Origin: a virus
DNA: 64,000 bases
Direction: 5' to 3' (one strand)
Virus record (IMG/VR): IMGVR_UViG_3300021432_000002
Span: 1 to 64,000 of that record
Shown here: positions 1 through 64,000 of the stretch, one piece after another
Layout of the letters: each line of letters starts with the position of its first letter
Position numbering within the stretch: the stretch's first letter is position 1
Notes under the pieces: model-generated
What the model saw: only the letters and a program-made list of their open reading frames with translations
Told to the model about the DNA's origin: nothing
Databases searched by the model: none
Translations under genes and position numbers: made by a program

Positions 1-57
1 GCGCTTATGATGGTTTACTTCGCGCCAGTCAGGGCAGTCGCGGGCTATCAGGTCTAA
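1..57 (+). CDS. C-terminal end of a gene cut by the window edge
   Basis: Frame 1 is open from the first base to TAA at 55-57 and gives 18 residues ending in AVAGYQV. Nothing in it is recognisable. It could be the tail of a virion gene lying between the portal block at the right end of the window and the scaffold gene at 911. It is too short for certainty and may be non-coding. Confidence 0.3.
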   Translation, partial: ALMMVYFAPVRAVAGYQV

Positions 58-80
58 GGGAACAATTTTATAATTTTGTT

Positions 81-89
81 CTTGACAAG
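81..89 (+). promoter_or_regulatory. CTTGACAAG box, candidate promoter or operator of the capsid operon
   Basis: The sequence CTTGACAAG contains a perfect -35-like TTGACA and is preceded by an A/T-rich stretch with TATAAT at 69-74. No convincing -10 lies 16-18 bases downstream. The same nine bases occur in three other gene-free spots at operon heads (reverse strand at 44866, 48305 and 53453), and shorter CTTGACA versions occur at 48406 and 54044. It may be a -35 element or a protein-binding site. Confidence 0.5.
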
Positions 90-141
90 CCTTCCCGCTT
101 CCTGTTTCACTCTCATTCGTAGGATTCGTGACCGAGATTCA

Positions 142-236
142 CCCATCGGATGCCTCCGAGGGATGATTCGACCGGGCGGCCCGCGCAGACGACAGTTGGG
201 ACTTCCTCCTTCCTGTTCTCTGACGCGGGCTTTTTT
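142..236 (+). terminator. Leader hairpin and intrinsic-terminator-like structure ahead of the capsid operon
   Basis: A first hairpin pairs TCGGA (146-150) with TCCGA (155-159) around a four-base loop and extends as CCC/GGG past a bulged A. A second stem pairs GCCCGCG (179-185) with CGCGGGC (224-230) and is followed at once by six T residues (231-236), as in a rho-independent terminator, although the loop is long (38 bases). It lies between the promoter-like box at 81 and the first gene at 264, so it could act as an attenuator or an antitermination target for late genes. Confidence 0.5.
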
Positions 237-263
237 ATTTCTACCTTACGAAAGGAGATGCCA

Positions 264-326
264 ATGAACAGCAACTCTCGCTTCGACGCCAACCGCAAGC
301 GCCACAAGAAAGGCGGGCACAAGTAG
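264..326 (+). CDS. Very small basic protein (20 aa)
   Basis: An ATG at 264 follows a good ribosome binding site (AAAGGAG at 251-257). The product is MNSNSRFDANRKRHKKGGHK, almost half of it basic residues. It is the first of several tiny Lys/Arg-rich proteins in the capsid region (also 439, 4708 and 4891). Such proteins could bind packaged DNA or be minor capsid components; that is inference. I recognise no family. Confidence 0.55.
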   Translation: MNSNSRFDANRKRHKKGGHK

Positions 327-330
327 CAAT

Positions 331-392
331 CCCTCGCCTGGAAACGAGTCCCCTTAGCAGGGATTCCCCAGACGGGTCAACCGAGGCGAGGG
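331..392 (+). other. Compact three-way-junction-like RNA element between small genes
   Basis: A perfect nine-base inverted repeat (CCCTCGCCT at 331-339, AGGCGAGGG at 384-392) encloses two further stems. The first is GAGTCCC/GGGATTC (346-352 with 360-366, one G-U pair). The second is CCC/GGG (367-369 with 374-376) around a four-base loop. It lies wholly in the 112-base gap between two small genes. It could be an RNA processing or stabilising element or a translational spacer. Confidence 0.4.
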
Positions 393-438
393 CGGCCCAC
401 TACCAACCGCCCTCACCAATTCCGAAGGAGGAAATCAG

Positions 439-603
439 ATGGCAGGCTACGGTCGTAAATCCAAGCGCGGCGGATTCGTCGGCAACCTAGCGAAGCTCGG
501 CGGCTCGCGCCACAAGCTCCAGCTCGCCGGCGATATGCGCCCCGAGAACACCGTTCATCCCCACTATAAAAAGGGCGTCAAGCAAGCGCACAAGAAAGTT
601 TAG
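439..603 (+). CDS. Small basic protein (54 aa)
   Basis: The ATG at 439 follows AAGGAGG at 425-431 with good spacing. The 54-residue product starts MAGYGRKSKRGGFVGN and is rich in Lys, Arg, Gly and His, with no acidic stretch and no membrane segment. It sits in the run of small genes just before the scaffold. A nucleic-acid-binding or minor capsid role fits its charge but is inference; no family was recognised. Confidence 0.65.
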   Translation: MAGYGRKSKRGGFVGNLAKLGGSRHKLQLAGDMRPENTVHPHYKKGVKQAHKKV

Positions 604-608
604 AATGA

Positions 609-899
609 ATGGCTTCTCCCTCCAACGCGCTTACTCCCCCGCCCTCGCCGGACGGCCAGCCCCAGCAGTCTCCCACTGCTCCGGCTTCGGCTTCGCCCGC
701 GCCTCCTCAGCCTTCGCCGCAGATGCAGCAAGGCACGCAGGACGTAATCGAAATCGTCCAAAAGCTGCGCGGACTCGCCAAGGCGCACCCGAAGGTCGCG
801 CCGTCGATAGCCAAAATCAACGATTTGATGCGGGAAGTGCTTGCGGGAATGATGGAGTCGCAGACTCCGGCGGAACCGCAGGCTCCGCCGAACGCATGA
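609..899 (+). CDS. Small Pro/Ala-rich virion-region protein with TPPPSP motif
   Basis: This 96-residue protein has a disordered N-terminal half, very rich in Pro, Ala, Ser and Gln (residues 1-45), and a helical C-terminal half (about 46-85). Residues 9-14 read TPPPSP. The same motif recurs in the ejection-type proteins at 27311 and 29116 and in the 54161 protein. It lies between small basic genes and the scaffold gene, with a stop at 897-899 and the next start at 911. The competing overlapping frame (605-907) lacks this motif and has less natural composition. Function unknown; probably a head assembly factor. Confidence 0.6.
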   Translation: MASPSNALTPPPSPDGQPQQSPTAPASASPAPPQPSPQMQQGTQDVIEIVQKLRGLAKAHPKVAPSIAKINDLMREVLAGMMESQTPAEPQAPPNA

Positions 900-910
900 A
901 GGAGTAAGCG

Positions 911-1756
911 ATGCAAACTTACGCGGAATATCTACAGTCTCTTGGGGCCAGCGCGGAGGACGTCAAATTGATGGATACTCCTGTAGCGCGCCGAGCATAC
1001 GACGCGCTCCAGAAGCAGGCCGCTGATGCGCTTGCGGAAGCCGAACGACAGAAGGCCGGAGCGGATGCCTATCATGTCAAGGTGGATGACTGGTTCAAGA
1101 CTCACGACGCCGAATTCAAGACGGTCGAGCAGCAACTCATCGCCGCTCGCGCGAAAGCCGCTTCCTTCGAGTCCGCTCTCCGCACCATCAACGACCGGGG
1201 CATCATCGACGTGACGAAAGACCTCGGGCTGAATCTCGACGCTCCCGCCCCCGCAGCCAAAAAGGATGAACCCGTGGCCATCGACACCTCCAAGTTCGTG
1301 ACCACCGATGCTGTCCTCCAGCTCGCCGAGCGCGAGGCCGAATCCATCGCCATGATGTCGGACATTGCCGCCGAGCACGTCTACCTTTTCGGCGCTCCTC
1401 TTCGCAACGCGCGGGAACTCCGCAAGGAAGCCACCACTCGCAAGGTGTCCCTCGAACAGGTGTGGATGGAGAAGTACAAGGTGCCGGAGGCGCGCACCGC
1501 GAAGGAAGCCGCGACCGCGAAGGCGGCAGAGGATACCCTCCGCGCTAAAATCACCGAGGAAGTCACCGCGAAACTCGCGTCGCAGTACGGCAACCCGGAC
1601 CTCCGCCCCCTCGAACCTTCCCGCTCCTTCCTCATCCCCAACAAGGACCGCGGGCGCGACAAGGCTCCGTGGGAGCTGGGCACGGACGGCGACAGCGGAT
1701 CGAATGACAGGGTGCGGCGGGCCACCGCGAACGCAATGAAGGCGGGAGTTCACTAG
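911..1756 (+). CDS. Probable capsid scaffolding protein
   Basis: This 281-residue protein sits directly upstream of the major capsid gene, the usual place for a scaffold. It is mostly charged alpha-helix: residues 20-100 look like a coiled coil rich in Ala, Glu, Gln and Lys, followed by an Ala/Pro linker near 110-118 and a second helical block to about 225. The C-terminal 60 residues are Arg/Lys-rich, as expected for the coat-binding end of a scaffold. Scaffolds guide procapsid assembly and leave before or during DNA packaging. No direct sequence motif proves this; the call rests on position, length and composition. Confidence 0.7.
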   Translation: MQTYAEYLQSLGASAEDVKLMDTPVARRAYDALQKQAADALAEAERQKAGADAYHVKVDDWFKTHDAEFKTVEQQLIAARAKAASFESALRTINDRGIIDVTKDLGLNLDAPAPAAKKDEPVAIDTSKFVTTDAVLQLAEREAESIAMMSDIAAEHVYLFGAPLRNARELRKEATTRKVSLEQVWMEKYKVPEARTAKEAATAKAAEDTLRAKITEEVTAKLASQYGNPDLRPLEPSRSFLIPNKDRGRDKAPWELGTDGDSGSNDRVRRATANAMKAGVH

Positions 1757-1793
1757 AGTTTGAGTTCTTGATTTCGTAGTGAGGAGACGCTAG

Positions 1794-2942
1794 ATGGCAG
1801 ACCCACTTTTTGACCAGCTCTCATCGACGACGCTGGCGGACCTCAGGGAAGATGTGCTTTACGACAATTTTTTCGTCGATTCGGCCTGGCTCCGCAAGCT
1901 CCGGGTGAGCGGCGCGCTGGATGAGTTCTTGGGCGGCACCATCATGCAGACGCCGTTCCAGTACAACCGCGTGAACGGCGGCGCCATCGCCCCTGGCTCG
2001 GACATCTCGGTCCTCCAGAATCAAATCCTCGCCTCGACCGCCTTCGTGCCGAAGGAGTACATCGAGCAGATTCCGCTCAACCTCTTCCGCACGAACGTCA
2101 TCCAGGGTTCCGGCCCAGCCGTCAAAATTAAAGAAGTCGATGCCTACATGACCAACGCGGTCCAGGCGCTCAACACGGACATCGCCATCGACTTCTACCG
2201 CCACGGGCAATCCATCACCGGCTCGAATCGCCTCATCTTCATCAACGGCATTTCCGAGGCCCTGAACGACGGCATCAATCCATCCTGGGACGGCAACACC
2301 TTCACCACTTACGGCGGCCAGCTCCGGAACGGCGTCATCGGCAACGTGCTGAACAGCGTCCCCATCTGGGCAGGCTCCGCGACCGGCGCGACGGGCCAAA
2401 TCACCTACAAGGTGCTGGTCGAAGCCTACCTGAATTGCGTGCAGCGTCCGGACATTGGACTCTGCAACAAGGCCCTCTTCGCCTACCTGCTCGAACGGCA
2501 GGAGCCGAAGCAGCGGTTCGAGACGCAAACCGATGTCTCCATCGGGCTGTCCGGACTCAAGCTGCTGGACGCGATGATTTTCGAGGACAAGCTGGCGCCA
2601 TCGACGAAATACGGCACCATCCTGCCGTCCGGACTCTCGCAGACGACCTCCATCAAGCCGTCCACTTTCACCCTTGCGAACCTGACCGCCGCGCAGACTG
2701 CCATATCGAACTTCCCGACCGGCGGCGGGCAGACCATCAATCCCGGCGAGCCGTTCTTCTGGCTGCGCGCGAAGGGCTGGAAACTCCGCCCCTCGTCCGA
2801 CCCGGAGTATAACTTTAACTTTACCCCTCCGATAAGGTCGCAAACGAATGCTGACCTTATTGTCATGTTCCTGAAAGCCGCCCTGAACTGTTATAGTACG
2901 TCACCAAGAGATAATAGTCAGATAATCGGCGCGGGGTTCTGA
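1794..2942 (+). CDS. Major capsid protein, probably HK97 fold
   Basis: The 382-residue product follows the scaffold gene. It has the look of a coat protein: few Cys, many Asn/Gly/Thr, an N-terminal helical arm (MADPLFDQLSSTTLADLRED), a central beta-rich domain, and the segment LNTDIAIDFYRHGQ that resembles the spine-helix region of P22/phi29-like coats. The HK97 fold is inferred, not shown. The last 35 codons change in base composition towards A/T and contain a perfect inverted repeat (ATAAGGTC 2832-2839, GACCTTAT 2853-2860). A PD-(D/E)XK nuclease gene begins only 33 bases later, so the tail may have been altered by that insertion. Confidence 0.8.
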   Translation: MADPLFDQLSSTTLADLREDVLYDNFFVDSAWLRKLRVSGALDEFLGGTIMQTPFQYNRVNGGAIAPGSDISVLQNQILASTAFVPKEYIEQIPLNLFRTNVIQGSGPAVKIKEVDAYMTNAVQALNTDIAIDFYRHGQSITGSNRLIFINGISEALNDGINPSWDGNTFTTYGGQLRNGVIGNVLNSVPIWAGSATGATGQITYKVLVEAYLNCVQRPDIGLCNKALFAYLLERQEPKQRFETQTDVSIGLSGLKLLDAMIFEDKLAPSTKYGTILPSGLSQTTSIKPSTFTLANLTAAQTAISNFPTGGGQTINPGEPFFWLRAKGWKLRPSSDPEYNFNFTPPIRSQTNADLIVMFLKAALNCYSTSPRDNSQIIGAGF

Positions 2943-2975
2943 AGCGTAGTACAATCGAGCCAGAGGTGGCTCAGG

Positions 2976-3611
2976 ATGCGAGACGCAAAACACGCAGCGT
3001 TCACGGGGAGGGCGGGAGAATTGACCGTCGCGGCGCAACTTCTCTTGCGCGACATATCTGTTTTCTTTCCACATGTGGATACCGGCTGTGACCTGATGAC
3101 TGAATCCGGTTGTCGGCTGCAAGTAAAATGCGCTCATCTTTACAGCCACAAGAATGGACCGCGCTACTCCTTTCCGTTGCCCAAGACGCGCAGGATTCCC
3201 AACTCAGACAAGACGACGAAGTTAATTACCAGAAAGTCTTTCGCTGAGGTCTGTCACTTCGTGGTCTTTTGGGGCATTGAGCAGAATCGTTTCTGGGTTG
3301 TCCCCGCTAATTTGTGTGACGAAGTAACGGGGGTTGAACTAGGGCTAGAAAACAATTATAAAAGGTTCGCTGGCAGTCTCGCGGACATGCGTGAGATGAA
3401 GAGGCTCGGATATTCCGTTGGGAAGATTGCCAAGCACTACGACATGCAGCGTACTAGTGTCCAGCAATTTTTGGACTCCGATAAGGAGTTCATTGACGAG
3501 ACTGCGGTTTCTCAGATGCGAGCCTGCGAAGGTCGCTGGGACTTCATCCTGAATTTCACTCCATCCGCCGTTGCTCAAGAGGCTCCGGCGAACGAGCAGA
3601 AGGAGCAATAA
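2976..3611 (+). CDS. PD-(D/E)XK homing-endonuclease-like protein with C-terminal HTH
   Basis: The 211-residue protein has an N-terminal nuclease core: GRAGE at about residues 11-15, then VDTGCD and LQVK at about 36-53. This is the E...D...(E/Q)xK arrangement of PD-(D/E)XK nucleases, with Gln in place of the usual Glu. Such cores are known in group I intron-type homing endonucleases. A helix-turn-helix-like segment follows (about residues 146-165, YSVGKIAKHYDMQRTSVQQF). It interrupts the capsid gene cluster, and its codon use is visibly more A/T-rich than its neighbours, which points to recent arrival. It is likely a free-standing homing endonuclease that targets capsid genes of related phages. 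Confidence 0.7.
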   Translation: MRDAKHAAFTGRAGELTVAAQLLLRDISVFFPHVDTGCDLMTESGCRLQVKCAHLYSHKNGPRYSFPLPKTRRIPNSDKTTKLITRKSFAEVCHFVVFWGIEQNRFWVVPANLCDEVTGVELGLENNYKRFAGSLADMREMKRLGYSVGKIAKHYDMQRTSVQQFLDSDKEFIDETAVSQMRACEGRWDFILNFTPSAVAQEAPANEQKEQ

Positions 3612-3612
3612 T

Positions 3613-4278
3613 ATGGCCGGTGGAATGCTCACAAAACAAGCCGATTTCCTGACCGCGAAGTTCCTCAATCAGGTGAACGACACCGCTGCTGGGGGCGTCA
3701 TCGTCTCGCTTCCCGCCGGCGCGCCTTCGCCCGCCGTGTCGCAAACCCTCCCCGGCGACCGCATCGTCCTCGACGACGCCACGGCCCTCGCGCTCTCTGG
3801 CATCCCAACCGGCTTGTCCACCGTGCAAAATCTCTACGGCGGCGTCTACATGTACGTCCAGACGCTCTCCTCCTCGACCGCTGCGCCTGCTTTGGGGGCG
3901 ATTGCCTTCTGGCGTACTACTGACCTCGGCTCCGGAGCCACGCCTCAATATCAATGCTCGGCAGACGCTTTGCCGACGACCGCCATTCCGGTCTACATCG
4001 CCGGCATCTTCATCAACGCCATCACCAAGGGCAACTTCGGCTGGATTCAGGTCGCGGGCCTTGCAACCGTGCTGCCAGATTCCGCGCTGACCGCCACGAC
4101 CGCTGGCGCATGGGCTTCCGCGAAAGTCTCCGCAGCCGTGGCCTCGACCGCCGACGCGGGCGCGGTCATCGGCGTCGTGACTCTTCCCGCGCAGCTTGGC
4201 GTGTGGATTGGCACACCGGCGGCCTCCACGCTCAATCCATGCTTGCTTACCCGCGGATTGTTTGGCGGGCGCGTTTAG
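3613..4278 (+). CDS. Head protein, possibly decoration or capsid fibre
   Basis: The start at 3613 has AGGAG eight bases upstream (3601-3605) and is preferred over an upstream in-frame ATG at 3571 that would lie inside the nuclease gene. The 221-residue product is rich in Ala, Thr, Val, Ser and Gly with few charges, as in beta-structured exterior head proteins. Position just after the coat gene suggests a decoration or head-fibre protein. No motif was recognised. Confidence 0.6.
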   Translation: MAGGMLTKQADFLTAKFLNQVNDTAAGGVIVSLPAGAPSPAVSQTLPGDRIVLDDATALALSGIPTGLSTVQNLYGGVYMYVQTLSSSTAAPALGAIAFWRTTDLGSGATPQYQCSADALPTTAIPVYIAGIFINAITKGNFGWIQVAGLATVLPDSALTATTAGAWASAKVSAAVASTADAGAVIGVVTLPAQLGVWIGTPAASTLNPCLLTRGLFGGRV

Positions 4279-4287
4279 GAGAGACTG

Positions 4288-4695
4288 ATGGGACTTCACC
4301 CGCTTCCTGGCTATCCGTGCCCCAATGAAAAGGGCGGTTATGATTGGGTTGGGGACGTGGACGGCCCAACTAGCTATGTCAACAGCGGAACCTTTGGCAC
4401 GTCCGGCCAGCAACTCAACGCACAGGACTTCGGCTTCGGGGGATTCGAGATCGTGGATGCGCCCGCTCTCAGCAGCGACGGTGTGAACGACATCGTGCTG
4501 GTGATGGGCGCGACCACCGGAGGAGCGACGGCTTTGTCGCCTTCACCTGGGGCGGGCCAGTCCGGTCCCGCTGTCCAGACCGCGGTGCTGCATTGGTTCA
4601 CGGCCATCCGCGGCGTGGGAGCCAACCCGACCGAGGTAGCGAACGCCACGAATCTCAGCGCGAAAATGGTCCGCTTGCGTATTGCGGGAGTCTAA
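4288..4695 (+). CDS. Small virion structural protein (135 aa)
   Basis: This product has Gly, Ala, Pro and aromatic residues, few charges and no membrane segment. Its start is nine bases after the previous stop, with AGGAGA at 4278-4283. It lies between the putative decoration gene and small basic genes. The C-terminal end (NLSAKMVRLRIAGV) looks like a closing beta strand. It is probably a minor head protein; no family was recognised. Confidence 0.6.
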   Translation: MGLHPLPGYPCPNEKGGYDWVGDVDGPTSYVNSGTFGTSGQQLNAQDFGFGGFEIVDAPALSSDGVNDIVLVMGATTGGATALSPSPGAGQSGPAVQTAVLHWFTAIRGVGANPTEVANATNLSAKMVRLRIAGV

Positions 4696-4707
4696 GGAGG
4701 CATCATC

Positions 4708-4878
4708 ATGCACGGAGTCTGGGCCGGAATGGGCCACGAAAAGGAACCGAAGCAGCCGCATGGCCCGAAGGAGCGCGGCAAGACGGTCATTCACTCGCAC
4801 TCGCACCGCCCGAAGCGCCGCATCAAAGGCGCGGCTATGCGCCCCAAGGTTCACGGCAAGCGCGAATCCAAACGCTAG
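4708..4878 (+). CDS. Small His/Lys/Arg-rich protein (56 aa)
   Basis: An ATG at 4708 follows TAAGGAGG at 4693-4700. The product starts MHGVWAGMGHEKEPKQPHG and is dominated by Lys, Arg, His, Gly and Pro. Like the genes at 264, 439 and 4891 it is a tiny basic protein placed among head genes, suggesting DNA contact inside the capsid. That role is inference. Confidence 0.6.
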   Translation: MHGVWAGMGHEKEPKQPHGPKERGKTVIHSHSHRPKRRIKGAAMRPKVHGKRESKR

Positions 4879-4890
4879 GAGCCTGCGTGT

Positions 4891-5028
4891 GTGGCCTACA
4901 AGACTAAACTTTCTCTCCCCAAACCCACTACCGCGTCCAGCGCGTACCCGCGCACGATAACCTTCTCCGGCCCCAAGTCCAAGCGCAGCCTGAAAATCAA
5001 ATCCGCTCCCAAGAGGGGGAGGCTCTGA
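4891..5028 (+). CDS. Small basic protein with GTG start (45 aa)
   Basis: A GTG at 4891 follows GGAG at 4878-4881, and the frame ends in TGA at 5026-5028, sharing one base with the next ATG. The 45-residue product begins MAYKTKLSLPKPTTASSAYP and ends KSAPKRGRL, strongly Lys/Arg/Pro/Ser-rich. Translation is probably coupled to the connector gene. Function unknown. Confidence 0.55.
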   Translation: MAYKTKLSLPKPTTASSAYPRTITFSGPKSKRSLKIKSAPKRGRL

Positions 5029-6005
5029 TGTCCTTCCTCACCATGTATTCAGAGCTGCGCGGAGCCGTGCCCAAAATCCCCATCGACTTCTGCAAGACGC
5101 TCATCAACCGCGCCTACCGTGACGTGCGCGAGTCGAATCTGTGGTCCTTCAATCTCTTCGAGTCCTCTTGGATAACGCCTCCGCTCATCAACTCCGGAAC
5201 GGTGACGGCGACTCAAGGTTCCGCCGCCCTCCTGTTCGACGCTACCGCGCTTGCGGCCCTGAACGCGGGCACCACGGCCTACTCGTTCATCACGCAGCGC
5301 CAGTTCCGTATCGGCGTCGGGGGCATCTACTCCCTCATCACTTTCAATTCTGGCACGGGAGCCGCAACCCTCGACCGCCCGTTCGCGGACCCCGGTGGCG
5401 CGGGACTCTCCTACCAAGTCTACCAGCTCTACTACGCCGCTCCGTTCCTCGACCATCGCGTGTGGCTGTCCGTCCGCAATCCGCAGATGTTCATCGACCT
5501 CGACCTCACCAAGACTCGCGCATGGGTGGACGCTTCCGACCCGCAGCGGTCGTGGTATCAGTTCCCGACAGTCGTCGTTCCCTACGCGCATGACACCCGC
5601 CCTGGCTCGTCCACACTCGGCTATCCCCTATTCGAGCTATGGGGCCAGCCTGTCGCTCCCTTCACCTATCAGTGCTACGGCCTTCGCAACGGGATCGACC
5701 TAGCCCTTCCCGGCGACACCCTTCCGCAGCCGCTCGACGAGGATCTCATCCTCTCCCGCGCGAAGCGCCTCGCCTACGAGTGGTCCGAGGCCAACAAGGA
5801 CATCACTCCGCGCTCCTCCGGCCCAGACTTCCGCTTCCTCATCGGGGACGCGGACAAGAAGTTCCGTGAGTTGAAGGTTCAATATCGCAAGCAGGACAGG
5901 GAGTTCGTGCTGAATTTCTTCGCGGCGCACCGACCACTGGATACGAGTCGGATTGGTTTTTATAACACATTGGCCGGATTTGGTGGCCCTACAGCCCAGA
6001 TCTAA
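5028..6005 (+). CDS. Head-tail connector/adaptor-like protein
   Basis: This 325-residue protein opens with a helical segment (MSFLTMYSELRGAVPKIPID, then CKTLINRAYRDVRE) of the type found in ring-forming adaptor proteins of short-tailed phages such as P22 gp4. A beta domain follows (about residues 50-150), then a long C-terminal helical part (about 230-300). It follows the head genes, where an adaptor is expected. A second protein with a similar opening is at 19990. The last 17 bases overlap the 3' end of an antisense HNH gene. The family call is from architecture only. Confidence 0.55.
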   Translation: MSFLTMYSELRGAVPKIPIDFCKTLINRAYRDVRESNLWSFNLFESSWITPPLINSGTVTATQGSAALLFDATALAALNAGTTAYSFITQRQFRIGVGGIYSLITFNSGTGAATLDRPFADPGGAGLSYQVYQLYYAAPFLDHRVWLSVRNPQMFIDLDLTKTRAWVDASDPQRSWYQFPTVVVPYAHDTRPGSSTLGYPLFELWGQPVAPFTYQCYGLRNGIDLALPGDTLPQPLDEDLILSRAKRLAYEWSEANKDITPRSSGPDFRFLIGDADKKFRELKVQYRKQDREFVLNFFAAHRPLDTSRIGFYNTLAGFGGPTAQI

Positions 6006-6465
6006 CTATATGAGGACGCCTTTTATCTCTGAACAGAGTCCAACAAGCGCGACATTCGCGGTTGCCCTCTTTGTCTATATGTGTGTTCTCCTTGGTGTAT
6101 TCGTGTCCATGAGGACAATGCGTTCTACTCGCATTGATAGCTGCGATGGTTTCTCCCTTGAGTATGTTCTCCCTGTGCGTGATTGTCTCCAAATGGCTTG
6201 GATTTACACAGTAAGGTATATTACACAGGTGATTAACCTCCAATCCTTTGGGAATTTCTCCAATAAAGTGTTGGTAGGCGAACCTGTGTGCTGCGACGAA
6301 GCGAGTGCGGCCCTTGTCCTTGTGACTGAAGAGAATTCCGTAGCCAATTCCTTCGTGGTATCTAGTGCCCGCTCGGGTGCCTGTCCATTCCCAGCATCCA
6401 GTAACCAAGTTCACCTTGAATTTCTCAAGAAAGCGTTCAAGTATGGGACGCCGTTTTGGAGGCAT
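5989..6465 (-). CDS. HNH homing endonuclease, antisense to the structural operon
   Basis: The 158-residue protein has a classic phage HNH layout. CWEWTG (about residues 24-29) and AHRFAYQHFIGEIP (about 62-75) are followed by the catalytic core VNHLCNIPYCVNPSHLE (about 80-96) with its His/Asn/His, then two zinc-binding pairs (CPHGHEYT and CRAC). It cuts or nicks DNA and usually spreads by homing. It is the only minus-strand gene in the 31-kb structural block. Its start codon (6463-6465) lies nine bases from the opposing start of the tail-spike gene, and its 3' end overlaps the connector gene. The region is A/T-richer than its neighbours. No good ribosome binding site precedes its ATG. Confidence 0.85.
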   Translation of the reverse strand: MPPKRRPILERFLEKFKVNLVTGCWEWTGTRAGTRYHEGIGYGILFSHKDKGRTRFVAAHRFAYQHFIGEIPKGLEVNHLCNIPYCVNPSHLETITHRENILKGETIAAINASRTHCPHGHEYTKENTHIDKEGNRECRACWTLFRDKRRPHIVRSGL

Positions 6466-6473
6466 AGAGCGCT

Positions 6474-9400
6474 ATGGTATCACGCATAACCATTAAAAAT
6501 ATACTATTTTTATTCGCTCTTGTGCTGCTCGCGCCGCTTGCGCGAGGCAACCAAAACGCTCAGGGTTGGTGCGAGGTCGGTGCCACGCCAGTCGTCACTT
6601 CCGGCCTGACCTCGACCACGACTGTCCAAGCCAGCTATCCCGCCTGTACCGTGACCGTGTTCGTCCACGGTGCGGGCCTTGCGACCATCTTCTCGGACAA
6701 CAATGGCACTCCCCTCTCGAATCCCTTCACCGCGCAGGCCAACGGGCGATGGCAATTCTACAGCGCAAATGGGCGCTACGATGTCCAGCTTTCCGGAGCC
6801 GGATTCCCCACTCCGGTAACCTATTCCGATGTGGTTCTACAAGACGCCGCCAACCAGCAGGCCGCCCTGCCCAACACCACTCTAACCTTCTCCGCGACTC
6901 CCGTCCTCAACGTCACGAACAACGTCTCCTACACCATGACGCTCACGGGCAACGTGACCTCCTCCACCACTACAGGTACGCCCGCGAACGGCAACATCCT
7001 CTCCCTGACGCTCGTCGAGGATGGCGTTGGAGGCCGCACCTTCGCCTTCCCCGCCAATTTCATCATCCCCCTCGGCTACACTCTCGACACCGTGCCCCTG
7101 CACACGAACGCCATTACCTTCAAGTTCGATGGCACGAACTGGAACGTCATCTCCAACTCCGGCACCAGCGGCGGCGGAGGCTCGGCGGCACAGGGCGTCG
7201 TCGGCACGGTACAGACCTCGAACGGCGCCGGCGTTCTCGCTGCCTCCGGCGAAGTGGACACCGGAACCGCCTTCAACGTGAGCCGCGACGCTCACTTCAA
7301 AGGGCCGAATCCAGTCGTCGATGTCACTCAGTACGGAGTGCGATCGGCGTGTGCGAGTGCGGCGCCCTGCGCTCCTGGCATCACCGCCACCACCACCAGC
7401 GGCCTGCCGACGATAACACTGTCCTCCGCGAGCACTTTCCAGAACGGCGACGGCGTGACCATCTATGGCGCGGGTGCGGCGCATTCCATGACCACGCCTA
7501 CCGCTCCGACCGTGACGCCTTCCCTCTCCGCAGGGCCGGCGGTCACAGGACCGGTGGTCAATGGTCCATCCGGCTCGACCACCTACAACTATAAAGTGAT
7601 GGCGCGGAACACCGCGCAAGGGCTGACCGCTGCCAGCGCGACCGGTTCTACCACGACAGGCGTGTCAACTCTAGGCTACAGCACGGTCGGCATTACCTCG
7701 CAATCCCGCTCTGGCACGGTCACTACCGTCACCACGTCCTCGGCGCATGGCCTCGCGGTCGGAGTGAAGGTGAATATCTTCCAAGCCACGGACGGGCCGG
7801 AGTTCAGCGGGTGGTTCATTGTGGCTACCGTCCCCGACACCACTCACTTCACCTATACGAACGGTATCGACGCTGCTGGTATCATCACCAGTACAACCTC
7901 CACGGGCGGAACAGTCAGTTGGGAGGAGTGCAACCACCTCACTTGGCCTGCCGTCACCGGAGCATCTCAATACGTCATTTACAGTGACCGCGCCAATCCC
8001 GGCACCTTCGCGCCCATCGGTATCTCGGAGCCGAACGTAACGTCGTGGGACGACTATGGCTCACCCATGATGGACGGCCTACTACTACCTTACTTTATCC
8101 CATCCACTCCTCCAGTCGCAGCGACCTCAAATAGCCTCACCACGACCATCCTATCTGGCGCGGGGACGACCTCACTCACCCTGAACGCGAACGCCGGAAC
8201 GTCAGTGAGCGGCGCGACGATCCTCTTCGACAATGCGCCCAACTTTGTAACGGCAGTCGCCGCAGGCGGAACCACCTACTTTCCGGCAGGCGGGACTTAC
8301 GTTTTCAACTCTTACGTCACGACTAACGCTAGCGTCTCCATCGGCGGGCAACTCTGGCTGAACGACACGATGCAGGTGCAGGGGAAGTGGACTGGCAGCC
8401 TCACGCCCACGAACACTAACGCACCTCAATTTAGCTTTGAGGCCGAGAATATCGTCAACGTCAATCGCGCCAACCCCGGCCTCTACAGTGCAGCGTTCAA
8501 TAGCAGCACGCTCAGAGGTTTGACATTTTCCCCACAAGGCAAGTCAGGCCGCGCGATTCTCATGCAGGGGAGCATCCAAGGGAACTATGAGTGGCTCAAC
8601 TGTGCCCTGCTTTCCGCCGACTACACGGGCATCTGCCTCGAACTCCACGGCGTGACCGCTGATGTGTTCTTCAACACGTTCAGGAATATCGCCTTCACCT
8701 CGCCGCAAGGATTGAATACGAGTGCTCCGCTGCTCGCGTTATCCGGCGTGGGCGTAGCTCATGGCGTTGGCATCACCCAAATGGAGAACTTCTCCCTGAG
8801 CGGCAGAGGAATCCACTCGGACGCCAGCGAGTTCTACGTTCGTGGAGGAAGATGCCAAGCGTGCTCGGCTCCGATATTCACCTACGTGGCGTCCGCTCAG
8901 AGCCGCATCGAGAACATCGACCAAGACACGATGACACCTTCCCTCATCGCTAACTTTGGCGCTCAGTCGAGCCTCTACATCAAGAACTCCGGCTCGCCGT
9001 CCTTCGACGGCGTGAGTTCGCAGCCGGTAATTACAGGCAAACCTTTTGGCAGCGTCGCAGGAGACGGCGTAAGCGGTCAGAACACTAACCAAGGCAACTT
9101 CGGCTTCACTTCCGGCTGGTCAGGAACGAAGATTTCCAGCGGAACGGCAGTCGCAAACTTCGGCCAAGGCTCGTCCGCGTCCATCGGCTACCAAATGACC
9201 ACCGGCACGCCAACCGTAAGCATCAGCGGCGCGACAGGTCCAGCGGCAGGAACCTACTATTACAGCCTTGAAGCTGTGGATGCGCTCGGTAACGCTACGG
9301 CTCCAGGGAATCCATCGACCTCAATCACCGTCAATGGTAGCCAAGGCGTCTTGATTACCTTTCCAACCCGCGCCTCCGGTCAGGTATTTTGGAACGTCTG

Positions 9401-12400
9401 TCGCTCCCTTACCACTCCGAGTAACATCGTCTGCGCTCAGGGTGGCACTCCAGGTACCAATGGGTTCCAGGTTTCCGCCTCCCTAGCGTCCATTGTGGAC
9501 AATGGCTTTGGCCCTAGTAACTCAGCCAATAACTCCAATAATGCCGCGACTTCCTTCCTTGCCAGCACCAGCTTAGGCGCTCAGAACATCGTGACCGTTG
9601 GCGGAGGCTTCACTTCAACCGCTTCCGGTACCTTCACCGCCAACCGCACCGTCACCGAGCCTGACTTCAGCTACACCCGCGCCGGCACCAACATCGCTCA
9701 GACCTTCACCGCCAATCAATCCATCGCCAACGGCTCCGCGCTCCGGTTCTTCGCTCCCAACGGAACCACCTTCACCGGACTAACCGGTCCCGCGACGAAT
9801 GGCACAACCGTCACCTTCCAGCTTCCATCCTCTGATTCCTCCGGCGTCCAGTGCATCTCATCGAACGGCTCCGGCGTCCTAGCCTTCTCGAACTGTTCCG
9901 CCGGCACGGGCACCCCTGGCGGCGCGAACAAGAATTTTCAATACAACAACGCATCCAGCTTCGGCGGCACGTCGAACGGCAACTACACCTCCGCGACCGG
10001 AGTGTTCGACTTCGCGCAGCTCGCCAACTCCAACAACACCATCACCGGTCACCGCTTCACCGATACCTCCCCCACGGGCAACTGGCTGACCTTCCAGAAC
10101 GCCGCTCTCAACTCCACTCTCTTCAACGTGGACGTGGCGGGGAACCTGACCGCCAACTCCGCGACGCTCACTACTCCACTCGCGTTCGCAAACGGGGGCA
10201 CGAACAGCGCGGCGGGATTCACCAACAATCAACTCGTCGTCGCATCCTCTGGCGCGCTCGCCTCCCTCACAGGTACCCTCACCGGAACCAATCCCGTGCT
10301 GACCCTGACCTCCGCCGCGATCGGAAATGTGCCGTTCGCGCTCAACACTCCCGCCTCCCCGACCGCCGACCTGTTCGACCTGAACATCAACGCAGTCAAG
10401 ACTTCATGGTTCGACAACACCGGAGTCGTCCACGCGCCGTCCTTCACCGCGACTGGCTCCGGCCCTCTGGTCCTGAGCGGCACGGAAGGCGCGTGTCCCT
10501 CGCCCGCAGCGGGCATAGACATCCTCTGTCTCGGCAACTCCTCTACCCACACTATTCAGAGCAGTCTCAACGGCACGACCTTCAAGGATAATTCCCAGTG
10601 GACCAACAGCAATCCCATCGCGCATGGCGTGGCTCTCGTTGGCGTAACCTTTCCACAGGTTGCCTCCACGGGTGCCGGAACTAGCGGCCAGCCGCTTATT
10701 TCCGGCGGCGCGTCCGCAGATCCGGCTTACGGGACTCTAGGCGCGGTCGGAGGCGGCACGGGTAACGCGACAAACACCGCGCATGGCGTCCTGGTCGGAG
10801 AGGGCACTTCCCCCGTGGCGCTCGTCGGGCCGGACGCTACCTCCAATCAGCCTCTACTGTCCGCAGGGGCCTCCGCTGATCCTGTATTCGGCGCACTCCC
10901 CCTTGGCAACGCGAGCGCGGTTTCTGGAGTCCTCCCCACCGCGAATGGCGGGACCGGAGCGTCCTCTCTCTCCGGCGCGAACATCGCCACGGTCACCGGA
11001 GCCATTACCATCGGAGATTGTACCAAATGGAGTTCTAGCACAGTTATCACCGACTCCGGCTCCCCTTGTGGCGGCGGTTCGGCTCCGGCACGGCTCGACC
11101 AAATCACCCCCGCGACCGCCTCGAACACCATCAACTCGACCGTCAATCCGCAAATCTGGAACTGGGCGCTCACTGGCTCCACGACCGCCTTCAAGTTCGG
11201 CGAGAACACCGCTGCTACCGGAAGCAATAACGTTCTCCTCCAATCGTCTACTCTCAACACCTCGACGGCGGTTCCCTTTCAAGCCGACAGCAACGGCAAC
11301 GGCTATCAGCTTTCAAGCGCCGGATTGCTCAAGCCGATAGGCACCGGGGCCTTCGCCACCCCCGGTGCCGCGCACAACCTCGTCGTGAGCCAAGCGGGTT
11401 CCACGTCCGTGACCTACATCCCTCCGGTAACCGCCGGAAAGGTGCTCATTGATAACGGACCAGGGAACGACCCTTCCTTCCAAGACCCAATCGTCTCTCA
11501 AGCCTTCGTGAACCTCTGGACCGCGCAGGACATCACCGTGACGCGCACCAGCGCGAACGTCCGCAACCCGATTTTCAGTCAAACCGGCACGTTCCAAATC
11601 ACCTTCGCGTCCATCACTGGCTCGCCTTCTGGCTGCACCCTGCAAGTCCGAGGCGTGGACTCCCAGGCGAACGTGCTCAACAATGGCTCGACCTTGAGCG
11701 TCACCCCGTCGAACGGCACGACCTCGCAGACCTTCACCGCTTCCGCGACGCTCCAGACAGCGGCGCAGATTTCCGTCGTCTATGCCTGCTCGACCTACCC
11801 GACCGCCGGAACCCTCACCCTCGACTTCACTCCTATCCCGAATGTGAACGTGACGAACACGGTGACGGTGAGCGGTACCGTGACCACTACACCGCCCGCG
11901 AACGCCTCCACCAACGTTACGCAATTCGGCGGGAACGCCGTAGCCACTGGCACAGGCGCGGGCGGCGTCGGCATCCCGCGAGTCACCATCTCGAACGATT
12001 CCTCCCTCGCCGCGAATCAATCGGTCAACGTCGCGCAGGTGGCGGGGACGGCCACTGACACCAACAGCGGCACCAAGTCGGCAGGCACGCAGAGGATAGT
12101 CATTGCCACGGACCAGCCGCAACTCACGAACGCCTTGAAGGTGGATGGCTCGGCGGTCACGCAGCCCGTCAGTGGCACGGTCACGGCCAACGCGGGGACC
12201 GGAAACTTCAATGCCATCGGCACCTTGTCCAGCAACGGTGCCGCAGCCGCGACGAATCGCGTCGGCGTGCTTGAAGGAATCGCGCAGACCGATTATAACA
12301 ACGGCACCGCAGCCACTCAGGGAAGAGACGTTGCCCCGAACGTTGGGACGGATGGCCTATTGTGGACGGCTAATCTCCCAGCGATGCGCCCCGCAAGCTA

Positions 12401-12878
12401 TGTGGCGTCGAAGAAGTTCGCGGCTAGTTCCACCACCGATGTCGCCGTCTTGCCGGGGAATGCAACTAACACAGTGCTCGTAACCCGCGTCCTGCTCTCC
12501 TGCACCCAAACGACCGCAGGCAACGTGAACGTGGAGATGATTGTCCGCTCGACCGCCGACACCAGCGGAACGTCCGCAGCCATGACGGTCGTGCCGGATG
12601 ACTCTAACTACGCGGCGGGATCGAGCGCCCCTCTCTCCTACACCGGCACCGGTCCTACAGTCGGCACGGCGGTAGGCGACGTGGACAACTATCAACTCGG
12701 CTGCATGGCATCCGGAACAGCCACTCCGAATGACATTTACGTCCTGAACCGCCGCCAGAAGCCCATCGTCCTTCGCGGCACGGCGCAGCAGTTAGCCATC
12801 AACCTCGGCGGAGCGGTCACTGGCGGGAACATCACCGTGACCTTCGAGTGGCTTGAGGTCAAGACCATAACGCCATGA
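6474..12878 (+). CDS. Giant tail spike/fibre protein with signal peptide (2134 aa)
   Basis: The N-terminus (MVSRITIKNILFLFALVLLA, then PLARG) is a convincing Sec signal peptide, unusual for a virion protein. Around residues 281-292 the phrase VVDVTQYGVRS resembles the opening of pectin-lyase-like beta-helix spikes. A Gly/Thr/Pro-rich insert follows (about 340-570), then a beta-helix-like region (about 590-860) with short solvent turns. From about 1030 to 1600 it has low-complexity fibre repeats typical of phage fibres, including TANGGTG-type and SGGASADP/SAGASADP repeats. The C-terminal 400 residues include QPVSGTVTANAGTG, seen in many phage fibres. It probably binds or degrades host surface polysaccharide. 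GGAGG at 6457-6461 lies inside the antisense HNH gene. Confidence 0.8.
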   Translation: MVSRITIKNILFLFALVLLAPLARGNQNAQGWCEVGATPVVTSGLTSTTTVQASYPACTVTVFVHGAGLATIFSDNNGTPLSNPFTAQANGRWQFYSANGRYDVQLSGAGFPTPVTYSDVVLQDAANQQAALPNTTLTFSATPVLNVTNNVSYTMTLTGNVTSSTTTGTPANGNILSLTLVEDGVGGRTFAFPANFIIPLGYTLDTVPLHTNAITFKFDGTNWNVISNSGTSGGGGSAAQGVVGTVQTSNGAGVLAASGEVDTGTAFNVSRDAHFKGPNPVVDVTQYGVRSACASAAPCAPGITATTTSGLPTITLSSASTFQNGDGVTIYGAGAAHSMTTPTAPTVTPSLSAGPAVTGPVVNGPSGSTTYNYKVMARNTAQGLTAASATGSTTTGVSTLGYSTVGITSQSRSGTVTTVTTSSAHGLAVGVKVNIFQATDGPEFSGWFIVATVPDTTHFTYTNGIDAAGIITSTTSTGGTVSWEECNHLTWPAVTGASQYVIYSDRANPGTFAPIGISEPNVTSWDDYGSPMMDGLLLPYFIPSTPPVAATSNSLTTTILSGAGTTSLTLNANAGTSVSGATILFDNAPNFVTAVAAGGTTYFPAGGTYVFNSYVTTNASVSIGGQLWLNDTMQVQGKWTGSLTPTNTNAPQFSFEAENIVNVNRANPGLYSAAFNSSTLRGLTFSPQGKSGRAILMQGSIQGNYEWLNCALLSADYTGICLELHGVTADVFFNTFRNIAFTSPQGLNTSAPLLALSGVGVAHGVGITQMENFSLSGRGIHSDASEFYVRGGRCQACSAPIFTYVASAQSRIENIDQDTMTPSLIANFGAQSSLYIKNSGSPSFDGVSSQPVITGKPFGSVAGDGVSGQNTNQGNFGFTSGWSGTKISSGTAVANFGQGSSASIGYQMTTGTPTVSISGATGPAAGTYYYSLEAVDALGNATAPGNPSTSITVNGSQGVLITFPTRASGQVFWNVCRSLTTPSNIVCAQGGTPGTNGFQVSASLASIVDNGFGPSNSANNSNNAATSFLASTSLGAQNIVTVGGGFTSTASGTFTANRTVTEPDFSYTRAGTNIAQTFTANQSIANGSALRFFAPNGTTFTGLTGPATNGTTVTFQLPSSDSSGVQCISSNGSGVLAFSNCSAGTGTPGGANKNFQYNNASSFGGTSNGNYTSATGVFDFAQLANSNNTITGHRFTDTSPTGNWLTFQNAALNSTLFNVDVAGNLTANSATLTTPLAFANGGTNSAAGFTNNQLVVASSGALASLTGTLTGTNPVLTLTSAAIGNVPFALNTPASPTADLFDLNINAVKTSWFDNTGVVHAPSFTATGSGPLVLSGTEGACPSPAAGIDILCLGNSSTHTIQSSLNGTTFKDNSQWTNSNPIAHGVALVGVTFPQVASTGAGTSGQPLISGGASADPAYGTLGAVGGGTGNATNTAHGVLVGEGTSPVALVGPDATSNQPLLSAGASADPVFGALPLGNASAVSGVLPTANGGTGASSLSGANIATVTGAITIGDCTKWSSSTVITDSGSPCGGGSAPARLDQITPATASNTINSTVNPQIWNWALTGSTTAFKFGENTAATGSNNVLLQSSTLNTSTAVPFQADSNGNGYQLSSAGLLKPIGTGAFATPGAAHNLVVSQAGSTSVTYIPPVTAGKVLIDNGPGNDPSFQDPIVSQAFVNLWTAQDITVTRTSANVRNPIFSQTGTFQITFASITGSPSGCTLQVRGVDSQANVLNNGSTLSVTPSNGTTSQTFTASATLQTAAQISVVYACSTYPTAGTLTLDFTPIPNVNVTNTVTVSGTVTTTPPANASTNVTQFGGNAVATGTGAGGVGIPRVTISNDSSLAANQSVNVAQVAGTATDTNSGTKSAGTQRIVIATDQPQLTNALKVDGSAVTQPVSGTVTANAGTGNFNAIGTLSSNGAAAATNRVGVLEGIAQTDYNNGTAATQGRDVAPNVGTDGLLWTANLPAMRPASYVASKKFAASSTTDVAVLPGNATNTVLVTRVLLSCTQTTAGNVNVEMIVRSTADTSGTSAAMTVVPDDSNYAAGSSAPLSYTGTGPTVGTAVGDVDNYQLGCMASGTATPNDIYVLNRRQKPIVLRGTAQQLAINLGGAVTGGNITVTFEWLEVKTITP

Positions 12879-13636
12879 CTATGATAAAAAGGCTGGCCTT
12901 ATATATCCTGCTGTCTCTGCTCCCGTCTCCCTTGATGGCGACGCTTGCCGTGGTCCAAGCCGCCAACAATCTATCCACCGCAGCCACCGCCACGACGATT
13001 ACCGTGACGACCACTTCTGGCAATCTGTTGGTCATTCTCGCCGCCGAGGGCGCGAACAATACCGCGACCGTGACCATCTCCGACAGCGCATCGCAGACTT
13101 GGACGCAGGTTGGCGGCTATATCAGTCCGAATACGTCCAGCCGCACATCCATGTGGTATATCCCAAACTCAGCGAGTGTGACGAGCATCACCGCGACATG
13201 GAGCAACAATCCTGGCTCACTGAGCACAACCGTCCGCGCGGTCATGTATGAAATCTCCGGTGCGGCGACAGCCTCTCCGCTCGAAACCTCCAATACCTCC
13301 AGCAGCGCGAGCGTCGCGACGACCCTGACTACCGGAGCCATCACAACCTCGAATGCCAACGACATTCTCATCGACGGAACCAACGTGGGCGCCAATCAAG
13401 GCACCACTTGGTCCACTGGCGCTGGCTTCACCTTGCCGTCAAATTCCACGAACGATCGCGTGGCGATGTCCTATCAAGTCGTCTCGGCTACGCAGTCCAG
13501 CATAGCGACCTCGATAAGCTGGACGAGCACCGCGACTTCCTGTGTCAGCATTTTCGCCGCGTTCAAGGCGTCGTCCGGCGGAGCCGCGAGTGCTGGAGCG
13601 AACACTCAAAGGAAGCGGGAGCGGATAGATGACTAG
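12875..13636 (+). CDS. Secreted beta-sandwich protein with signal peptide (253 aa)
   Basis: It starts with MTMIKRLALYILLSLLPSPL and MA, a clear Sec signal peptide. The mature part follows a pattern familiar from secreted proteins of soil bacteria: GNLLVILAAEG, then SDSASQTWTQVG, a VRAVMYEISG strand, a Ser/Thr-rich stretch, ITTSNANDILI, and a final FAAFKA strand. That is a jelly-roll/Ig-like sandwich of unknown binding specificity. The C-terminus (QRKRERIDD) is charged. The start overlaps the stop of the spike gene (ATGA) and the end overlaps the next gene by eight bases, so the three genes are co-translated. Confidence 0.7.
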   Translation: MTMIKRLALYILLSLLPSPLMATLAVVQAANNLSTAATATTITVTTTSGNLLVILAAEGANNTATVTISDSASQTWTQVGGYISPNTSSRTSMWYIPNSASVTSITATWSNNPGSLSTTVRAVMYEISGAATASPLETSNTSSSASVATTLTTGAITTSNANDILIDGTNVGANQGTTWSTGAGFTLPSNSTNDRVAMSYQVVSATQSSIATSISWTSTATSCVSIFAAFKASSGGAASAGANTQRKRERIDD

Positions 13637-16600
13637 AAACCTTCTAATCCTGCTGCTCATCTTGCTACTCGTCCCCGCAGCCACCTTGAGTCAAGCCGTC
13701 GTGAATCACTATCTCTATGTGTTCGTGCCCGGCAGCATCTACGTCTACGACATGGACAACAATATGGCTCTGGTAAAACAGAAGCCATTCGCGCCCACCG
13801 CGACCCTAAGCGCGGTCCACATACGCGGCGCGGTTTCCAGTGCCGTCACGGGAATGCTGTATATCAGCTACGGGAGCTACGGACCTGGAGGCGGCGGCCA
13901 ACTCAGCAAATACAACGTGGCGACCGATACAATCGTGTGGTCGCAGACCTACGCCAGTTTCTCGATCGACAATATGTCGATCTCTCCCGATGGCACGAAG
14001 ATTTACATGCCTGATGGAGAAACTTCCGGCAACGGCAACGTAATGGTCATCGACGCGGGAACGGGCAACCTCCTGACGACGTACACGACCGCCGGCACTG
14101 GTCCTCACAATACCTGGATCAATCCAGCAGGCACGCATCTATACGTCGGGCCGCGCGTTAGCAACCAAGCGTTCGAGTTGAATGCCGCGACCGGAGCGAC
14201 CATCCAGACATTCGCATCGGTCGGGACCAACTTCGGCAACGGTGTCCGACCATTCACTCCAGACCCCACGGAGACATACTTCTTCGTGACGACATCGGGG
14301 ATCGTGGAGTTCTTCACGCAGAGTGTCGCCACGGGAGCCACGCTATTCACCAGCGTCCCGCCCGGATTCGCGCATACCGGTTCGTTCCCGCTGAACGGCA
14401 ACAATATCAGCGGCACGGTGCATGGCATCGAAGTCTCCGCAGACGGCAAGTATGTATGGATGATCGACCTTCCGGGTAATGCCGTTCACAAATTCGACGT
14501 GACCGGGCTCCCCACGTTCGCGCCCGTGGATGTCGCGGACATACATCTAAGCTGCACGATGACGGACGAAGGCTGGCTGACGCGCAGTTTTGACGGCAGG
14601 TTCATCTTCGTCGGGGATTGCGGTGATGTCATTTCCACCAGCACGAACGCCATCGTCGCCAATGCCGCGCAGATGCTCAACACACGCATCTACACGGAGA
14701 TAGACCTACAAAGCAATACCGTCGTAGCCGGGGCTCTGACCAAGAATGGGACGTGGAACGTTCCCGGTCCCGGCGTCGCGTCGGCCAATCCAGCCTCCTA
14801 CGCCTTTGGAAATGTATCGACCGGGAGCAGTCCAAAGGAAGTCATCACCATCACCAACACGGGCGGCGTAGCCTTCTCGATGTCTGCGGCGACGGTGACC
14901 GGAACCAACGCCTCGGACTTCACCATAGACGCCGGAACCACGACCTGCGGCACTTCCGTGACTACGATGCTGGTGGGAGGCACCTGCACGGTGGGGGTCA
15001 TTTTCACTCCGTCCGCGATTCAGTCGGAATCCGCCACCCTGAACCTGAACGACACCGCGCTCAACTTTCCGCAAACGGTGAACTTTACCGGAGCGGGCGT
15101 AGCCAGCACCGCGCTCACGACCTGCGGCACGCTGGGCACGGCCAATGCGACGTACCAGTTACAGAACAATGTCTCATCGGCAGGCACCTGCTTCACGATT
15201 ACCGCGAATAACGTCACACTCGATTTGAAAGGATTCACCGTCACTTACGACACGGGAGCCACGGCATCGGTGAATGGCCTCTCCGCCGCTGGCTCCGTGA
15301 CCGGAATCCATCTCACCTCGTCCGTCGCTGGAGGAACGATAGCCGAAAGCACGGCATGTAAGACGAACGTGCAGACGACTTCGGGTGGATTATGCCAATC
15401 GGCGGATGTCATAGCCGTTGGAGCCCATGCGGAAATTGACCATCTCACATTAGTCGATTATGGCTTGGATAACCGGGCAATCTTCGTCGGCAGCAGCGGG
15501 AATAGTCTCTCCATCCACGACAACACGCTCTGCCCGTACCACACCAAGAGCACCCTCACCCACTTTGCCGTGTTCGGGGAAATTCACGTATTGAGCTTCG
15601 CGGGCGTCGGCAGCATCACCAACAACACCATCGGCACGGCCTGCTCCAGCATCACTGGTCAACCGAATGGATTCGGCTACGTCGGTATCTACATGGGCGC
15701 TCCTGGCACGCAGACGAGCACGCTTGAAATTACCCATAACACGATTTCGATGGCCGCCCCCGTCCGCGACGGATACGCGATAGAGTTCGGCTGCTCGGCC
15801 AACACGGACATCAACTTCGAGGTGGCTTTCAATACCATCACGCAGGTAAGCGGACGCGGCATCCTAGCCGCTGGCTTCATAGACCAGAACAGTCCCGGCT
15901 GCAACGACGGGACAATCCACGATAATGTCGTCTCCACTAAGGAAGCCGCCAACGAAGGATTCAGCCAAGGCGACCCTCTCGGCATTCAGTTACGCTTTGG
16001 CGCGCACAACATTCGCATCTTCAACAACACCATCTCAAACTTCTCCGGCCCCGGCGTATGTCCGGCGCAGTTCTTTACGGACACCGGCTCCGATTGCGTT
16101 TCGCAAGCAGCCATCAAGTTGATGGGCGGCTCCAGTGCAGTAAATAATCAAGCCTCCAACAATACGATCAACTCGGTGACTACCTCGGCGACCTTCCCCG
16201 TGAGCGGCCTCTATGGTGACTTCATCCCGCCCGACAGTATCTCAGGCTTCTTCAACAACACGGTGACGAGCAACGGCATCCTCACGGACATGAGCCAAGC
16301 GGACGGCTGCGGCAGCGGGTGGAACATCAAGGGCAATACCTTTATCGCGGGCGCGAACCCTCTCAACTTCCTGACCTATCACCCGTGGTGGTTCTGCGTC
16401 TCTCCCGCCACGACCGACAACAACATCTTCACGGATAATCTCTATCAAGGCGCGGGCAACAATCCGGACAATATCAACGGCCCTCCGTCCGGCGGAGGCA
16501 ATCACTTTAGCTACTTCGTCAAGTGGTCGTATCACGTCCTGGTGCGGGATAGCGTGACCGCAGCTCCCATCTCCGGAGCCACGGTGACCGCAGTCGCCAC

Positions 16601-17204
16601 TGGCGGCGGTTCCGAGACAGTGACGGGGACGACGGACGCCACCGGCAACGCCACCTTGGTGTTGACGGACCACTCCGCCTCGGGGACCAGCCCGTCCTCG
16701 CCAACCAGAGTCAACTATACTCCGCACAGCATTACGGTGAGCGCGCCAGCTTACACCTCCATTAACTACAACACTACCGTTACAGGAAAGCTGACGGAGG
16801 TTCACTCCCTAGTCGCTTCCGGACAAAGCCCAGCGGCCACCTTTAGCCCTGCGTCCTTGGACTTCGGCGGGATCAAGATAGGACTCTCGTCCGTCTCGCA
16901 ATCCATCGTGCTGACGAACACGGGGACATCGGTAATGAACATAGCGTCAGTGGGGATTGCGGGAACGACTCCAGGGGATTACAGCTTTACCACCACCTGC
17001 GGCTCCACGCTGGCCGTGAGTGCTAACTGCTCGGTGACCATAACGTTCACGCCCATAGCCATCGGCAGACGAAACGCCAGCGTTAGCGTAAGTAGTAATA
17101 CCTCGACCAGTCCAGATACGGTACCATTGAGCGGGGTGGGATTCTTCCCCATAAGCGGGACGGGGAGCGTGAGCGGAACGGGAACGGTTGTGGTTCAGCC
17201 CTAA
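13629..17204 (+). CDS. Secreted multidomain protein: propeller, choice-of-anchor, beta-helix (1191 aa)
   Basis: Residues 1-23 are a Sec signal peptide (MTRNLLILLLILLLVPAATL). Residues about 25-375 form a YVTN/WD-like beta-propeller, with repeats such as ISPDGTKIYMPDG, INPAGTHLYVG and VSADGKYVWMID. Residues about 380-490 and 1070-1175 are two ASPM-SPD-2-Hydin-like (choice-of-anchor) beta-sandwiches with the typical ASYAFGNVSTG / SLDFGGIKIG openings, TCG..V..GG.C centre and TFTP..G.R end. Between them lie a right-handed beta-helix (about 500-955) and a carboxypeptidase-regulatory-like fold (about 962-1068). This mix is typical of secreted or surface proteins of Acidobacteriota, and I know of no phage structural protein with it. 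It may be a host-derived adhesin used on the virion or displayed by infected cells. Confidence 0.75.
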   Translation: MTRNLLILLLILLLVPAATLSQAVVNHYLYVFVPGSIYVYDMDNNMALVKQKPFAPTATLSAVHIRGAVSSAVTGMLYISYGSYGPGGGGQLSKYNVATDTIVWSQTYASFSIDNMSISPDGTKIYMPDGETSGNGNVMVIDAGTGNLLTTYTTAGTGPHNTWINPAGTHLYVGPRVSNQAFELNAATGATIQTFASVGTNFGNGVRPFTPDPTETYFFVTTSGIVEFFTQSVATGATLFTSVPPGFAHTGSFPLNGNNISGTVHGIEVSADGKYVWMIDLPGNAVHKFDVTGLPTFAPVDVADIHLSCTMTDEGWLTRSFDGRFIFVGDCGDVISTSTNAIVANAAQMLNTRIYTEIDLQSNTVVAGALTKNGTWNVPGPGVASANPASYAFGNVSTGSSPKEVITITNTGGVAFSMSAATVTGTNASDFTIDAGTTTCGTSVTTMLVGGTCTVGVIFTPSAIQSESATLNLNDTALNFPQTVNFTGAGVASTALTTCGTLGTANATYQLQNNVSSAGTCFTITANNVTLDLKGFTVTYDTGATASVNGLSAAGSVTGIHLTSSVAGGTIAESTACKTNVQTTSGGLCQSADVIAVGAHAEIDHLTLVDYGLDNRAIFVGSSGNSLSIHDNTLCPYHTKSTLTHFAVFGEIHVLSFAGVGSITNNTIGTACSSITGQPNGFGYVGIYMGAPGTQTSTLEITHNTISMAAPVRDGYAIEFGCSANTDINFEVAFNTITQVSGRGILAAGFIDQNSPGCNDGTIHDNVVSTKEAANEGFSQGDPLGIQLRFGAHNIRIFNNTISNFSGPGVCPAQFFTDTGSDCVSQAAIKLMGGSSAVNNQASNNTINSVTTSATFPVSGLYGDFIPPDSISGFFNNTVTSNGILTDMSQADGCGSGWNIKGNTFIAGANPLNFLTYHPWWFCVSPATTDNNIFTDNLYQGAGNNPDNINGPPSGGGNHFSYFVKWSYHVLVRDSVTAAPISGATVTAVATGGGSETVTGTTDATGNATLVLTDHSASGTSPSSPTRVNYTPHSITVSAPAYTSINYNTTVTGKLTEVHSLVASGQSPAATFSPASLDFGGIKIGLSSVSQSIVLTNTGTSVMNIASVGIAGTTPGDYSFTTTCGSTLAVSANCSVTITFTPIAIGRRNASVSVSSNTSTSPDTVPLSGVGFFPISGTGSVSGTGTVVVQP

Positions 17205-17214
17205 AGGAGGGGAC

Positions 17215-17595
17215 ATGGCGGCGAGGAGAATGTTACTGGGAGTGAGTTTGGTCTTGGCGTTTATCTTGGGAGCCTTGGTGAAGGAGCGGAGCGTCAAGGC
17301 TCAAAGCATCAGCGTTCTGCAAGTGAGCGGAAGCTACGCCTCACACGCCGCTTGCGTGGTCGTACCAGCGCAGACGACCGCGTGCCTGGCTAGTGACGGC
17401 GTGTGGGTGTCGCTGAACGGCGCGGCGTTTGCTCAGGTGGGCGCGGGTACGACTGGAGTGACTTCCTTCAATGGCCGCACCGGAGCGGTGGTTCCGGTCG
17501 CGTCCGATTATCCGGATGCGGTGACGAGCGTGAACGGCAAGACGGGAGCGGTGGTCATCTCGGCCACTACTTCTGCGACTACGACGTTGCAGTAA
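17215..17595 (+). CDS. Short secreted fibre-tip-like protein (126 aa)
   Basis: ATG 17215 follows AAAGGAGG at 17203-17210. Residues 1-29 form a signal peptide (MAARRMLLGVSLVLAFILGA). The C-terminal half carries GVTSFNGRTGAVVP and VTSVNGKTGAVVI, the repeated NG(R/K)TGAV motif common in phage tail fibres and head fibres. A signal peptide in front of this phage-type motif ties the secreted gene set to virion function rather than to random host DNA. Confidence 0.7.
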   Translation: MAARRMLLGVSLVLAFILGALVKERSVKAQSISVLQVSGSYASHAACVVVPAQTTACLASDGVWVSLNGAAFAQVGAGTTGVTSFNGRTGAVVPVASDYPDAVTSVNGKTGAVVISATTSATTTLQ

Positions 17596-17605
17596 GGGGG
17601 CGAGA

Positions 17606-17935
17606 ATGAAGCTCAACTGGGAAGGCTGGCTCTACGGGCTTGGCTCGGGATTCATTGGCGGCGGGGCCGGAGCCGTGGGCGCGGCTATCGCGGAAGTTTA
17701 TGTCAGCCGTGGACAAGTCGTGGACCTCCATCACCTGCTTGCGCTCGCTGGAACAGCTTTCATTGTAACGGGGATAATTTCTGCTGCTGCCTACTTAGCG
17801 AAGTCCCCACTTCCACCTATTGAGCCTACGATTACAACTGTTTCGACAACTAGCGGACCAAGTGATACTTCTCATACGACGACGACGACGGTACAGAGTG
17901 GCGGGACCGCTCCAGTGCAGGACCCACCAAAGTGA
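17606..17935 (+). CDS. Two-membrane-segment protein, holin-like
   Basis: The 109-residue protein has a Gly/Ala-rich hydrophobic segment (about residues 8-30, GLGSGFIGGGAGAVGAAIAE) and a second one (about 41-62, LLALAGTAFIVTGIISAAAY), then a Thr/Ser/Pro-rich tail. Size and topology fit a class II holin or a membrane anchor. It lies right after the secreted fibre genes and before two single-membrane proteins. A separate candidate holin is at 32097, so this could have another membrane role. Confidence 0.5.
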   Translation: MKLNWEGWLYGLGSGFIGGGAGAVGAAIAEVYVSRGQVVDLHHLLALAGTAFIVTGIISAAAYLAKSPLPPIEPTITTVSTTSGPSDTSHTTTTTVQSGGTAPVQDPPK

Positions 17936-17938
17936 GAT

Positions 17939-18289
17939 ATGGAGACATGGGCCTTACTACTCAAGGAAGGCGGGGCTATCGCGGCGCTCATCGTTGTGTT
18001 GTTTATCGTCAAGGCGTTGCGGAATGGCGGGAAGCGGAACGGGAAGCGTTCGGGGGAGATGGACCCTGACGTATGGAAATCATTCATCCGCCAAATCGTG
18101 CAGGAGGAGAATGAGCGACAAATGGGGGACTTGCGAATGCTGCTAGAAGTCCGGACGGGAACGCTCGTAAAGGAAATCAAGGAACCGATGATGAAGAACC
18201 TCGACGATACGCGGCACGACCTACGGAATGCGATGCAGACGGCGATTTCCAGCGCGCATCAATTAGGAAAGTTGGAACGCAAGGATTAG
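17939..18289 (+). CDS. Membrane-anchored coiled-coil protein (116 aa)
   Basis: One N-terminal membrane segment (about residues 8-26, LLKEGGAIAALIVVLFIVKA) is followed by a basic stretch (RNGGKRNGKR) and a long charged helix (about 42-112). This is the layout of i-spanins or of holin-associated membrane proteins. It starts four bases after the previous stop. Which of these roles it has cannot be told from sequence. Confidence 0.5.
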   Translation: METWALLLKEGGAIAALIVVLFIVKALRNGGKRNGKRSGEMDPDVWKSFIRQIVQEENERQMGDLRMLLEVRTGTLVKEIKEPMMKNLDDTRHDLRNAMQTAISSAHQLGKLERKD

Positions 18290-18305
18290 AACTCGGAGAT
18301 GATGC

Positions 18306-18557
18306 GTGAGTCCTGCAACGGCGTTGCTTCTTGGCCTATGTCTCTCCGTCCTGCAATTCCTTGCGTCCATGCTCTATTTCTCCTACAAGATAGGCGTGTA
18401 CAAGAACAAGGTGGACAGTATTCCGGAGGTGGACAAAAAGGTATCGGCCCTGCACCTGCGCTTCGATGAGTTCTGGAAGGCCATGATGTCGTATGAAAAC
18501 AGGCTGGGCCGTGCGGAGGGCGAGTTGAAACGAGTCAATGGAAAGGGGGGACACTGA
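18306..18557 (+). CDS. Single-membrane-segment coiled-coil protein (83 aa)
   Basis: It has a GTG start at 18306 and one N-terminal membrane segment (SPATALLLGLCLSVLQFLAS), then a charged helix (about residues 32-80). It resembles the preceding gene in layout and may be its partner. The stop shares bases with the next ATG (TGATG). Function unknown; lysis or DNA-entry roles are possible. Confidence 0.5.
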   Translation: MSPATALLLGLCLSVLQFLASMLYFSYKIGVYKNKVDSIPEVDKKVSALHLRFDEFWKAMMSYENRLGRAEGELKRVNGKGGH

Positions 18558-18802
18558 TGGGATCACCAAGACCGGGGAAGTTTCCCGCAACGATTGATTC
18601 TGTGACCGGGAGCATCGGCAAGCAGGCTCAGGCTACCTTCGGGGCCGACCCCAAGGATGCCGCTTACCTGCTCTCTCAAGTAGGGCAAAGTGGAACACTT
18701 GAATGGACGCCCAATCCTGCTGCTGGCGGCGCTCCTATGGGCGCTGATTCTGGCGCTGCGGGCGAGGCTCCGGGGACCACTCCTCCTGTACCTGGGAGCT
18801 GA
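18557..18802 (+). CDS. Small soluble protein (81 aa)
   Basis: The ATG at 18557 overlaps the previous stop and has AAAGGGGGG-type pairing just upstream. The product (MGSPRPGKFPATIDSVTGSI start) is Gly/Ala/Pro-rich, especially in its last 30 residues, which are read in the other frame as the N-terminus of the next gene. No family was recognised. Confidence 0.45.
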   Translation: MGSPRPGKFPATIDSVTGSIGKQAQATFGADPKDAAYLLSQVGQSGTLEWTPNPAAGGAPMGADSGAAGEAPGTTPPVPGS

Positions 18803-19304
18803 GTTCGTAACCACAGCGGCGCTCGAATACGTCAACTGGCGGGACGGCTGGCGGTCGGAGGCGTACACTCGCGCTTATCTATGGGCGCGTCCGCTGGAAC
18901 TGGCTATGGCGCTCAATCTCAGTCATCCCAAGGCGGTCGGGGGGATTATTGCCTTGCTATCAGCGTGGTGTGTGTATCTGACCGTTGGCACGGACCTGAC
19001 CTTCAACGGTTCCATTGCTCTTGTGGAAGGATGCTTCTTCACGCTGGCCGGAGTATCTCTGGGATTTGAAGTCCCCTTTCGCGCGCAGAAGCTAATCTAT
19101 GGACCGCTGGCCGTGATGTGGATGCTGCTCGGCCTCTTCGACTATGGCTACGCGATGAACGAGAGCCTCCCCGCATGGGCCAGCCTAAATGAGTGGTGGC
19201 CGACGGCGCTCTGCGTGGTAGTATTCGTCTGGATGGGATGGCGGTTCACGAAGGAGGATGGACATGGCCTACAAGGTAAATCCGTATGGCAACATTCGGG
19301 ATAA
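18690..19304 (+). CDS. Polytopic membrane protein (204 aa)
   Basis: A GTG start at 18690 with AGGG just before it lies 113 bases inside the upstream gene. The product has about six membrane segments, starting with ILLLAALLWALILALRARLR and ending before WRFTKEDGHG. Several Trp/Tyr residues mark the membrane borders. It overlaps the next gene by 41 bases. I know no phage family to match it; it could be a host membrane modulator such as superinfection exclusion. Confidence 0.6.
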   Translation: MEHLNGRPILLLAALLWALILALRARLRGPLLLYLGAEFVTTAALEYVNWRDGWRSEAYTRAYLWARPLELAMALNLSHPKAVGGIIALLSAWCVYLTVGTDLTFNGSIALVEGCFFTLAGVSLGFEVPFRAQKLIYGPLAVMWMLLGLFDYGYAMNESLPAWASLNEWWPTALCVVVFVWMGWRFTKEDGHGLQGKSVWQHSG

Positions 19305-19563
19305 GACATACCCGAGCGAAATCGCCGCGCAGCGTCCCGCCTGCGCGACACGCATCCACTGTGCCGAGGATCCAAGTGATATGCAATCGGATTCGCTAAC
19401 CGGACGGCGGGCGAAGTCCGAGGAGGAACTCGCTATGGAGCGTGAGGATCGTATCCGCATGGACGAGCGCGAGCCTTCCATCCGCGGCACCCGTGCGGAC
19501 AATCGTTGCGAGGAGTTCAATCGGCAGTTGCGGGGAGGGCACTCTCAGGAGGAGCGGGACTGA
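19264..19563 (+). CDS. Small charged soluble protein (99 aa)
   Basis: The start at 19264 is chosen because AAGGAGG (19251-19257) is six bases upstream; the ATG at 19258 would leave no spacing. The product is highly charged (Arg/Glu/Asp) with the stretch EEELAMEREDRIRMDERE near residues 57-74, predicted helical. Three Cys residues are scattered and form no obvious zinc site. Function unknown. Confidence 0.6.
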   Translation: MAYKVNPYGNIRDKTYPSEIAAQRPACATRIHCAEDPSDMQSDSLTGRRAKSEEELAMEREDRIRMDEREPSIRGTRADNRCEEFNRQLRGGHSQEERD

Positions 19564-19793
19564 TGGCGCTCGACGCAGGCGGACTAAAAAGTGCGGCAAG
19601 TGGTGCTCTCAAGGCTGGGGGTGGCGGTGCGGATTCCCTTGAGTACGATGTGTCCGACACGCAGCACAGGTTTAAGTCCTACCATCGTGGAGGCAAGGTC
19701 CGCAAGTCCGGTCCCGCGCGGTTGAAAAAGGGCGAGCGCGTTCTCACCAAGAAGCAGGCCCGGAAGTACGACAAGAAGCGCGGGAGCAAGTGA
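19563..19793 (+). CDS. Small basic protein (76 aa)
   Basis: ATG 19563 overlaps the previous TGA and follows AGGAGG at 19551-19556. The first 25 residues are Gly/Ala-rich, and the C-terminal 40 are strongly basic (KKGERVLTKKQARKYDKKRG). The pattern SYHRGGKVRKSGPARLKKGE resembles small phage proteins of the type that carry a Gly-Gly-x-Val pro-like sequence. Function unknown. Confidence 0.55.
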   Translation: MALDAGGLKSAASGALKAGGGGADSLEYDVSDTQHRFKSYHRGGKVRKSGPARLKKGERVLTKKQARKYDKKRGSK

Positions 19794-19988
19794 GTGTACG
19801 TCGTCCCCATCGCCGCTCCGCAGCCTCCCGCCCTCCCGCTCGTCGGGGGCACCATCATCCTCCTGCCCAGCCCTCTCATCGCCATTCCGTATGACATTGG
19901 GCAGGAATTCCCCACGGACCCCTTGCGGCTCCTGATGGCTTGGTCGAGCGGGTATTGGCAGGTGACGGGCATTTACAACGGGAAGTGA
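19794..19988 (+). CDS. Small Pro-rich protein with GTG start (64 aa)
   Basis: GTG at 19794 directly follows the previous stop. The product is Pro-, Leu- and Ile-rich (YVVPIAAPQPPALPLVGGTI near the start), with a mildly hydrophobic middle and an aromatic C-terminus. The next gene starts two bases after its stop. No family was recognised. Confidence 0.45.
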   Translation: MYVVPIAAPQPPALPLVGGTIILLPSPLIAIPYDIGQEFPTDPLRLLMAWSSGYWQVTGIYNGK

Positions 19989-19989
19989 C

Positions 19990-21324
19990 ATGGCGGATAT
20001 CTATAGTTACATTACCTACGCAACGTTCCGTCAGGAATTGGCGAACCGCCTGTACGACCCGAACAAGACCTTCTGGAGCGACACGGAACTTCAGGCGATA
20101 ACGAAGGAGTGCCTGAGAACCTGGAACGCCTTCACCTCCTTCTGGCGCGCCGATTTCACCTTCCCCTCCGCGCAGGGCGTCACCTACTACGACCTCACCG
20201 ATACCTCGAACCTTCCGAACACTCTCCGTCCACTAACGCTCAGGGACGTGGACATCTACACGGATTGCCAGTTTGCCCTGCTCGAACCCGCTGTGGGCAT
20301 TAATCCTTGGACGGGCGTGTCATCTCAATTCTCCGCCGATGACCTGCTGAACGCGGTGTCGCGTCGGCGGGACGAAATCCTCTCGGTGACCGGCTGCACC
20401 ACGACTCGCCGGCTGGTCGGCGCCGTCGCGGGGCGCATTCCCCTCGCGGATACGGTTATCGACGTGCGCCGCATGGCCTACCTGCCGGCCATCGGCTCTG
20501 CGTCAACAATGTGGCCGGAGGACACTTGGTCCGAACAGTCGTTCGCGTCGTCCTACCTCCAGAATCCTGCGGGAACTCCTTCCACCTACCTGCTGTCCAC
20601 GCAGCCTCCCATCTCCTTTGATACCGACCGTGCCCCCGGCGCGGCGGGACAGTATGAGTTGCTGACCGTCGAAGCCGGACCCGCACTCTCCGTCCCGACG
20701 CCCACTCCGCTCATCGTGCCCGACGACTGGGCATGGCTCATTAAGTGGAGCGCGCTTGCGGACCTGCTGTCGCGCGAGTCGAACGCCCGCGACATCCCCC
20801 GCGCGACCTACGCGGAGCAGCGGTATCGCATGGGGCTGGCGCTACTCTCGAATGCCTCCGCCTTGCTCGCGTTGCGAATCGCCAACACCGTGATGCAGAT
20901 TGATTCCATCCGCAACGCGGACCTATTCCGCCCCGGATGGCAGGCGGAATCGCAAAAGCAACCGGACACCGCTTACCACTCCGGCCTCAATCTCCTCGCC
21001 CTCGCCTCCGTTCCAGACGCAGGACCATACTCCCTGACCGCGACGGTCGTCCAGAACGCTCCCATCCCCACGAACGACGCTGCAAACATCCAGATTGCGC
21101 GCGAGGATCTGGACGCCATCCTAGACCTCGCCGTCCACACGGCTTCGTTCAAGCAGGGCGGCTCGGCGCTCATGTCCACCATGCCCTTGTTCGAGAGGTT
21201 TATGAAAGTCGCGCAGGTCTACAACGCGAAACTCTCGGAGACGGGCGAGTACACTTCCGTGCTCTACGCGCTGTCGCAGAAGCAGGAGCAGACCGCGCCG
21301 CGACTGGAGGCTCAAGCTGGGTGA
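19990..21324 (+). CDS. Tail/connector structural protein (444 aa)
   Basis: The opening (SYITYATFRQELANRLYDPN, then KTFWSDTEL and W...F...W) is a helical signature common in adaptor-type virion proteins next to tail-hub genes, and it is echoed by the 5028 protein. The rest alternates beta segments with long helices; the C-terminal helix (about residues 380-425) is Gln/Lys/Leu-rich. It lies directly upstream of the large hub-like protein, so it is likely to be part of the tail or neck. Confidence 0.55.
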   Translation: MADIYSYITYATFRQELANRLYDPNKTFWSDTELQAITKECLRTWNAFTSFWRADFTFPSAQGVTYYDLTDTSNLPNTLRPLTLRDVDIYTDCQFALLEPAVGINPWTGVSSQFSADDLLNAVSRRRDEILSVTGCTTTRRLVGAVAGRIPLADTVIDVRRMAYLPAIGSASTMWPEDTWSEQSFASSYLQNPAGTPSTYLLSTQPPISFDTDRAPGAAGQYELLTVEAGPALSVPTPTPLIVPDDWAWLIKWSALADLLSRESNARDIPRATYAEQRYRMGLALLSNASALLALRIANTVMQIDSIRNADLFRPGWQAESQKQPDTAYHSGLNLLALASVPDAGPYSLTATVVQNAPIPTNDAANIQIAREDLDAILDLAVHTASFKQGGSALMSTMPLFERFMKVAQVYNAKLSETGEYTSVLYALSQKQEQTAPRLEAQAG

Positions 21325-21367
21325 TTTCACTAGAGAACGCAAGGGCGAGACGTTCGAGTTCCTCGGC

Positions 21368-24300
21368 ATGAAGCTGAACAGCCGACCCGATACCCTTCCT
21401 CCGGGGAAGTATCCAATGGCCGTCAACGTGCGCTCCTACACGGGTTCGAGCGTCCGCACCCGCCCCGGCCTTACGCAGTATGGCTTCGTGACTGGAGTCT
21501 CTAACAAGTGGGCGACGGACATGCGCGCCTACGTGCAGCTCCTCAGCGACAACAAGCCGCGGCTGCTGACGCGCAACGCCGACGACACCATATGGCTTCC
21601 GGATAACGCATCGCAGGTAGGCGTTCTCGCTGGCGGCGGCGCGTCGCTCGGCGCGTCGATGATTCCCTTCCGCCCGAACCAGTCGCCGAACCCGTGGATG
21701 TACATCGCCAACGGCTCGGACTACCAAAAGTTCTCCGCTCCGGCTACGGCTAGCGTGGTGACACAGCAAAAGGTTGGAATCGCGGAACCGCAATCAGCGC
21801 CGGATGCGGTCATTGACAACTACCTTGCGGTAGGACAGTTCACGGCGGCGGTTAGCTGGATTGCGGGAGGCACGACGGCGGCGTCCGCCAACGGTGTACG
21901 CGTGGCCGATACCGCTGGCGTGGTGATTGTGGACCCCACGCCCGGATCGACCACATGCAGCATCCAAGTCGCCAACACCGCAGGCTATCAGCGGGGAATG
22001 TTCCTCATCATCAACAATGTGACGCAGTTCCTCGTACAAGACGTGTTCCCCCCGTTCGCCGCCGCCTTCGCCATCTCTAGCCTCTACTACTTCTCCGGCA
22101 CCGCGGGACATTGCGTGCTCGTTCCCGCAGGACTCGGCAGCGGACCTGGCAACGCCGACTCATCCATCTATCTCCAGAACTTTCTTTCCAGCGTGCGCCG
22201 CGGAGCGCTCATCAAAATAGGAACCGAAGTATGCCTCGTCTGGAGCGTCGCCACGGGGCCGGACGGCACGGTAGCCATCGAAACGTCCACGGTCAACGCG
22301 CATGTGGCGGCGGATGGCATCACAAGCGTTCCGGCGATTCAGGTTCGCGGCAACGGCGCGGCTCCGACCATTCCGGTCGTAGGGCAGAGTATATCGTCCT
22401 TAGATGTCACTTACGCGGTGACTGCGGGCATTGGAACGCAGACCGCGACGCTGGCCGCCAACCCCTTCCTGTTCGGCGGCTCGGTCCTGCAATTCGATGA
22501 TTACATCTCCATCGGTATCCGCACCGATGTCCCCACGAACCTGACGGAGATGAAGTTTCTCATCGACGTGGACGACGGCACGTTCACCAAGAACTTTTAT
22601 TACTACACGGTCCGCGCCTCGGACCTCGCGTCCGCCATAGCGAATGCCATCTCGCAAATCGCCGCCGCACAGACGGTCGCACAGCGCGCCATCGTGGACG
22701 AGGAAAACGCCATCGCGTCGGGGAATCAAGGCGTCACGTACTCCGGGGCGCAGGACGTGACCGGCGCGAATCAGTGGGCGCAGATTGTATTTTCCATCAA
22801 CGAAATGACCCGTGTGGGGAACGACCAGACGAAATCCCTCCAGACCGCGACGAAGATTCAATTCCTATGGAACGCCAACGGAAGCCTGAATGTGGCGCAC
22901 GACCAAGCCTTCCTCGCGTTCGGCACGGGTCAGCCAGATGTCGGCGCGGTCGGCGCTCCTTACCTTTATCGCGTCCGTCCGCGTTCCAGCGTCACGGGCG
23001 TTCGCGGGAACCCATCTCCTCCGACGCGGTACGGAGTGAATCCACGCCGCCAGCAGGTGCGGGTTTCGCTCCCGAGCGCGGCTTATGACCCGCAGATTGA
23101 CACCTGGGACATCGAACGATATGGCGGGACTGTGACTTCATGGCGATTCGTTGGCTCTATTCCCACCACCCTCTCCACGTTCATAGACAATTTCAGCGAT
23201 GAAGCCGTGGGCGCGGGGGAGGAATTGGATTTCGACAACTTCGAGCCGTGGCCCTCCATTGACCTGCCCCTCGTCGCGGTAGCGAACAGCGTCACCGGAA
23301 CGACGGCCTTGGTTGTCATCGCGGCTCCCATCGCCGCGCACGTCCTGAACTTCCTTCCTGGTAATCTGGTGAAAATCGGAGGGCAGAACGTTTACACGCT
23401 GTACAAGCGTCCCGTGCTTATCTCCGGCACCACTTACCGTTTTGAGTTCGTGGAGAACGCAGGCAGCGCGGTTGGCCCGGTCCTCATAAACATCTACGAG
23501 CCGGAGTTCGCCAATCAATCGCTTCCGTATATGTGGGGACCGGACGTTTCCGGCACGGTGTTCGCGGTCGGCGATCCGCTCCGCCCCGGGACGCTCTACT
23601 TCGCCAAGCCCAACAATCCGGATTCTGCGCCGGACTCGTTCAATATCGAAATCACTCCGCCATCCGAGCCTCTGCTGGGGGGCGAGGTCATGGATGGCTT
23701 GTCCTTCGTCGGCTCAACGGAGCGCTGGTGGGCCTTGTATCCGCAGCCGGACAATCCAACTCAACGGTATAACTTCGTCCAGCAGCCGTTCCCGCGCGGA
23801 ATCGCAGCACCGTTCGGGCATTGCAACGATGGACAATCGCTCTACTGGTGGGCCAAAGATGGCATCCAATCATCCTCCAAGGGTTCACTCACGGACGATG
23901 ACCTCTATAATCTCTTCCCGCATGAGGGCGTCGTTGGTCAGCAGGTGACTTATAACGGAACTATAGTTCAAGCACCTGATTATACGCGTGCCCCCACGTT
24001 CCGGCTATCATATTCCAATGGTTACCTCTACGCGACTTATCAGGACTTGGGAGGTACATTCCGGCAGCTCACCCTCAATCTCCGGACAATGGCTTGGGTT
24101 GCGGACGTCTACCCGACCCAAGTGAGCAATATCTATCACGTCGAGCAGCAAGCGGAATCCTCCGCCGTGCTCAATCCTGTGACGCTCGTCGCTGGCCGTG
24201 CGGCTATCGGCGGAACGCAGGGAGCCATCTTCAAGCAGTCCGATTTGACGAACGACGGCACGACTCCCATTGCTTGCACACTCGCGGTACGTGAATTCGA

Positions 24301-24946
24301 TGGCGGTGACGCCCGCGCCCCGAAGCAATGGGGCGATTTCTTCCTCGACCTCCTGCCTGCAGCGGTCGCAGGCGTCGTAGCCACGCCGATGTCGCTCGGC
24401 GCTCAGGTGGTTGCGCCCACGACTATCCCGACTGGCGCCGCCCGCGCCCGCCTGCCCGTGAGCATGGGAGGCTCGCCTGTCGTCTCGGACTTCATGGGCC
24501 TCATGCTCCAGTGGACCGACGACTTCACCACGCAGACCAAGCCGACGCAATTATTCCTGTGGCAGCCGAGCTACGACATCCAGCCGGCGCGGACTATCGG
24601 CTGGCTCACCTTCGGGACTTCTTTTGGATTAAAAGGATTCATGCACATCCCGCAAATATCAATCGCCTGGGTAAGCACGGCTCCCATCACGCTCACGATC
24701 ACGACGGTCGATGGGCAGTCGCCGCAGGTCATTACCATCCCGTCGTCGGGGGGCGTCTACCAGAAGGCTCTGTTCCGAGTGAGCGCGAACAAGGGACAAC
24801 TGTACGTGTTCGCGGCATCCTCGTCCGCGCCGTTTCAAATCTTCGAGGATGACATCGAGATTTTAGTGGGCCAGTGGGGGCGCGACGGCGACTATCTAAT
24901 CGCCAAGAGTTTCGGAGGTTCCGCAAGTGCCCAAAGCCCAATCTGA
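21368..24946 (+). CDS. Large tail-hub-like protein, P22 gp10 type (about 1192 aa)
   Basis: The early segment (SRPDTLPPGKYPMAVNVRSY, then RTRPGLTQYG) matches the start of beta-propeller tail-hub proteins of short-tailed phages, which list Pro-Gly turns after a phage-type DFT....F.G.(N/L) peptide. Here that peptide (LGDFTRERKGETFEFLGMKL) extends upstream of the ATG at 21368 in the same frame. The true start may therefore be a non-ATG codon near 21315. Repeated YLYATY, RQLTLNLRTMAWV and WWAKDGI-type strands fit a propeller (about residues 800-1000). It should form the distal ring that carries spikes and closes the DNA channel. Confidence 0.65.
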   Translation: MKLNSRPDTLPPGKYPMAVNVRSYTGSSVRTRPGLTQYGFVTGVSNKWATDMRAYVQLLSDNKPRLLTRNADDTIWLPDNASQVGVLAGGGASLGASMIPFRPNQSPNPWMYIANGSDYQKFSAPATASVVTQQKVGIAEPQSAPDAVIDNYLAVGQFTAAVSWIAGGTTAASANGVRVADTAGVVIVDPTPGSTTCSIQVANTAGYQRGMFLIINNVTQFLVQDVFPPFAAAFAISSLYYFSGTAGHCVLVPAGLGSGPGNADSSIYLQNFLSSVRRGALIKIGTEVCLVWSVATGPDGTVAIETSTVNAHVAADGITSVPAIQVRGNGAAPTIPVVGQSISSLDVTYAVTAGIGTQTATLAANPFLFGGSVLQFDDYISIGIRTDVPTNLTEMKFLIDVDDGTFTKNFYYYTVRASDLASAIANAISQIAAAQTVAQRAIVDEENAIASGNQGVTYSGAQDVTGANQWAQIVFSINEMTRVGNDQTKSLQTATKIQFLWNANGSLNVAHDQAFLAFGTGQPDVGAVGAPYLYRVRPRSSVTGVRGNPSPPTRYGVNPRRQQVRVSLPSAAYDPQIDTWDIERYGGTVTSWRFVGSIPTTLSTFIDNFSDEAVGAGEELDFDNFEPWPSIDLPLVAVANSVTGTTALVVIAAPIAAHVLNFLPGNLVKIGGQNVYTLYKRPVLISGTTYRFEFVENAGSAVGPVLINIYEPEFANQSLPYMWGPDVSGTVFAVGDPLRPGTLYFAKPNNPDSAPDSFNIEITPPSEPLLGGEVMDGLSFVGSTERWWALYPQPDNPTQRYNFVQQPFPRGIAAPFGHCNDGQSLYWWAKDGIQSSSKGSLTDDDLYNLFPHEGVVGQQVTYNGTIVQAPDYTRAPTFRLSYSNGYLYATYQDLGGTFRQLTLNLRTMAWVADVYPTQVSNIYHVEQQAESSAVLNPVTLVAGRAAIGGTQGAIFKQSDLTNDGTTPIACTLAVREFDGGDARAPKQWGDFFLDLLPAAVAGVVATPMSLGAQVVAPTTIPTGAARARLPVSMGGSPVVSDFMGLMLQWTDDFTTQTKPTQLFLWQPSYDIQPARTIGWLTFGTSFGLKGFMHIPQISIAWVSTAPITLTITTVDGQSPQVITIPSSGGVYQKALFRVSANKGQLYVFAASSSAPFQIFEDDIEILVGQWGRDGDYLIAKSFGGSASAQSPI

Positions 24947-25235
24947 CATCCAGCGTTGGTATCCTTCGCGCGAGCAGTTGAAAGACCCAGCTACACTGGA
25001 GAAATCGTTCCGGCAACTTCTCACGCAGCACTACGACTTGCAGGACCGCTTCAATGAGTTGCACGCGAAGGTGAACGCTCCGACGCAGGGGAAGCCAAGC
25101 GGCCCGCCGCCAGGGAGCGGTCCCACGGACACACAGTTGTTGGGGCTGCGTGTGTCCCCGGTCGATACCGCGACGCTTGCGGACGGCGCGACCCTGAAGT
25201 ACTCGAAAAAGAACGGGAACTTTTCATTCAGTTGA
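24927..25235 (+). CDS. Small virion-region protein with GTG start (102 aa)
   Basis: GTG 24927 has GGAGG at 24915-24919 and overlaps the hub gene by 20 bases. The N-terminal half is helical and charged (residues 1-50), followed by a Pro/Gly linker (about 52-68) and a short beta-like tail. It may be a small trimerising or chaperone-like protein for the hub or fibre. No family was recognised. Confidence 0.55.
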   Translation: MPKAQSDIQRWYPSREQLKDPATLEKSFRQLLTQHYDLQDRFNELHAKVNAPTQGKPSGPPPGSGPTDTQLLGLRVSPVDTATLADGATLKYSKKNGNFSFS

Positions 25236-25249
25236 GGTAGACTCACGGC

Positions 25250-25789
25250 ATGAAGCAGCGCCTTCAAAACGTAACCATTATCCTGACGCTACTGCTCGGC
25301 GCGCTCGTACTGGCTATCCCTCTGCGCCCCCAGTCCGGTGTCGGCGGCGGAGCGCAATCCGGCGTGGGCGGCGGCATCCCAACCATCCTCGGAGCCATCA
25401 CCTCCTACAATGGAATCACTACCTCCGGTCAAGGTATCCCGCCCATCGTCGCGTTCCAAGCCTCCACGCCCACGACGCCTGTTGGCTCGACGAACATCCT
25501 CGCGTCCGCCCCCGCAGGCGTCTACCGCGTCAGCGTCTACTACGTCGTAACCACGGCGGGCACGGTCGGCACGTCCATCACCGTCAATCTCACCTACACC
25601 GACGCGCAGCAGGCCCAGACTATTTCGACGCTCAACTCTTCCGGCCTGACGCTGGGACAGTTCGTAACCGGAGCCTTCGTCATCCAGCAGCAGGCCACGG
25701 GGAACATCTCTTACACGATTACCGAGGGTGGGGCGTTCACTGTTCATCCAGTGCTGGCGTTGAAGATTGTCTTGGAGAGATTGAGTTGA
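25250..25789 (+). CDS. Secreted small protein with signal peptide (179 aa)
   Basis: Residues 1-28 are a Sec signal peptide (MKQRLQNVTIILTLLLGALV), followed by a Gly-rich repeat (SGVGGGAQSGVGGG). The mature part is a Thr/Ser/Val-rich beta domain with no Cys. It is another member of the group of exported proteins in this genome (6474, 12875, 13629, 17215, 63519). The 3' end overlaps a decayed homing endonuclease fragment. Confidence 0.65.
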   Translation: MKQRLQNVTIILTLLLGALVLAIPLRPQSGVGGGAQSGVGGGIPTILGAITSYNGITTSGQGIPPIVAFQASTPTTPVGSTNILASAPAGVYRVSVYYVVTTAGTVGTSITVNLTYTDAQQAQTISTLNSSGLTLGQFVTGAFVIQQQATGNISYTITEGGAFTVHPVLALKIVLERLS

Positions 25790-25920
25790 GAAAGCTCCTG
25801 TTCACCGATGTCAACGGAAATTACGAACCGGGGAATTGCCGATGGACTACTGAGGTAATTCAGGCCAGAAATACGCGCGAGTTTATTGCCAAGCATGGCT
25901 TGGAGGCCGTCTATGGCTAA
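25786..25920 (+). pseudogene. Remnant of an HNH/AP2-type homing endonuclease
   Basis: An open frame from a TTG at 25786 to TAA at 25918-25920 encodes 44 residues containing NGNYEPGNCRWTTEVIQARN. This is the conserved end of the phage HNH/AP2 homing endonuclease core, where intact copies read DNDGNY.P.NC.W.T...Q..N. The intact relative at 62755 has RENDGNYSPENCHWVT at the matching place. The catalytic N-terminal part is missing, so this is a scar of an endonuclease that once occupied this gap. The next gene starts inside it. Confidence 0.75.
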
Positions 25921-26356
25921 TTCTGTATTCCGAGATAAGCAAGGACCAGATTTCCCGTTGGGACTCATCGTCGTCCCCACGCCCGGCACCCCCGCTGAAC
26001 TCATGTCCCTTGTGGACGCGACGGATGCGAACGAGCCGGAGTCCGCGACCTCCACGACTTCCGACGAGTACACCATCCGGGCGCAGCAAATCATCTTCCA
26101 GGCGTACAAGGCTGGAGCCGCGCATGGCCTTGTACCTAACACCGGGAATATCTACATCGTGCGGGAGGCAGGGACGGCTGGAGGCGGCTCCGCCAACCGT
26201 GACGACTACGGCGCTATCGTCGCGGTCCTGACGCCGGGGCAGACCTTCACGCTCGGTTCCGCCGCGCTGAACCGGAACGTCTACTCCCCTTATCGTTATC
26301 GCATCGACGCGGACAACGCAGGGGATTCCTGCAATGTGACGCTGATAATTCAATGA
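25913..26356 (+). CDS. Small virion-region protein (147 aa)
   Basis: The ATG at 25913 follows GGAG at 25902-25905 and is preferred over an in-frame ATG at 25886 that would lie in the endonuclease scar. The protein has an N-terminal extended part, helical middle (about residues 35-70) and beta-like C-terminus (NRNVYSPYRYRIDADNAGDS). It overlaps the GNAT-like gene by four bases. Function unknown. Confidence 0.55.
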   Translation: MANSVFRDKQGPDFPLGLIVVPTPGTPAELMSLVDATDANEPESATSTTSDEYTIRAQQIIFQAYKAGAAHGLVPNTGNIYIVREAGTAGGGSANRDDYGAIVAVLTPGQTFTLGSAALNRNVYSPYRYRIDADNAGDSCNVTLIIQ

Positions 26357-26745
26357 GCGAAATCACCTATCGCTGGATTGACGGGCACTCCGCGACGCAG
26401 GAGGAGTGGGATGCCATTGACCTCAAGCTGGCGGCTCGCGGCTGGATGAGCCTGAACCGGGAATTGACGCGCATTCGGGTCGCGGAGCACGACGGGAAAA
26501 TCGTCGCCATGTTCGTCCTCCAGCACATCCCGCACATCGAGCCGTTGCTGGTGGACCGGAGGTATCAAGGCACGGGAGTCACGGACCAGCTCATCAACGA
26601 TATGCAGGATTTTCTAGCGGAAGTGAAGGCGCGGGGATTTATGGCCGTGTGCGAATCGCCCATCGCCAAGAAATTCTGTGAGGACCGTGGCATGGTGCAA
26701 GTTCCCCATCCGGTATATGTCTCGGTTCCGGAAGAGGTGAAGTGA
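26353..26745 (+). CDS. GNAT-family acetyltransferase-like protein
   Basis: The 130-residue protein has the GNAT fold order: an early helix, a strand pair (IRVAEHDGKIVAMFVLQHIP), then the acetyl-CoA-binding motif A as RRYQGTGVTDQLI (about residues 75-87), where Q/R-x-x-G-x-G/A is the pyrophosphate loop, and a final CEDRGM-type strand-helix. GNAT-like proteins are often found near ejection protein genes in podoviruses. The substrate is unknown and it may be a structural variant without activity. Confidence 0.65.
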   Translation: MSEITYRWIDGHSATQEEWDAIDLKLAARGWMSLNRELTRIRVAEHDGKIVAMFVLQHIPHIEPLLVDRRYQGTGVTDQLINDMQDFLAEVKARGFMAVCESPIAKKFCEDRGMVQVPHPVYVSVPEEVK

Positions 26746-27314
26746 TGGGAGGCTTCCTCGGGATCGGCGGGAGCAGCGCAAAGACCGACCGCAAGACGCA
26801 ACTCGGGGCGTTCGGGAAAATGGAGAACATTTTTAACTACGCCATCCCGCAGGGCGAGTCCCAGCAGGCGAAGGGCAACGAATCGCTCGACAAGGCGGGG
26901 GATTATTGGTCGAAGATATTGTCCGGCAACCGCGCCGCCGTGAGCGCCGCCGTCGCTCCAGAGACGAACGCCGTCCGTTCCGGCGCGGACGCACGGAAGC
27001 GCCAGCTCGCTACGTCGGGGACCGCGCGTGGCGGCGGGACGAGCGCGACCAGCCAGACGCTTGACACCGAGACGCAAGCGAAAACGGATAACGCGATATT
27101 CGCGGCGAGGCCGGAGGCCGCCAAGGAAACCGCGAGCATTGGCAAGACGCAGTTGGAGGACGCTGCGCGATTACTTGGGTTAGGAAGTGAAACCGCGACC
27201 AACCTCGCGGACATCTCCGGCAAGGCCAGGGTGAACGATTATAAAATCAATCAGGACATGGTGGGCAAGGTGTCGAGCGCGATTGACAACGCCCTGACCG
27301 CCATCTTTGCGTGA
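26745..27314 (+). CDS. Internal virion/ejection-type protein (189 aa)
   Basis: ATG 26745 overlaps the previous stop. The product opens MGGFLGIGGSSAKTDRKTQL, a glycine-rich start typical of small ejection proteins next to GNAT-like genes, and is then mostly Ala/Thr/Ser helix. Such proteins leave the virion with the DNA and help to cross the cell envelope. The call is from position and composition. Confidence 0.5.
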   Translation: MGGFLGIGGSSAKTDRKTQLGAFGKMENIFNYAIPQGESQQAKGNESLDKAGDYWSKILSGNRAAVSAAVAPETNAVRSGADARKRQLATSGTARGGGTSATSQTLDTETQAKTDNAIFAARPEAAKETASIGKTQLEDAARLLGLGSETATNLADISGKARVNDYKINQDMVGKVSSAIDNALTAIFA

Positions 27315-29116
27315 CCTTAATGCCCACGACTCCTCCTCCATCCCCGGATGACGCCGCCGTCGAGCAGGCCGTGCCTAAGTCGGGAAAGGAACGCGCGCTC
27401 GGAGCTATCGGCGGCGTGTTGGCCGCTGGTGGCGGCAGGGAATCCTCTCCGCTTGCGGATGCGATGGAGAAGCACCACCGCCAGCGCATCGACCTCGCAC
27501 AGAAGCATTACAAGGATTTCCAGCTTTACACTTCCATCCTCGCAACCGGAGTGGACCCGGACACCGGAGCGCCGCTGAAGGCGGAGGACGCGGAGAAGTA
27601 TTACAACCTGCGCGAAGCCGCAGGCGCGGAACTGGACAAGACCGCTGGCGTCAACAAGGACGTGAAGGGCAAGCTACAACGGTTGCGGATGCTGACCGAC
27701 CATATCATCAAGATGCACCCGAAGGCCGGGGCGCAGGGAGGAGGTGGCGCTGGAACAGGAACGCAGGAAGCTGACGCAGGGGGCGGAAGCAGGATGACCC
27801 CTCCGCCCTCACCGACTGATTCGCTCAAGCAGAACGCGGACGCGGACAGGCTGCGGCAGGAGGTCGCGGACCAGCGGGAATTCAACCAGTGGAAGAAGCA
27901 GCAGGAGACGCTCAAGGATTACAAAATTCAGGAAACGGATGCCGCTACCAAAGCCAAAGCCGCGAATCCTAACACGCGGGCGGTCATGGGTCCGGCGATT
28001 AGCGTTTCCAACGCGAGGCTGCTCGCACGCGAAGGGAAATCGTTCAACGACATCGACGGCAACCCGATTGACCTTACGTCACTACCGGACTCGATGGGCT
28101 TGAAGAACGTCATTCACGGCGGCAAGTCCTACTACGAGCCCTTCTCGCCGAACTCGAAGGTCATCACGGTCGGGAACGAGACGTACGCGGTCAGCCCAAT
28201 GGATGTGGAAGCTCTCGGTGGTGGTGCTGGAACCGACTTGGGTCAGCATCGCACGGCCACAGGCTCAACTGCCGTCAAGGGTGTCAATGAAGGCGGGCTG
28301 GACGTGACGCAGCGCACGTCCACGCCGACCACGCCAGGAGTGAAGTCACGCACCGCTCCACCGCCTGCGCCGAGTGGTGCCACAAAGCCTACCGCTGGTG
28401 CAGGAGGCGGCACAGGCAACCTCCTGCCCACGCCTCAGAACGCTGGCCGTATCGGGCCAGTGCGCGAGGCCATGACCCAAGTGCTCGGCGACCCGACGCA
28501 GCCAGACTTCAAAGCTCTGGGCGACTATATGGCCCTTGCGGACGACTCAGTGGTCACGAAGCATGTCGGCGCGGCGCTGGAGCGCGTGCTCACTGGCATG
28601 GAGCAGGAAGAGAAGAAGGCTGGTTCATTCATTACCTTGCTAGAGAATTATGGCGGCGTGCCGCAGGCCCTCGTCAAGTCGCAGGTTAGCATCAACAAGG
28701 AATTGATTGGCTCACTGACACCAAAGGAAGCGGAACTATTCAACGCCAGCATTTCTGCGCTCTCTACGTTCATCGGTATGCGTTCCCTCACTAAAGCGTC
28801 AGCCGCTCAAGCCAGCGTCAAGGCGCTCGAACGCGACCTGCCGCTCGTCGGGAGGAACGTGTTCGACTCGAAGGCGTTCCGGAACAAGATGGGCCGCGCC
28901 GCCGAGTCTGTCTACACTGGCTCACGGGCTATAGGAGGATTGACGCCCCTTGAACGGAAGCATATCGACGAGTCAGTCAAGAAGTGGAATGCCGCACCAA
29001 GCGCGAATGCCAAGTCACGCACGACTCCTCCACCAAAGCCTTCCGACGGCGCCACGCACCCGCTGGACGACGAGATAAAGAAGGCCGTCGCGGACGCGAA
29101 AAAGAAAGCCGCCTGA
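27311..29116 (+). CDS. Ejection-type protein with repeated SR(M/T)(T/A)PPPxP motif (601 aa)
   Basis: A GTG at 27311 overlaps the previous TGA; an ATG at 27320 is an alternative start. The protein is long, helical and low in hydrophobic blocks, with Pro/Gly/Thr linkers near residues 140-175 and 315-385. Motif copies: TTPPPSP near the N-terminus, SRMTPPPSP at 160-168, SRTAPPPAP at 346-354 and SRTTPPPKP at 569-577. The following gene ends in SRMTPPPAP. The motif copies sit in disordered stretches that may separate domains. Position after the hub suggests an internal virion protein delivered with the DNA. No enzyme motif was recognised. Confidence 0.6.
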   Translation: MTLMPTTPPPSPDDAAVEQAVPKSGKERALGAIGGVLAAGGGRESSPLADAMEKHHRQRIDLAQKHYKDFQLYTSILATGVDPDTGAPLKAEDAEKYYNLREAAGAELDKTAGVNKDVKGKLQRLRMLTDHIIKMHPKAGAQGGGGAGTGTQEADAGGGSRMTPPPSPTDSLKQNADADRLRQEVADQREFNQWKKQQETLKDYKIQETDAATKAKAANPNTRAVMGPAISVSNARLLAREGKSFNDIDGNPIDLTSLPDSMGLKNVIHGGKSYYEPFSPNSKVITVGNETYAVSPMDVEALGGGAGTDLGQHRTATGSTAVKGVNEGGLDVTQRTSTPTTPGVKSRTAPPPAPSGATKPTAGAGGGTGNLLPTPQNAGRIGPVREAMTQVLGDPTQPDFKALGDYMALADDSVVTKHVGAALERVLTGMEQEEKKAGSFITLLENYGGVPQALVKSQVSINKELIGSLTPKEAELFNASISALSTFIGMRSLTKASAAQASVKALERDLPLVGRNVFDSKAFRNKMGRAAESVYTGSRAIGGLTPLERKHIDESVKKWNAAPSANAKSRTTPPPKPSDGATHPLDDEIKKAVADAKKKAA

Positions 29117-30585
29117 TGCCCCAGCAAGCTCAAACTAGTCCCGCGCAGGCCAGCGAGGATTCCGTTAAGGCGTTCATGGAATTGGACGAAGGTGGACAGT
29201 CGCGCGCGCTCGCGGGGATGTCCCCGGATGCGAAGCGATGGCTCCTGCTGGGTGTGAAGGCTCTCAGGAGCACGGAGCCCGCTTCCACACCACAAAAGGA
29301 GGACCGTGGCATCCTAGCCGGAGTCACTGAGAATATCGTTGGCACCGCCAAGGGCATCAAGGGGCTATTTGCGCCGGCGACGGAGGATGACCCTCCGACT
29401 GGCGAGAAGATACGAGAAACCTACCGTCAGGGCGGCAGGCAGGCTAAGGAACAGTTTCAATCCGGCGTGAAGGCCATCCGCGCGGGATCTCCGGTCGAGG
29501 GCGGATTGCAAGTCACCCGCGCTGGCGTCACCGCTGCGTCGCTCGCGGACCCGTTCGCCGCAGGGAGCGTCGTTAATCTGAATCAAATGCAGGACGAAGG
29601 CAGGTATAGAGAGGCCCTTGGCACGGCAGCGTTCGATGTGCTGACGCTTTGGGCCGGGAAGAAAGTAGGAGGCAAGCCCTCGACCGCCACGAAAATCAAC
29701 AAGCTGACGAGCGCCATCGGCGAAACCGGAGAGACGGTCAAGAACCTGGAGCGCGTCCTGCCAGAGATTGAGCAGACCGCGAAGAGGATGGGCAAGCCAG
29801 GGACCATTGGCGCGTTTGCGGACAATGTGCGGTCATCGCTGTCACGCCTGCAATCGGAGTTCGATGCGGCGTTTAACCAAGTGAAGTCCCGCCGTGCCTA
29901 CACTCCAGTCATCAAGAACCACATCGACCGCATCGTCCGTGAGAATCCCAATCTAATGCAGACTCCAGAAGGCCGCGCGGAGGTCGCCTCCCTGCGGCGT
30001 ATCCAGCGGCAGTACGACAGGCCATGGACGCTAGAGGACATGAATCTGGAACGATCACGGCTAAGGAAGCAAATCCGGTCGCTGTACGACGCGAAGCCTA
30101 CGGACGCCGCCGCCAAGATGAAGCTGGACGCGGAACTCCGCGCGAAAAAGGTCGTCGCAGATTCGTTCTCCGAGACGGTGAACGACCATCTCGCGCATGT
30201 TACCGGAAAGGACCGCTTCTACTGGGACGTGCTGCGCCAGAAGCAGGAGTCGTTCATGGACCTGAACGACCATCTGGACTCGCAGGTCGAGAAGCTCCGC
30301 GACAAGCAGGCCGCAAAAGCGGGAAAGACTATCGGCGAGCGGCTCAAGCCTCACGCCTATGCTTCCGCCGGAGGTCCGCGAGTCCACGTGCCATTCGGGG
30401 AAGCGGTTCCGAGCGAGGGAGCGTCGGACCTCGCTAATCGCAAGGTCCGTCAGGCGTTCGGGCCTACGAAGGCGGGACGGGCCACCCGCGCAGCCATTCT
30501 CGCCCTACCCTTGTCCCACCTAACAACCGCTGGCGAGGATGTCAAGCAGTCACGGATGACTCCGCCCCCCGCACCTGAAGAGTAA
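29116..30585 (+). CDS. Ejection-type helical protein (489 aa)
   Basis: ATG 29116 shares bases with the previous stop; the in-frame extension upstream to 28984 would lie inside that gene. The product is mostly charged helix with heptad-like patterns near residues 195-330. An Ala/Gly-rich segment (about 120-180) could pair with membranes. The last 11 residues are SRMTPPPAPEE, the motif shared with the preceding gene. It is likely to be part of the DNA-ejection apparatus; no enzyme motif was seen. Confidence 0.6.
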   Translation: MPQQAQTSPAQASEDSVKAFMELDEGGQSRALAGMSPDAKRWLLLGVKALRSTEPASTPQKEDRGILAGVTENIVGTAKGIKGLFAPATEDDPPTGEKIRETYRQGGRQAKEQFQSGVKAIRAGSPVEGGLQVTRAGVTAASLADPFAAGSVVNLNQMQDEGRYREALGTAAFDVLTLWAGKKVGGKPSTATKINKLTSAIGETGETVKNLERVLPEIEQTAKRMGKPGTIGAFADNVRSSLSRLQSEFDAAFNQVKSRRAYTPVIKNHIDRIVRENPNLMQTPEGRAEVASLRRIQRQYDRPWTLEDMNLERSRLRKQIRSLYDAKPTDAAAKMKLDAELRAKKVVADSFSETVNDHLAHVTGKDRFYWDVLRQKQESFMDLNDHLDSQVEKLRDKQAAKAGKTIGERLKPHAYASAGGPRVHVPFGEAVPSEGASDLANRKVRQAFGPTKAGRATRAAILALPLSHLTTAGEDVKQSRMTPPPAPEE

Positions 30586-31613
30586 TGGTACTGGACGCCC
30601 ACGCGATCGGGGATTATCAGGCGTGTCATCGCAAAGGAGTCCTCAGCCGCGACTGGCGCCCTCAAAAATGGCCTCCCAAGCGCCTCTGGGACGCTTGTTT
30701 CCGGTCAGCGGTCATATCCATCGTCCAGCAGGCCGTTCCCCCTGCTCAAGCTGCGGCTGACGCGAGGGCTAGGTTCCTACAGGCCGCCGCCAATCCCGGC
30801 CTCGACATCACCACCAATCCCTTCCTCGCCGCGAAGGACTGGTGTGCTATGCTGGATACAACGTTACGCTCGATGGCTCGGGCGGAACTCCCTCCCCAAC
30901 TAAGAGAGGTTCCGCCCGTGCGCCTCAATTCCGGCGTGGAATGGCTCCCGCTGGCGCAATCCGATGGCCAATCCCTACATCGCTTCATTTCGGTGGACCG
31001 TTGGGACGACGCCGCACGGTACCGCGAACTCCACTCCTGGCGCGTCATGGGGGATGTGGCGGTCACGGGGCTGCCCATGGTCCTGCACATCGTCGAAATC
31101 GGTCAGATGCGTTCCGGTCGCCGCGCATCCTTGTGGGCGCGGGCTTGGAAGCATCCCACCATGCCGTCGCTATCCATGCGATTCAAGGGGAAGCTACCTG
31201 GAGCCTTCAAGGGATGGAAGCCTCTGTACCTGTCCGATTCGCATGTGTCGGCGGACGACTGGGTGGAGCAGATGTGGAAGGAGGGCGCAGCTCAAGACCT
31301 TCTGCATCAGGTTCAAGTGAAAGTTCCTCAAGAACATCAGCGAGCAGCCGTCGTAAGGGATGTCTTACAGGAAGCGATAGCCATTCGAGAGCTAACCGAG
31401 GATGAAGCAGCATGGTCAGACCTCCCGATGAGCCGGAACGCCTGCGACGGCATCGTTCCGTGCGAATTTCAGAGTGTGTGCTATTCGGACGGCTTGATTG
31501 AAATCGAGAAGCTAGGATTCCGGCCTAGACTTGAGTCGCCTCGTCCACGCCCATCACCGGAGCTTCCGGCGCGGGAGCCGCAGGGGGAGCCTCAGGCGCA
31601 ACAGGCTCGCTAG
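30585..31613 (+). CDS. Cas4/RecB-like Fe-S protein with degenerate nuclease site
   Basis: Residues 8-14 (IGDYQAC) and the C-terminal set CDGIVPCEFQSVC (about 289-301) give the one-plus-three Cys arrangement of the iron-sulphur PD-(D/E)XK nucleases (Cas4/AddB type). A likely core follows MGDVAVTG, with the second acid in HIVEIGQM, where the catalytic ExK/DxK lysine is absent. A paralogue with an intact-looking site (LSFKTA) is at 45182. The gene lies in the virion block, one base after the ejection proteins, and its 3' end overlaps the opposing endolysin gene by 89 bases. It may be a structural or inhibitory derivative of the nuclease. Confidence 0.6.
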   Translation: MVLDAHAIGDYQACHRKGVLSRDWRPQKWPPKRLWDACFRSAVISIVQQAVPPAQAAADARARFLQAAANPGLDITTNPFLAAKDWCAMLDTTLRSMARAELPPQLREVPPVRLNSGVEWLPLAQSDGQSLHRFISVDRWDDAARYRELHSWRVMGDVAVTGLPMVLHIVEIGQMRSGRRASLWARAWKHPTMPSLSMRFKGKLPGAFKGWKPLYLSDSHVSADDWVEQMWKEGAAQDLLHQVQVKVPQEHQRAAVVRDVLQEAIAIRELTEDEAAWSDLPMSRNACDGIVPCEFQSVCYSDGLIEIEKLGFRPRLESPRPRPSPELPAREPQGEPQAQQAR

Positions 31614-32100
31614 TCGCGGCGGCGGGGGGATTCGCCGCCCACCATTCCGCATACTCGTCGTAAATCGCAGTCACCTTCTGTGCCCGCTCCGGGTCGGAAC
31701 TCCAACTCTGCGAAACCTGCTTCACGTACTCAAACTCATCCTGAGCCGCAAGCGCCGCCGCATAGTGGGGATACTTGGAGGCCAGCCTGCCGAGCGTGTG
31801 CATCCGGTCGAGAAAGCAGGCGTGGAAGTCCGGGTAGCTGACCCATGCCGCGCCCACGACCTTCCACTCACCGTCCAAGAATTCCTTCGTGGGGAGCGAA
31901 AGCGTCCCATACTCAGGGTGCTGGTGCTGCTTCATGCCAAAGAGATTCTTGGCGTCCCGCGCCAGCACGGAAGCGCCAAACACTCCGGCATGCGCGGATT
32001 CAAGCGCCGCTTCTGCGGCGGCCATAAGAGGATAGATGTGCGAGCCTTGCGTCGCAGCCTGCTCCGTGTCCTGAATCCACTTGGCGTTCTCGGGAGTCAC
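31525..32100 (-). CDS. Endolysin, GH73-type endo-beta-N-acetylglucosaminidase
   Basis: The protein cleaves the glycan strands of peptidoglycan at the end of infection. The sequence AAEAALESAHAGVFGASVLA then KNLFGMK (about residues 27-57) matches the FlgJ/glucosaminidase signature, with the catalytic Glu in ALES. The later SYPDFHACFLDRM and the C-terminal AQKVTAIYDEY match the rest of the fold. No signal peptide is present, so it needs a holin, and a candidate lies just upstream in the operon (32097). The last 35 residues are Pro/Ala-rich and read antisense to the end of the Cas4-like gene. It has a GTG start at 32100. Confidence 0.85.
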   Translation of the reverse strand: MTPENAKWIQDTEQAATQGSHIYPLMAAAEAALESAHAGVFGASVLARDAKNLFGMKQHQHPEYGTLSLPTKEFLDGEWKVVGAAWVSYPDFHACFLDRMHTLGRLASKYPHYAAALAAQDEFEYVKQVSQSWSSDPERAQKVTAIYDEYAEWWAANPPAAATSEPVAPEAPPAAPAPEAPVMGVDEATQV

Positions 32101-32324
32101 GGCAAAAGCGCTTCCTGCGGGATCTTGCTCAAATCAATCGGCTGGCCTACTTCTGCCTGCCATGCTGCCAGCGCATTGGTCAGAATCTTCTGGAGCGCTT
32201 GCTCAATGGCGATGGGGACCGCTGCTCCAGGTATGGCGGAGAGTGCCTGAAGCGCCAGATTGATAATGAGCAGGATACTTTGCAGCTTGCTTCCCGCTGG
32301 AGCGGGTGTTGGTGTGGTAGCCAT
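32097..32324 (-). CDS. Holin-like small membrane protein (75 aa)
   Basis: It lies between the endolysin and a lipoprotein and overlaps both by a few bases. The N-terminus is Pro/Thr-rich, followed by a hydrophobic stretch (about residues 13-45, ILLIINLALQALSAIPGAAV) that could be one long or two short membrane segments, and then an amphipathic helix. Size and place fit a holin that times lysis. Confidence 0.6.
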   Translation of the reverse strand: MATTPTPAPAGSKLQSILLIINLALQALSAIPGAAVPIAIEQALQKILTNALAAWQAEVGQPIDLSKIPQEALLP

Positions 32325-32710
32325 TATTTGCCTGCCTTCGCCGCCGCGAGTGCGGCTGTTTGTGCGTTCACATCGTTGAGCTTGTTCTGCAAGTCCGTGG
32401 ATTGCGCGGTCGTGGCTGCTCCAGCCATCGCTGCTGTGTGGTAGACCGTATAGCTGGCTTGTGCCGCATCATAGGCGCGAATCAGGCCGTTGAGCGTATC
32501 GTGGATTTTTGATGTCCAACTTGCCGGGAACGCATTCCCAGCCAGGTCTGCCTTAGTGGATTCGATGACGCTATGTGCCACGATCAGCGTATCGTAACTC
32601 CCGCCATCAAAAGTATTGGCCTGGTTCGGATGCGGGTGGTTCTTCAGCGCACCACAGCCCCCCGCCGCCAAGAGCATCACCAGCCCCAGTACTACGCAGA
32701 ATCGCTTCAT
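32324..32710 (-). CDS. Lipoprotein of the lysis cassette (128 aa)
   Basis: ATG at 32710 follows AGGAGG, and an upstream in-frame start (32755) is not needed. Residues 1-19 are a lipoprotein signal with LLAAGGC as lipobox. The mature part is Ala/Asp/Thr-rich and largely helical. It is the first gene of the lysis group (lipoprotein, holin-like, endolysin), so an outer-membrane spanin-like or envelope-fusion role is plausible. Its lipid anchor implies a diderm host. Confidence 0.65.
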   Translation of the reverse strand: MKRFCVVLGLVMLLAAGGCGALKNHPHPNQANTFDGGSYDTLIVAHSVIESTKADLAGNAFPASWTSKIHDTLNGLIRAYDAAQASYTVYHTAAMAGAATTAQSTDLQNKLNDVNAQTAALAAAKAGK

Positions 32711-32773
32711 CGTTCGCCTCCTGTCAGAGTCTACCTGCTTTGGCCCGCACTGCAAGTTCTTTTTTATCGTGTG

Positions 32774-33343
32774 CTATTTCCGTTTAGGCTCCTCGTCTCG
32801 CGGCGGGAGTGCGGGGGCTTGCCTTGCTATGCGCTCTGCGTCTGCGAAATTCGCTTCCAGCCACTTCACGCAATCTTCGTGAGATTCGTATGTGTCAATC
32901 AAATCCATGAATGCTTTGGCTCTGTCGCGCGGCGACTGATAGTTCTGCCCCGCTCCCGTCAAACTTTCCCGCTTGGGGGCAGGGGCCTCCATCGTAACGC
33001 TCAATGAGGCTTTCATCGGGTCGTAGGGGCAAGTTAGATGGACTTCTGAACCAGGGCCCCAGCAAGTCCGTGTTCGCTGCTCTACCGGAATATCGCCCCG
33101 ATTAGCTTGTCCCGCTTGCTCGTTCGCTGGCGAGGGGGAGGCGAGGGCATCAAGAACCTTCTCCAAAAAGGATACTTCGTCCCCATGAAAATTAGCTGTC
33201 GCGTTAGACGTTTCTATGGTTACAGATTCGCCGCGACTAAGCCGCTCATTGATGTCCCGCCATTTTTCTTGATTAGCTTTCAAATGCGCTAGGCGCGACT
33301 CAATAGCTTCTCGCAGCCCCGCCCGTTGCTCTTTGCCGCTCAT
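32774..33343 (-). CDS. Hypothetical small-gene-operon protein (189 aa)
   Basis: ATG 33343 overlaps the stop of the upstream gene (ATGA) and has AAGGAG close by; the longer frame to 33418 is rejected for that reason. The N-terminal third is a charged helix (about residues 1-60). The middle contains TCPYDP with several Pro. The C-terminal third holds SPRDRAKAFMDLIDTYESHE and an Arg/Lys-rich end. No family was recognised. Confidence 0.55.
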   Translation of the reverse strand: MSGKEQRAGLREAIESRLAHLKANQEKWRDINERLSRGESVTIETSNATANFHGDEVSFLEKVLDALASPSPANEQAGQANRGDIPVEQRTRTCWGPGSEVHLTCPYDPMKASLSVTMEAPAPKRESLTGAGQNYQSPRDRAKAFMDLIDTYESHEDCVKWLEANFADAERIARQAPALPPRDEEPKRK

Positions 33344-33543
33344 GGCTGCTCTCCTTTGCGCTCGCGGTCGAGCTTTTCGCGGATAGCTTGCTCGATGAAA
33401 TTGCGCCGCGCTGTCCAAGCATCAAATAGTTCTCGTAATGTCGGTTCAAACATAGGCTTCTCACTAGCGACGATTACTTGGAAATTGTCGCAGTCATTAT
33501 TCCACATTCGCAGCACGATGAACTTTTCAAACGGTCCGCTCAT
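33340..33543 (-). CDS. Hypothetical protein (67 aa)
   Basis: ATG 33543 and both ends overlap neighbours by four bases (ATGA), so the gene is translationally coupled. The product begins MSGPFEKFIVLRMWNNDCDN, a short beta-like part, then a charged helix ending in EKLDRERKGEQP. It looks like a small soluble alpha/beta protein; function unknown. Confidence 0.55.
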   Translation of the reverse strand: MSGPFEKFIVLRMWNNDCDNFQVIVASEKPMFEPTLRELFDAWTARRNFIEQAIREKLDRERKGEQP

Positions 33544-33788
33544 TTCTCTTCCTTCTTCGCCCGGCGCAGTAGCTCGACGGTCACGCGCCACTCTCCCGAT
33601 AAGTCAAATTCATGCCAGCGTGCGGCGGCAATATGATTCTTTAGTTGGTCCGTAACGATGTATTCTCGCGCCGGGCTAAGGATGAATGTCTCACGAGCTA
33701 GAACGCGCTGCCTCGAAACCTGCTCGCCATGCCTTCGCGCTCGCGGCCTGCTCAGCTTTCTGGATTTTACTTTTAATGCTTCTTTCAA
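33540..33788 (-). CDS. Hypothetical basic protein with TTG start (82 aa)
   Basis: The first codon is TTG at 33788, supported by a strong AAGGAGG seven bases upstream on the minus strand. The first 35 residues are Arg/Lys-rich (KVKSRKLSRPRARRHGEQVS) and the rest is mixed. It overlaps the upstream gene by 98 bases in another frame, an unusually long overlap here, and the downstream gene by four. Function unknown; the charge suggests nucleic acid binding. Confidence 0.5.
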   Translation of the reverse strand: MKEALKVKSRKLSRPRARRHGEQVSRQRVLARETFILSPAREYIVTDQLKNHIAAARWHEFDLSGEWRVTVELLRRAKKEEK

Positions 33789-33921
33789 GGCTTTTCCTCC
33801 TTACTGCTTCGACTTCCGGGCATGTGCATTCGCTCATCAGCTTCATACAGCCATCGTGCAAAACTATTCCGCACACTCGTTTCCGCTTGGCTTTGCCGCT
33901 CTCCAGCTTCCCGGTGGTCAT
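33691..33921 (-). CDS. Hypothetical Cys-containing protein (76 aa)
   Basis: ATG 33921 overlaps the previous stop (ATGA). Four Cys residues near the middle (VCGIVLHDGCMKLMSECTCP) could bind a metal ion or form a knot, followed by a charged helix. Its 3' third is shared with the next gene in another frame. Function unknown. Confidence 0.5.
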   Translation of the reverse strand: MTTGKLESGKAKRKRVCGIVLHDGCMKLMSECTCPEVEAVRRKSLERSIKSKIQKAEQAASAKAWRAGFEAARSSS

Positions 33922-34157
33922 TGGCCAGCCTCCCGCTTCGTGAGTGGACGCAGTTCATCCGGCGTCGTGGCAAAGGTGCTCGCATCGTTGCCGCGCTGAA
34001 CTACCACGAAACCAATCGGCGTGATCTGAGTGATTCGCAAAAGTTCTCTCCGATAGGCCCGCACAACTGTTCCAGAGCTATTCGTCAGCTTGGCGCGAGC
34101 GGCCACCACTTGTCCTACCTCAAACCCCTTGCGCTTCCCGGTGGAGCGGGTCGTCAT
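33918..34157 (-). CDS. Hypothetical small basic protein (79 aa)
   Basis: The start at ATG 34157 overlaps the upstream stop, while a longer frame to 34217 would lie in the upstream gene. The product is Arg/Lys/Thr/Val-rich, with alternating strands (FEVGQVVAARAKL, GTVVRAYRRELLRIT) that suggest a small SH3-like or OB-like barrel. This is inferred from pattern only. Confidence 0.5.
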   Translation of the reverse strand: MTTRSTGKRKGFEVGQVVAARAKLTNSSGTVVRAYRRELLRITQITPIGFVVVQRGNDASTFATTPDELRPLTKREAGQ

Positions 34158-34336
34158 GGGCGCACCGCTCTCAACTTGTCTTGCACGGCGTATTCTGCGA
34201 ACCACAGATCGGCCCAAACGTAGGCTTCGTAGGTGTGAATTCCGCCTAGAACTTTACTCCATCGGCCTTCGCCAACGACATAATCCCGTGCATGGCGCAC
34301 CATTCTCAAAATCCTTCTAAGTTTCCTTTCGTTCAC
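34154..34336 (-). CDS. Hypothetical protein with GTG start (60 aa)
   Basis: The GTG at 34336 has GAGGGAG directly upstream and is preferred over a TTG at 34381. The product is basic and aromatic (MNERKLRRILRMVRHARDYV, then WFAEYAVQDKLRAV), probably helical. Both ends are close-packed in the operon. Function unknown. Confidence 0.45.
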   Translation of the reverse strand: MNERKLRRILRMVRHARDYVVGEGRWSKVLGGIHTYEAYVWADLWFAEYAVQDKLRAVRP

Positions 34337-34368
34337 CGCTCCCTCTCTTTCTTGCCCTCGCGCCCGGC

Positions 34369-34656
34369 TCAAGTACCCCAACCCGATCCTACAGTCTTGG
34401 GCAGGACATCTTCCGCTCGTTTGTTCTCGACGCTTCGCTGCAAAATATCTTTCACGTTGACTAGAACGTTGAGCGCCGCGAGCGATAGCATCGCTTTCAT
34501 CTGTGGACTTGTGTACTCAAGCCCTACTTCTTCGCAAGCGCGAATGACTTGCCGATTAGCGACAAGCCACAATCCGCCAAGCTTCGCGCCTTCGTTATGG
34601 GCCTTGTCGAAGATTTTCAGCATCCTGACGTTATCCACTTTTCGTTTAGCGCTCAT
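34369..34656 (-). CDS. Hypothetical helical protein (95 aa)
   Basis: The start is ATG 34656 after GAGGGA; the frame runs further upstream without a better start. The product is alpha-helical (MSAKRKVDNVRMLKIFDKAH, ANRQVIRACEEVGLEY, MLSLAALNVLVNVKDILQRS). No motif was recognised. It could be a small helical-bundle regulator. Confidence 0.5.
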   Translation of the reverse strand: MSAKRKVDNVRMLKIFDKAHNEGAKLGGLWLVANRQVIRACEEVGLEYTSPQMKAMLSLAALNVLVNVKDILQRSVENKRAEDVLPKTVGSGWGT

Positions 34657-34687
34657 CGTCCCTCTTCCCTTCCCTCTCTGCGCCTGC

Positions 34688-35050
34688 TCAGTGACACTTT
34701 CCTTCGCAGCCGATATGTCCGCACTTGCCGCATGTCGGCGCTTCCTCGATAAGTCCTTCTGGTCTCTCCCAAACTCTCCCATGTCGCCGCGCTGCTCTAC
34801 ACTCGAACCAGCCTATTGCGTTCCGCAAGTGCTCTATCGCTTGCTCCGTCTCCTCGCATGGAATCTGACTGTTGACGTATTTGGAGCGGTCAATCAGCGC
34901 CCGTAAAACTTCCTGCATCGTCGTGCCTTCGCACGTTCCTACGTTGCCGGGGTAGCCTTCGCCCTCGCGCTTCACGAACTGCAAGATTTCCTCGCCATCG
35001 CCGTCAAGGTGTCGCAGCGCATAGCGATGTCCAGCATCAAGAACTCTCAA
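34688..35050 (-). CDS. Hypothetical zinc-tail protein with TTG start (120 aa)
   Basis: A TTG at 35050 with AAGGAG five bases upstream is the best start, just after the methylase stop; the longer frame to 35176 lies inside that gene. The first half is helical with an acidic patch. The C-terminus (CGKCGHIGCEGKCH) has five Cys and two His, enough for a small zinc site. Function unknown. Confidence 0.5.
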   Translation of the reverse strand: MRVLDAGHRYALRHLDGDGEEILQFVKREGEGYPGNVGTCEGTTMQEVLRALIDRSKYVNSQIPCEETEQAIEHLRNAIGWFECRAARRHGRVWERPEGLIEEAPTCGKCGHIGCEGKCH

Positions 35051-35063
35051 TCTAGCTCCTTGC

Positions 35064-35546
35064 TTAAACCTTTGCCTCCAGCACGAAACAGGCCACATGC
35101 CTACCAGTTCCCTTGCCAGCAGATCCGTCCTCCGTCGCGGTCCAGCGCACATCCCCAAGATTCGTAACTTTCGCACCTGCCGCCAAGAGCATCAGCACCC
35201 ATTTGTCAATCGGATAGACGAGCACGACGCGCTTCCCTTTCGCGTTCTCTAAAATCGCCTTCCTCGCCCATGCGGTCGGCCCCTTCTTTTTACCCTGATG
35301 CATCACGGATCCAAACGGCGGATTGACGTAATTCGATTGGCCCCATTCACAGGTGAGCCCGTCGAATCCGTCCGGCTGAGGATACGGGCATGGGTCAAAG
35401 TCGAATGAATACTGCGCGTCAAGTCGAGCGTAGAGATCCGCTGGCGTAAGCCAATAATGTTTCCCGTCAGCAGAATTGCCACTGTGGAACTTGTTATCGC
35501 CTACCCATCCCCTAAATTTGCGCGTGCTCTTCAACCGCTCTCCCAT
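35064..35546 (-). CDS. Phage N6-adenine DNA methyltransferase (Dam-like)
   Basis: Motif HYWLTPADLYARLDA (about residues 30-44) followed by FDFDPCPYP and SNYVNPPFG (the NPPF catalytic motif, about residues 72-80) marks the phage-type N-6-adenine methyltransferase family. It would use S-adenosylmethionine to methylate adenine in phage DNA, probably as protection from host restriction. The compact length (160 residues) fits that family. It is in the replication operon, while the second methylase at 56808 is in the packaging block. Confidence 0.8.
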   Translation of the reverse strand: MGERLKSTRKFRGWVGDNKFHSGNSADGKHYWLTPADLYARLDAQYSFDFDPCPYPQPDGFDGLTCEWGQSNYVNPPFGSVMHQGKKKGPTAWARKAILENAKGKRVVLVYPIDKWVLMLLAAGAKVTNLGDVRWTATEDGSAGKGTGRHVACFVLEAKV

Positions 35547-35552
35547 GCCCCT

Positions 35553-35750
35553 TCACCTTCCCTCAACTTTGCGGCGCTGCTCCGACTCTTTGGCAGGACT
35601 CAGCAGCAAGAGATTCAGTGCTTCTGCGAATTTGTACCAGAACTCATCTGATTGATGTGGCGGTTCTATCGCAGAAATCCGCATCCAGGTTTCATAGACC
35701 TGCCGCTCAGTGAGCAACACGACAAATCTCTTCCCTACCTGTTTTCTCAT
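35553..35750 (-). CDS. Hypothetical protein (65 aa)
   Basis: ATG 35750 overlaps the upstream stop by four bases. The product (MRKQVGKRFVVLLTERQVYE start) has a beta strand then helices; SPAKESEQRRKVEGR at the end is charged. No family was recognised. Confidence 0.5.
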   Translation of the reverse strand: MRKQVGKRFVVLLTERQVYETWMRISAIEPPHQSDEFWYKFAEALNLLLLSPAKESEQRRKVEGR

Positions 35751-35992
35751 GCGTCTTTCCATTCGCCGCGCACCAAGAAGCCATGCTTTTGTGTTCGCTG
35801 ACCTTTGTCGTGTCCCTCAACGAGAATGGACGGATGTACAGTGATAGTGCCATCTTCGTGTTCTTCAACTTTGTGATTCGCCAAGTTGCCGACACCGCAG
35901 CCGGGCAAGTACATCAGCCAAATCCCGTCAGCCTTCCAATAGCAAATCTGCGTGTCATCTAATTGCTCAAATCGCTCAATCCGTTTCGCCAT
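35747..35992 (-). CDS. Hypothetical protein (81 aa)
   Basis: ATG 35992 follows GGAGTGATG-type pairing. The product is a mixed-charge protein with several Trp/Tyr and strand-like phrases (CYWKADGIWLMYLPGCGV), ending in RGEWKDA. It lies just downstream of the DNA polymerase gene. Function unknown. Confidence 0.5.
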   Translation of the reverse strand: MAKRIERFEQLDDTQICYWKADGIWLMYLPGCGVGNLANHKVEEHEDGTITVHPSILVEGHDKGQRTQKHGFLVRGEWKDA

Positions 35993-36040
35993 CGTTCATC
36001 ACTCCTTTGCGCCGTGTCTCCCTGCGGAGCGCGGCGCGGG

Positions 36041-39034
36041 TCATGCGCCCGCACTCACTCTCGCACCAGCCTTCAACTCAATCTCCCGCATTGCATCCCA
36101 TGAGCGGCCCCAAGAGCCCTCGACGCCGATCACCAAGCCTTCGGGGGCGATGGTGGGATGCTTCAGCACCTTTGACGGCGCGGACAGCACCGCATTGACT
36201 TCCTCCGCGTGTTCCGCCAGCAACCGTTCAGGGAATCTAAACTGGAGACTGTCGTGGATTTGATTGAACATTTTATACTTGTGAGCCAGTCCCAACTTGT
36301 CGAGTTCCTTCATCCTCGCCCGCATCTCGCAGTGCGCGATGTTCGTATGCCGATAGCTGACCGCCTCCTCTGATTGGTCCCCAGGGGGCGGCTCGTCCTC
36401 TGGCGAACGCTGCCAGCGCTTCGAGAAGTTATAGACTTCGTAGAATCGCCGCGCGAATCCCCAGTGCTTGCTGTAGTATCCTCGGTCGCCCGCGTCGTGC
36501 GCCGCTCGCCGCTCGGCTCGTTGATAAGCGAATATCTTGGGAGCCAGCTTGCGGATCGCGGCCATGATTTCGTAGATGGTCCTCAAACCGGAGACGAATC
36601 CGACTCCCTTACAGTTCGGGCAAATCTTCAATCCTCTGACTCCCTGAACCTTCTTGCCCCCAGAACACTCCTTGCAGGTCTGAGGCGGGAAATCCTCCAT
36701 GTACCTCTCCCACATCCCTTTCTCTTGCAGACCATTCCCGATCCCAAGAGTACATCGCTTGAACTGGCCGTCACGTTTGTTCTTCCATTCGGGATTAGAC
36801 TTCAGCCATTTGAAGCGGGCCATTAGTTGCTCGTCGGACTCCTTGAGGATTTCAAATCCGTTCCATAGATTAAGAACGTGGCCGGCGAAAAAGGAGTGCA
36901 TGTCCAGCCGCGCGAGACGCATCCATACGGGATCTTCGGCGAGGAAGCCGAGAGTGAGAACATGGAATGATTTATAATCCCATTCCGCCAGAATTTCCCC
37001 TTCGGGCGCCCTGACCATCGCACGCATGGCCTTTGCAATCTCTGGCGTCGGCTTCAACTTCGGAAAATTTTGTGAGTCGGGATTTTTAGAAGTGAGCTGG
37101 CCCATGCTCGTACCAAATCCAAACGTAGGATGGACGCAGCCGTCCGGCCCAGGCTTGAAGCCTTCGATATAAGTTCCACGCATTTTGGTGTAGCCACGAT
37201 ACTCGATGACCTTCAGGTAGAACGAGTCTCCCGTCTTGTTGGCGAGGCGCCGGAGTTCCTTCTCGCCGGTGGTATCCTTCTGATTCCCCTCGTCATCCTC
37301 CTCCTTCGATTTGGGGATGGGATGCTTCTTGGCCTTCATGTACTCAATAACCTGATTGCGCGAGTTGGGGTTGAAATCGTAGACGCGGCACCATCTCCCG
37401 ACCTTAACTATCTTCAAGTTGTCGTCTGGAATGTCGAAGGCACGATGCTCGTAGTGGTACCACTCTGGGTCGTCTCCAGAATCATGGAAGCGTTCCTTCA
37501 TTTGGAGCGGCATTAACTCGCCCCACGCTTCCAAGTTATTATCCACTCGCCACTTCTTTACTTCTGGAGGCTCCCCTTTATAACCCTCTTTGGGATGCAC
37601 CCTACAGCACTCCCTCGGTGCCAGCCCGCTCAACTCCTTCCCTAGCGCCCCCTGCGCCAGCTTGAACTCCACATCCAGCGCCAGCCGCGCCGAGTCGTCA
37701 ATCGGCACCCCGCGATCCTCCATCGCCGCGAGCACCGGGCGGACCTCCATCACCTGCCCGACGTAGCCGATGTCGTGGTCGCCCCACAACTGGTCGCGGC
37801 GGAGCGTCTTTTCCAGCATCGTGTAGAGGCGTAACGTGGCGTCCACGTCGCAGCAGCCGTAGAATTCGATGTCGCTCGCCGCCAGATGCTTCCACGGGAA
37901 CGGGAACTGCACGAAGGACGCCGCGAATTGCAGGTGCGCGGGGAGGTCCGGCTGCCAGTGGTGGAACATTTGCAGGGTGTCATGGATGACTCCACGCGGA
38001 TTGAGGTCTAGCCCTTCGCGCTCCCCTGCGGCCCGGAGGACTTTGTTGTCGAAAAGCCAGACGTTGTGGCCGCATTTCACATTGGGGGTGTGGAGTACTC
38101 GGCGAGCGACTTCTCGATACTCTCCTTCCCACGATAGAGCAATCGCCATCCCTCCTCCAACTGAGAATTGAATGAGCCGGATGTTGGTATCTGTAAATCC
38201 TTCTCTAGCATCTTCGTCAAGGTTTGTAGACTCTGAAGTCTCAATGTCGTACGAAACAACAAGTCCACTATTCCCCTCAACTCGTGAAGCAAAATCTCGC
38301 GCTTCGTCAACGCTAGGATGTACCTGATATCTGAGCTGTCCATTCCAAGTCTCCTCTTGCTCCGGGTCCACTCCCCACAGCCATCCTCCCGCACTACCAT
38401 TAGGGAGCCAAATATCTGTTCCTTTGGCAATGTTCATCGCCCGCTGGAGGATGCGCGCGAACACGCCCTGGTGGGAAGCCTTGCCGCGACGCAAGAACGC
38501 AGGATGGAAGTCTCCTATGACCGGAATCTCTGGATGAAGGGAAGTAACCGTACCGATATTCCCGCCATACGAGATGCGACTCTGAAGGGGGAGGACATAT
38601 CCCGCCAGATGCGAGATGCCCTGCGCGTCCCCCGCCATGCCCGTCAATTCCCTGAGTGCGACCCCACCGAGCGCCACGATACACCTCGGCCTGCGCTCGG
38701 CTATCGCGGCGTCGAGGTTCGGGCGGCAGTGATTAATCATAGAGTACTCATGCGGAGCGCCTTCGAGCCAGTTCCGGCGAGGACGGCAGCGGACCACGTT
38801 AGTCACTGAGAGGGTTTGGCGGTCAATCCCCATTCTCCGTAGCACTCGTTCAAAAACGGAACCCGCAGGCGCGTAGGGGCGCAGCGGTAGCTGGTCACGC
38901 GCTTCCATCTCCCCGCTTGCTTCCGCGACAACCAGCACGCCGGATGAGCCCGTACCTTCTATCTGCGAGAAGTCCGTGCCCATATCGCGGCCTACGCAGC
39001 CGTTACAGGAATTAGGTTTTGCTCTTTGACTCAC
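36041..39034 (-). CDS. Uracil-DNA glycosylase/family A DNA polymerase fusion with zinc insert (997 aa)
   Basis: Residues 1-210 are a family 4/5-like uracil-DNA glycosylase: C10, C13, C83 and C103 for the Fe-S cluster, AEASGEMEARD and GDFHPAFLRRG. About 250-410 is the 3'-5' exonuclease (YDIETSES, GHNVWLFDNKVL, YGCCDVDATLRLY). About 430-997 is the polymerase: motif A EWDYKSFHVLTLGFLA, motif B FKRCTLGIGNGLQ, motif C QIHDSLQ. By hand alignment, E. coli Phe762 is Leu and Tyr766 is Asn, and the motif A steric-gate Glu is His. A zinc-ribbon/DnaJ-type insert (CKEC and CPNCKGVG, about 781-815) sits in the fingers. UDG-polymerase fusions are reported in some phages; this insert I have not met. It would remove uracil and replicate the genome. 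Confidence 0.85.
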   Translation of the reverse strand: MSQRAKPNSCNGCVGRDMGTDFSQIEGTGSSGVLVVAEASGEMEARDQLPLRPYAPAGSVFERVLRRMGIDRQTLSVTNVVRCRPRRNWLEGAPHEYSMINHCRPNLDAAIAERRPRCIVALGGVALRELTGMAGDAQGISHLAGYVLPLQSRISYGGNIGTVTSLHPEIPVIGDFHPAFLRRGKASHQGVFARILQRAMNIAKGTDIWLPNGSAGGWLWGVDPEQEETWNGQLRYQVHPSVDEARDFASRVEGNSGLVVSYDIETSESTNLDEDAREGFTDTNIRLIQFSVGGGMAIALSWEGEYREVARRVLHTPNVKCGHNVWLFDNKVLRAAGEREGLDLNPRGVIHDTLQMFHHWQPDLPAHLQFAASFVQFPFPWKHLAASDIEFYGCCDVDATLRLYTMLEKTLRRDQLWGDHDIGYVGQVMEVRPVLAAMEDRGVPIDDSARLALDVEFKLAQGALGKELSGLAPRECCRVHPKEGYKGEPPEVKKWRVDNNLEAWGELMPLQMKERFHDSGDDPEWYHYEHRAFDIPDDNLKIVKVGRWCRVYDFNPNSRNQVIEYMKAKKHPIPKSKEEDDEGNQKDTTGEKELRRLANKTGDSFYLKVIEYRGYTKMRGTYIEGFKPGPDGCVHPTFGFGTSMGQLTSKNPDSQNFPKLKPTPEIAKAMRAMVRAPEGEILAEWDYKSFHVLTLGFLAEDPVWMRLARLDMHSFFAGHVLNLWNGFEILKESDEQLMARFKWLKSNPEWKNKRDGQFKRCTLGIGNGLQEKGMWERYMEDFPPQTCKECSGGKKVQGVRGLKICPNCKGVGFVSGLRTIYEIMAAIRKLAPKIFAYQRAERRAAHDAGDRGYYSKHWGFARRFYEVYNFSKRWQRSPEDEPPPGDQSEEAVSYRHTNIAHCEMRARMKELDKLGLAHKYKMFNQIHDSLQFRFPERLLAEHAEEVNAVLSAPSKVLKHPTIAPEGLVIGVEGSWGRSWDAMREIELKAGARVSAGA

Positions 39035-39206
39035 TGAGCCTCCGAAAACTCATTGAGCGAACAAGTTTGAGCGGGACACTTCCGGCATTGCGTAGAGCTA
39101 CTCCTCCGCTATAGTGATACTCGAAAATGTCGTCCAACTTTCTGCCGTCGCGCAGGATGAGAAAAACGTGCGCGCCCTTGCGATAGTGAGTATGTGGCGT
39201 CCTCAC
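39012..39206 (-). CDS. Hypothetical small basic protein (64 aa)
   Basis: ATG 39206 overlaps the stop of the next upstream gene (ATGA), and its own end overlaps the polymerase start by 23 bases. The product is Arg/Lys-rich with strand phrases (AHVFLILRDGRKLDDIFEYH). Co-translation with the polymerase suggests a replication helper, but no family was recognised. Confidence 0.45.
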   Translation of the reverse strand: MRTPHTHYRKGAHVFLILRDGRKLDDIFEYHYSGGVALRNAGSVPLKLVRSMSFRRLSESKSKT

Positions 39207-39487
39207 GATGGCTTCCCGCCCTTCGTGTTCGACAGCGCATCCAGCAGCTCCTCACTCTCGGGATTCCTGAGACACAGGAAATCCTCCAAGTAGGCTTCCG
39301 GCCTCTCCGTGTTCACGGGAATCAGCACGCTCAGTTGAATGACCGGAGGCGTCTTGCCGGAGGGAGTCTCGATCCCGCCGTCCGTCACGCGCACGACTTG
39401 GAACACTATCTTCTTTTGTACCTCAGGGGGAATGTCCCAGCGCACGATGTCGTTTTCCTTGATGACGTTGCCGATGCGGTCGCGCAT
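39203..39487 (-). CDS. Hypothetical protein (94 aa)
   Basis: The start is ATG 39487 and the end overlaps the next gene by four bases. The middle strands (IVRWDIPPEVQKKIVFQVVR) and the opening RIGNVIKENDIVRW suggest a small beta-barrel of the type found in phage nucleic acid helpers. No motif proves it. Confidence 0.5.
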   Translation of the reverse strand: MRDRIGNVIKENDIVRWDIPPEVQKKIVFQVVRVTDGGIETPSGKTPPVIQLSVLIPVNTERPEAYLEDFLCLRNPESEELLDALSNTKGGKPS

Positions 39488-39490
39488 GTT

Positions 39491-39739
39491 CTAGTCCTCC
39501 GAGTAGGCTTCAGGATAACGACGTCGCGCTTCCGCTAATCCCTTCGCCGCCGAGCCGAGCTGCTTCGCTAGCAGCGTCTCCACGCGATGCTTGATTTCAT
39601 CGCTGGCCCTCATGTTGAGCGCGGCCTGCAACCGCGCGGCCTCCGCGACTGGCCCCCACTCCGTCATAATGACCGGCTTCGCGTCCTTGTGGCCGAGGAG
39701 GAAGGAGCGGATGCGGGAGCGAAATCCTTTGAGGTTCAT
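39491..39739 (-). CDS. Hypothetical helical protein (82 aa)
   Basis: ATG 39739 overlaps the upstream stop (ATGA). The product begins MNLKGFRSRIRSFLLGHKDA and is largely helical and Ala/Arg-rich (AARLQAALNMRASDEIKHRV), ending in a charged tail. Function unknown. Confidence 0.5.
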   Translation of the reverse strand: MNLKGFRSRIRSFLLGHKDAKPVIMTEWGPVAEAARLQAALNMRASDEIKHRVETLLAKQLGSAAKGLAEARRRYPEAYSED

Positions 39740-39966
39740 TTCTGCCTCCATGCATTAGTCTGAGTCTCGCAGAAATCAGCAATGACACGTAGACATCCAG
39801 GATCGTAGAGAGTCTCCTGAGATGGAAAGAAGCAATACTTGCGCCACGCTCCATGAAACTTTACTTGTCCGAGCACACTTCCACCTGTAGAGGGAGCCAC
39901 ATACCACGTATCAGTCTTTCGGTCAGGCGGACGAGTAAGTAATTGAAATTGTATAAATGCGCTCAT
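39736..39966 (-). CDS. Hypothetical protein (76 aa)
   Basis: ATG 39966 overlaps the helicase stop (ATGA). The product (MSAFIQFQLLTRPPDRKTDT start) is a beta-rich small protein with two Cys and several aromatic residues. No family was recognised. Confidence 0.5.
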   Translation of the reverse strand: MSAFIQFQLLTRPPDRKTDTWYVAPSTGGSVLGQVKFHGAWRKYCFFPSQETLYDPGCLRVIADFCETQTNAWRQK

Positions 39967-41297
39967 AACCATCTCCTGACTCTCTCATCCATCTTGACCT
40001 GCCTGACGAACGAATCCTTGTTGATGACCACTCGCAGGCCCTCCAACGTGCGGCATCGGCTGAGGGCGACGTAGGCCATGGCGTTCCCTGAGAAGAACCT
40101 GTCGCGCATATCGACTTGCACGCGGTCCAAGCTGAGTCCTTGGCTCTTATGCACGGTACTCGCGTACGCGAGCCGCATCGGGAAGTATCTGACCTGCCCC
40201 GTCACATACCGCTTGTCCTTCGGGCGATAGTGTGGCCGCGGAAGCCAGCCCTCCCCGGCCAGCTCGCTTACCTCGTCGCCATGCCAGCCGGAAGGCTCGT
40301 CGTCCTGTGCCACTTCGCGGATTATCCTGCCGACCGTCACGACCTTGCCCGTGCGAACGAGTTCGATGTCGAAGGTCTGCGCTTCGGCGTTCCATTGCCG
40401 GACGTAGCCGCAGTCCCCGTTCACCATGCTGAAGTCCCGTGTGTTGGAGAGAATCATCACGTACGCGCCGATCTTCATCTCCATGCTTGGCGGTATGCCC
40501 CACTCGTGCGTCCGCTTGTTCTCGCCCCACTCGGATCGCTGCTGGCCCCAGCGCTCGCTCGTCACCTTGAACGACTGGCCGAGCACTCCCTTCAATACCT
40601 CGGCGTTGTGCCGCGATACCATGTCATTCTTGGGGAGGATGGTCGTCCCGTCGAACTCCACCACGCGAGCGGAATTCCATTTCATCCCCGCCGCGGTGAG
40701 CACTTCCGCGCACGCGCCGCCGTCGCCCATGCGCGCGTGATTGAGCGCGTCTAGGAATGGGCCTTCGCCCTGGCGCCACACCTTGTCCATTCGCACCGTA
40801 TTGGAAGCGAACTCCGGCCAGCACGCGGCAGTGAAGGCCCATTCGCCCTTCACGGGAGGGAGCTGCGCGAAGTCGCCGACGAGCAGGATGCCCATCGGCT
40901 GCTTGATGTCCGAGTAGCGGTTGGCCTCCTGCGTCGCGCGGTACAGGTAATCCAACTGAGGCTCCTCTAGCATGCTGGCTTCCTCGACGAGGAACCATTT
41001 CTTTTTGAGGGCAATTTTGTGGAGCGCGCGGGTGAGATGGCCGGAGAGGAACGCGTCGCGCATGCTCAAGGTGTCGAAGTAGCGGAGTGTGCTGTTCAGA
41101 GTCACGGCTCCGAGATTCACGCTTGCAATTCCAGTCGTGGCGGTGACGCAAGCCCACGACTCGTCCTTCTGGGCCTGCTCCATGACCCAGAAGGACTTCC
41201 CCGTGCCTGCGCGTCCGGTCCTGAACGCACAGGGGACCGGACGCTCCTCACTTAGCTCTTGGACTTCGTTGGAGACGAGTTGGGTGTCGTCGGACAT
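39963..41297 (-). CDS. Dda/Pif1-like SF1B DNA helicase (444 aa)
   Basis: Helicase motifs are in order: Walker A GRAGTGKSFW (motif I), Ia TATTGIASVNLG, Walker B FLVEEASML (II), LVGDFAQLPPV (III), and late motifs TVHKSQGLSLD (V) and YVALSRCRTLEGL (VI). This is the SF1B (RecD2/Dda/Pif1) layout. It should unwind DNA 5' to 3' in replication or recombination, using ATP. The start is taken at MSDDTQ (41297); the upstream TTG at 41333 lies deep inside the upstream gene. Confidence 0.85.
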   Translation of the reverse strand: MSDDTQLVSNEVQELSEERPVPCAFRTGRAGTGKSFWVMEQAQKDESWACVTATTGIASVNLGAVTLNSTLRYFDTLSMRDAFLSGHLTRALHKIALKKKWFLVEEASMLEEPQLDYLYRATQEANRYSDIKQPMGILLVGDFAQLPPVKGEWAFTAACWPEFASNTVRMDKVWRQGEGPFLDALNHARMGDGGACAEVLTAAGMKWNSARVVEFDGTTILPKNDMVSRHNAEVLKGVLGQSFKVTSERWGQQRSEWGENKRTHEWGIPPSMEMKIGAYVMILSNTRDFSMVNGDCGYVRQWNAEAQTFDIELVRTGKVVTVGRIIREVAQDDEPSGWHGDEVSELAGEGWLPRPHYRPKDKRYVTGQVRYFPMRLAYASTVHKSQGLSLDRVQVDMRDRFFSGNAMAYVALSRCRTLEGLRVVINKDSFVRQVKMDERVRRWL

Positions 41298-41500
41298 TCT
41301 AGTTGTATTGCCCTCGCGTTGTTCCAATCCCAAATAATCTCGGTAACTGCATCTAGCATTATTCCTCGATACATCCGTGTCAGAAGTGCGGCCTGCTCCG
41401 CGTACTTGGGGTTGTTAGCTTCGTACTTCGCGCTGAGCACTTTACTGACGATATTATCCGCAAGGGAATGAACATCGTCAGCGGTTAGCAAGTGCTTCAT
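41252..41500 (-). CDS. Hypothetical helical protein (82 aa)
   Basis: The start is ATG 41500 and the gene overlaps the helicase by 46 bases and the upstream gene by four. The product starts MKHLLTADDVHSLADNIVSK and is helical with a Ser/Thr/Lys-rich tail (PTTPNSSPTKSKS). Function unknown. Confidence 0.5.
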   Translation of the reverse strand: MKHLLTADDVHSLADNIVSKVLSAKYEANNPKYAEQAALLTRMYRGIMLDAVTEIIWDWNNARAIQLECPTTPNSSPTKSKS

Positions 41501-41775
41501 GCCTGCGCCAGCGAGCCCCCCGCCGCCGGAACAGCTACCGCCGAGCCTGTGCTAGCCGTCTTCGCCGCGTTGTCCGCCGCAATCTGCTGCCTCGTCCTTC
41601 GCTTCTTCCTCGGCGTGGCCGCCGCGCGGTTCTGACTCTTCGTCGCCGCCTCGTACTCCTCCATCCTCTTCTGCATCACTTCCTCGACCAACTGGAACGT
41701 CACTCGCGCTTCGTCCAGTTGGGCTTCGCGGAAGAACGTCACTACCCGCTGCAATGCCGAACCCCTCGTCGCCAT
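41497..41775 (-). CDS. Hypothetical coiled-coil protein (92 aa)
   Basis: ATG 41775 has AAGGAGAGG nine bases upstream. The first 45 residues form a charged helix (TFFREAQLDEARVTFQLVEE), followed by a Lys/Arg-rich linker (PRKKRRTRQQIAAD) and a Ser/Ala/Gly-rich tail. The basic patch suggests DNA or RNA binding. No family was recognised. Confidence 0.5.
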   Translation of the reverse strand: MATRGSALQRVVTFFREAQLDEARVTFQLVEEVMQKRMEEYEAATKSQNRAAATPRKKRRTRQQIAADNAAKTASTGSAVAVPAAGGSLAQA

Positions 41776-41900
41776 GATACACCTCTCCTTCATGTGATTT
41801 GACTTCGGAAGATTTCGCCGAATCCCACCTCCGCTCGGCTAACACGGTCCTAGCCCTACTGGTGGTGGACAGCGTTTGCCCAAACGCCGCCGTTCCGCGT

Positions 41901-42710
41901 CTACTTCAACTCATGCAGGTGCAGGAATCGCGTCACGATGGCCCGCGCGCGCGAGTACCCGTGCGCCGGATTGACCGCACATTTCAACTCCGGCGAGAAC
42001 AACTGCCCCGCCTTGCGCTTCGCGGAGTCCTGCTCCTGCGGGAAGTGGTGCATCCCAGTCGTGCGGGTCGGGTAGCCGTCCTTGTAGTCGTTGGCCTTGG
42101 CAATCTCGCCGCATTTCCCGCAGGACGCCTCCCATTGCAACTCGCCGCCGATTTCCGGCTCGGTCGCTAGCACCTTGATGAGCAGGTCCATCCAGCCCTT
42201 CTGGTCGAGCTTCACGCCCTCGGCGTAGGACTTCTGGCCGTCCGGCTTTTTAATCCGGTGCAGGATGGTCGTGACCTGCGTGCTCTTGTCCCTTTGTAAC
42301 CGAGTGTTGGCGCCGCCGCCGAACGCCGGGTACACGACAATTCCGTCGTACTTGCCCGTAGGGTCGATGATGGAGCAGGAGATCCCGGTCTGGTAGTACG
42401 GGCTTCCGCCCTTCTTGCCCGGAACCGTCTTGTACGGCTTCCGCTCGTCCGTCCCGTCCTGTTTCACCCCCTCATGCTTCAACTTGAGGCGATACTTCCC
42501 GTCCAGCGGCGGTGCCGGCTGCGCGTAAGCATCTCCTTCCACATTGGCTTCGAGCGTCTCGGAGATGAGCCTGGGGTCGTTCTCGTCCACCACGTCCTGA
42601 ACGTCTGTCGAAGGCGCTGCCGTGGTCTGACCGTTCGGCTTCGCTTCCTCCGGTGCTGCGGTTCCTGAACTGCCTGCTCCCTGCGTGGGAGCCCAAGGTG
42701 CGTTTCCCAT
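41901..42710 (-). CDS. Candidate single-stranded-DNA-binding protein with zinc tail (269 aa)
   Basis: It sits directly next to a P-loop recombinase-like gene in a replication operon, the classic place for a phage SSB. The first 60 residues are Pro/Ala/Gly-rich and disordered, the middle is beta-rich (GKYRLKLKHEGV, SPYYQTGISCSIID), and near the end CGKCGEI pairs with a later Cys for zinc (CAVNPAHG). A single OB fold is likely but not proved by motif. The gene order fits Sak4-like/SSB pairs known from phages. Confidence 0.55.
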   Translation of the reverse strand: MGNAPWAPTQGAGSSGTAAPEEAKPNGQTTAAPSTDVQDVVDENDPRLISETLEANVEGDAYAQPAPPLDGKYRLKLKHEGVKQDGTDERKPYKTVPGKKGGSPYYQTGISCSIIDPTGKYDGIVVYPAFGGGANTRLQRDKSTQVTTILHRIKKPDGQKSYAEGVKLDQKGWMDLLIKVLATEPEIGGELQWEASCGKCGEIAKANDYKDGYPTRTTGMHHFPQEQDSAKRKAGQLFSPELKCAVNPAHGYSRARAIVTRFLHLHELK

Positions 42711-42757
42711 GATGATTTACTTCCTCCTTTTGATTTGTGATGCTTCCTTCTGTCTGA

Positions 42758-43798
42758 CTACTTGGAACTCGTTGCGGCCCTGCCGAGCTTGGCGTCCATG
42801 CGCTCGCGCCACCCTTTGAGTTGGTCCCCCTGCCGCGCGCCCAACTCGTCCACCACATCGAGGAACGTGCCGAAGCCTTCCAGCACTTCCTCGCCCTTGA
42901 TGACTGGCTCGAAGTAGCCTCCTGGGAACCTTTTCAGGAGGGCGCCGACCTGCTCCGGCGTCACTCTGGCCTTCGCCGGGAACGGTATCCCCGACGATGG
43001 ATCGAGATGCTTCTTGAAGTAGAACCGGACGGTGACATCCACCACGTCCTGCTCAATCGTTTTCGATGGGTCAGACGGGTCGGGAACCTGCTCCTTCTTG
43101 ACCACCGGATAATCCTGCCCGTGGATGAGGTCCCCGACCCATGCGCCACAGTCCCGTGTCCCCTTCTTGCCCGCGATCGCGGGGCCGAAGGTCGTGGAGC
43201 GGTCGTCGTCCTCGGTCTTGCTTTCGAGCGCCGTGTAGAGGACGTACTCGACCGGGAGGGAGTTGAAATTCATCACCAAGCCATAGAGAAAGTTCTGAAC
43301 GAAGCCATAATCGCCGCGGGTGTTCGAGCCGAACGACTGCGCCTGCCACTCGCCCATCACCTTGACTGCGGCACTGAAGGCCATGTTCGAGCCAGGCTTC
43401 TTCCTGTCCTCTCCGCCAACGCTAATCCCTTGATCGGGCAGGTAGCGCATGACCACTTGGGAGATGGAGGACCAGCCCTCGACCGCGATGCCGCCGATGA
43501 GGTTGTAGTCCATCGGCGTGAGACTGATTTCGGCGGGGTCCGTTTCGAGCGGATTCTCCGGCCAGTAGCCTTGCGATATCTTCCTTAGCAGGACGAGCGG
43601 CAGATTGGCAACCTCACACCGATACGGGAGTATCATCCCCGCGTTCACCTCGGGAACGCAGGGGTCCCATCCGCCGCCGTCGGTCGAGAGCAGGAGCGTG
43701 GCCTTGCCAGTCTTGCGCGCGATGTAGCGGGCGAAGTCCTTCACTTGGGAAGTTTTTCGGTTGCCGGTTGGTGTATAAATGCACCCGCTCCTAGCCAT
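42758..43798 (-). CDS. Sak4/RecA-like P-loop ATPase, divergent (346 aa)
   Basis: The N-terminus has CIYTPTGNRKTSQ, a Walker A loop in which the first Gly and the Gly before Lys are missing (TGNRKTS), so ATP binding needs a variant loop. A later hydrophobic strand ends in IAVEGWSSIS, a Walker B-like site with Glu instead of Asp. This layout fits the Sak4/RecA-core single-strand annealing family next to an SSB. The C-terminal third is Pro/Lys-rich. Confidence is moderate because both NTP motifs are atypical. Confidence 0.55.
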   Translation of the reverse strand: MARSGCIYTPTGNRKTSQVKDFARYIARKTGKATLLLSTDGGGWDPCVPEVNAGMILPYRCEVANLPLVLLRKISQGYWPENPLETDPAEISLTPMDYNLIGGIAVEGWSSISQVVMRYLPDQGISVGGEDRKKPGSNMAFSAAVKVMGEWQAQSFGSNTRGDYGFVQNFLYGLVMNFNSLPVEYVLYTALESKTEDDDRSTTFGPAIAGKKGTRDCGAWVGDLIHGQDYPVVKKEQVPDPSDPSKTIEQDVVDVTVRFYFKKHLDPSSGIPFPAKARVTPEQVGALLKRFPGGYFEPVIKGEEVLEGFGTFLDVVDELGARQGDQLKGWRERMDAKLGRAATSSK

Positions 43799-44012
43799 CA
43801 ATCGTCTCCATTTCCGTCAGATACTCAGTTATCACCTTGTCAGGAATGGGAACCTCGACCTGCGGACGGGGTTCATAAGGCAGGTGCTCAGGACTACGGA
43901 ACGTCAGGACGTTCCGGCCCTTGACGAAACGGTTCTCACTCTCGCTGGAGAGCCGGACCCATTCCTCTGGCCCCTCGTAGATGAGCACCCGGACTCGGCG
44001 CACTCTAGCCAC
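43791..44012 (-). CDS. Hypothetical protein with GTG start (73 aa)
   Basis: GTG at 44012, eight bases inside the upstream gene's end. The product (MARVRRVRVLIYEGPEEWVR start) is a short alpha/beta protein ending near the ATPase start with eight bases overlap. Function unknown. Confidence 0.5.
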   Translation of the reverse strand: MARVRRVRVLIYEGPEEWVRLSSESENRFVKGRNVLTFRSPEHLPYEPRPQVEVPIPDKVITEYLTEMETIDG

Positions 44013-44208
44013 GCGCCACCTTCGCCTTCGGGACGACGATTAGGCTCATCTCCAACTCATCGTCCAGCTTGAGCGCGTCCACGTTCGGCACCGTGAAGTC
44101 CGAATACATCGGCGCGGTGGACTCGTTTATTTTGATGGTCACGCGCTCCAGACCATCCGTGTAGGACTTCCCTGACTCCAACTTCGTCACTCTGCCTGTC
44201 AGCTTCAT
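44005..44208 (-). CDS. Hypothetical protein (67 aa)
   Basis: ATG 44208 follows AAGGAGGAGG, a very strong site. The product has strand phrases (LTGRVTKLESGKSYTDGLER, ELEMSLIVVPKAKVARG) and few Cys. It is the gene after the HNH gene and could be a small beta-barrel. No family was recognised. Confidence 0.55.
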   Translation of the reverse strand: MKLTGRVTKLESGKSYTDGLERVTIKINESTAPMYSDFTVPNVDALKLDDELEMSLIVVPKAKVARG

Positions 44209-44227
44209 GGCTGGCCTCCTCCTTCAA

Positions 44228-44680
44228 TCAATCCGCCTGCGCGCCCATCGCACCATACTGTTCGGCAACAAATTCAGAATTATCCTTGTAAGGACACAAC
44301 TCCATTATTTCGACCAATTCCCACATCCACCGGAGCAGGGACTCCCAGTGTTGCTGCTGTTTCTCCTGGTTCCATGTAGAAGGAATCACCAGTGACGGCT
44401 TCTTATACCAGTGCGTTACCACCATCCCGGTCCATTCCTTCCAGTTAGAGTTTTGCATCTTAGGCCCACGTCCGAGATGATTATGCCTCATCGCATGATG
44501 CCGCACACAAAGCCATATCACCTCCAAAGGCTTTTTATAATCATCGTGATGCGCTTCTGCTCTTGGGTTCCCACATACTTCGCAAGGCTTCTTTGTGAGT
44601 TCACCTTTTCGCAGCGCTCTTGATACCAAATACGCAGCCTTCCGTCTACGCTCCAAGTGACTTTTTCTTTTTGTTGGCAC
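44228..44680 (-). CDS. HNH-type endonuclease (150 aa)
   Basis: The GTG at 44680 is chosen because GGAG lies eight bases upstream and the longer frame would lie inside the zinc-ribbon gene. The core is KKPCEVCGNPRAEAHHDDY, followed by PLEVIWLCVRHHAMRH, giving the CxxC...HH...CxxHH pattern of a widespread phage HNH endonuclease. Trp-rich helices follow. Such genes often move by homing, here into the replication operon. The base composition is somewhat more A/T-rich than its neighbours. Confidence 0.75.
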   Translation of the reverse strand: MPTKRKSHLERRRKAAYLVSRALRKGELTKKPCEVCGNPRAEAHHDDYKKPLEVIWLCVRHHAMRHNHLGRGPKMQNSNWKEWTGMVVTHWYKKPSLVIPSTWNQEKQQQHWESLLRWMWELVEIMELCPYKDNSEFVAEQYGAMGAQAD

Positions 44681-44810
44681 GCTCTTTGCTCCAGTACGGG
44701 CTTCGGCAGTTTGCACAGCGTACTGGCGCAGCCCCATCCTTGCGGGGAGTCCACTCATGTCCACACCTCCGGCACCTCAGCTTTGGTAGCCTTACAGTTG
44801 CGGTCGCCAT
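44646..44810 (-). CDS. Small zinc-ribbon protein (54 aa)
   Basis: The ATG at 44810 starts a 54-residue protein whose CRRCGHEW and CANCRSPYW pairs form a typical Cys4 zinc ribbon, followed by a Lys-rich tail. Similar ribbons occur in the 54161 protein (CTRCGRTW...CPQCGSTGW). It overlaps the HNH gene by 35 bases in another frame. It is likely a nucleic-acid-binding regulator. Confidence 0.7.
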   Translation of the reverse strand: MATATVRLPKLRCRRCGHEWTPRKDGAAPVRCANCRSPYWSKERANKKKKSLGA

Positions 44811-44865
44811 TTAGGGTATCCACATAAGTAAGTCAGCGTTGCGAATCCTCTCACGGAGCGTAAAA

Positions 44866-44874
44866 CTTGTCAAG
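44866..44874 (-). promoter_or_regulatory. CTTGACAAG box within the replication operon
   Basis: Reading on the minus strand the gap at 44811-44960 contains CTTGACAAG, the same nine bases as at 81, 48305 and 53453, about 56 bases before the zinc-ribbon start. An A/T-rich run lies upstream of it; no good -10 follows (GAGGAT at the expected distance). It could restart transcription for the downstream part of the operon. Confidence 0.4.
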
Positions 44875-44960
44875 CCTTATTTTCAACTTTCTTCAAAAAC
44901 CTCCGCCACCAGAAACACCTGACCGTGAGCGTCCCTATCGCCTCCCCAGCGACCACCAGA

Positions 44961-45185
44961 TTAATGACCTGCCGCTTGAGGTACTTCTTTCTCGGCTTTC
45001 GCATGGGCCACTCTCGGGAAGAGTACTTGGGCAATCTCGTACTTCATGGCCTCCATGAAATGCTCGACGCGGCGACAGTCCTCGGGCGACGTACCCAAAT
45101 CATTTACGCCTAGTTCCGGAAGCAGCCTCGCTGCTCTGCCCGCCTCCATGAATCGCGTGACGAACGCTCCCTTGAGACGAATCAT
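44961..45185 (-). CDS. Hypothetical helical protein (74 aa)
   Basis: ATG 45185 overlaps the stop of the Cas4-like gene (ATGA). The product starts MIRLKGAFVTRFMEAGRAAR and is helical, with a Cys near position 38, ending in a Lys/Glu/Ala tail. The much longer upstream frame (to 45653) is a shadow of the nuclease gene. Function unknown. Confidence 0.55.
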   Translation of the reverse strand: MIRLKGAFVTRFMEAGRAARLLPELGVNDLGTSPEDCRRVEHFMEAMKYEIAQVLFPRVAHAKAEKEVPQAAGH

Positions 45186-46753
45186 GCGGCACCTTCCTTT
45201 TCCGGCTGATGGTGCGGCTCCCTCTTCTTGTACTCCCCCGAGCCGAGCGGATCGCGGCGAATCTCTTCTCCACCATAGCAAATTTTTACGCAAGAACAAG
45301 TAGTGGGATATTCGCAGGCGCGCCTCGTCATTGGGAACAGCACGTTTAACAGATGCCGCTTCTCCCCCTCGTCGCTCGCCGCGGCCACTCGCGCCACGCC
45401 CTCCGCCACTCTCACTTCCTGGGATTCCACCTGCTCGATCCAGTCCCGCAGCTCGTCGTCGTTGCGGTACACGATAATGGGAGGAATGAAGATGGCGTCG
45501 AGCGGGTGCTCCTCCAAGTATCCTGTCACCTGGGCCTTGCTCGACCACCCACGTTCGGTCGTGCCGTCCTCGCCCATCGTCATCACCGATTCGTCGAGCA
45601 TGGTAATCCAGTCCTTGACTGGAATGTGCTCGAACACGGGCGCCGACTTCCAATTCTTATAATACAACTTGGAAGGCTCCCCGGTTTCCTTCACATAGTC
45701 CCAGGCGACGTTGAACTGGTCGTCGCCGGCCATCATGCCCGGATTGTGATACGCCCTCACCAATGGCGACCGCTGGCTCCTGACTTCGACGCCCAGCTTC
45801 GCACTCAATTCCTTGTCCGTCCACCTGTCCCCCTTGAGGAGGTATTCGTAGCGGATACCCATGATGCGGGGCGGGGCCACGCAGGAGCGCAGGAACTTCC
45901 ACATCTCCGCTGAAGGCGACTCCTTGCCCCATTGCCACGGCTCCAGCGGTTGCGTCTGTGCGCCTGCCCACCACTCGTTCAGACGTTTCTCGACCTCTAC
46001 TCCCTCACTCAATCCCTGCATATCCCGCTTGGCATCCTCGGCCTTCCGGCGGTCCCACTTCGCCGCCGTCTTGAAGGAGAGGATATAGAGTTGATTGGAC
46101 TCGCGCTCGCGGAGGAGGGCGTCGGGGCGGGACATGAACCAAATCTGTTCCTCAATGTCCACGCGCGTTTCCATGTCGCGGTAAGACTTCTCGGCGAGGC
46201 ACCATGAGCCTTCCCGCTCCACCTCCAGCACCTCGTACTGCTCCAGCAACGGCCTCAGCCTCCTCCTGGCGTACGCCCTCACTAGCCCTTCCACTAGAGC
46301 GCTCTGTTCCGCGTACAGATACTGGTCGAACTCACTCCTGGCCCGCGTGATGGTTTCCGCCGCGACGCCCGCTAGTTCCGAATCCTTCGTGGCGAGGGCG
46401 TCATTCAACTGTTGGGTCATTTCCTGTGATTCCTCGCCGATGTCGAGGGCGAGCTGGAACTGGGCGAAGTCCGCGAGTGCGGCGTTGACCGCTCGCTGCT
46501 CGATGTCCTCCATGATGGCGTCGGAGCCTAGAATCCTGTCCGGCTTGGCAGCGAATGGTCCCTGCATATCTATATTGCTAGCGCTAGTCAAAAGAGAGGC
46601 GAGCCCAACGTGAACGGAACCCCCCACCGCCAATGGCAGAGGCTTACGCCTCCCCGTTATTCCCGTCCCCGCTTCGTGATACTCCAGCCACCGGAGCCGA
46701 TTGCACCGCTGGAACGCTTCCGTCCTCGACCTGTCCGTCCACACTCGCTGCAT
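45182..46753 (-). CDS. Cas4/RecB-like Fe-S PD-(D/E)XK nuclease (523 aa)
   Basis: ATG 46753 follows AAGGAG and replaces a longer frame to 46828. The first Cys of an iron-sulphur cluster is in AFQRCNRLRWLEY (about residue 16). The nuclease core has MSRPDALL, then YILSFKTAAKW (D...xxK). The last cluster ligands are in RRACEYPTTCSCVKIC. This is the Cas4/AddB-type exonuclease layout. It should process DNA ends together with the UvrD-like helicase that overlaps it by 110 bases, like an AddAB/RecBCD split system. The 342-residue paralogue at 30585 lacks the catalytic Lys. Confidence 0.75.
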   Translation of the reverse strand: MQRVWTDRSRTEAFQRCNRLRWLEYHEAGTGITGRRKPLPLAVGGSVHVGLASLLTSASNIDMQGPFAAKPDRILGSDAIMEDIEQRAVNAALADFAQFQLALDIGEESQEMTQQLNDALATKDSELAGVAAETITRARSEFDQYLYAEQSALVEGLVRAYARRRLRPLLEQYEVLEVEREGSWCLAEKSYRDMETRVDIEEQIWFMSRPDALLRERESNQLYILSFKTAAKWDRRKAEDAKRDMQGLSEGVEVEKRLNEWWAGAQTQPLEPWQWGKESPSAEMWKFLRSCVAPPRIMGIRYEYLLKGDRWTDKELSAKLGVEVRSQRSPLVRAYHNPGMMAGDDQFNVAWDYVKETGEPSKLYYKNWKSAPVFEHIPVKDWITMLDESVMTMGEDGTTERGWSSKAQVTGYLEEHPLDAIFIPPIIVYRNDDELRDWIEQVESQEVRVAEGVARVAAASDEGEKRHLLNVLFPMTRRACEYPTTCSCVKICYGGEEIRRDPLGSGEYKKREPHHQPEKEGAA

Positions 46754-48254
46754 CGTCTTTCTCCTTTGCGAACCGCAATCCCTCGCTCGAAATGTACCTG
46801 AGTTCCCGCTTGGCCCGTGTCGCCGCAACGTAGGATAAGTTTGATTCTTGCTGCCGCTCCCACGCCTGCCTCGCCCACTTCGACGGCATGTAGAGGTCCG
46901 CGTCCAATATAAAGACGCGCTCGAATTCTAGTCCCTTGCTCTTGTGCACCGTCGAGCACGTCACCATGCCCCTCATGTCCTGTGACTCCCCGAACAGGCT
47001 GTTGATATTCTGTATGAGCGTCCCGACCCCGGCGTGCGGCCCGGCCTCGTCCATGAACACCCGGATGGTGGCGAGCTTGTCGTCCAGCGAGGCAATCTTG
47101 CTCGCGTTCCCCTTCGCCCGCTTCACCTCGCGCTCGCGGTACAGCTTCAACCTGTCGTCAAGGTCCGCGATGCCGCGAGCCTTCATCTTCTCGACCAGTT
47201 TCACAAGCCCTTGGCCGATGTCGCGCCCGACGACCTTCGCCGCAATCTTGTTCCTGATGAGCAGGAACGCAATGGCGATGACCGGAGCCGAGTTCCGGCA
47301 CAGGATAGCATCGCCCGGCTGGAAGCTATTGACTAGCCAGTCCTGCGCGCACTCGACAAGGCCGTCCGGAGCCGCGTCGTGATGCAGGATGTGACTAACC
47401 CAGCGCCGCGCTTCCTTCACGACGGCTTTGGGGCAGCGGTAGGAGACAGAGAGGGGAAGCCTGTGGCAGTTGAATCGCTCCTGTAAGAGTTCCATAGAGT
47501 CGTGCATCGCGCCGCGAAAGCCATAGATGGACTGGTTGGGGTCGCCCACGACGACCACGCGCGTCTTATCGTGTCGCATCCGGCTCACAATCTCGGCCTG
47601 AATCCCATTCACATCCTGCGCCTCATCGACGAACACCACATCGGCCTTCTCGAACTCCACTCCCGCGATGATCGGCATGTAGAGCATGTCGTCGAAGTCA
47701 ATCACGTCCTTGGCCCTGGCGATGCTGGCGACCAGAACCTTCCGCACAAGGTCGAGATCCACCTCATCCGGATCAATATCATAGCGGTCGAACGCCTCCT
47801 CCCAGTTATCGAGCGTGTCCTGGGCGAGTCCGTGATACTGACCCTCCAATCCCTTCGGTACGAGCCCTCCCCCTTTGGCCAGCCCGACCAGCTTTGACAT
47901 GGCCTGCGTCCACTCGCCCCAGCCCAATTCCATCTCATCCACGATGCCCCGGACCTTCTTGCCGTCCACTTCCATGTCGTTCGAGACTTCCCAGTTCGCT
48001 CTCTTCCAAGCACTCAACCCCAATGAGTGCAACGTCTTGCAGGATGCGTTCGGCGCGGTGACCCGCCGCTTCAACTCGTCCGCGATGCTCTTGTTGAACG
48101 CGAGGAACACGACCGACTTATCCCGTGGGACGTGATTGATGGCCTCGACGATCGTGGTGGTCTTGCCGGAGCCGGCGACCGCTTCGATGATGAGGGAGTC
48201 CTCGGTGGATTCAATGGCCGAGAAAATATCCTTTTGGTACTGGGACCACTCCAT
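46644..48254 (-). CDS. UvrD/Rep-like SF1A DNA helicase (536 aa)
   Basis: The ATG at 48254 has AGGAGG nine bases upstream. Motifs in order: Q-motif region SQYQKDIF, Walker A AVAGSGKTTTI (I), FLAFNKSIADEL (Ia), FDDMLYMP, Walker B VVFVDEAQDV (II), VVVGDPNQSIYGFRGA (III), LSVSYRCPKAV (IV), TVHKSKGLEFERV (V) and YVAATRAKREL (VI). This is a classic UvrD-type 3'-5' helicase. It is the first gene of the large minus-strand operon and overlaps the Cas4-like nuclease, which suggests the two act together in DNA end processing or replication restart. Confidence 0.9.
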   Translation of the reverse strand: MEWSQYQKDIFSAIESTEDSLIIEAVAGSGKTTTIVEAINHVPRDKSVVFLAFNKSIADELKRRVTAPNASCKTLHSLGLSAWKRANWEVSNDMEVDGKKVRGIVDEMELGWGEWTQAMSKLVGLAKGGGLVPKGLEGQYHGLAQDTLDNWEEAFDRYDIDPDEVDLDLVRKVLVASIARAKDVIDFDDMLYMPIIAGVEFEKADVVFVDEAQDVNGIQAEIVSRMRHDKTRVVVVGDPNQSIYGFRGAMHDSMELLQERFNCHRLPLSVSYRCPKAVVKEARRWVSHILHHDAAPDGLVECAQDWLVNSFQPGDAILCRNSAPVIAIAFLLIRNKIAAKVVGRDIGQGLVKLVEKMKARGIADLDDRLKLYREREVKRAKGNASKIASLDDKLATIRVFMDEAGPHAGVGTLIQNINSLFGESQDMRGMVTCSTVHKSKGLEFERVFILDADLYMPSKWARQAWERQQESNLSYVAATRAKRELRYISSEGLRFAKEKDDAASVDGQVEDGSVPAVQSAPVAGVSRSGDGNNGEA

Positions 48255-48304
48255 TTTGAACCTCCTGCGACTCACCGAGTCGGTTTTATCATAGCATGGG
48301 AATC

Positions 48305-48313
48305 CTTGTCAAG
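48305..48313 (-). promoter_or_regulatory. CTTGACAAG promoter of the replication operon
   Basis: Minus-strand reading gives CTTGACAAG, then GATTCCCATGC and TATGATAAAA, so a -35 TTGACA is followed by -10-like TATGAT (short spacer, 13) or ATAAAA (17). It lies 50 bases before the helicase start and is the best-formed promoter candidate in the window. It would drive the 16.7-kb minus-strand operon. Confidence 0.6.
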
Positions 48314-48405
48314 CTTTTTCTTGCATTATTTTACATGACTTGCTGTTATCGGTCCATGACTGGTGGTAAGTCGTTGAAAATAATTCGCTTGGCTATACGA
48401 TTTCG

Positions 48406-48413
48406 CTTGACAG
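48406..48413 (+). promoter_or_regulatory. TTGACA promoter box for the lone plus-strand gene
   Basis: CTTGACAG at 48406-48413 lies about 120 bases upstream of the ATG at 48534 and just before the structured leader. The -10 region at 17 bases is not convincing (GGCATT), while TATGAG lies at 13. This box and the opposite one at 48305 form a divergent promoter pair. Transcription from here would include the pseudoknot and hairpin at 48461-48525. Confidence 0.45.
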
Positions 48414-48460
48414 CCTACCCCCACTATGAGGCATTCTGCGCCTGCGAAGGTCGTGAAAGG

Positions 48461-48525
48461 ACTCCGCCTGAGCAGCGGTTCTCGGAGTGAATCGCTGCTC
48501 GGGTCTCCTTCTCGGCCAGAAGGAG
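48461..48525 (+). ncRNA. Structured 5' leader: possible pseudoknot plus hairpin covering the ribosome binding site
   Basis: Seen directly: ACTCCG (48461-48466) is complementary to CGGAGT (48483-48488), and GAGCAGCG (48470-48477) to CGCTGCTC (48493-48500). The two stems interleave as in an H-type pseudoknot, with loops of 3, 5 and 4 bases. Then CTCCTTCT (48505-48512) pairs perfectly with AGAAGGAG (48518-48525) around a five-base loop. The latter arm contains AAGGAG, the ribosome binding site of the ATG at 48534. The layout (aptamer-like fold, then RBS-sequestering hairpin) matches a translational riboswitch, an RNA thermometer or a protein-binding operator. The stems are perfect pairs, but no covariance was tested. 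Confidence 0.6.
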
Positions 48526-48533
48526 CCACTTTC

Positions 48534-49457
48534 ATGTGTACTAGCACATTTGTACCTGAATCACTTCCCCCCGCAATCCTCGCCTACCTCGAAACCCCTT
48601 ACGAAGCCGACCACGCCCCCGGCCTGCCTCCAGAGTGTTTCCGCACCACCTACTCCCGCCAGCTCGCCCGCCACGATCTCCAAGACAAAGCCACCCGCGC
48701 GGACAATGAAACTTCCTACTTCCACTGGTACCGCGACGCTGATCTCGCCACCTGGCGTCAGCACGCCGCGAACTCCATGCTCCGGACTATGCCCTATCAC
48801 GCGAAGAAGCTCGCGGAGCAGCAGTACGTCAAGCACCTGCCGCTCGCTGACTTCCTCGGGGACACTCTCTCGCGTGTCACCTTTACCCTCCCCACGTGGG
48901 ACGTGGAATCCTCCCAGCATCTCCTCAAGGTACTATTCGCCCTGACGAACCGCCTCCTGCCCAAGTCGCTCTCCAAAATTGCCTCGGCCAGAGAACTCCC
49001 CGCGATCAAGATCCTCCACACCCGCCCCATGACCCTAGACCTAGCCCGCAAGATACAGTCCGCCCTACCCCCAGGAGTGAAGTTCCAATACTCCAACCAT
49101 CCCGCCACCGCCGTCCGCCAAGAACTCCGGGCCACCACCGCCGCAGACCTGCCTTCCTCAGACACCCACCGCGCGGACCTCGAAGCCATCCTCGGCAACT
49201 CCCACCAAGTCCGGCTCCACAAGTTCTCAAAGGCGGAACGTCAGAAATTTGTATATGGAGGGGATGGTACCTATACAAATTTCCAAGAGGGTGATCCTCC
49301 GCCTGAATCCCCTTCCAAGGGCAAACGCAAGGGAAAAGTGGTCCCCAAGAACCCTGCGACGGGCAAGCCGGCGATCTGGCGGAGCAAAATGGTGGATGAG
49401 AACGTCCGAGGGGACGGCATCCCTGAGCAGGATTGGGTGCTAATCGGCTCGGATTGA
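48534..49457 (+). CDS. Lone plus-strand gene of unknown function (307 aa)
   Basis: The ATG at 48534 follows AAGGAG (48520-48525), which lies inside a perfect hairpin (see the leader entry); a longer frame to 48426 would cross the leader. The product (MCTSTFVPESLPPAILAYLE start) has a mixed N-terminal domain (about residues 1-110), a helical part (about 110-190) and a Lys/Pro/Gly-rich C-terminus with KGKRKGKVV near residue 270. It has no membrane segment and no recognised enzyme motif. It is read against the operons on both sides. A separately controlled solitary gene between two operons is often a regulator or host-takeover factor; that is inference. Confidence 0.6.
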   Translation: MCTSTFVPESLPPAILAYLETPYEADHAPGLPPECFRTTYSRQLARHDLQDKATRADNETSYFHWYRDADLATWRQHAANSMLRTMPYHAKKLAEQQYVKHLPLADFLGDTLSRVTFTLPTWDVESSQHLLKVLFALTNRLLPKSLSKIASARELPAIKILHTRPMTLDLARKIQSALPPGVKFQYSNHPATAVRQELRATTAADLPSSDTHRADLEAILGNSHQVRLHKFSKAERQKFVYGGDGTYTNFQEGDPPPESPSKGKRKGKVVPKNPATGKPAIWRSKMVDENVRGDGIPEQDWVLIGSD

Positions 49458-49470
49458 CCCTCCGAGACGC

Positions 49471-49533
49471 TCAAAACAACTCACATAAGGCCAGCAGGAT
49501 CAAGATAAGGATGAACCATGCCCGTTTGCTCAT
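49471..49533 (-). CDS. Tiny single-membrane-segment peptide (20 aa)
   Basis: The ATG at 49533 overlaps the stop of the upstream gene (ATGA) and has AGGAGG within it. The product MSKRAWFILILILLALCELF is a basic start plus one hydrophobic segment, ending in TGA at 49471-49473. It is the last gene of the minus-strand early operon. A similar small membrane protein is at 50695. It may be a lysis or membrane-modulating peptide. Confidence 0.45.
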   Translation of the reverse strand: MSKRAWFILILILLALCELF

Positions 49534-50435
49534 CCCCTCCTCACCAACTCCTCGACCTCATCGAACCGCTCGGCAATCGCGGCCAGCGTCTCTCTGTGCT
49601 TTCGCTGGTTCGCGTTGGCCTCTTCCATCAAATCCTCGTCGACGATGCCCTCAATGGCCTTCCTGACCAGGGCCTCCAGCACACTCGGCTCCAGTGCGTC
49701 CAGTTCCCAACTCTCCCCTCCAAATTCCTGAATGTAGGCCGTCGCCCGTGAGTCGGTAATCTTAGCCGGGTTGGGCGGAGGGTTGTACTTCTCTACCTGA
49801 TCCATGTTCAGCGCCAGCCGCTCGAACTTCATGGCTCCGCGCGTGAACATTTCCAGACGGTCTAAAATATCCCGTGACATATCCTTGCCACTAGGGTCGT
49901 GGTCCCCGAAGTGGAACACGATAGGCGTCTGCTTTTTGCGCTTGTTCCTGAGCATTCTCTGAGCCGCACCCCACATCTCGCTCTGGCTTGTGTAACCGCG
50001 GCAGGACAAAAGAGGCACGTCCAACTCTTCACAGACGCGCTCGAATACCCCCACTAAGGCATCCTTCTCAATCCAGACCTCCGGTCGATAAGTCTGGCCT
50101 TCCCACCTATCGATGTTGAACTGCTCGGACGTGGCGCGCACAATCTCCTCCGGCCCGGAGAAATGACTGAGCGTCCTGACCTCCCGCGTCCGGTCCACGA
50201 TGGTCTCCCAGTCGATCATCCCCGCGAGCCGCGCGTCGTTCACAATGCTCCCCAAGTTTTTGTAATCCTTCTGCGTGTTGGGAATCAGGTCGCGGGAGAC
50301 GAACTGGTAGTATAACTGCCGGAGCGTCAGGTCAAATCCCTGTCCCGCGTACTCCGCGATAATCTCGTTCGCTTTGGCTATCATGCCGAGCGTCGCTGGA
50401 CGAAAGTTGAAATCCTTGTACTTGATCTTAGGCAT
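49530..50435 (-). CDS. Topo VI A/Spo11-like protein with TOPRIM motif (301 aa)
   Basis: ATG 50435 overlaps the previous stop by one base. The first half (GFDLTLRQLYYQFVSRDLIP, NTQKDYKNLGSIVNDARLAG, MIDWETIVDRTR) is a winged-helix-like module with the conserved catalytic-type Tyr pair seen in a widespread family of phage and plasmid proteins. The second half has PEVWIEKDAL and FHFGDHDPSGKDM, a TOPRIM-like E...DxD metal site. This combination is related to the Topo VI A/Spo11 fold. Whether it cuts DNA or RNA, and how, is unknown. Confidence 0.65.
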   Translation of the reverse strand: MPKIKYKDFNFRPATLGMIAKANEIIAEYAGQGFDLTLRQLYYQFVSRDLIPNTQKDYKNLGSIVNDARLAGMIDWETIVDRTREVRTLSHFSGPEEIVRATSEQFNIDRWEGQTYRPEVWIEKDALVGVFERVCEELDVPLLSCRGYTSQSEMWGAAQRMLRNKRKKQTPIVFHFGDHDPSGKDMSRDILDRLEMFTRGAMKFERLALNMDQVEKYNPPPNPAKITDSRATAYIQEFGGESWELDALEPSVLEALVRKAIEGIVDEDLMEEANANQRKHRETLAAIAERFDEVEELVRRG

Positions 50436-50698
50436 TAGCTTCTCTCCAATCCTTCCATCCTCAATAACTCCGTCTGAATCCGATAGCACGCTAGACAGTA
50501 CAACTCCCGCCTCTTCCCACTGGCCCGGTCTACCTGCCTCCTATCCTTGCACACGCACACAATCTCATCCTCACAGGCCGAACACTGATGCGTGTGGACC
50601 TCCTGCCCGCGGTTCAACTTCTGATACGTCTCTTCCAATAGGGATTGCAGGGCGTCGGACTCCCCTTCCTGGCGGAACGGCTGCCATTGGCCGCTCAT
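50435..50698 (-). CDS. Small zinc-finger protein (87 aa)
   Basis: ATG 50698 overlaps the upstream stop (ATGA); a GTG at 50740 is less likely. The helical N-terminus (SDALQSLLEETYQKL) is followed by CSACEDEIVCVC and YCLACY, a Cys-rich zinc ribbon, and a short helical end. It lies directly before the Topo VI A-like gene and may be its DNA-binding partner. Confidence 0.6.
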   Translation of the reverse strand: MSGQWQPFRQEGESDALQSLLEETYQKLNRGQEVHTHQCSACEDEIVCVCKDRRQVDRASGKRRELYCLACYRIQTELLRMEGLERS

Positions 50699-50817
50699 GG
50701 TGCCACCGGAAGGCTTAGCCAGAACAAGAGGATGGCCCACAGCACGACCGCCGCCAAAAATACTTGGATAATGAAGAGGAGGGCGTTGCGGGCCAGCCGT
50801 TGCGAACGGGTGAGCAT
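50695..50817 (-). CDS. Single-membrane-segment protein (40 aa)
   Basis: ATG 50817 overlaps the previous stop. After a basic start (MLTRSQRLARNALLFII) comes a 22-residue hydrophobic segment (QVFLAAVVLWAILLFWLSLP). The next gene's ATG overlaps its stop. Function unknown; a membrane-stress or holin-like action is possible. Confidence 0.55.
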   Translation of the reverse strand: MLTRSQRLARNALLFIIQVFLAAVVLWAILLFWLSLPVAP

Positions 50818-50921
50818 CACAGCCACCCCCTCAGCCACACCGCCCACCTGACCGCCTGCCACCACCCCCAGTGATGATGCTCGCGGAGGATGCGGAACCA
50901 TTCGCGGAGAGTGAGGTTCAT
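50817..50921 (-). CDS. Trp-rich peptide (34 aa)
   Basis: ATG 50921 follows AAGGAAGG. The product MNLTLREWFRILREHHHWGW ends with WQAVRWAVWLRGWL, so a quarter of the residues are Trp or His. It is amphipathic enough to bind a membrane surface. It overlaps the 40-residue membrane protein, so the two probably act together. No family was recognised. Confidence 0.5.
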   Translation of the reverse strand: MNLTLREWFRILREHHHWGWWQAVRWAVWLRGWL

Positions 50922-50925
50922 GGCG

Positions 50926-50979
50926 TCACCTTCCTTTCAAAAAGTCGGCCAGTGTGTACCCATGCGGGTTGAGAGCCAT
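50926..50979 (-). CDS. Possible leader peptide (17 aa)
   Basis: The ATG at 50979 has AAAGGTG four bases upstream, and the frame MALNPHGYTLADFLKGR ends in TGA at 50926-50928, right at the binding site of the next gene. It lies inside the long inverted repeat (50947-51042). It may be a small regulatory leader; the evidence is weak. Confidence 0.35.
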   Translation of the reverse strand: MALNPHGYTLADFLKGR

Positions 50980-51076
50980 GTCACCTTTGTTGGGGCTACT
51001 ATCCTGCCCATTTACGGAATGGCGTTCCTCAACACACTGGCCTAGTCACAGGGACTCCCTAGCTAGGTTCCCTGTG
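50947..51076 (-). repeat. Long inverted repeat and strong hairpin in the operon gap
   Basis: GGCCAGTGTGT (50947-50957) is the exact reverse complement of ACACACTGGCC (51032-51042), enclosing 74 bases. Next to it CACAGGGA (51047-51054) pairs with TCCCTGTG (51069-51076) around a palindromic core CCTAGCTAGG. No gene other than the 17-residue leader lies here. On the minus strand this is the spacer between the 51082 gene and the small membrane genes. It could be an RNA processing site, a terminator/attenuator without a T-run, or a protein-binding site. Confidence 0.5.
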
Positions 51077-51081
51077 AATCT

Positions 51082-51864
51082 CTATACCCATGCAGGCGTC
51101 AGATCCGCATCTGGCAACGCCTCAATGAATTTGATTACATCGGCAGGCACGTCCTCTTTGCGCCATGCGGAGCCGTACTTGTACCCGCAGACCGAGCACG
51201 CGCGGCAAAGCAGACCGTCCGGGTGTTCTTCTGGGTAAAGCCATCCTAGCGCCTTAACCTCTGTCGCTCCGTGACTGTCTCCCTTGTAAAGTGATGTGCG
51301 CGGCTCATAATGCGCCGCGACGCCTTCCGGCAGTTCCGCACGGTGCCATTTGACCTCATAGGGCAGGAGCAGGTACTTTACGTCTGCGGGTTTCGGCTCG
51401 AATGTCTCCCCGCGTTCAGCGGCATGTAGAGACGCCTTCTTTACCGCGTCCTGTCGTTTCCTTGTACTTTCCGTCAGGCGGAAAAAGTACAGCGTCGCCT
51501 TTTGCTCACTGAGTTTTCCCCACCCTTGCTCGCGTTGATGCTCGCACATTGGGGATATATCGTTGAGGTGCCAGCGGTGCCACACGTCCAACAGGTCAAG
51601 CCACCTTTCACGATCCCAACCCGGCGCGAACTCAATCTGTTCCGGCGTCAGCGGTTTGTCGTACCTGTCATCATTATCCTCCGGGTTGCGGTGTGCGAAC
51701 TCCATGCTAATCTGACCGCACCCACCGACCGCATCCCCGTTACTCTTTGGACCAATGACGCCAGTCAGAGACAGCCGACCGTCTTTGTATTCGGCCTCAA
51801 TGAACAGGCCAACCGGACGCCCGCCATACGGCGACACGTTCCCAACTCTCATAACTTTGTTCAT
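51082..51864 (-). CDS. Hypothetical protein with zinc ribbon (260 aa)
   Basis: ATG 51864 follows AAAGGTG. The opening MNKVMRVGNVSPYGGRPVGL is Gly-rich with strands that continue (EAEYKDGRLSLTGVIGP). The middle is helical (WDRERWLDLLDVWHRWHLND). CRACSVCGYKYGSAW near the C-terminus is a zinc ribbon. It resembles small proteins of phage early regions, but no function is known. Confidence 0.6.
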   Translation of the reverse strand: MNKVMRVGNVSPYGGRPVGLFIEAEYKDGRLSLTGVIGPKSNGDAVGGCGQISMEFAHRNPEDNDDRYDKPLTPEQIEFAPGWDRERWLDLLDVWHRWHLNDISPMCEHQREQGWGKLSEQKATLYFFRLTESTRKRQDAVKKASLHAAERGETFEPKPADVKYLLLPYEVKWHRAELPEGVAAHYEPRTSLYKGDSHGATEVKALGWLYPEEHPDGLLCRACSVCGYKYGSAWRKEDVPADVIKFIEALPDADLTPAWV

Positions 51865-51886
51865 GTGCTACACCTTTCGCGTGTGT

Positions 51887-51910
51887 GGCCGCCGTTTCCC
51901 AGTCGCGGCC
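51887..51910 (-). other. Short hairpin in the early operon
   Basis: GGCCGC (51887-51892) pairs perfectly with GCGGCC (51905-51910) around a 12-base loop. The right arm touches the stop of the upstream minus-strand gene. It lies just before the ribosome binding site of the 51082 gene and may be a processing or stability element. Confidence 0.4.
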
Positions 51911-52251
51911 TACTGTCCCACCTCAAATTGAAACCTTGCCTGCCCTACATACTGGTCCCACTGCGACCGATACAGCGTCGCAATCCTTCTATCCTGATTC
52001 GTCTTGATCGCCACCTGGTCAATCCCCGGCTGCCTCAAGGCGTCCAATGCCGCGCGCCTTGCGACTCCCAGGCCGAACCAATAGAAGGATCCGAACCCCG
52101 GCCTGCCTGCACGCTCGCTAGTCTCCTGGTCAGGGTTCCACAAGTCATACCCGAATCCCTGACGGATGGTCTTGGCACGCTTGCCCTTGCCCTTGACTAC
52201 CTCAGACGTGCCAAACACTGAGATACGGAACGGATGTATTGAGGTATCCAT
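51910..52251 (-). CDS. Hypothetical protein (113 aa)
   Basis: The start is ATG 52251. The product (MDTSIHPFRISVFGTSEVVK start) has a beta-like opening, then GKGKRAKTIRQGFGYDLWNP, a basic patch, and aromatic and Arg-rich strands. No family was recognised. It is packed two bases from the next upstream gene. Confidence 0.55.
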   Translation of the reverse strand: MDTSIHPFRISVFGTSEVVKGKGKRAKTIRQGFGYDLWNPDQETSERAGRPGFGSFYWFGLGVARRAALDALRQPGIDQVAIKTNQDRRIATLYRSQWDQYVGQARFQFEVGQ

Positions 52252-52252
52252 G

Positions 52253-52522
52253 TTACGCCTTGACCATTCTCGAATCGTCGTAGGTGACTAATTGCTTCGC
52301 GCCGTCCTCGACTGGCTCAGTGGAGCAGATTACGCCAATGAGACGGTCCTCAAGTGCCGTTTCGACGTTCCTGGGCAGGTAGCGCCAATGGTCATAGGCA
52401 ATGTCAAAGTCGCGGGAGACTAACACAACATTCCCCTCGACCGTGACAAAGTACAGGTTAGGTTTCTGACCGTCTCCAATGACTTGTGAAGCTAATCCCT
52501 CCAATAGTTCGATTCGTTGCAT
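52253..52522 (-). CDS. Hypothetical protein (89 aa)
   Basis: ATG 52522 follows GGAGGGATGCG. The product opens MQRIELLEGLASQVIGDGQK, then strand-like LYFVTVEGNVVLVSRDFDIA. It is a small alpha/beta protein with one Cys. Function unknown. Confidence 0.55.
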   Translation of the reverse strand: MQRIELLEGLASQVIGDGQKPNLYFVTVEGNVVLVSRDFDIAYDHWRYLPRNVETALEDRLIGVICSTEPVEDGAKQLVTYDDSRMVKA

Positions 52523-52538
52523 CGCATCCCTCCATTGT

Positions 52539-52579
52539 GGGAGTGTCTCCCATTCCGGCCACTATCCTCTAATGGCCGG
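52539..52579 (-). other. Two hairpins in the early operon gap
   Basis: GGGAG/CTCCC (52539-52543 and 52547-52551, three-base loop) and CCGGCCA/TGGCCGG (52555-52561 and 52573-52579, 11-base loop) lie in the 69-base gap before the 52253 gene. TGGCCGGCCA (52573-52582) is also a perfect palindrome. They may stabilise or separate transcripts. Confidence 0.45.
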
Positions 52580-52591
52580 CCAGCGAAACAC

Positions 52592-52858
52592 TCACCTCCG
52601 CGCGCGTTCTAGGTCACTCTCTCCTGACATAACCGTGCTGTACGTGTCCAGTACCGCGTCAAGGTGGGAAGCATAATCCGCGAATGGTCCCACTGGATAA
52701 CCCTTTTCCGCCGTAGCTTCCAGCGCGTCTAACTGGCTCTCAATCTCGACCGCATCATCCCCTTGCAGGTAGACGCTAGCTCTGTCCTTCAATCGGGTAA
52801 TTAGCGCATTGCCGAATCTGTCCGTTTGTACTCGGTAGATGTATCCTGTTCGCATCAT
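52592..52858 (-). CDS. Hypothetical protein (88 aa)
   Basis: ATG 52858 overlaps the upstream stop by four bases; the second ATG at 52855 is also possible. The product begins MMRTGYIYRVQTDRFGNALI and is beta-like, then helical and acidic. No family was recognised. Confidence 0.55.
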   Translation of the reverse strand: MMRTGYIYRVQTDRFGNALITRLKDRASVYLQGDDAVEIESQLDALEATAEKGYPVGPFADYASHLDAVLDTYSTVMSGESDLERARR

Positions 52859-53385
52859 ATTCCCTCCGACACAAATTGCTTGCATTCACACTTCGGTGCA
52901 CCGTCCCCCGTAAACGCATGGCATCCCTCTGGGGGACTGTCTAACCCTCCGGTCAAGCTAGAATGACTGTACGCGGTATGACCACACTGGCAGGCACTAA
53001 GCATTGGAATGTACGCTTTGGGGGAATTGAGAGGGTACGCGGGATTAGGAACAAATGGAGACCATTTCCCCTCAGGCGATCGAAACATCACTGGCGCATC
53101 CCGCAACACTTCAAATGACTGCCATCCCTCTCCGTCCAGTGACTTGTCATTTCCCTCTAGGACGTTCAGATAATCAAGAACAACATTCTCGCCATAGCAG
53201 GGGAATATCGCATAGATGGGACGCGGAGAGCCATACTCAGATGGATTGCTGTACTCGACGTGTACCCTCGACCGCGATACCTTGCTGACTCGGTACGTGT
53301 GGCAGTGACCGGAGACTTGCTGACACATTGCTTCTAGGTTGCTGAGACTAACGACTCTAATCTTGCTGTCAGATTGCGTTTGCAT
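52855..53385 (-). CDS. Early protein with Cys-rich C-terminus (176 aa)
   Basis: ATG 53385 follows AAGGGAG nine bases upstream and replaces a longer frame to 53424. The first 115 residues mix strands and helices (GHCHTYRVSKVSRSRVHVEY, FPCYGENVVLDYLNVLEGND). The end (CQCGHTAYSHS...CHAF...CECKQF) has the layout of a small zinc-binding module seen in phage and actinobacterial proteins. It is the first gene of the early minus-strand operon. Function unknown. Confidence 0.6.
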   Translation of the reverse strand: MQTQSDSKIRVVSLSNLEAMCQQVSGHCHTYRVSKVSRSRVHVEYSNPSEYGSPRPIYAIFPCYGENVVLDYLNVLEGNDKSLDGEGWQSFEVLRDAPVMFRSPEGKWSPFVPNPAYPLNSPKAYIPMLSACQCGHTAYSHSSLTGGLDSPPEGCHAFTGDGAPKCECKQFVSEGI

Positions 53386-53406
53386 GGCGCATTCTCCCTT
53401 GTGTGT

Positions 53407-53444
53407 CTCGGGTATCCCGAGCACTCTGCGAGTGTCTCACACTC
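53407..53444 (-). promoter_or_regulatory. Tandem, mutually exclusive hairpins in the early leader
   Basis: CTCGGG/CCCGAG (53407-53412 with 53416-53421, three-base loop) and CACTC/GAGTG (53422-53426 with 53430-53434, three-base loop) are perfect stems. GAGTGT/ACACTC (53430-53435 with 53439-53444, three-base loop) would use the second arm of the latter stem, so the two cannot coexist. The set lies between the CTTGACAAG box and the first early gene. Alternative folding may control early transcription or translation. Confidence 0.45.
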
Positions 53445-53452
53445 CCCATTCA

Positions 53453-53461
53453 CTTGTCAAG
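53453..53461 (-). promoter_or_regulatory. CTTGACAAG box of the early minus-strand operon
   Basis: Minus-strand CTTGACAAG identical to that at 81, 44866 and 48305, with an A/T-rich run before it. At 17 bases the -10 is poor (AGACAC). It stands about 70 bases before the ATG at 53385. Confidence 0.45.
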
Positions 53462-53520
53462 AGAAAAGACAGTATCTACCAAAAATAGATTGAACTCGGC
53501 GTGCTCAGATGGGTAATAAT

Positions 53521-53835
53521 GTTACAGAGTGTCGGGCAATCACGACAGATGTAACAAAAGGTTACGAAATGAATATGCAGAGGAATATGCAGGATGGGTG
53601 ATTTCGTAACAAACTGTCGTCCTTAGCCGACAGTGACAAAAAACGTCACAATAATGACCGTAAGTGTCACTATGACTATTCCCGTCAGTACCAGACGAGA
53701 AGTGTCAGCGAGTACGGCTAGTACTACTCTGTCCGCCATTGTCCGGAACCATTGTCCCGGCCATGAGGATGTAACGCGCCGTAACAATGTTACCGGACGT
53801 GACAGTAACGTTACTCCCTCCTGTAACAATGTGAC
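53521..53835. repeat. Cluster of 15 GTNAC pentamers, candidate origin or control region
   Basis: GTNAC (GTAAC, GTTAC, GTGAC or GTCAC) starts at 53521, 53551, 53561, 53606, 53633, 53645, 53666, 53771, 53781, 53789, 53799, 53805, 53810, 53823 and 53831. Chance would give about one in this length. The last eight fall within 65 bases, spaced mostly 5-13 bases apart, and form dyads such as GTAACAATGTTAC and GTAACGTTAC. The region separates the minus-strand early operon from the plus-strand packaging operon. It could hold iteron-like binding sites for a replication initiator or a transcription regulator. No initiator gene was identified. Confidence 0.6.
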
Positions 53836-53839
53836 ATCC

Positions 53840-54160
53840 CGCCCGCCGGCCAGGTCGATCGTCCCCGCGATGGTCATAGGCCGGGTGGCGCGAGTTGTCT
53901 GATAATGGAGGGGAGGATGACGGGTCCGTGATTTGGAGTCCCGTTCCCTCTCATCACGCCATTTTCATCATTTTTTATTTTCTTTGTATTCATGGGCTTA
54001 CGACGATTTCCACTATTCCCGCGAGCCTGAGTGCAATTTTCCTCTTGACATGCTATCCGCGACGTGGGACAGTGGATGGCAACTCGAATAGCAATGCCCC
54101 ACAGGGGGAGGCGGCTTCTACTCTTAGGGAGAGCCGGACCCGCCTCCTCCATTGAAAAGG
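53840..54160. other. Gene-free spacer upstream of the packaging operon
   Basis: About 320 bases with no convincing gene. It holds an A/T-rich run (ATTTTCATCATTTTTTATTT near 53965-53985), a weak dyad ACGGG/CCCGT, and the TTGACA box at 54045. The overlapping open frames have poor composition. It probably carries the promoter region of the plus-strand operon. Confidence 0.5.
54044..54050 (+). promoter_or_regulatory. CTTGACA box upstream of the packaging operon
   Basis: CTTGACA at 54044-54050 with an A/T-rich run upstream, about 110 bases before the ATG at 54161. The expected -10 at 17 bases (GACAGT) is poor. It shares its core with the other boxes at operon heads. Confidence 0.4.
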
Positions 54161-54889
54161 ATGGTTATTGAAACGACTGTGACCACCACTCCCACCCTCC
54201 CGCAGACCGTCGTCGTCGAAGGCCAGCTCCTCGAACTCATCAACGAGCTTCACCGCCTGCGCGCGGAGCGGGACCGCCTCGACGAACTCATCCAGTTCAA
54301 AAAGAGTCTCCTCCCGAAGGGGATGGATATTCGCCCCGTGTGGGGGCCATGCACCCGCTGTGGCCGCACTTGGCGAGGGCATCGGCCCGACCGTCCGCCG
54401 CGGGGATGCCCTCAGTGTGGCTCGACGGGATGGCGCATACCGCCGACGACCGGGAACGCTCGCAGGCCGACGGATCCGCCCAATCCGAAGTGGCGGAGGA
54501 ATCGCAAGACGGGATTGCCTTTCGATCCTGAGAATGTGCTAGGGCGCAAGACTGTCCGACGCAGGACGCGCATGGTGGAGGTCGAAGTGACGGCGCCCAT
54601 GACGATTGAGAGGCCGAGGGATTCGGTGCGCGTGCGCGGCCTGACGCCCCCGCCGAGGCCGGAGGATGTGATGCCTCGGCCAGCGACGATACCTACGCCG
54701 TCAGTGAGATTCGCGGAGGACGCGGCCAAGGAATTCTATACGCCGGAAAAGGTGGAGCAGATTATCGGTGAACCGGACGACGGCGTTCCCGTCCGCATTA
54801 ACGAGGACGGCAGTATAACCGAGTTGATAGAAGCGCCGGAGGGCGACGGCATCTGGCGCGGCGATGAGGAGGATTCCAATGGCAACTAG
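54161..54889 (+). CDS. Coiled-coil/zinc-ribbon protein of the packaging operon (242 aa)
   Basis: ATG 54161 is uncertain, as no good ribosome site precedes it; a TTG lies nine bases upstream. Residues 18-50 form a charged helix (LLELINELHRLRAERDRLDE). CTRCGRTW and CPQCGSTGW (about residues 61-90) give a Cys4 zinc ribbon like that of the 44646 protein. A basic linker follows, then LTPPPRPE at 161-168, related to the motif of the ejection-type proteins, and an acidic tail. It heads the packaging operon and may bind DNA or regulate packaging. Confidence 0.6.
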   Translation: MVIETTVTTTPTLPQTVVVEGQLLELINELHRLRAERDRLDELIQFKKSLLPKGMDIRPVWGPCTRCGRTWRGHRPDRPPRGCPQCGSTGWRIPPTTGNARRPTDPPNPKWRRNRKTGLPFDPENVLGRKTVRRRTRMVEVEVTAPMTIERPRDSVRVRGLTPPPRPEDVMPRPATIPTPSVRFAEDAAKEFYTPEKVEQIIGEPDDGVPVRINEDGSITELIEAPEGDGIWRGDEEDSNGN

Positions 54890-55241
54890 CCTCGGGGACA
54901 CTTACTTGGGCCTAGCCCACACCGCCGCCGTCCCCATCATCTCCGCCAAGCAGTCCCGTTGGCTCGACCAGCGCTGGCGCGAGTGGGAGCCCTTCATGGT
55001 GATGGCCGCGCGCCGCGAGTCCTCCGACCCCGCCAATCGGCTCTATCAATTCCGCGCCCTGCACCGCCAGCGCATCATCAAGCTCTTGCGTTCGGGCATC
55101 CGGCTAGGCATCATCAAGAAGCATCGGCTGGATGATCCCACGAATGGCGACAATCGGTTCGAGTTCCTGCTCGCGGCGGCGATGGAACGCCGGCGCACGC
55201 GGATGGGAAGAGTCAAGGGAATCAAAAGGAGCAGAGTATGA
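54879..55241 (+). CDS. Hypothetical basic protein (120 aa)
   Basis: ATG 54879 follows GAGGAGG at 54865-54871; the longer frame from 54864 lies in the previous gene. The product (MATSLGDTYLGLAHTAAVPI start) is helical and Arg-rich, with RQRIIKLLRSGIRLGIIKKH in the middle and a basic tail. It could bind DNA. No family was recognised. Confidence 0.6.
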   Translation: MATSLGDTYLGLAHTAAVPIISAKQSRWLDQRWREWEPFMVMAARRESSDPANRLYQFRALHRQRIIKLLRSGIRLGIIKKHRLDDPTNGDNRFEFLLAAAMERRRTRMGRVKGIKRSRV

Positions 55242-55768
55242 GTCCGACTGGACGTGAAACAGTGGTGAACAAGGCTCTCAGTGGCGGAGAGTTGAAGAAA
55301 ATAATTCTTGCTGATTGCCAGAGACTAGTCGATGCCGAGGGGCTTCTGAGCGAGCACATAGCGTTCGGTCGCGTGGCCTACTCCATCACCCTCCGCCTCC
55401 AGATCGATAATCCGTATGCGGCGAAGGACGGCGTGACCATCGTCTCGGTGCCGAAGCGCGACTCGTCCGGGCAACTCGGCGTCGTCGAATCCTTGCCGCT
55501 CGCGTCTCCCTCCCCGGCGACCGAGCTGGGCGCGATGACCCTCGACCGCAAGATTGACTCCCCCAACGCCGAGCGCCTCCGCGAGGGCCTGCCCGTGCCG
55601 GTTGTCGTCAAGGGACAGGATGGCACCACGCAGACCGAATCCATCAAGTATCCGCCGGATGCGTTCCCCGAATTGGGACCAGGGGAAGTCATCATCGCGG
55701 ACGTGTCGGCGCAGGAGCGCGCGAGATTCGGGCTGGTGGAGCCGGAGACGCAACCCACAGCGAAATGA
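55238..55768 (+). CDS. Hypothetical protein (176 aa)
   Basis: ATG 55238 overlaps the previous stop (ATGA). The N-terminus is helical (NKALSGGELKKIILADCQRL), followed by a beta domain (VAYSITLRLQIDNPYAAKDG) and a Pro/Gly/Glu-rich end (FPELGPGEVIIADVSAQERA). It lies in the operon before the small terminase. Function unknown; a packaging accessory is possible. Confidence 0.55.
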   Translation: MSPTGRETVVNKALSGGELKKIILADCQRLVDAEGLLSEHIAFGRVAYSITLRLQIDNPYAAKDGVTIVSVPKRDSSGQLGVVESLPLASPSPATELGAMTLDRKIDSPNAERLREGLPVPVVVKGQDGTTQTESIKYPPDAFPELGPGEVIIADVSAQERARFGLVEPETQPTAK

Positions 55769-56007
55769 ACTGGTTCACTAATCTCCGGTTGCTCGCGTTC
55801 ATAAGGAGAGGTGTGGTGGCTCTCGAATCCCTCGCGGACTCGCAGCGCACCATCGCTAAGTTGGCGCAGGACCAATGGGAGAAGGAGAACGCCCCCATCC
55901 GCCGCCAGCCCGCCGTGTTCGGAACGCTGGACCAGTCGGCCATCGACAAGCGACGCAAGGCGCAGCGCGAGGCACAGGGCGTACTGGTGGCGGAGGGCGA
56001 CGAGTGA
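55765..56007 (+). CDS. Small hypothetical protein (80 aa)
   Basis: ATG 55765 overlaps the previous stop (ATGA). The product starts MNWFTNLRLLAFIRRGVVAL, an amphipathic or membrane-touching helix, then a charged helix. It overlaps the small terminase by four bases. No family was recognised. Confidence 0.5.
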   Translation: MNWFTNLRLLAFIRRGVVALESLADSQRTIAKLAQDQWEKENAPIRRQPAVFGTLDQSAIDKRRKAQREAQGVLVAEGDE

Positions 56008-56807
56008 CGCGCAATCCCTTCAATCTGGCCGCCGCCTACGAGCGCCTCGGCGTCTCGCAGTCCGACGTGGAGCGCGGAATACAAATCACGCCCCAGTTGA
56101 AAGCCATCGCGTCCGTCATCCGGCGCGCGGGGCAGCCTCCGGTGACGAGGCGCATCGTATCCGGTAACGCAACCGCCGACATCGTGGAGGACACGAAGCA
56201 CATCCCTCCCTACGGTCCCGGCTCCGACGTCCACCGCTCCTGGCCTTGGTACCTCCAGACTTCCTCCGACCCCGACGCGCGCAAGGTATTGGACGCCTAC
56301 CACTCCATCATCAAATCCTTCCGCGTCTCGCTCCCGATCGAAGCCTTCTGCTTCGCCGCGTCCGTCTCGCCCCTACGCATTCTCGAAATCATCACCGCGA
56401 CCTGCGTGCGTCTCGGCGCGCAGGCATCCTCCATCGTCGCCGCCGTCAATCACCCGCGCGTCGTCGAAAAGACGGTGGAGATGGCCCTCACGGACGGAGG
56501 CCATGAGGACCGCGCCGACTTGCACAAGGCCGTCGGATTCCTGCCCACCGCGAAAGGCTCTCAGACCGTCATCCAGGTGACGCAGAACGCGCAGACCTCC
56601 GCGACTGCGCAGGCCGCGTCGGTCCCGGCGCCACCTGCCGAGCAGACCATCCGCCGGCTGGTCAATCGCTTTAATGAGCGCCCCAGCCCAGTGCTAGTGG
56701 AGGACACGGGGAGCGTCAGGGTGCCGGATGTGATGCCCCATGAGCAGGTGGAGGAGGCGGAACTCGTCTCGTCGGAGTCAGAAGAAGAAGAAGAGGAAAA
56801 TCTGTAA
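56004..56807 (+). CDS. Terminase small subunit-like protein (267 aa)
   Basis: A GTG at 56004 overlaps the previous stop. The middle (SLPIEAFCFAASVSPLRILE, then AVNHPRVVEKTVEMALTDGG and DLHKAVGFLPTAKG) matches the pattern of phage small terminases or DNA-packaging regulators, with the characteristic HP.VV...V..AL..GG.ED...H...GFLP..KG region. The C-terminus is acidic (SSESEEEEEENL). It should recognise the packaging site and load the large terminase, which follows after the methylase gene. Confidence 0.7.
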   Translation: MTRNPFNLAAAYERLGVSQSDVERGIQITPQLKAIASVIRRAGQPPVTRRIVSGNATADIVEDTKHIPPYGPGSDVHRSWPWYLQTSSDPDARKVLDAYHSIIKSFRVSLPIEAFCFAASVSPLRILEIITATCVRLGAQASSIVAAVNHPRVVEKTVEMALTDGGHEDRADLHKAVGFLPTAKGSQTVIQVTQNAQTSATAQAASVPAPPAEQTIRRLVNRFNERPSPVLVEDTGSVRVPDVMPHEQVEEAELVSSESEEEEEENL

Positions 56808-57800
56808 GTGAGTGACGAAATTAAAGGTGTGGTGCGCTACGGCGACTGCTGCGAAATCATGCGTCGCTGGATTGCGTCCGGCATCAAGGTCAATATGTGC
56901 GTGACCTCTCCGCCGTACTGGGGCTTGCGCGACTATGGCGTCAAGGGCCAGTTTGGGCTAGAGAAAACTCCTGACGAGTACGTGGCGAAGATGGTCGAAG
57001 TGTTCCGGCTGGTGCGGGAGATGTTGCAGGAGGATGGGACGCTGTGGTTAAACGTAGGGGACTCTTATAGTTCAAATGGTAAGGGTGGGCGTGACGCCGA
57101 AGTTCGCTCGCGTGGAAAAAATATTCCGCGTGGGTCGTCTAGATGGGGAGGCGGAAACAACGAAGTCGCAGGACTGAAGTGTAAGGACTTAGTGGGCGTG
57201 CCGTGGATGTTGGCCTTCGCTCTGCGTGCCGATGGCTGGTATCTGCGGAGCGATATTATTTGGCATAAGCCTAATGCTATGCCTGAGAGCGTAAAGGATA
57301 GGCCAACGAAGGCCCATGAGTATATATTTTTATTAAGTAAGAACGAACGTTACTACTACGACGCAGATGCCGTCGCAGAGCCTTTTGTATTCCCAGAACG
57401 TCGCTACCGTAAGTTCACGGAAAATCATAAGACTGGCCAACTAGCCTTACAGGGAAACCGTAGTACAACAGGGTTACATGATGGTCGAAGTCAGTATGGC
57501 GACCCTGAGATTGGCAAAAATAGACGTACAGTTTGGAAGGTGCCCACAAAGCCTTTTTCCGGTGCCCACTTCGCAACCTTCCCTCCCGACCTCATTGCTC
57601 CCTGTATTCTCGCAGGCTCCCCTCCGCAGGGTATCGTCCTCGACCCATTCATGGGCTCCGGCACGACCGCACAGGTCGTGCTCCAACTCAATCGCCGCTA
57701 TCTCGGATGCGAATTGAATCCCGCCTACGAGCCGCTCATCAACGCCCGCATCGCCAAAGTTTCACCTAAAGAGGAAGAGAAACCGATGGCCGCTGACTAG
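56808..57800 (+). CDS. Site-specific DNA methyltransferase (N4-C or N6-A type)
   Basis: The catalytic motif TSPPYWGLRDYG (about residues 33-44) and the SAM-binding motif VLDPFMGSGTTAQ (about 283-295) occur in the beta-class order, with the TSPPYW form typical of N4-cytosine enzymes. It may protect phage DNA from restriction or mark packaging or control sites. It lies between the small and large terminase genes, an unusual insertion point. Its middle third (57290-57530) is more A/T-rich than its surroundings, which suggests recent acquisition. It has a GTG start. Confidence 0.85.
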   Translation: MSDEIKGVVRYGDCCEIMRRWIASGIKVNMCVTSPPYWGLRDYGVKGQFGLEKTPDEYVAKMVEVFRLVREMLQEDGTLWLNVGDSYSSNGKGGRDAEVRSRGKNIPRGSSRWGGGNNEVAGLKCKDLVGVPWMLAFALRADGWYLRSDIIWHKPNAMPESVKDRPTKAHEYIFLLSKNERYYYDADAVAEPFVFPERRYRKFTENHKTGQLALQGNRSTTGLHDGRSQYGDPEIGKNRRTVWKVPTKPFSGAHFATFPPDLIAPCILAGSPPQGIVLDPFMGSGTTAQVVLQLNRRYLGCELNPAYEPLINARIAKVSPKEEEKPMAAD

Positions 57801-60037
57801 TGTACTCAGAAAAAATCGTCGCCGAGCGCCTCGCCCTCGCCCAAGCCGAGTTCGGCTTCCCTCTCGACTACAAGTCCATCGAGGAAGTCGAGGCGTTCGA
57901 GTCTCGTCTCATCCGCGAAGGCAAATACATCTATGATGAGGCTGGCCGACCAAAAGCCACGCAGAATCTCTCTGTATCCGACGCTCGGTGGATGCAAAAC
58001 GAGCAAGCCCTCATTCTTTGCGACGCAGCCTATGCGCTCACTCGCTACTGCTGGGTTAAGAATGAGAAGGGAGTCATTGAGAGATTTCACTTCCGCGTCC
58101 CGCAGCGCATCCTGTTTGAAATCATCTGCGACATGGAGGAACGCGGAGCACCCATAGAAATAATGATTCTTAAAGCCCGGCAGCTAGGTATGTCTACGCT
58201 AGTCGAGTTGCTCGTTGCGCTCCGCATCATCTTCTCCTATGGCGTCAACGCAGTCATTGCCTCCGCCGACCAAACCAAGACTTCCGAAATGGCCAAGATG
58301 TTGTTCTTGTGTTACGACCTTCTCCCGTGCTGGATGCGTCCGGAGCCAACCTCCCGTGTGGAGTCTGAGCGCGGCAAGCTCCTCTTCGGGCAAAACGCTT
58401 CCGGTGTCAATTTTCAGCACGGCTCTCAGAAGTTCGGTATCGGCACGGGCACTACCCCCACCATCTACCACCTTTCAGAAGTGGCCCTCTATGGCGATTC
58501 CGCGATCATGCTCATCGACGAAGGCTTGTGGAAAGCGGTTCACGCCTCTCCTTCCATCTTCGGGATGCTCGAATCCACTGGCCGCGGCAACACTGGTTGG
58601 TGGGCCAAAACTTGGTATTACTCAAAAAAGGAATGGCCTTCCTGCCGGATGCGTCCCGTGTTCCTTCCTTGGTACTGCGGCGTGGAAATTTATCCCATGC
58701 CTTCCGATATGCAGACGCATCCGATCCCGCACAACTGGTCCCCCGACAAGGAAACTCACGCCCATGCTGCGATGGCGGCGCTCTACGTGAAGTCCAATCC
58801 ACTTCTGGAACGGCATCTCATCGCCGACCAGCAGCGTCGTGGCGTCTATACGGGCGAGTCTTGGCAACTCCCGCGGAACCAGCAATGGTTCTGGGAATGG
58901 AATCACCGGGAGGCCAAGTTCAAGGGCACGGAAGCATCCTTTTATCAGGAAATGGCCGGCAATGATGAAGAAGCCCTGCAACGCTCCACTGAGTCCGCGT
59001 TCGGCCATGCGACCATTCAGGAGATCGACACCCGTCGCAAGCGTGAGTACGAGTGCTTTACGCTCACGGGCCAGTCTATCGAAGAGTCGCATGAAATTGC
59101 GCCGGAATACTTCGACCGCGTGAAGGAGAGGATTCCCGTCCGCTATGTATCATCTAAAGATACCTATCGTTGGGAATTGGTTCCGCTCAAACCCACTGAG
59201 CTGGACGAGGAAGATCCCGAGGATGCCGATGGCGTGCTTATCATATTCCATCACCCGCGTCCGGGCGTCTCTTACTCCATTGGCGTTGATACCTCCGAGG
59301 GCAAGGGGCAGGATTCCACCTCTATTTCCGTATGGACGACCGGACAGCGCGGAGAGCCGGATGTGCAGTGCGCGGAATTCTCCTCCTCGCACGTTAATCA
59401 CGTCGAAGCCTTCGCCTTTATCCTCGCTATTGCCGCCTACTATAAAACGCACATGGCTCAGGGCATCACTCGCTGGAAGGAGCCTTATGTTTCCATTGAA
59501 CAGGTCCAAGCGGTTGGGGACACCGCACAGCTACAAATGGCGCGCATGGGTTACTCAAACTTTCACAAGATGCCGCGCTACGATGGCTCCCCAATGCGCA
59601 TCCGACGCCAGAAGCGCGGCCCGACCGCGAAGCGTGGCTGGTACACGTTCTCGTATACTCGTGCCATTCTCACGGGGAATTTTGTGCATTCCGCGCAAAA
59701 CGGCTGGGCAGAGATCAATTCCCCTTGGCTCATTGAAGAGATGAAGCATTGGGAAGTGAAGATTACCGCCTCCGGTAAGGAGAAGTTAGAGCACGAAGAG
59801 GATTACCATGATGATCGTATCTTCGCGGCGGCGATGGCCATCTTCTGCCCGCACGACCTCGACGTGCTCGCGGACCGTTCCAAGAAGCGATTCGTGGAGC
59901 AGACGGCCCTGCCGCCCGTGGATGTGACGCCCTATCGCGGTCAGGTTATCAACTCGGCGGACCTTCATGCGCGAAATACCTTGACTCTCGACGATGTTAT
60001 CTATCAGGATTCCAGACTGGAGCGACTCAGCCGATGA
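57800..60037 (+). CDS. Terminase large subunit (745 aa)
   Basis: It powers DNA packaging and cuts the concatemer. Walker A appears as LKARQLGMST (about residues 116-125) and Walker B as YHLSEVALY (about 217-225). The RNase H-like nuclease domain begins with IGVDTSEGKGQDSTS (about 496-510) and its second acid is in HDDRIFAAAMAIF (about 671-683). The GTG start at 57800 overlaps the methylase stop. At 745 residues it is long for this family. It overlaps the next gene by four bases. Confidence 0.9.
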   Translation: MYSEKIVAERLALAQAEFGFPLDYKSIEEVEAFESRLIREGKYIYDEAGRPKATQNLSVSDARWMQNEQALILCDAAYALTRYCWVKNEKGVIERFHFRVPQRILFEIICDMEERGAPIEIMILKARQLGMSTLVELLVALRIIFSYGVNAVIASADQTKTSEMAKMLFLCYDLLPCWMRPEPTSRVESERGKLLFGQNASGVNFQHGSQKFGIGTGTTPTIYHLSEVALYGDSAIMLIDEGLWKAVHASPSIFGMLESTGRGNTGWWAKTWYYSKKEWPSCRMRPVFLPWYCGVEIYPMPSDMQTHPIPHNWSPDKETHAHAAMAALYVKSNPLLERHLIADQQRRGVYTGESWQLPRNQQWFWEWNHREAKFKGTEASFYQEMAGNDEEALQRSTESAFGHATIQEIDTRRKREYECFTLTGQSIEESHEIAPEYFDRVKERIPVRYVSSKDTYRWELVPLKPTELDEEDPEDADGVLIIFHHPRPGVSYSIGVDTSEGKGQDSTSISVWTTGQRGEPDVQCAEFSSSHVNHVEAFAFILAIAAYYKTHMAQGITRWKEPYVSIEQVQAVGDTAQLQMARMGYSNFHKMPRYDGSPMRIRRQKRGPTAKRGWYTFSYTRAILTGNFVHSAQNGWAEINSPWLIEEMKHWEVKITASGKEKLEHEEDYHDDRIFAAAMAIFCPHDLDVLADRSKKRFVEQTALPPVDVTPYRGQVINSADLHARNTLTLDDVIYQDSRLERLSR

Positions 60038-60282
60038 GGTATTTCATTGGACAAAAGGATATTGACTGGAGTGATGACCGTTGGCTTCGTAAAGGCGGTC
60101 GCGGCGAGGCTCCTGAGCGTCGTGATGGATACATCGGATTATTTGACCGCAACATTGGGGATTTCATCTGGTTCAAAATAGTTGAGCAGTGCGTTACTCG
60201 TTACGGGTATATCGTCGAGCGCGACGAACCTGTTACCGGATATTGGGAGAAGGTGATTCTCCCCGAGGAAGTTCATGCGTAA
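60034..60282 (+). CDS. Hypothetical protein (82 aa)
   Basis: ATG 60034 overlaps the terminase stop. The product starts MRYFIGQKDIDWSDDRWLRK and is strand-rich with several Trp/Tyr. It overlaps the next gene by eight bases. No family was recognised; it could be a small packaging accessory. Confidence 0.5.
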   Translation: MRYFIGQKDIDWSDDRWLRKGGRGEAPERRDGYIGLFDRNIGDFIWFKIVEQCVTRYGYIVERDEPVTGYWEKVILPEEVHA

Positions 60283-60721
60283 GCCAGGGTGCATCGAACC
60301 CGTCATCTACTTCCGCTATCCCGACGGCCATCTCGTCCTCGCTCCCTACTCGGATTTTCCCACGCCCCCCGACGCCATCCGCGAGGAAGCGGAAACGCTC
60401 ATGCAGGTGGACGCGCTCGAACGCCGACTACAACAACAGGAACGCGACAACTGGGAACGTGAGTCTGTCCGCGACGCCAACCTTATCGACGCACGCAAAC
60501 AATCCGTGCGTGACCGCATGATGTCGCGTCTCATGTCGGGGGCGACCTCCGAGTACGAAAAGGATTTCATCCGTGCGTGGTTCCAGTTGCGCGCGGACCA
60601 CCCGCGCAAGAAGTATTACGCGGAGCAGTTCCAGTGCTACCTGACGGCGCGGCATTTTGACTTGGGCAACCGCCGCGCGGACACCGAAGAGTTTAATCCT
60701 GACCGTATTGTGGTGAAATAA
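60275..60721 (+). CDS. Hypothetical helical protein upstream of the portal (148 aa)
   Basis: ATG 60275. The N-terminus (YFRYPDGHLVLAPYSDFPTP) is beta-like with PTPPD. The rest is a long charged helix (VDALERRLQQQERDNWERES) followed by a C-terminal helical region. It ends one base before the portal start. A portal-assembly or packaging accessory role is plausible. Confidence 0.55.
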   Translation: MRKPGCIEPVIYFRYPDGHLVLAPYSDFPTPPDAIREEAETLMQVDALERRLQQQERDNWERESVRDANLIDARKQSVRDRMMSRLMSGATSEYEKDFIRAWFQLRADHPRKKYYAEQFQCYLTARHFDLGNRRADTEEFNPDRIVVK

Positions 60722-62752
60722 GTGGCCGATGACCAAGACAAAGCGAGGGAGTGGCAAGCGCCGAGTTCTGCTATGCCTGAGTCGAAGCGGCTCGGCTGGA
60801 TAAATGAAAGTAGTGAAGAGGGAATTTCTTGGATAAAGAATCAAAGAGGTAGCCGGGACTTCCGCCGCGCCCTCGACACCATCGCGGGCCTCGACACGGC
60901 CTCCGAGCGTATCGCCGAGTACCGCTCCAAAGTGAACCCGAATCGCCTCAAGCGCAACATGCGCGAGGTCATCGGCGCACTCTCGAAGCTCCGCCCGATG
61001 TGGGGCTACCACTCCGATAATACCTCCTACGGCGAGCAAGCGGAGATGATGAACCGCGTCACCCGCGCATGGTACTTGGAAGCCTTCGCCGACCGCGCGG
61101 TCAAGGAAGCCTTACAATACGCGGCCTGCTCCAATCGCGGCTGGATTCATCCCATCTACCGCCGCGACCTCGCAGGCACGGGCAAGGGCGACATCAAACT
61201 CCTCACCTTCGGCGCGCCGTCCATCGTCCCTAACCAACTCCCATCCTCTGGCGACTGGCAGGCCGCTTACGTCGTCCATATCCTCGACGAGTGGCCAGTC
61301 TACCTCGCGCACGGCATGTTCCCCGAGAAGCAACATCTCCTTCGCCCTACCGCCTCCCGCTACTGGTATTCCTCGGACATGATTCACCGCGCGGCTCAAG
61401 GGAACTGGTTGCAGCGCGCGTTCGGGAAGATCCGCGCGGGACGCGAATCCCCTCTCGCGGACCTTCTCGTCCCCATTCGCAAGTCCTATATCATCGACCT
61501 CACCGTGAACCGCACGGGCCGCGAACTCCCGATGGGCGAGGGCTCCTGGGCCTACCGCGTCCCATTCGTGGGCCAGCTTCTCCCCTCCGGCCAGAAGGCC
61601 AACGAAACGGACGCGCGGCTCTACCCCTACCGCCGCCTCATCATCTCCTCGGACAACTGCATCACCTACGACGGCCCAGCGTTCGACTGGCATGGCATGT
61701 TCCCCGGCGTCTCCTTCTGCGTGGACGAGTGGCCTTGGGAGCCGCTCGGCTTCTCGCTCGCGCACGATGGCTACGAAATAAACGACGCCATCAAGAAAAT
61801 CGCCCGCGGCAACATGGACAAGGTGTCTCAACAAATGAAGCCGTCGATGGCTTTCGACACCAACGCGACTTCCCTGAATGAGATGCGCGCCTTCGACCCG
61901 TGGGAGCCCAACGGTCGCTTCGGCTACGACGGCCAGGGCTCCGAAGGCCCTCCGGTGCAGCCAGCGCTTCCCGAGCACCTCACCAAGGTGATGCCCGAAT
62001 CGATGGCGATGATTGACAAGTTCGAGGAGATGCTCGACAACCAGCTCGGCGTGCGCGACGCGATGGCCCTTGCTCGCGTGCGGGCTTCCGGCTCGATGGA
62101 CGACATGGAGAAGGTGCTCGAAGCCTTCGGACCCATCATCGAGGACATTTCGCGCTCGATGGAGCCTCCGATGCGCGACCTCGGCGTGATGGTGAAATAC
62201 CTAATCCTGCAATACTACACGACGCCGCGCATCATGCAGATTGTGGGGCCGGACGGCGTGACGCCGCAGGTGTTCGATTACGACCCCGCGAAACTTGTCC
62301 CGTCGCACATGCCGGGCGAGTCCCCGGAAGGGCCGTCGAAGGAGAACGCCATCCGCCGCGCTCGCACCTTCGCCGACAATCTGCGCTTCTTCATCATGCC
62401 CAACTCCCTCCATGAAATCAGCCAGATGTCGCAGAAGCTCCTGATGCTCCAATTCAAAAAGGCCGGCGGTAAGATTGATTCGCAGACCATTGCCGAGGCG
62501 TGCAACTTCCCGTCCTACGGGCGCATCCCCGGCAACACCATCATCGAGAGGTGGAAGGCGGAACAGGAGATGGACCTCGAATTCGCCGCGCGACTCGCGG
62601 AAATAAAAGCTACCATTGCGCCCGATGCCGGAGGTGGTGCCTCTGGTCAGCCCCCAAAAAAGCAGGAGGGTAGGCCCCCGACGGGTCAAGCGAGCCCTGA
62701 ATTAAAATCTAAGGAGGGGGGCCTCAGAAGCACAATAACTGAGTCCAAATAA
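60722..62752 (+). CDS. Portal protein (676 aa)
   Basis: Position directly after the terminase, length and composition fit a portal, the 12-subunit channel for DNA at one head vertex. Seen in sequence: an N-terminal helical arm, the wing/stem region with NNQLGVRDAMALARVRASGS-type helices (about residues 430-460), a helical C-terminal part and a disordered Gly/Pro/Ser-rich tail (about 635-676). GTG start. The last 20 codons are A/T-richer, next to the homing endonuclease at 62755. A motif match was not tested. Confidence 0.75.
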   Translation: MADDQDKAREWQAPSSAMPESKRLGWINESSEEGISWIKNQRGSRDFRRALDTIAGLDTASERIAEYRSKVNPNRLKRNMREVIGALSKLRPMWGYHSDNTSYGEQAEMMNRVTRAWYLEAFADRAVKEALQYAACSNRGWIHPIYRRDLAGTGKGDIKLLTFGAPSIVPNQLPSSGDWQAAYVVHILDEWPVYLAHGMFPEKQHLLRPTASRYWYSSDMIHRAAQGNWLQRAFGKIRAGRESPLADLLVPIRKSYIIDLTVNRTGRELPMGEGSWAYRVPFVGQLLPSGQKANETDARLYPYRRLIISSDNCITYDGPAFDWHGMFPGVSFCVDEWPWEPLGFSLAHDGYEINDAIKKIARGNMDKVSQQMKPSMAFDTNATSLNEMRAFDPWEPNGRFGYDGQGSEGPPVQPALPEHLTKVMPESMAMIDKFEEMLDNQLGVRDAMALARVRASGSMDDMEKVLEAFGPIIEDISRSMEPPMRDLGVMVKYLILQYYTTPRIMQIVGPDGVTPQVFDYDPAKLVPSHMPGESPEGPSKENAIRRARTFADNLRFFIMPNSLHEISQMSQKLLMLQFKKAGGKIDSQTIAEACNFPSYGRIPGNTIIERWKAEQEMDLEFAARLAEIKATIAPDAGGGASGQPPKKQEGRPPTGQASPELKSKEGGLRSTITESK

Positions 62753-62754
62753 AA

Positions 62755-63249
62755 ATGGCGAGGAGTGGAACCACTGAGCAGCTTAGGGCTAGAGCGACTA
62801 AGCATGGTCTTAAATATCATCGTCTGTATCAGATTTACTTGGATATGATGAACCGCTGTTATAACCCCAAGGTGAACGGATTTAAGTATTATGGTGCGCG
62901 GGGTATAAAAGTTTGTGATGCTTGGCGGCAAGATAGGACCATATTTTTCTCTTGGGCGCTTGTTGGCTGGAGGCGTGGCCTGACGTTAGACAGGCGCGAG
63001 AACGATGGAAACTACTCTCCTGAGAATTGTCATTGGGTAACGACTAGAAGGAACAATAGGAATCGCAGGTCCATCAAATTAAATCTTGCTGATGCTGCGG
63101 CGATTAAGGACCTTTTTGGTATTGGAGTGGGCTTATCGTTCTTGGCTGCGTTGTACGGAATTAAGTACCATACTGTCTATGCCGTTGCTCACGGAACTAA
63201 TTGGCCCGATGCTGAACAATATAAGTGGACAGGCCGAGGATTTGAATGA
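62755..63249 (+). CDS. HNH/AP2-type homing endonuclease (164 aa)
   Basis: The start of the core (MMNRCYNPKVNGFKYYGARG, about residues 31-50) is followed by the catalytic region LTLDRRENDGNYSPENCHWV (about 79-98) and a basic helix. This is the widespread phage HNH/AP2 homing endonuclease. The C-terminal part (FLAALYGIKYHTVYAVAHGT) may be an extra DNA-binding helix-turn-helix. It is inserted right behind the portal gene and overlaps the next gene by four bases. A decayed relative is at 25786. The region is clearly A/T-richer than its neighbours. Confidence 0.8.
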   Translation: MARSGTTEQLRARATKHGLKYHRLYQIYLDMMNRCYNPKVNGFKYYGARGIKVCDAWRQDRTIFFSWALVGWRRGLTLDRRENDGNYSPENCHWVTTRRNNRNRRSIKLNLADAAAIKDLFGIGVGLSFLAALYGIKYHTVYAVAHGTNWPDAEQYKWTGRGFE

Positions 63250-63458
63250 GCGTCCTTCAGTCACTCCCGCCGGAAGCAGCGCCGACCCACACGAACGAGA
63301 CGCATCGTCTCGTCCGCGAGCGCTGCTTCCTTCCCTCCGAACTCGAGCGCGTCCTCCTGCTCGTCCACGAAGAACGCTTCACGGGTACGGTGACGCTTGA
63401 TTGCTCGCAGGGTAGCCTGAATATGATTCGGATGAACGAGCAGCAGAAGTTGAAGTAA
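63246..63458 (+). CDS. Hypothetical protein (70 aa)
   Basis: ATG 63246 overlaps the endonuclease stop (ATGA). The product (MSVLQSLPPEAAPTHTNETH start) has a helical middle (VRERCFLPSELERVLLLVHE) and a short strand pair (RFTGTVTLDCSQGSLNMIRM). The endonuclease may have been inserted just upstream of it. Function unknown. Confidence 0.5.
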   Translation: MSVLQSLPPEAAPTHTNETHRLVRERCFLPSELERVLLLVHEERFTGTVTLDCSQGSLNMIRMNEQQKLK

Positions 63459-63518
63459 GGTATTTTCCCTAATTGACAAATCCCCGCATCGGCACTCACC
63501 CTTTGACGGAGGACCACA

Positions 63519-63920
63519 ATGCGAAAATTTCTTATCCTGACAACCGTCGTGTTTCTAGCGGCGCTACTCCTCCACGGACAGGCCGCCGCAGGCACGGGGC
63601 CAACGGCGTCGCTCAGTTTCCCAGTGCTTCCTTCACTCCCCTTGAACCTCCGCACGACGCCGACGCAATTCCTGTGGGACTACGACTTCACGCAGCCGAA
63701 CTCCCGTGCCTGCATCAACACAATCACAACGGGCTGCGTCAACGGCTTCACCGTTCAAGTCGTCAATCAGACAACCAACGCGGTCGTCTCCGGCCCGACC
63801 ACCGTGGGCTTGATCGTCGCCGTGAGCACGACCGGACCTACCATAGGCTTTAGCGTTCCGTTCACCGCGCCTGCGACGCTCGGCAGCTACGCGATACAGG
63901 TGACGGTGAACTGGCAATAG
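63519..63920 (+). CDS. Secreted small protein with signal peptide (133 aa)
   Basis: Residues 1-24 are a Sec signal peptide (MRKFLILTTVVFLAALLLHG, QAAA). GGAGG lies at 63509-63513. The mature part is a Thr/Val/Pro-rich beta domain with two Cys (CINTITTGCVNGF) and ends in QVTVNWQ. It is one of at least six exported proteins in this genome. Its role, on the virion or at the host surface, is unknown. Confidence 0.65.
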   Translation: MRKFLILTTVVFLAALLLHGQAAAGTGPTASLSFPVLPSLPLNLRTTPTQFLWDYDFTQPNSRACINTITTGCVNGFTVQVVNQTTNAVVSGPTTVGLIVAVSTTGPTIGFSVPFTAPATLGSYAIQVTVNWQ

Positions 63921-63936
63921 GGAGGTCGTAGAGACT

Positions 63937-64000
63937 ATGAATCCACAATCCGTGTTTCACCCCGGTGCCGCCGGACACCGCCTGCTAACGGGACTTGCGC
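63937..64000 (+). CDS. Start of a gene cut by the window edge
   Basis: An ATG at 63937 follows GGGAGG at 63920-63925 and starts MNPQSVFHPGAAGHRLLTGL, with no stop before the window ends. It is the 5' end of a virion-region gene; too short to identify. Confidence 0.5.
   Translation, partial: MNPQSVFHPGAAGHRLLTGLA

Follow-up and report, generated by a model that had tools for sequence, protein, structure and literature searches.

The stretch of DNA analysed here (the window) covers 64 kb of the 64,123-base record of an uncultured virus, and it contains a single + strand gene, P0001, flanked in the ORF map by two operons on the - strand. The question raised by this locus is what the folded region in front of P0001 does. 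A sequence-only reading had described it as a riboswitch-like leader, in which an aptamer-like pseudoknot precedes a hairpin that hides the ribosome binding site, and had placed it alone with its gene behind a promoter box and opposed to both neighbours. This arrangement was confirmed, since the box TTGACA is at 48407-48412 and both neighbours are on the - strand. The explanation that we favour, with a probability of about one half, is that the leader is a translational brake and not a metabolite aptamer, that the gene most likely encodes a protein akin to rolling-circle replication initiators but decayed, and that an inverted repeat inside the gene is probably the site of its product. The start of the gene contains the following features:

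48407-48412, + strand: -35 box TTGACA, read from the sequence as the probable promoter of P0001 itself.
48520-48525, + strand: Shine-Dalgarno sequence (SD) AAGGAG, which serves the ATG at 48534.
48534-48549, + strand: start codon within a 6-bp hairpin, AUGUGU-ACUA-GCACAU, found by folding.
48534-49457, + strand: gene P0001, encoding 307 aa, member of a fast-evolving family with a Rep-like fold in one relative.

No good -10 box is found at 16-18 nt past the TTGACA, where GGCATT is located at 17 nt, and the transcript probably starts near 48442. A promoter scan showed no promoter-like site within the leader. The TTGACA box is also present 87-197 nt before the start codon in the related phages L002, L003, L186, L189 and L196, and one is located upstream in L201.

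The stems of the sequence-only reading are present as described. Stem 1 pairs ACTCCG (48461-48466) with CGGAGT (48483-48488), stem 2 pairs GAGCAGCG (48470-48477) with CGCTGCTC (48493-48500), and the loops between the interleaved arms have 3, 5 and 4 nt. Its SD hairpin also agrees with the sequence: CTCCTTCT (48505-48512) pairs with AGAAGGAG (48518-48525), and the 3' arm includes the AAGGAG at 48520-48525. Folding gives these elements:

48466-48504, + strand: H1, 16-bp hairpin with a 7-nt loop, UCGGAGU, of -29.0 kcal/mol.
48505-48525, + strand: H2, perfect 8-bp hairpin CUCCUUCU-CGGCC-AGAAGGAG over the SD, found by folding and in a survey of start sites.
48461-48466, + strand: 5' strand of stem 1, ACUCCG, which could pair with the H1 loop in the unsupported pseudoknot.
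48450-48461, + strand: upstream strand GGUCGUGAAAGG, which in an SD-open alternative can take up the 5' arm of H2 together with its loop, found in the minimum free energy fold of 48430-48560 and by constrained folding.

The minimum free energy fold of 48455-48545 shows H1 and then directly H2, with the entire SD in H2. The sequence of H1 is GCCUGAGCAGCGGUUC-UCGGAGU-GAAUCGCUGCUCGGGU, and both arms of stem 2 form its middle. The H-type pseudoknot that had been proposed from the two stems is not favoured by these energies: its stems show stacking sums of -12.4 and -17.9 kcal/mol, which give -30.3 kcal/mol before any penalty, against -29.3 kcal/mol for the nested fold. The usual penalty of a pseudoknot is 7-9 kcal/mol, and with it the knot has about -21 to -23 kcal/mol, around 6-8 kcal/mol worse than the nested fold. 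Pairing of the H1 loop to the upstream flank is as good as stem 1, counted as the 5 bp outside H1, in 27% of the shuffles (p 0.27). Because the knot is energetically worse and stem 1 is within chance, a pseudoknot in the leader is possible but unsupported. The strand at 48450-48461, which lies outside the element delimited by the sequence-only reading, can compete for the 5' arm of H2, and for this reason the leader is predicted to be bistable, with a balance that moves with the transcript ends. An intrinsic terminator formed by H1 or H2 was ruled out, as a T run is absent on either strand.

The leader is folded beyond chance, although every statistical test reported here was devised post hoc, with the sequences already viewed, and the relatives are few. 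The region 48455-48545 shows a folding z of -4.0, equalled by none of 200 shuffles, and only three 80-nt stretches of the window are more over-folded than 48461-48540 (both strands, G+C-corrected). Among 72 predicted start sites, H2 is the longest perfect hairpin that covers an SD (8 pairs, followed by 6 and 5), with p 0.018 against shuffled sequence before the SD. The SD is held in a stable helix, as expected of a translational leader that sequesters it. Its unpaired probability ranges from 0.01 to 0.33, depending on the transcript ends chosen. Opening the SD within the complete transcript costs 4.5 kcal/mol, a value that is ordinary with respect to shuffled leaders (p 0.63), in part because the alternative fold between 48450-48461 and H2 frees the SD. 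Over nine leaders this opening cost gives a Fisher value of 0.12, and only L196 stands out; G+C-rich leaders hide their SDs easily. In the shuffle test performed alongside the relatives, the leader of the window shows an over-folding z of -3.8, and other leaders of the same phage are somewhat folded too (z -2.7 and -2.3).

The protein encoded by P0001 shows no match with its own sequence in Pfam, PHROGs, GenBank phages or IMG/VR, and relatives were found solely via the neighbouring genes. The search with the UvrD helicase led to L002 and L003, and the search with the Sak4-like protein led to L186-L189, L196, L197 and L199. Only two close phages came from the helicase searches; the remaining loci were distant, and no relative of P0001 was found in those examined. 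A scan of a genome collection with the Sak4 alignment gave no match. Between the window and L003, most of the larger shared genes have 57-82% protein identity and the P0001 counterpart has 25%. The L189 homologue shows 27% identity over 292 residues (E 2e-29), and the neighbouring genes of the other relatives are around 31-66% identical. Since its identity is 25-27% and that of the neighbouring genes is much higher, P0001 evolves far faster than its neighbours. The L196 gene is linked through the L186 gene (E 1e-4), and the gene of L201, which is the same phage as L197, by profile (E 1.6e-16). The P0001 family is located at the same divergent place in the related phages. L002, L188 and L199 have genes at this place without demonstrated homology, and they were counted only as same-position leaders. 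In L199, a different, P-loop-containing gene (6325-7515, - strand) is found in the place of the Rep-like gene, with a perfect 9-bp hairpin covering the SD (p 0.001). In L003, an ORF that by eye resembles an ECF-type sigma factor (3947-4546, + strand) adjoins the divergent gene.

Folded leaders are found at the same locus in L003, L189, L186, L196 and L201, with unrelated leader sequence, and most leaders of the relatives show a long G+C-rich first hairpin. Even where another phage shows about 70% identity in the neighbouring genes, its leader cannot be aligned with that of the window (the blastn match goes no further than 48317), and the leaders of the window, L003, L002 and the others do not align among themselves: the layout is kept and the sequence is not. 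The combined over-folding z over nine leaders is -6.7, and the other leaders tested show -2.7 or weaker. For a local SD hairpin, the shuffle test over nine leaders gives a Fisher value of 3e-4: the hairpin is significant in the window, in L003, L189 and L199 and weakly in L002, and not in L186, L188, L196 and L201. In two of the latter, L186 and L196, the SD or the start codon is instead paired to distant sequence at the leader's 5' end. What is conserved at the locus is a tendency to a folded leader that covers the start, not an aptamer; if the proposed control is right, a regulatory RNA layout persists here although its sequence turns over completely.

Natural aptamers retain their cores. 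Conservation of the leader among related phages, which the sequence-only reading had offered as a check, was not found, and the leader has no Rfam match at the gathering score. As there is neither an aptamer core in the relatives nor an Rfam match, the riboswitch label is not supported; the leader probably does not sense a small molecule. From the proposed layout of a translational switch, the SD-hiding hairpin stands and folded leaders recur at the locus, but the aptamer fold is not supported. Translational control by the leader is plausible.

The AlphaFold model of the window protein, built with three sequences, has a pLDDT of 37 and was not used. The model of the L196 protein shows a core with a pLDDT of about 80 and the order beta-alpha-beta-beta-alpha-beta. 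This protein keeps zinc-type cysteine pairs and has a weak match to an IS91-type zinc domain. Its BFVD matches named microvirus initiators have E values of 6e-4 to 2e-3 and a low TM of about 0.25, and other viral structure matches are a putative replication protein VP4 and protein 1 of Halorubrum pleomorphic virus 1. Against solved structures, the best match is the ferredoxin-like ribosomal protein S6 (E 0.005), and none is below E 0.001. The HUH motif is absent: neither the third strand of L196 nor the corresponding stretch of P0001 contains H-x-H. Our best guess for P0001, made from the model of its relative, is a decayed Rep-type protein.

The gene itself contains a nucleic-acid feature that the sequence-only reading did not mention and that is better supported than the leader:

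49244-49283, + strand: inverted repeat GAAATTTGTATA-16 nt-TATACAAATTTC, with 12-bp arms, the longest perfect one in the window (ranking of perfect arms with spacers up to 30 nt).

Repeats with a spacer of 11-19 nt are located at 74-78% of the gene length in L003 (14 bp), L189 (10 bp), L186 (9 bp), L201 (13 bp with one mismatch) and L002 (16 bp). The repeat is thus present in five of the six members of the P0001 family and in the same-place gene of L002, with p 0.00-0.06 in these six genes; the L196 gene has no conspicuous repeat, and among eight neighbouring control genes none has an inverted repeat beyond the shuffles. Between the arms of the window and those of L189 there is a paired change of T-A to C-G (GTATA/TATAC to GCATA/TATGC), which alters Val and Thr to Ala and Ala in the protein and points to selection on the nucleic acid. 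Origins are often located within initiator genes, such as phiX174 A, P2 A and lambda O, and a candidate origin or operator is therefore the favoured function by analogy. Kept by compensatory change, the repeat marks a candidate site that can be assayed directly. The GC skew shows no minimum at P0001. In the same-place gene of L002, a 32-nt exact direct repeat, GCGAAAGTTAAGCGAATTGACGGAATTAGACG, with further partial copies (1725-2060, - strand) is iteron-like and lies beside the inverted repeat of that gene.

Other features were observed in the window. The hairpin CGACTC-GGT-GAGTCG (48268-48282, - strand) is at the extreme 5' end of the helicase transcript, and L002 and L003 show CGAGCC-GTT-GGCTCG at the same position, with paired stem changes with respect to the window. 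Between the two diverging promoters, 48325-48384 contains a 17-nt imperfect inverted repeat (82%) with AAAATAAT arms, and similar ATTATTTT motifs in L002 and L003 make a shared operator possible. A 20-aa membrane-type micro-ORF, MSKRAWFILILILLALCELF (49468-49530, - strand), overlaps the stop of the topoisomerase-like gene and is conserved as MSKRAWFVLLLILLALVELF near 1138-1198 (+ strand) of L002 and VTRRAWWFVALVILAVLELL near 4758-4820 (+ strand) of L003. The region 53460-54040, about 550 bp between diverging operons, contains GTAACA/TGTTAC and GTGACA/TGTCAC motifs in inverted pairs, with a 10-bp perfect repeat at 53561-53610, and looks like an operator cluster or origin. Two perfect 11-bp hairpins in tandem within the 5' coding part of a Dda-like helicase (41163-41244, - strand) give the window its top-ranking 80-nt stretch for over-folding.

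According to the favoured explanation, the transcript would carry P0001 alone and begin with a structured 5' untranslated leader, 48442-48533. In this leader H1 would form once transcribed, H2 would next mask the SD, and the start codon would sit in the further small hairpin, so that ribosomes would rarely load and the protein would be kept scarce. Opening from the likely transcript start would cost around 3-6 kcal/mol and may be transient, during transcription or upon binding of something; protein autoregulation, antisense RNA or loop pairing, and simple low-level expression would each fit. P0001 would encode a protein that works in DNA replication or in controlling it, with the repeat inside the gene as its probable DNA site.

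Several alternatives were considered. Replication control of the plasmid type, in which an antisense RNA or loop pairing would act on H1 and so set the initiator level, in the manner of the IncI-alpha, IncB or IncFII rep leaders, is rather unlikely. It draws on the Rep-like fold of L196 and on the complementarity of the H1 loop in four relatives: to a downstream stretch by the SD in L003 (GUGGACAC:GUGUCCAC, 8 bp, p 0.010), L188 (CCGGGAA:UUCCCGG, 7 bp, p 0.010) and L196 (UCUAGCCG:CGGCUAGG, 8 bp, p 0.022), and to an upstream stretch of the flanking leader in L189 (7 bp, p 0.012). Short upstream reading frames are also found, one of 19 codons (19 aa) in L186 that overlaps the gene start, and one of eight codons in L196 that ends just 5' of the SD of the gene. 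However, loop pairing of this kind is absent in the window (p 0.67 for the site by the SD), L186 and L201, the downstream pairing over the leaders has a Fisher value of 0.0096 from a post hoc test, and no antisense promoter or terminator was recognised in a weak promoter scan.

Protein autoregulation, in which the ferredoxin-like product would bind its own leader and stop its own translation, as T4 gp43, gp32 and ribosomal S6 do, is unlikely. The T4 precedents (PMC3014915), the position of S6 at the top of the solved-structure matches of L196, and the fast divergence of both leader and protein, which fits a co-evolving pair, are consistent with it. Against it, the S6-type matches do not reach significance and go back to a widespread fold, and the leaders have no shared RNA motif. 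It is equally improbable that the region has no regulatory role, either as a G+C-rich leader that folds by chance or as a coding region that begins at 48426 or 48454. The leader is in open frame with P0001 (343 aa counted from 48426), so that a longer protein from an upstream start is conceivable, and the SD opening cost is ordinary; but the over-folding of the leader, alone and combined with the relatives, argues against chance, no SD precedes 48426, and such an extension is missing in L189 and L186.

A time-delay brake of the T4 gene e and I-TevI kind, in which early long transcripts are silenced and a later promoter inside the hairpin frees the SD, has little probability. In T4, the genes e, soc and 49 and that of I-TevI are controlled in this way (PMC3014915), and H2 is local, so that a transcript beginning near 48512 would lose its 5' arm. 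On the other hand, the scan of the leader found no promoter-like site, the immediate upstream genes are on the other strand, so that sense read-through is not expected, and the relatives, too, have a -35 box ahead of the folded part. A ligand-sensing riboswitch or an RNA thermometer is very improbable, since the SD-covering hairpin downstream of another structured element and the predicted bistability are outweighed by the missing Rfam match and conserved core, by the pseudoknot that is not favoured and, for a thermometer, by an 8-bp hairpin beside a 16-bp one that is probably too stable near growth temperature.

Returning to the translational brake, a wider proposal is made tentatively, as a possibility well short of even odds: that this group of dsDNA tailed phages has a plasmid-like module of replicon control, in which a catalytically decayed Rep-type initiator, with a binding site or origin within its own gene, would be made only sparingly because of a two-hairpin leader that evolves fast, and some members would add loop pairing and short upstream frames. 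If right, it would offer a concrete and testable site of replication control for uncultured phages that are little known as a group.

The leader of the window shares with the SAM-II and preQ1-II riboswitches, whose pseudoknots mask the SD, the general layout of a fold and SD occlusion, but it shows no conserved aptamer core, Rfam match or favoured pseudoknot. With respect to the HUH initiators of Microviridae and of P2 (gpA), the L196 model resembles the microvirus initiators, and the candidate site inside P0001 is like the phiX174 and P2 origins, which lie in the gene; in contrast, the HUH motif is absent, the phage is a dsDNA phage with its own DNA polymerase, and the resemblance comes from the L196 model and not from the window protein. 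The closest phage precedent is the SD hiding of the T4 genes e, soc, 49 and I-TevI (PMC3014915), where a local helix also holds the SD and blocks loading of the 30S subunit. The T4 genes rely on read-through early transcripts and a promoter within the hairpin, whereas the leader of the window has its own upstream box and opposed neighbours. The rep leaders of IncI-alpha ColIb-P9 and IncB show a strong stem-loop I followed by an SD-covering element, as here, with a product that is perhaps Rep-like in our case, and IncI-alpha rep leaders are controlled by antisense RNA or loop pairing (PMC8383071, PMC10286972). The window differs from them in having no known antisense RNA, proven pseudoknot or leader peptide, and its protein is unrelated in sequence, but some relatives resemble them in the loop pairing and the short upstream reading frame. 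Finally, the ColE2-type replicons of Pseudomonas show a structured leader before a rep gene that contains a putative origin (PMC5304414).
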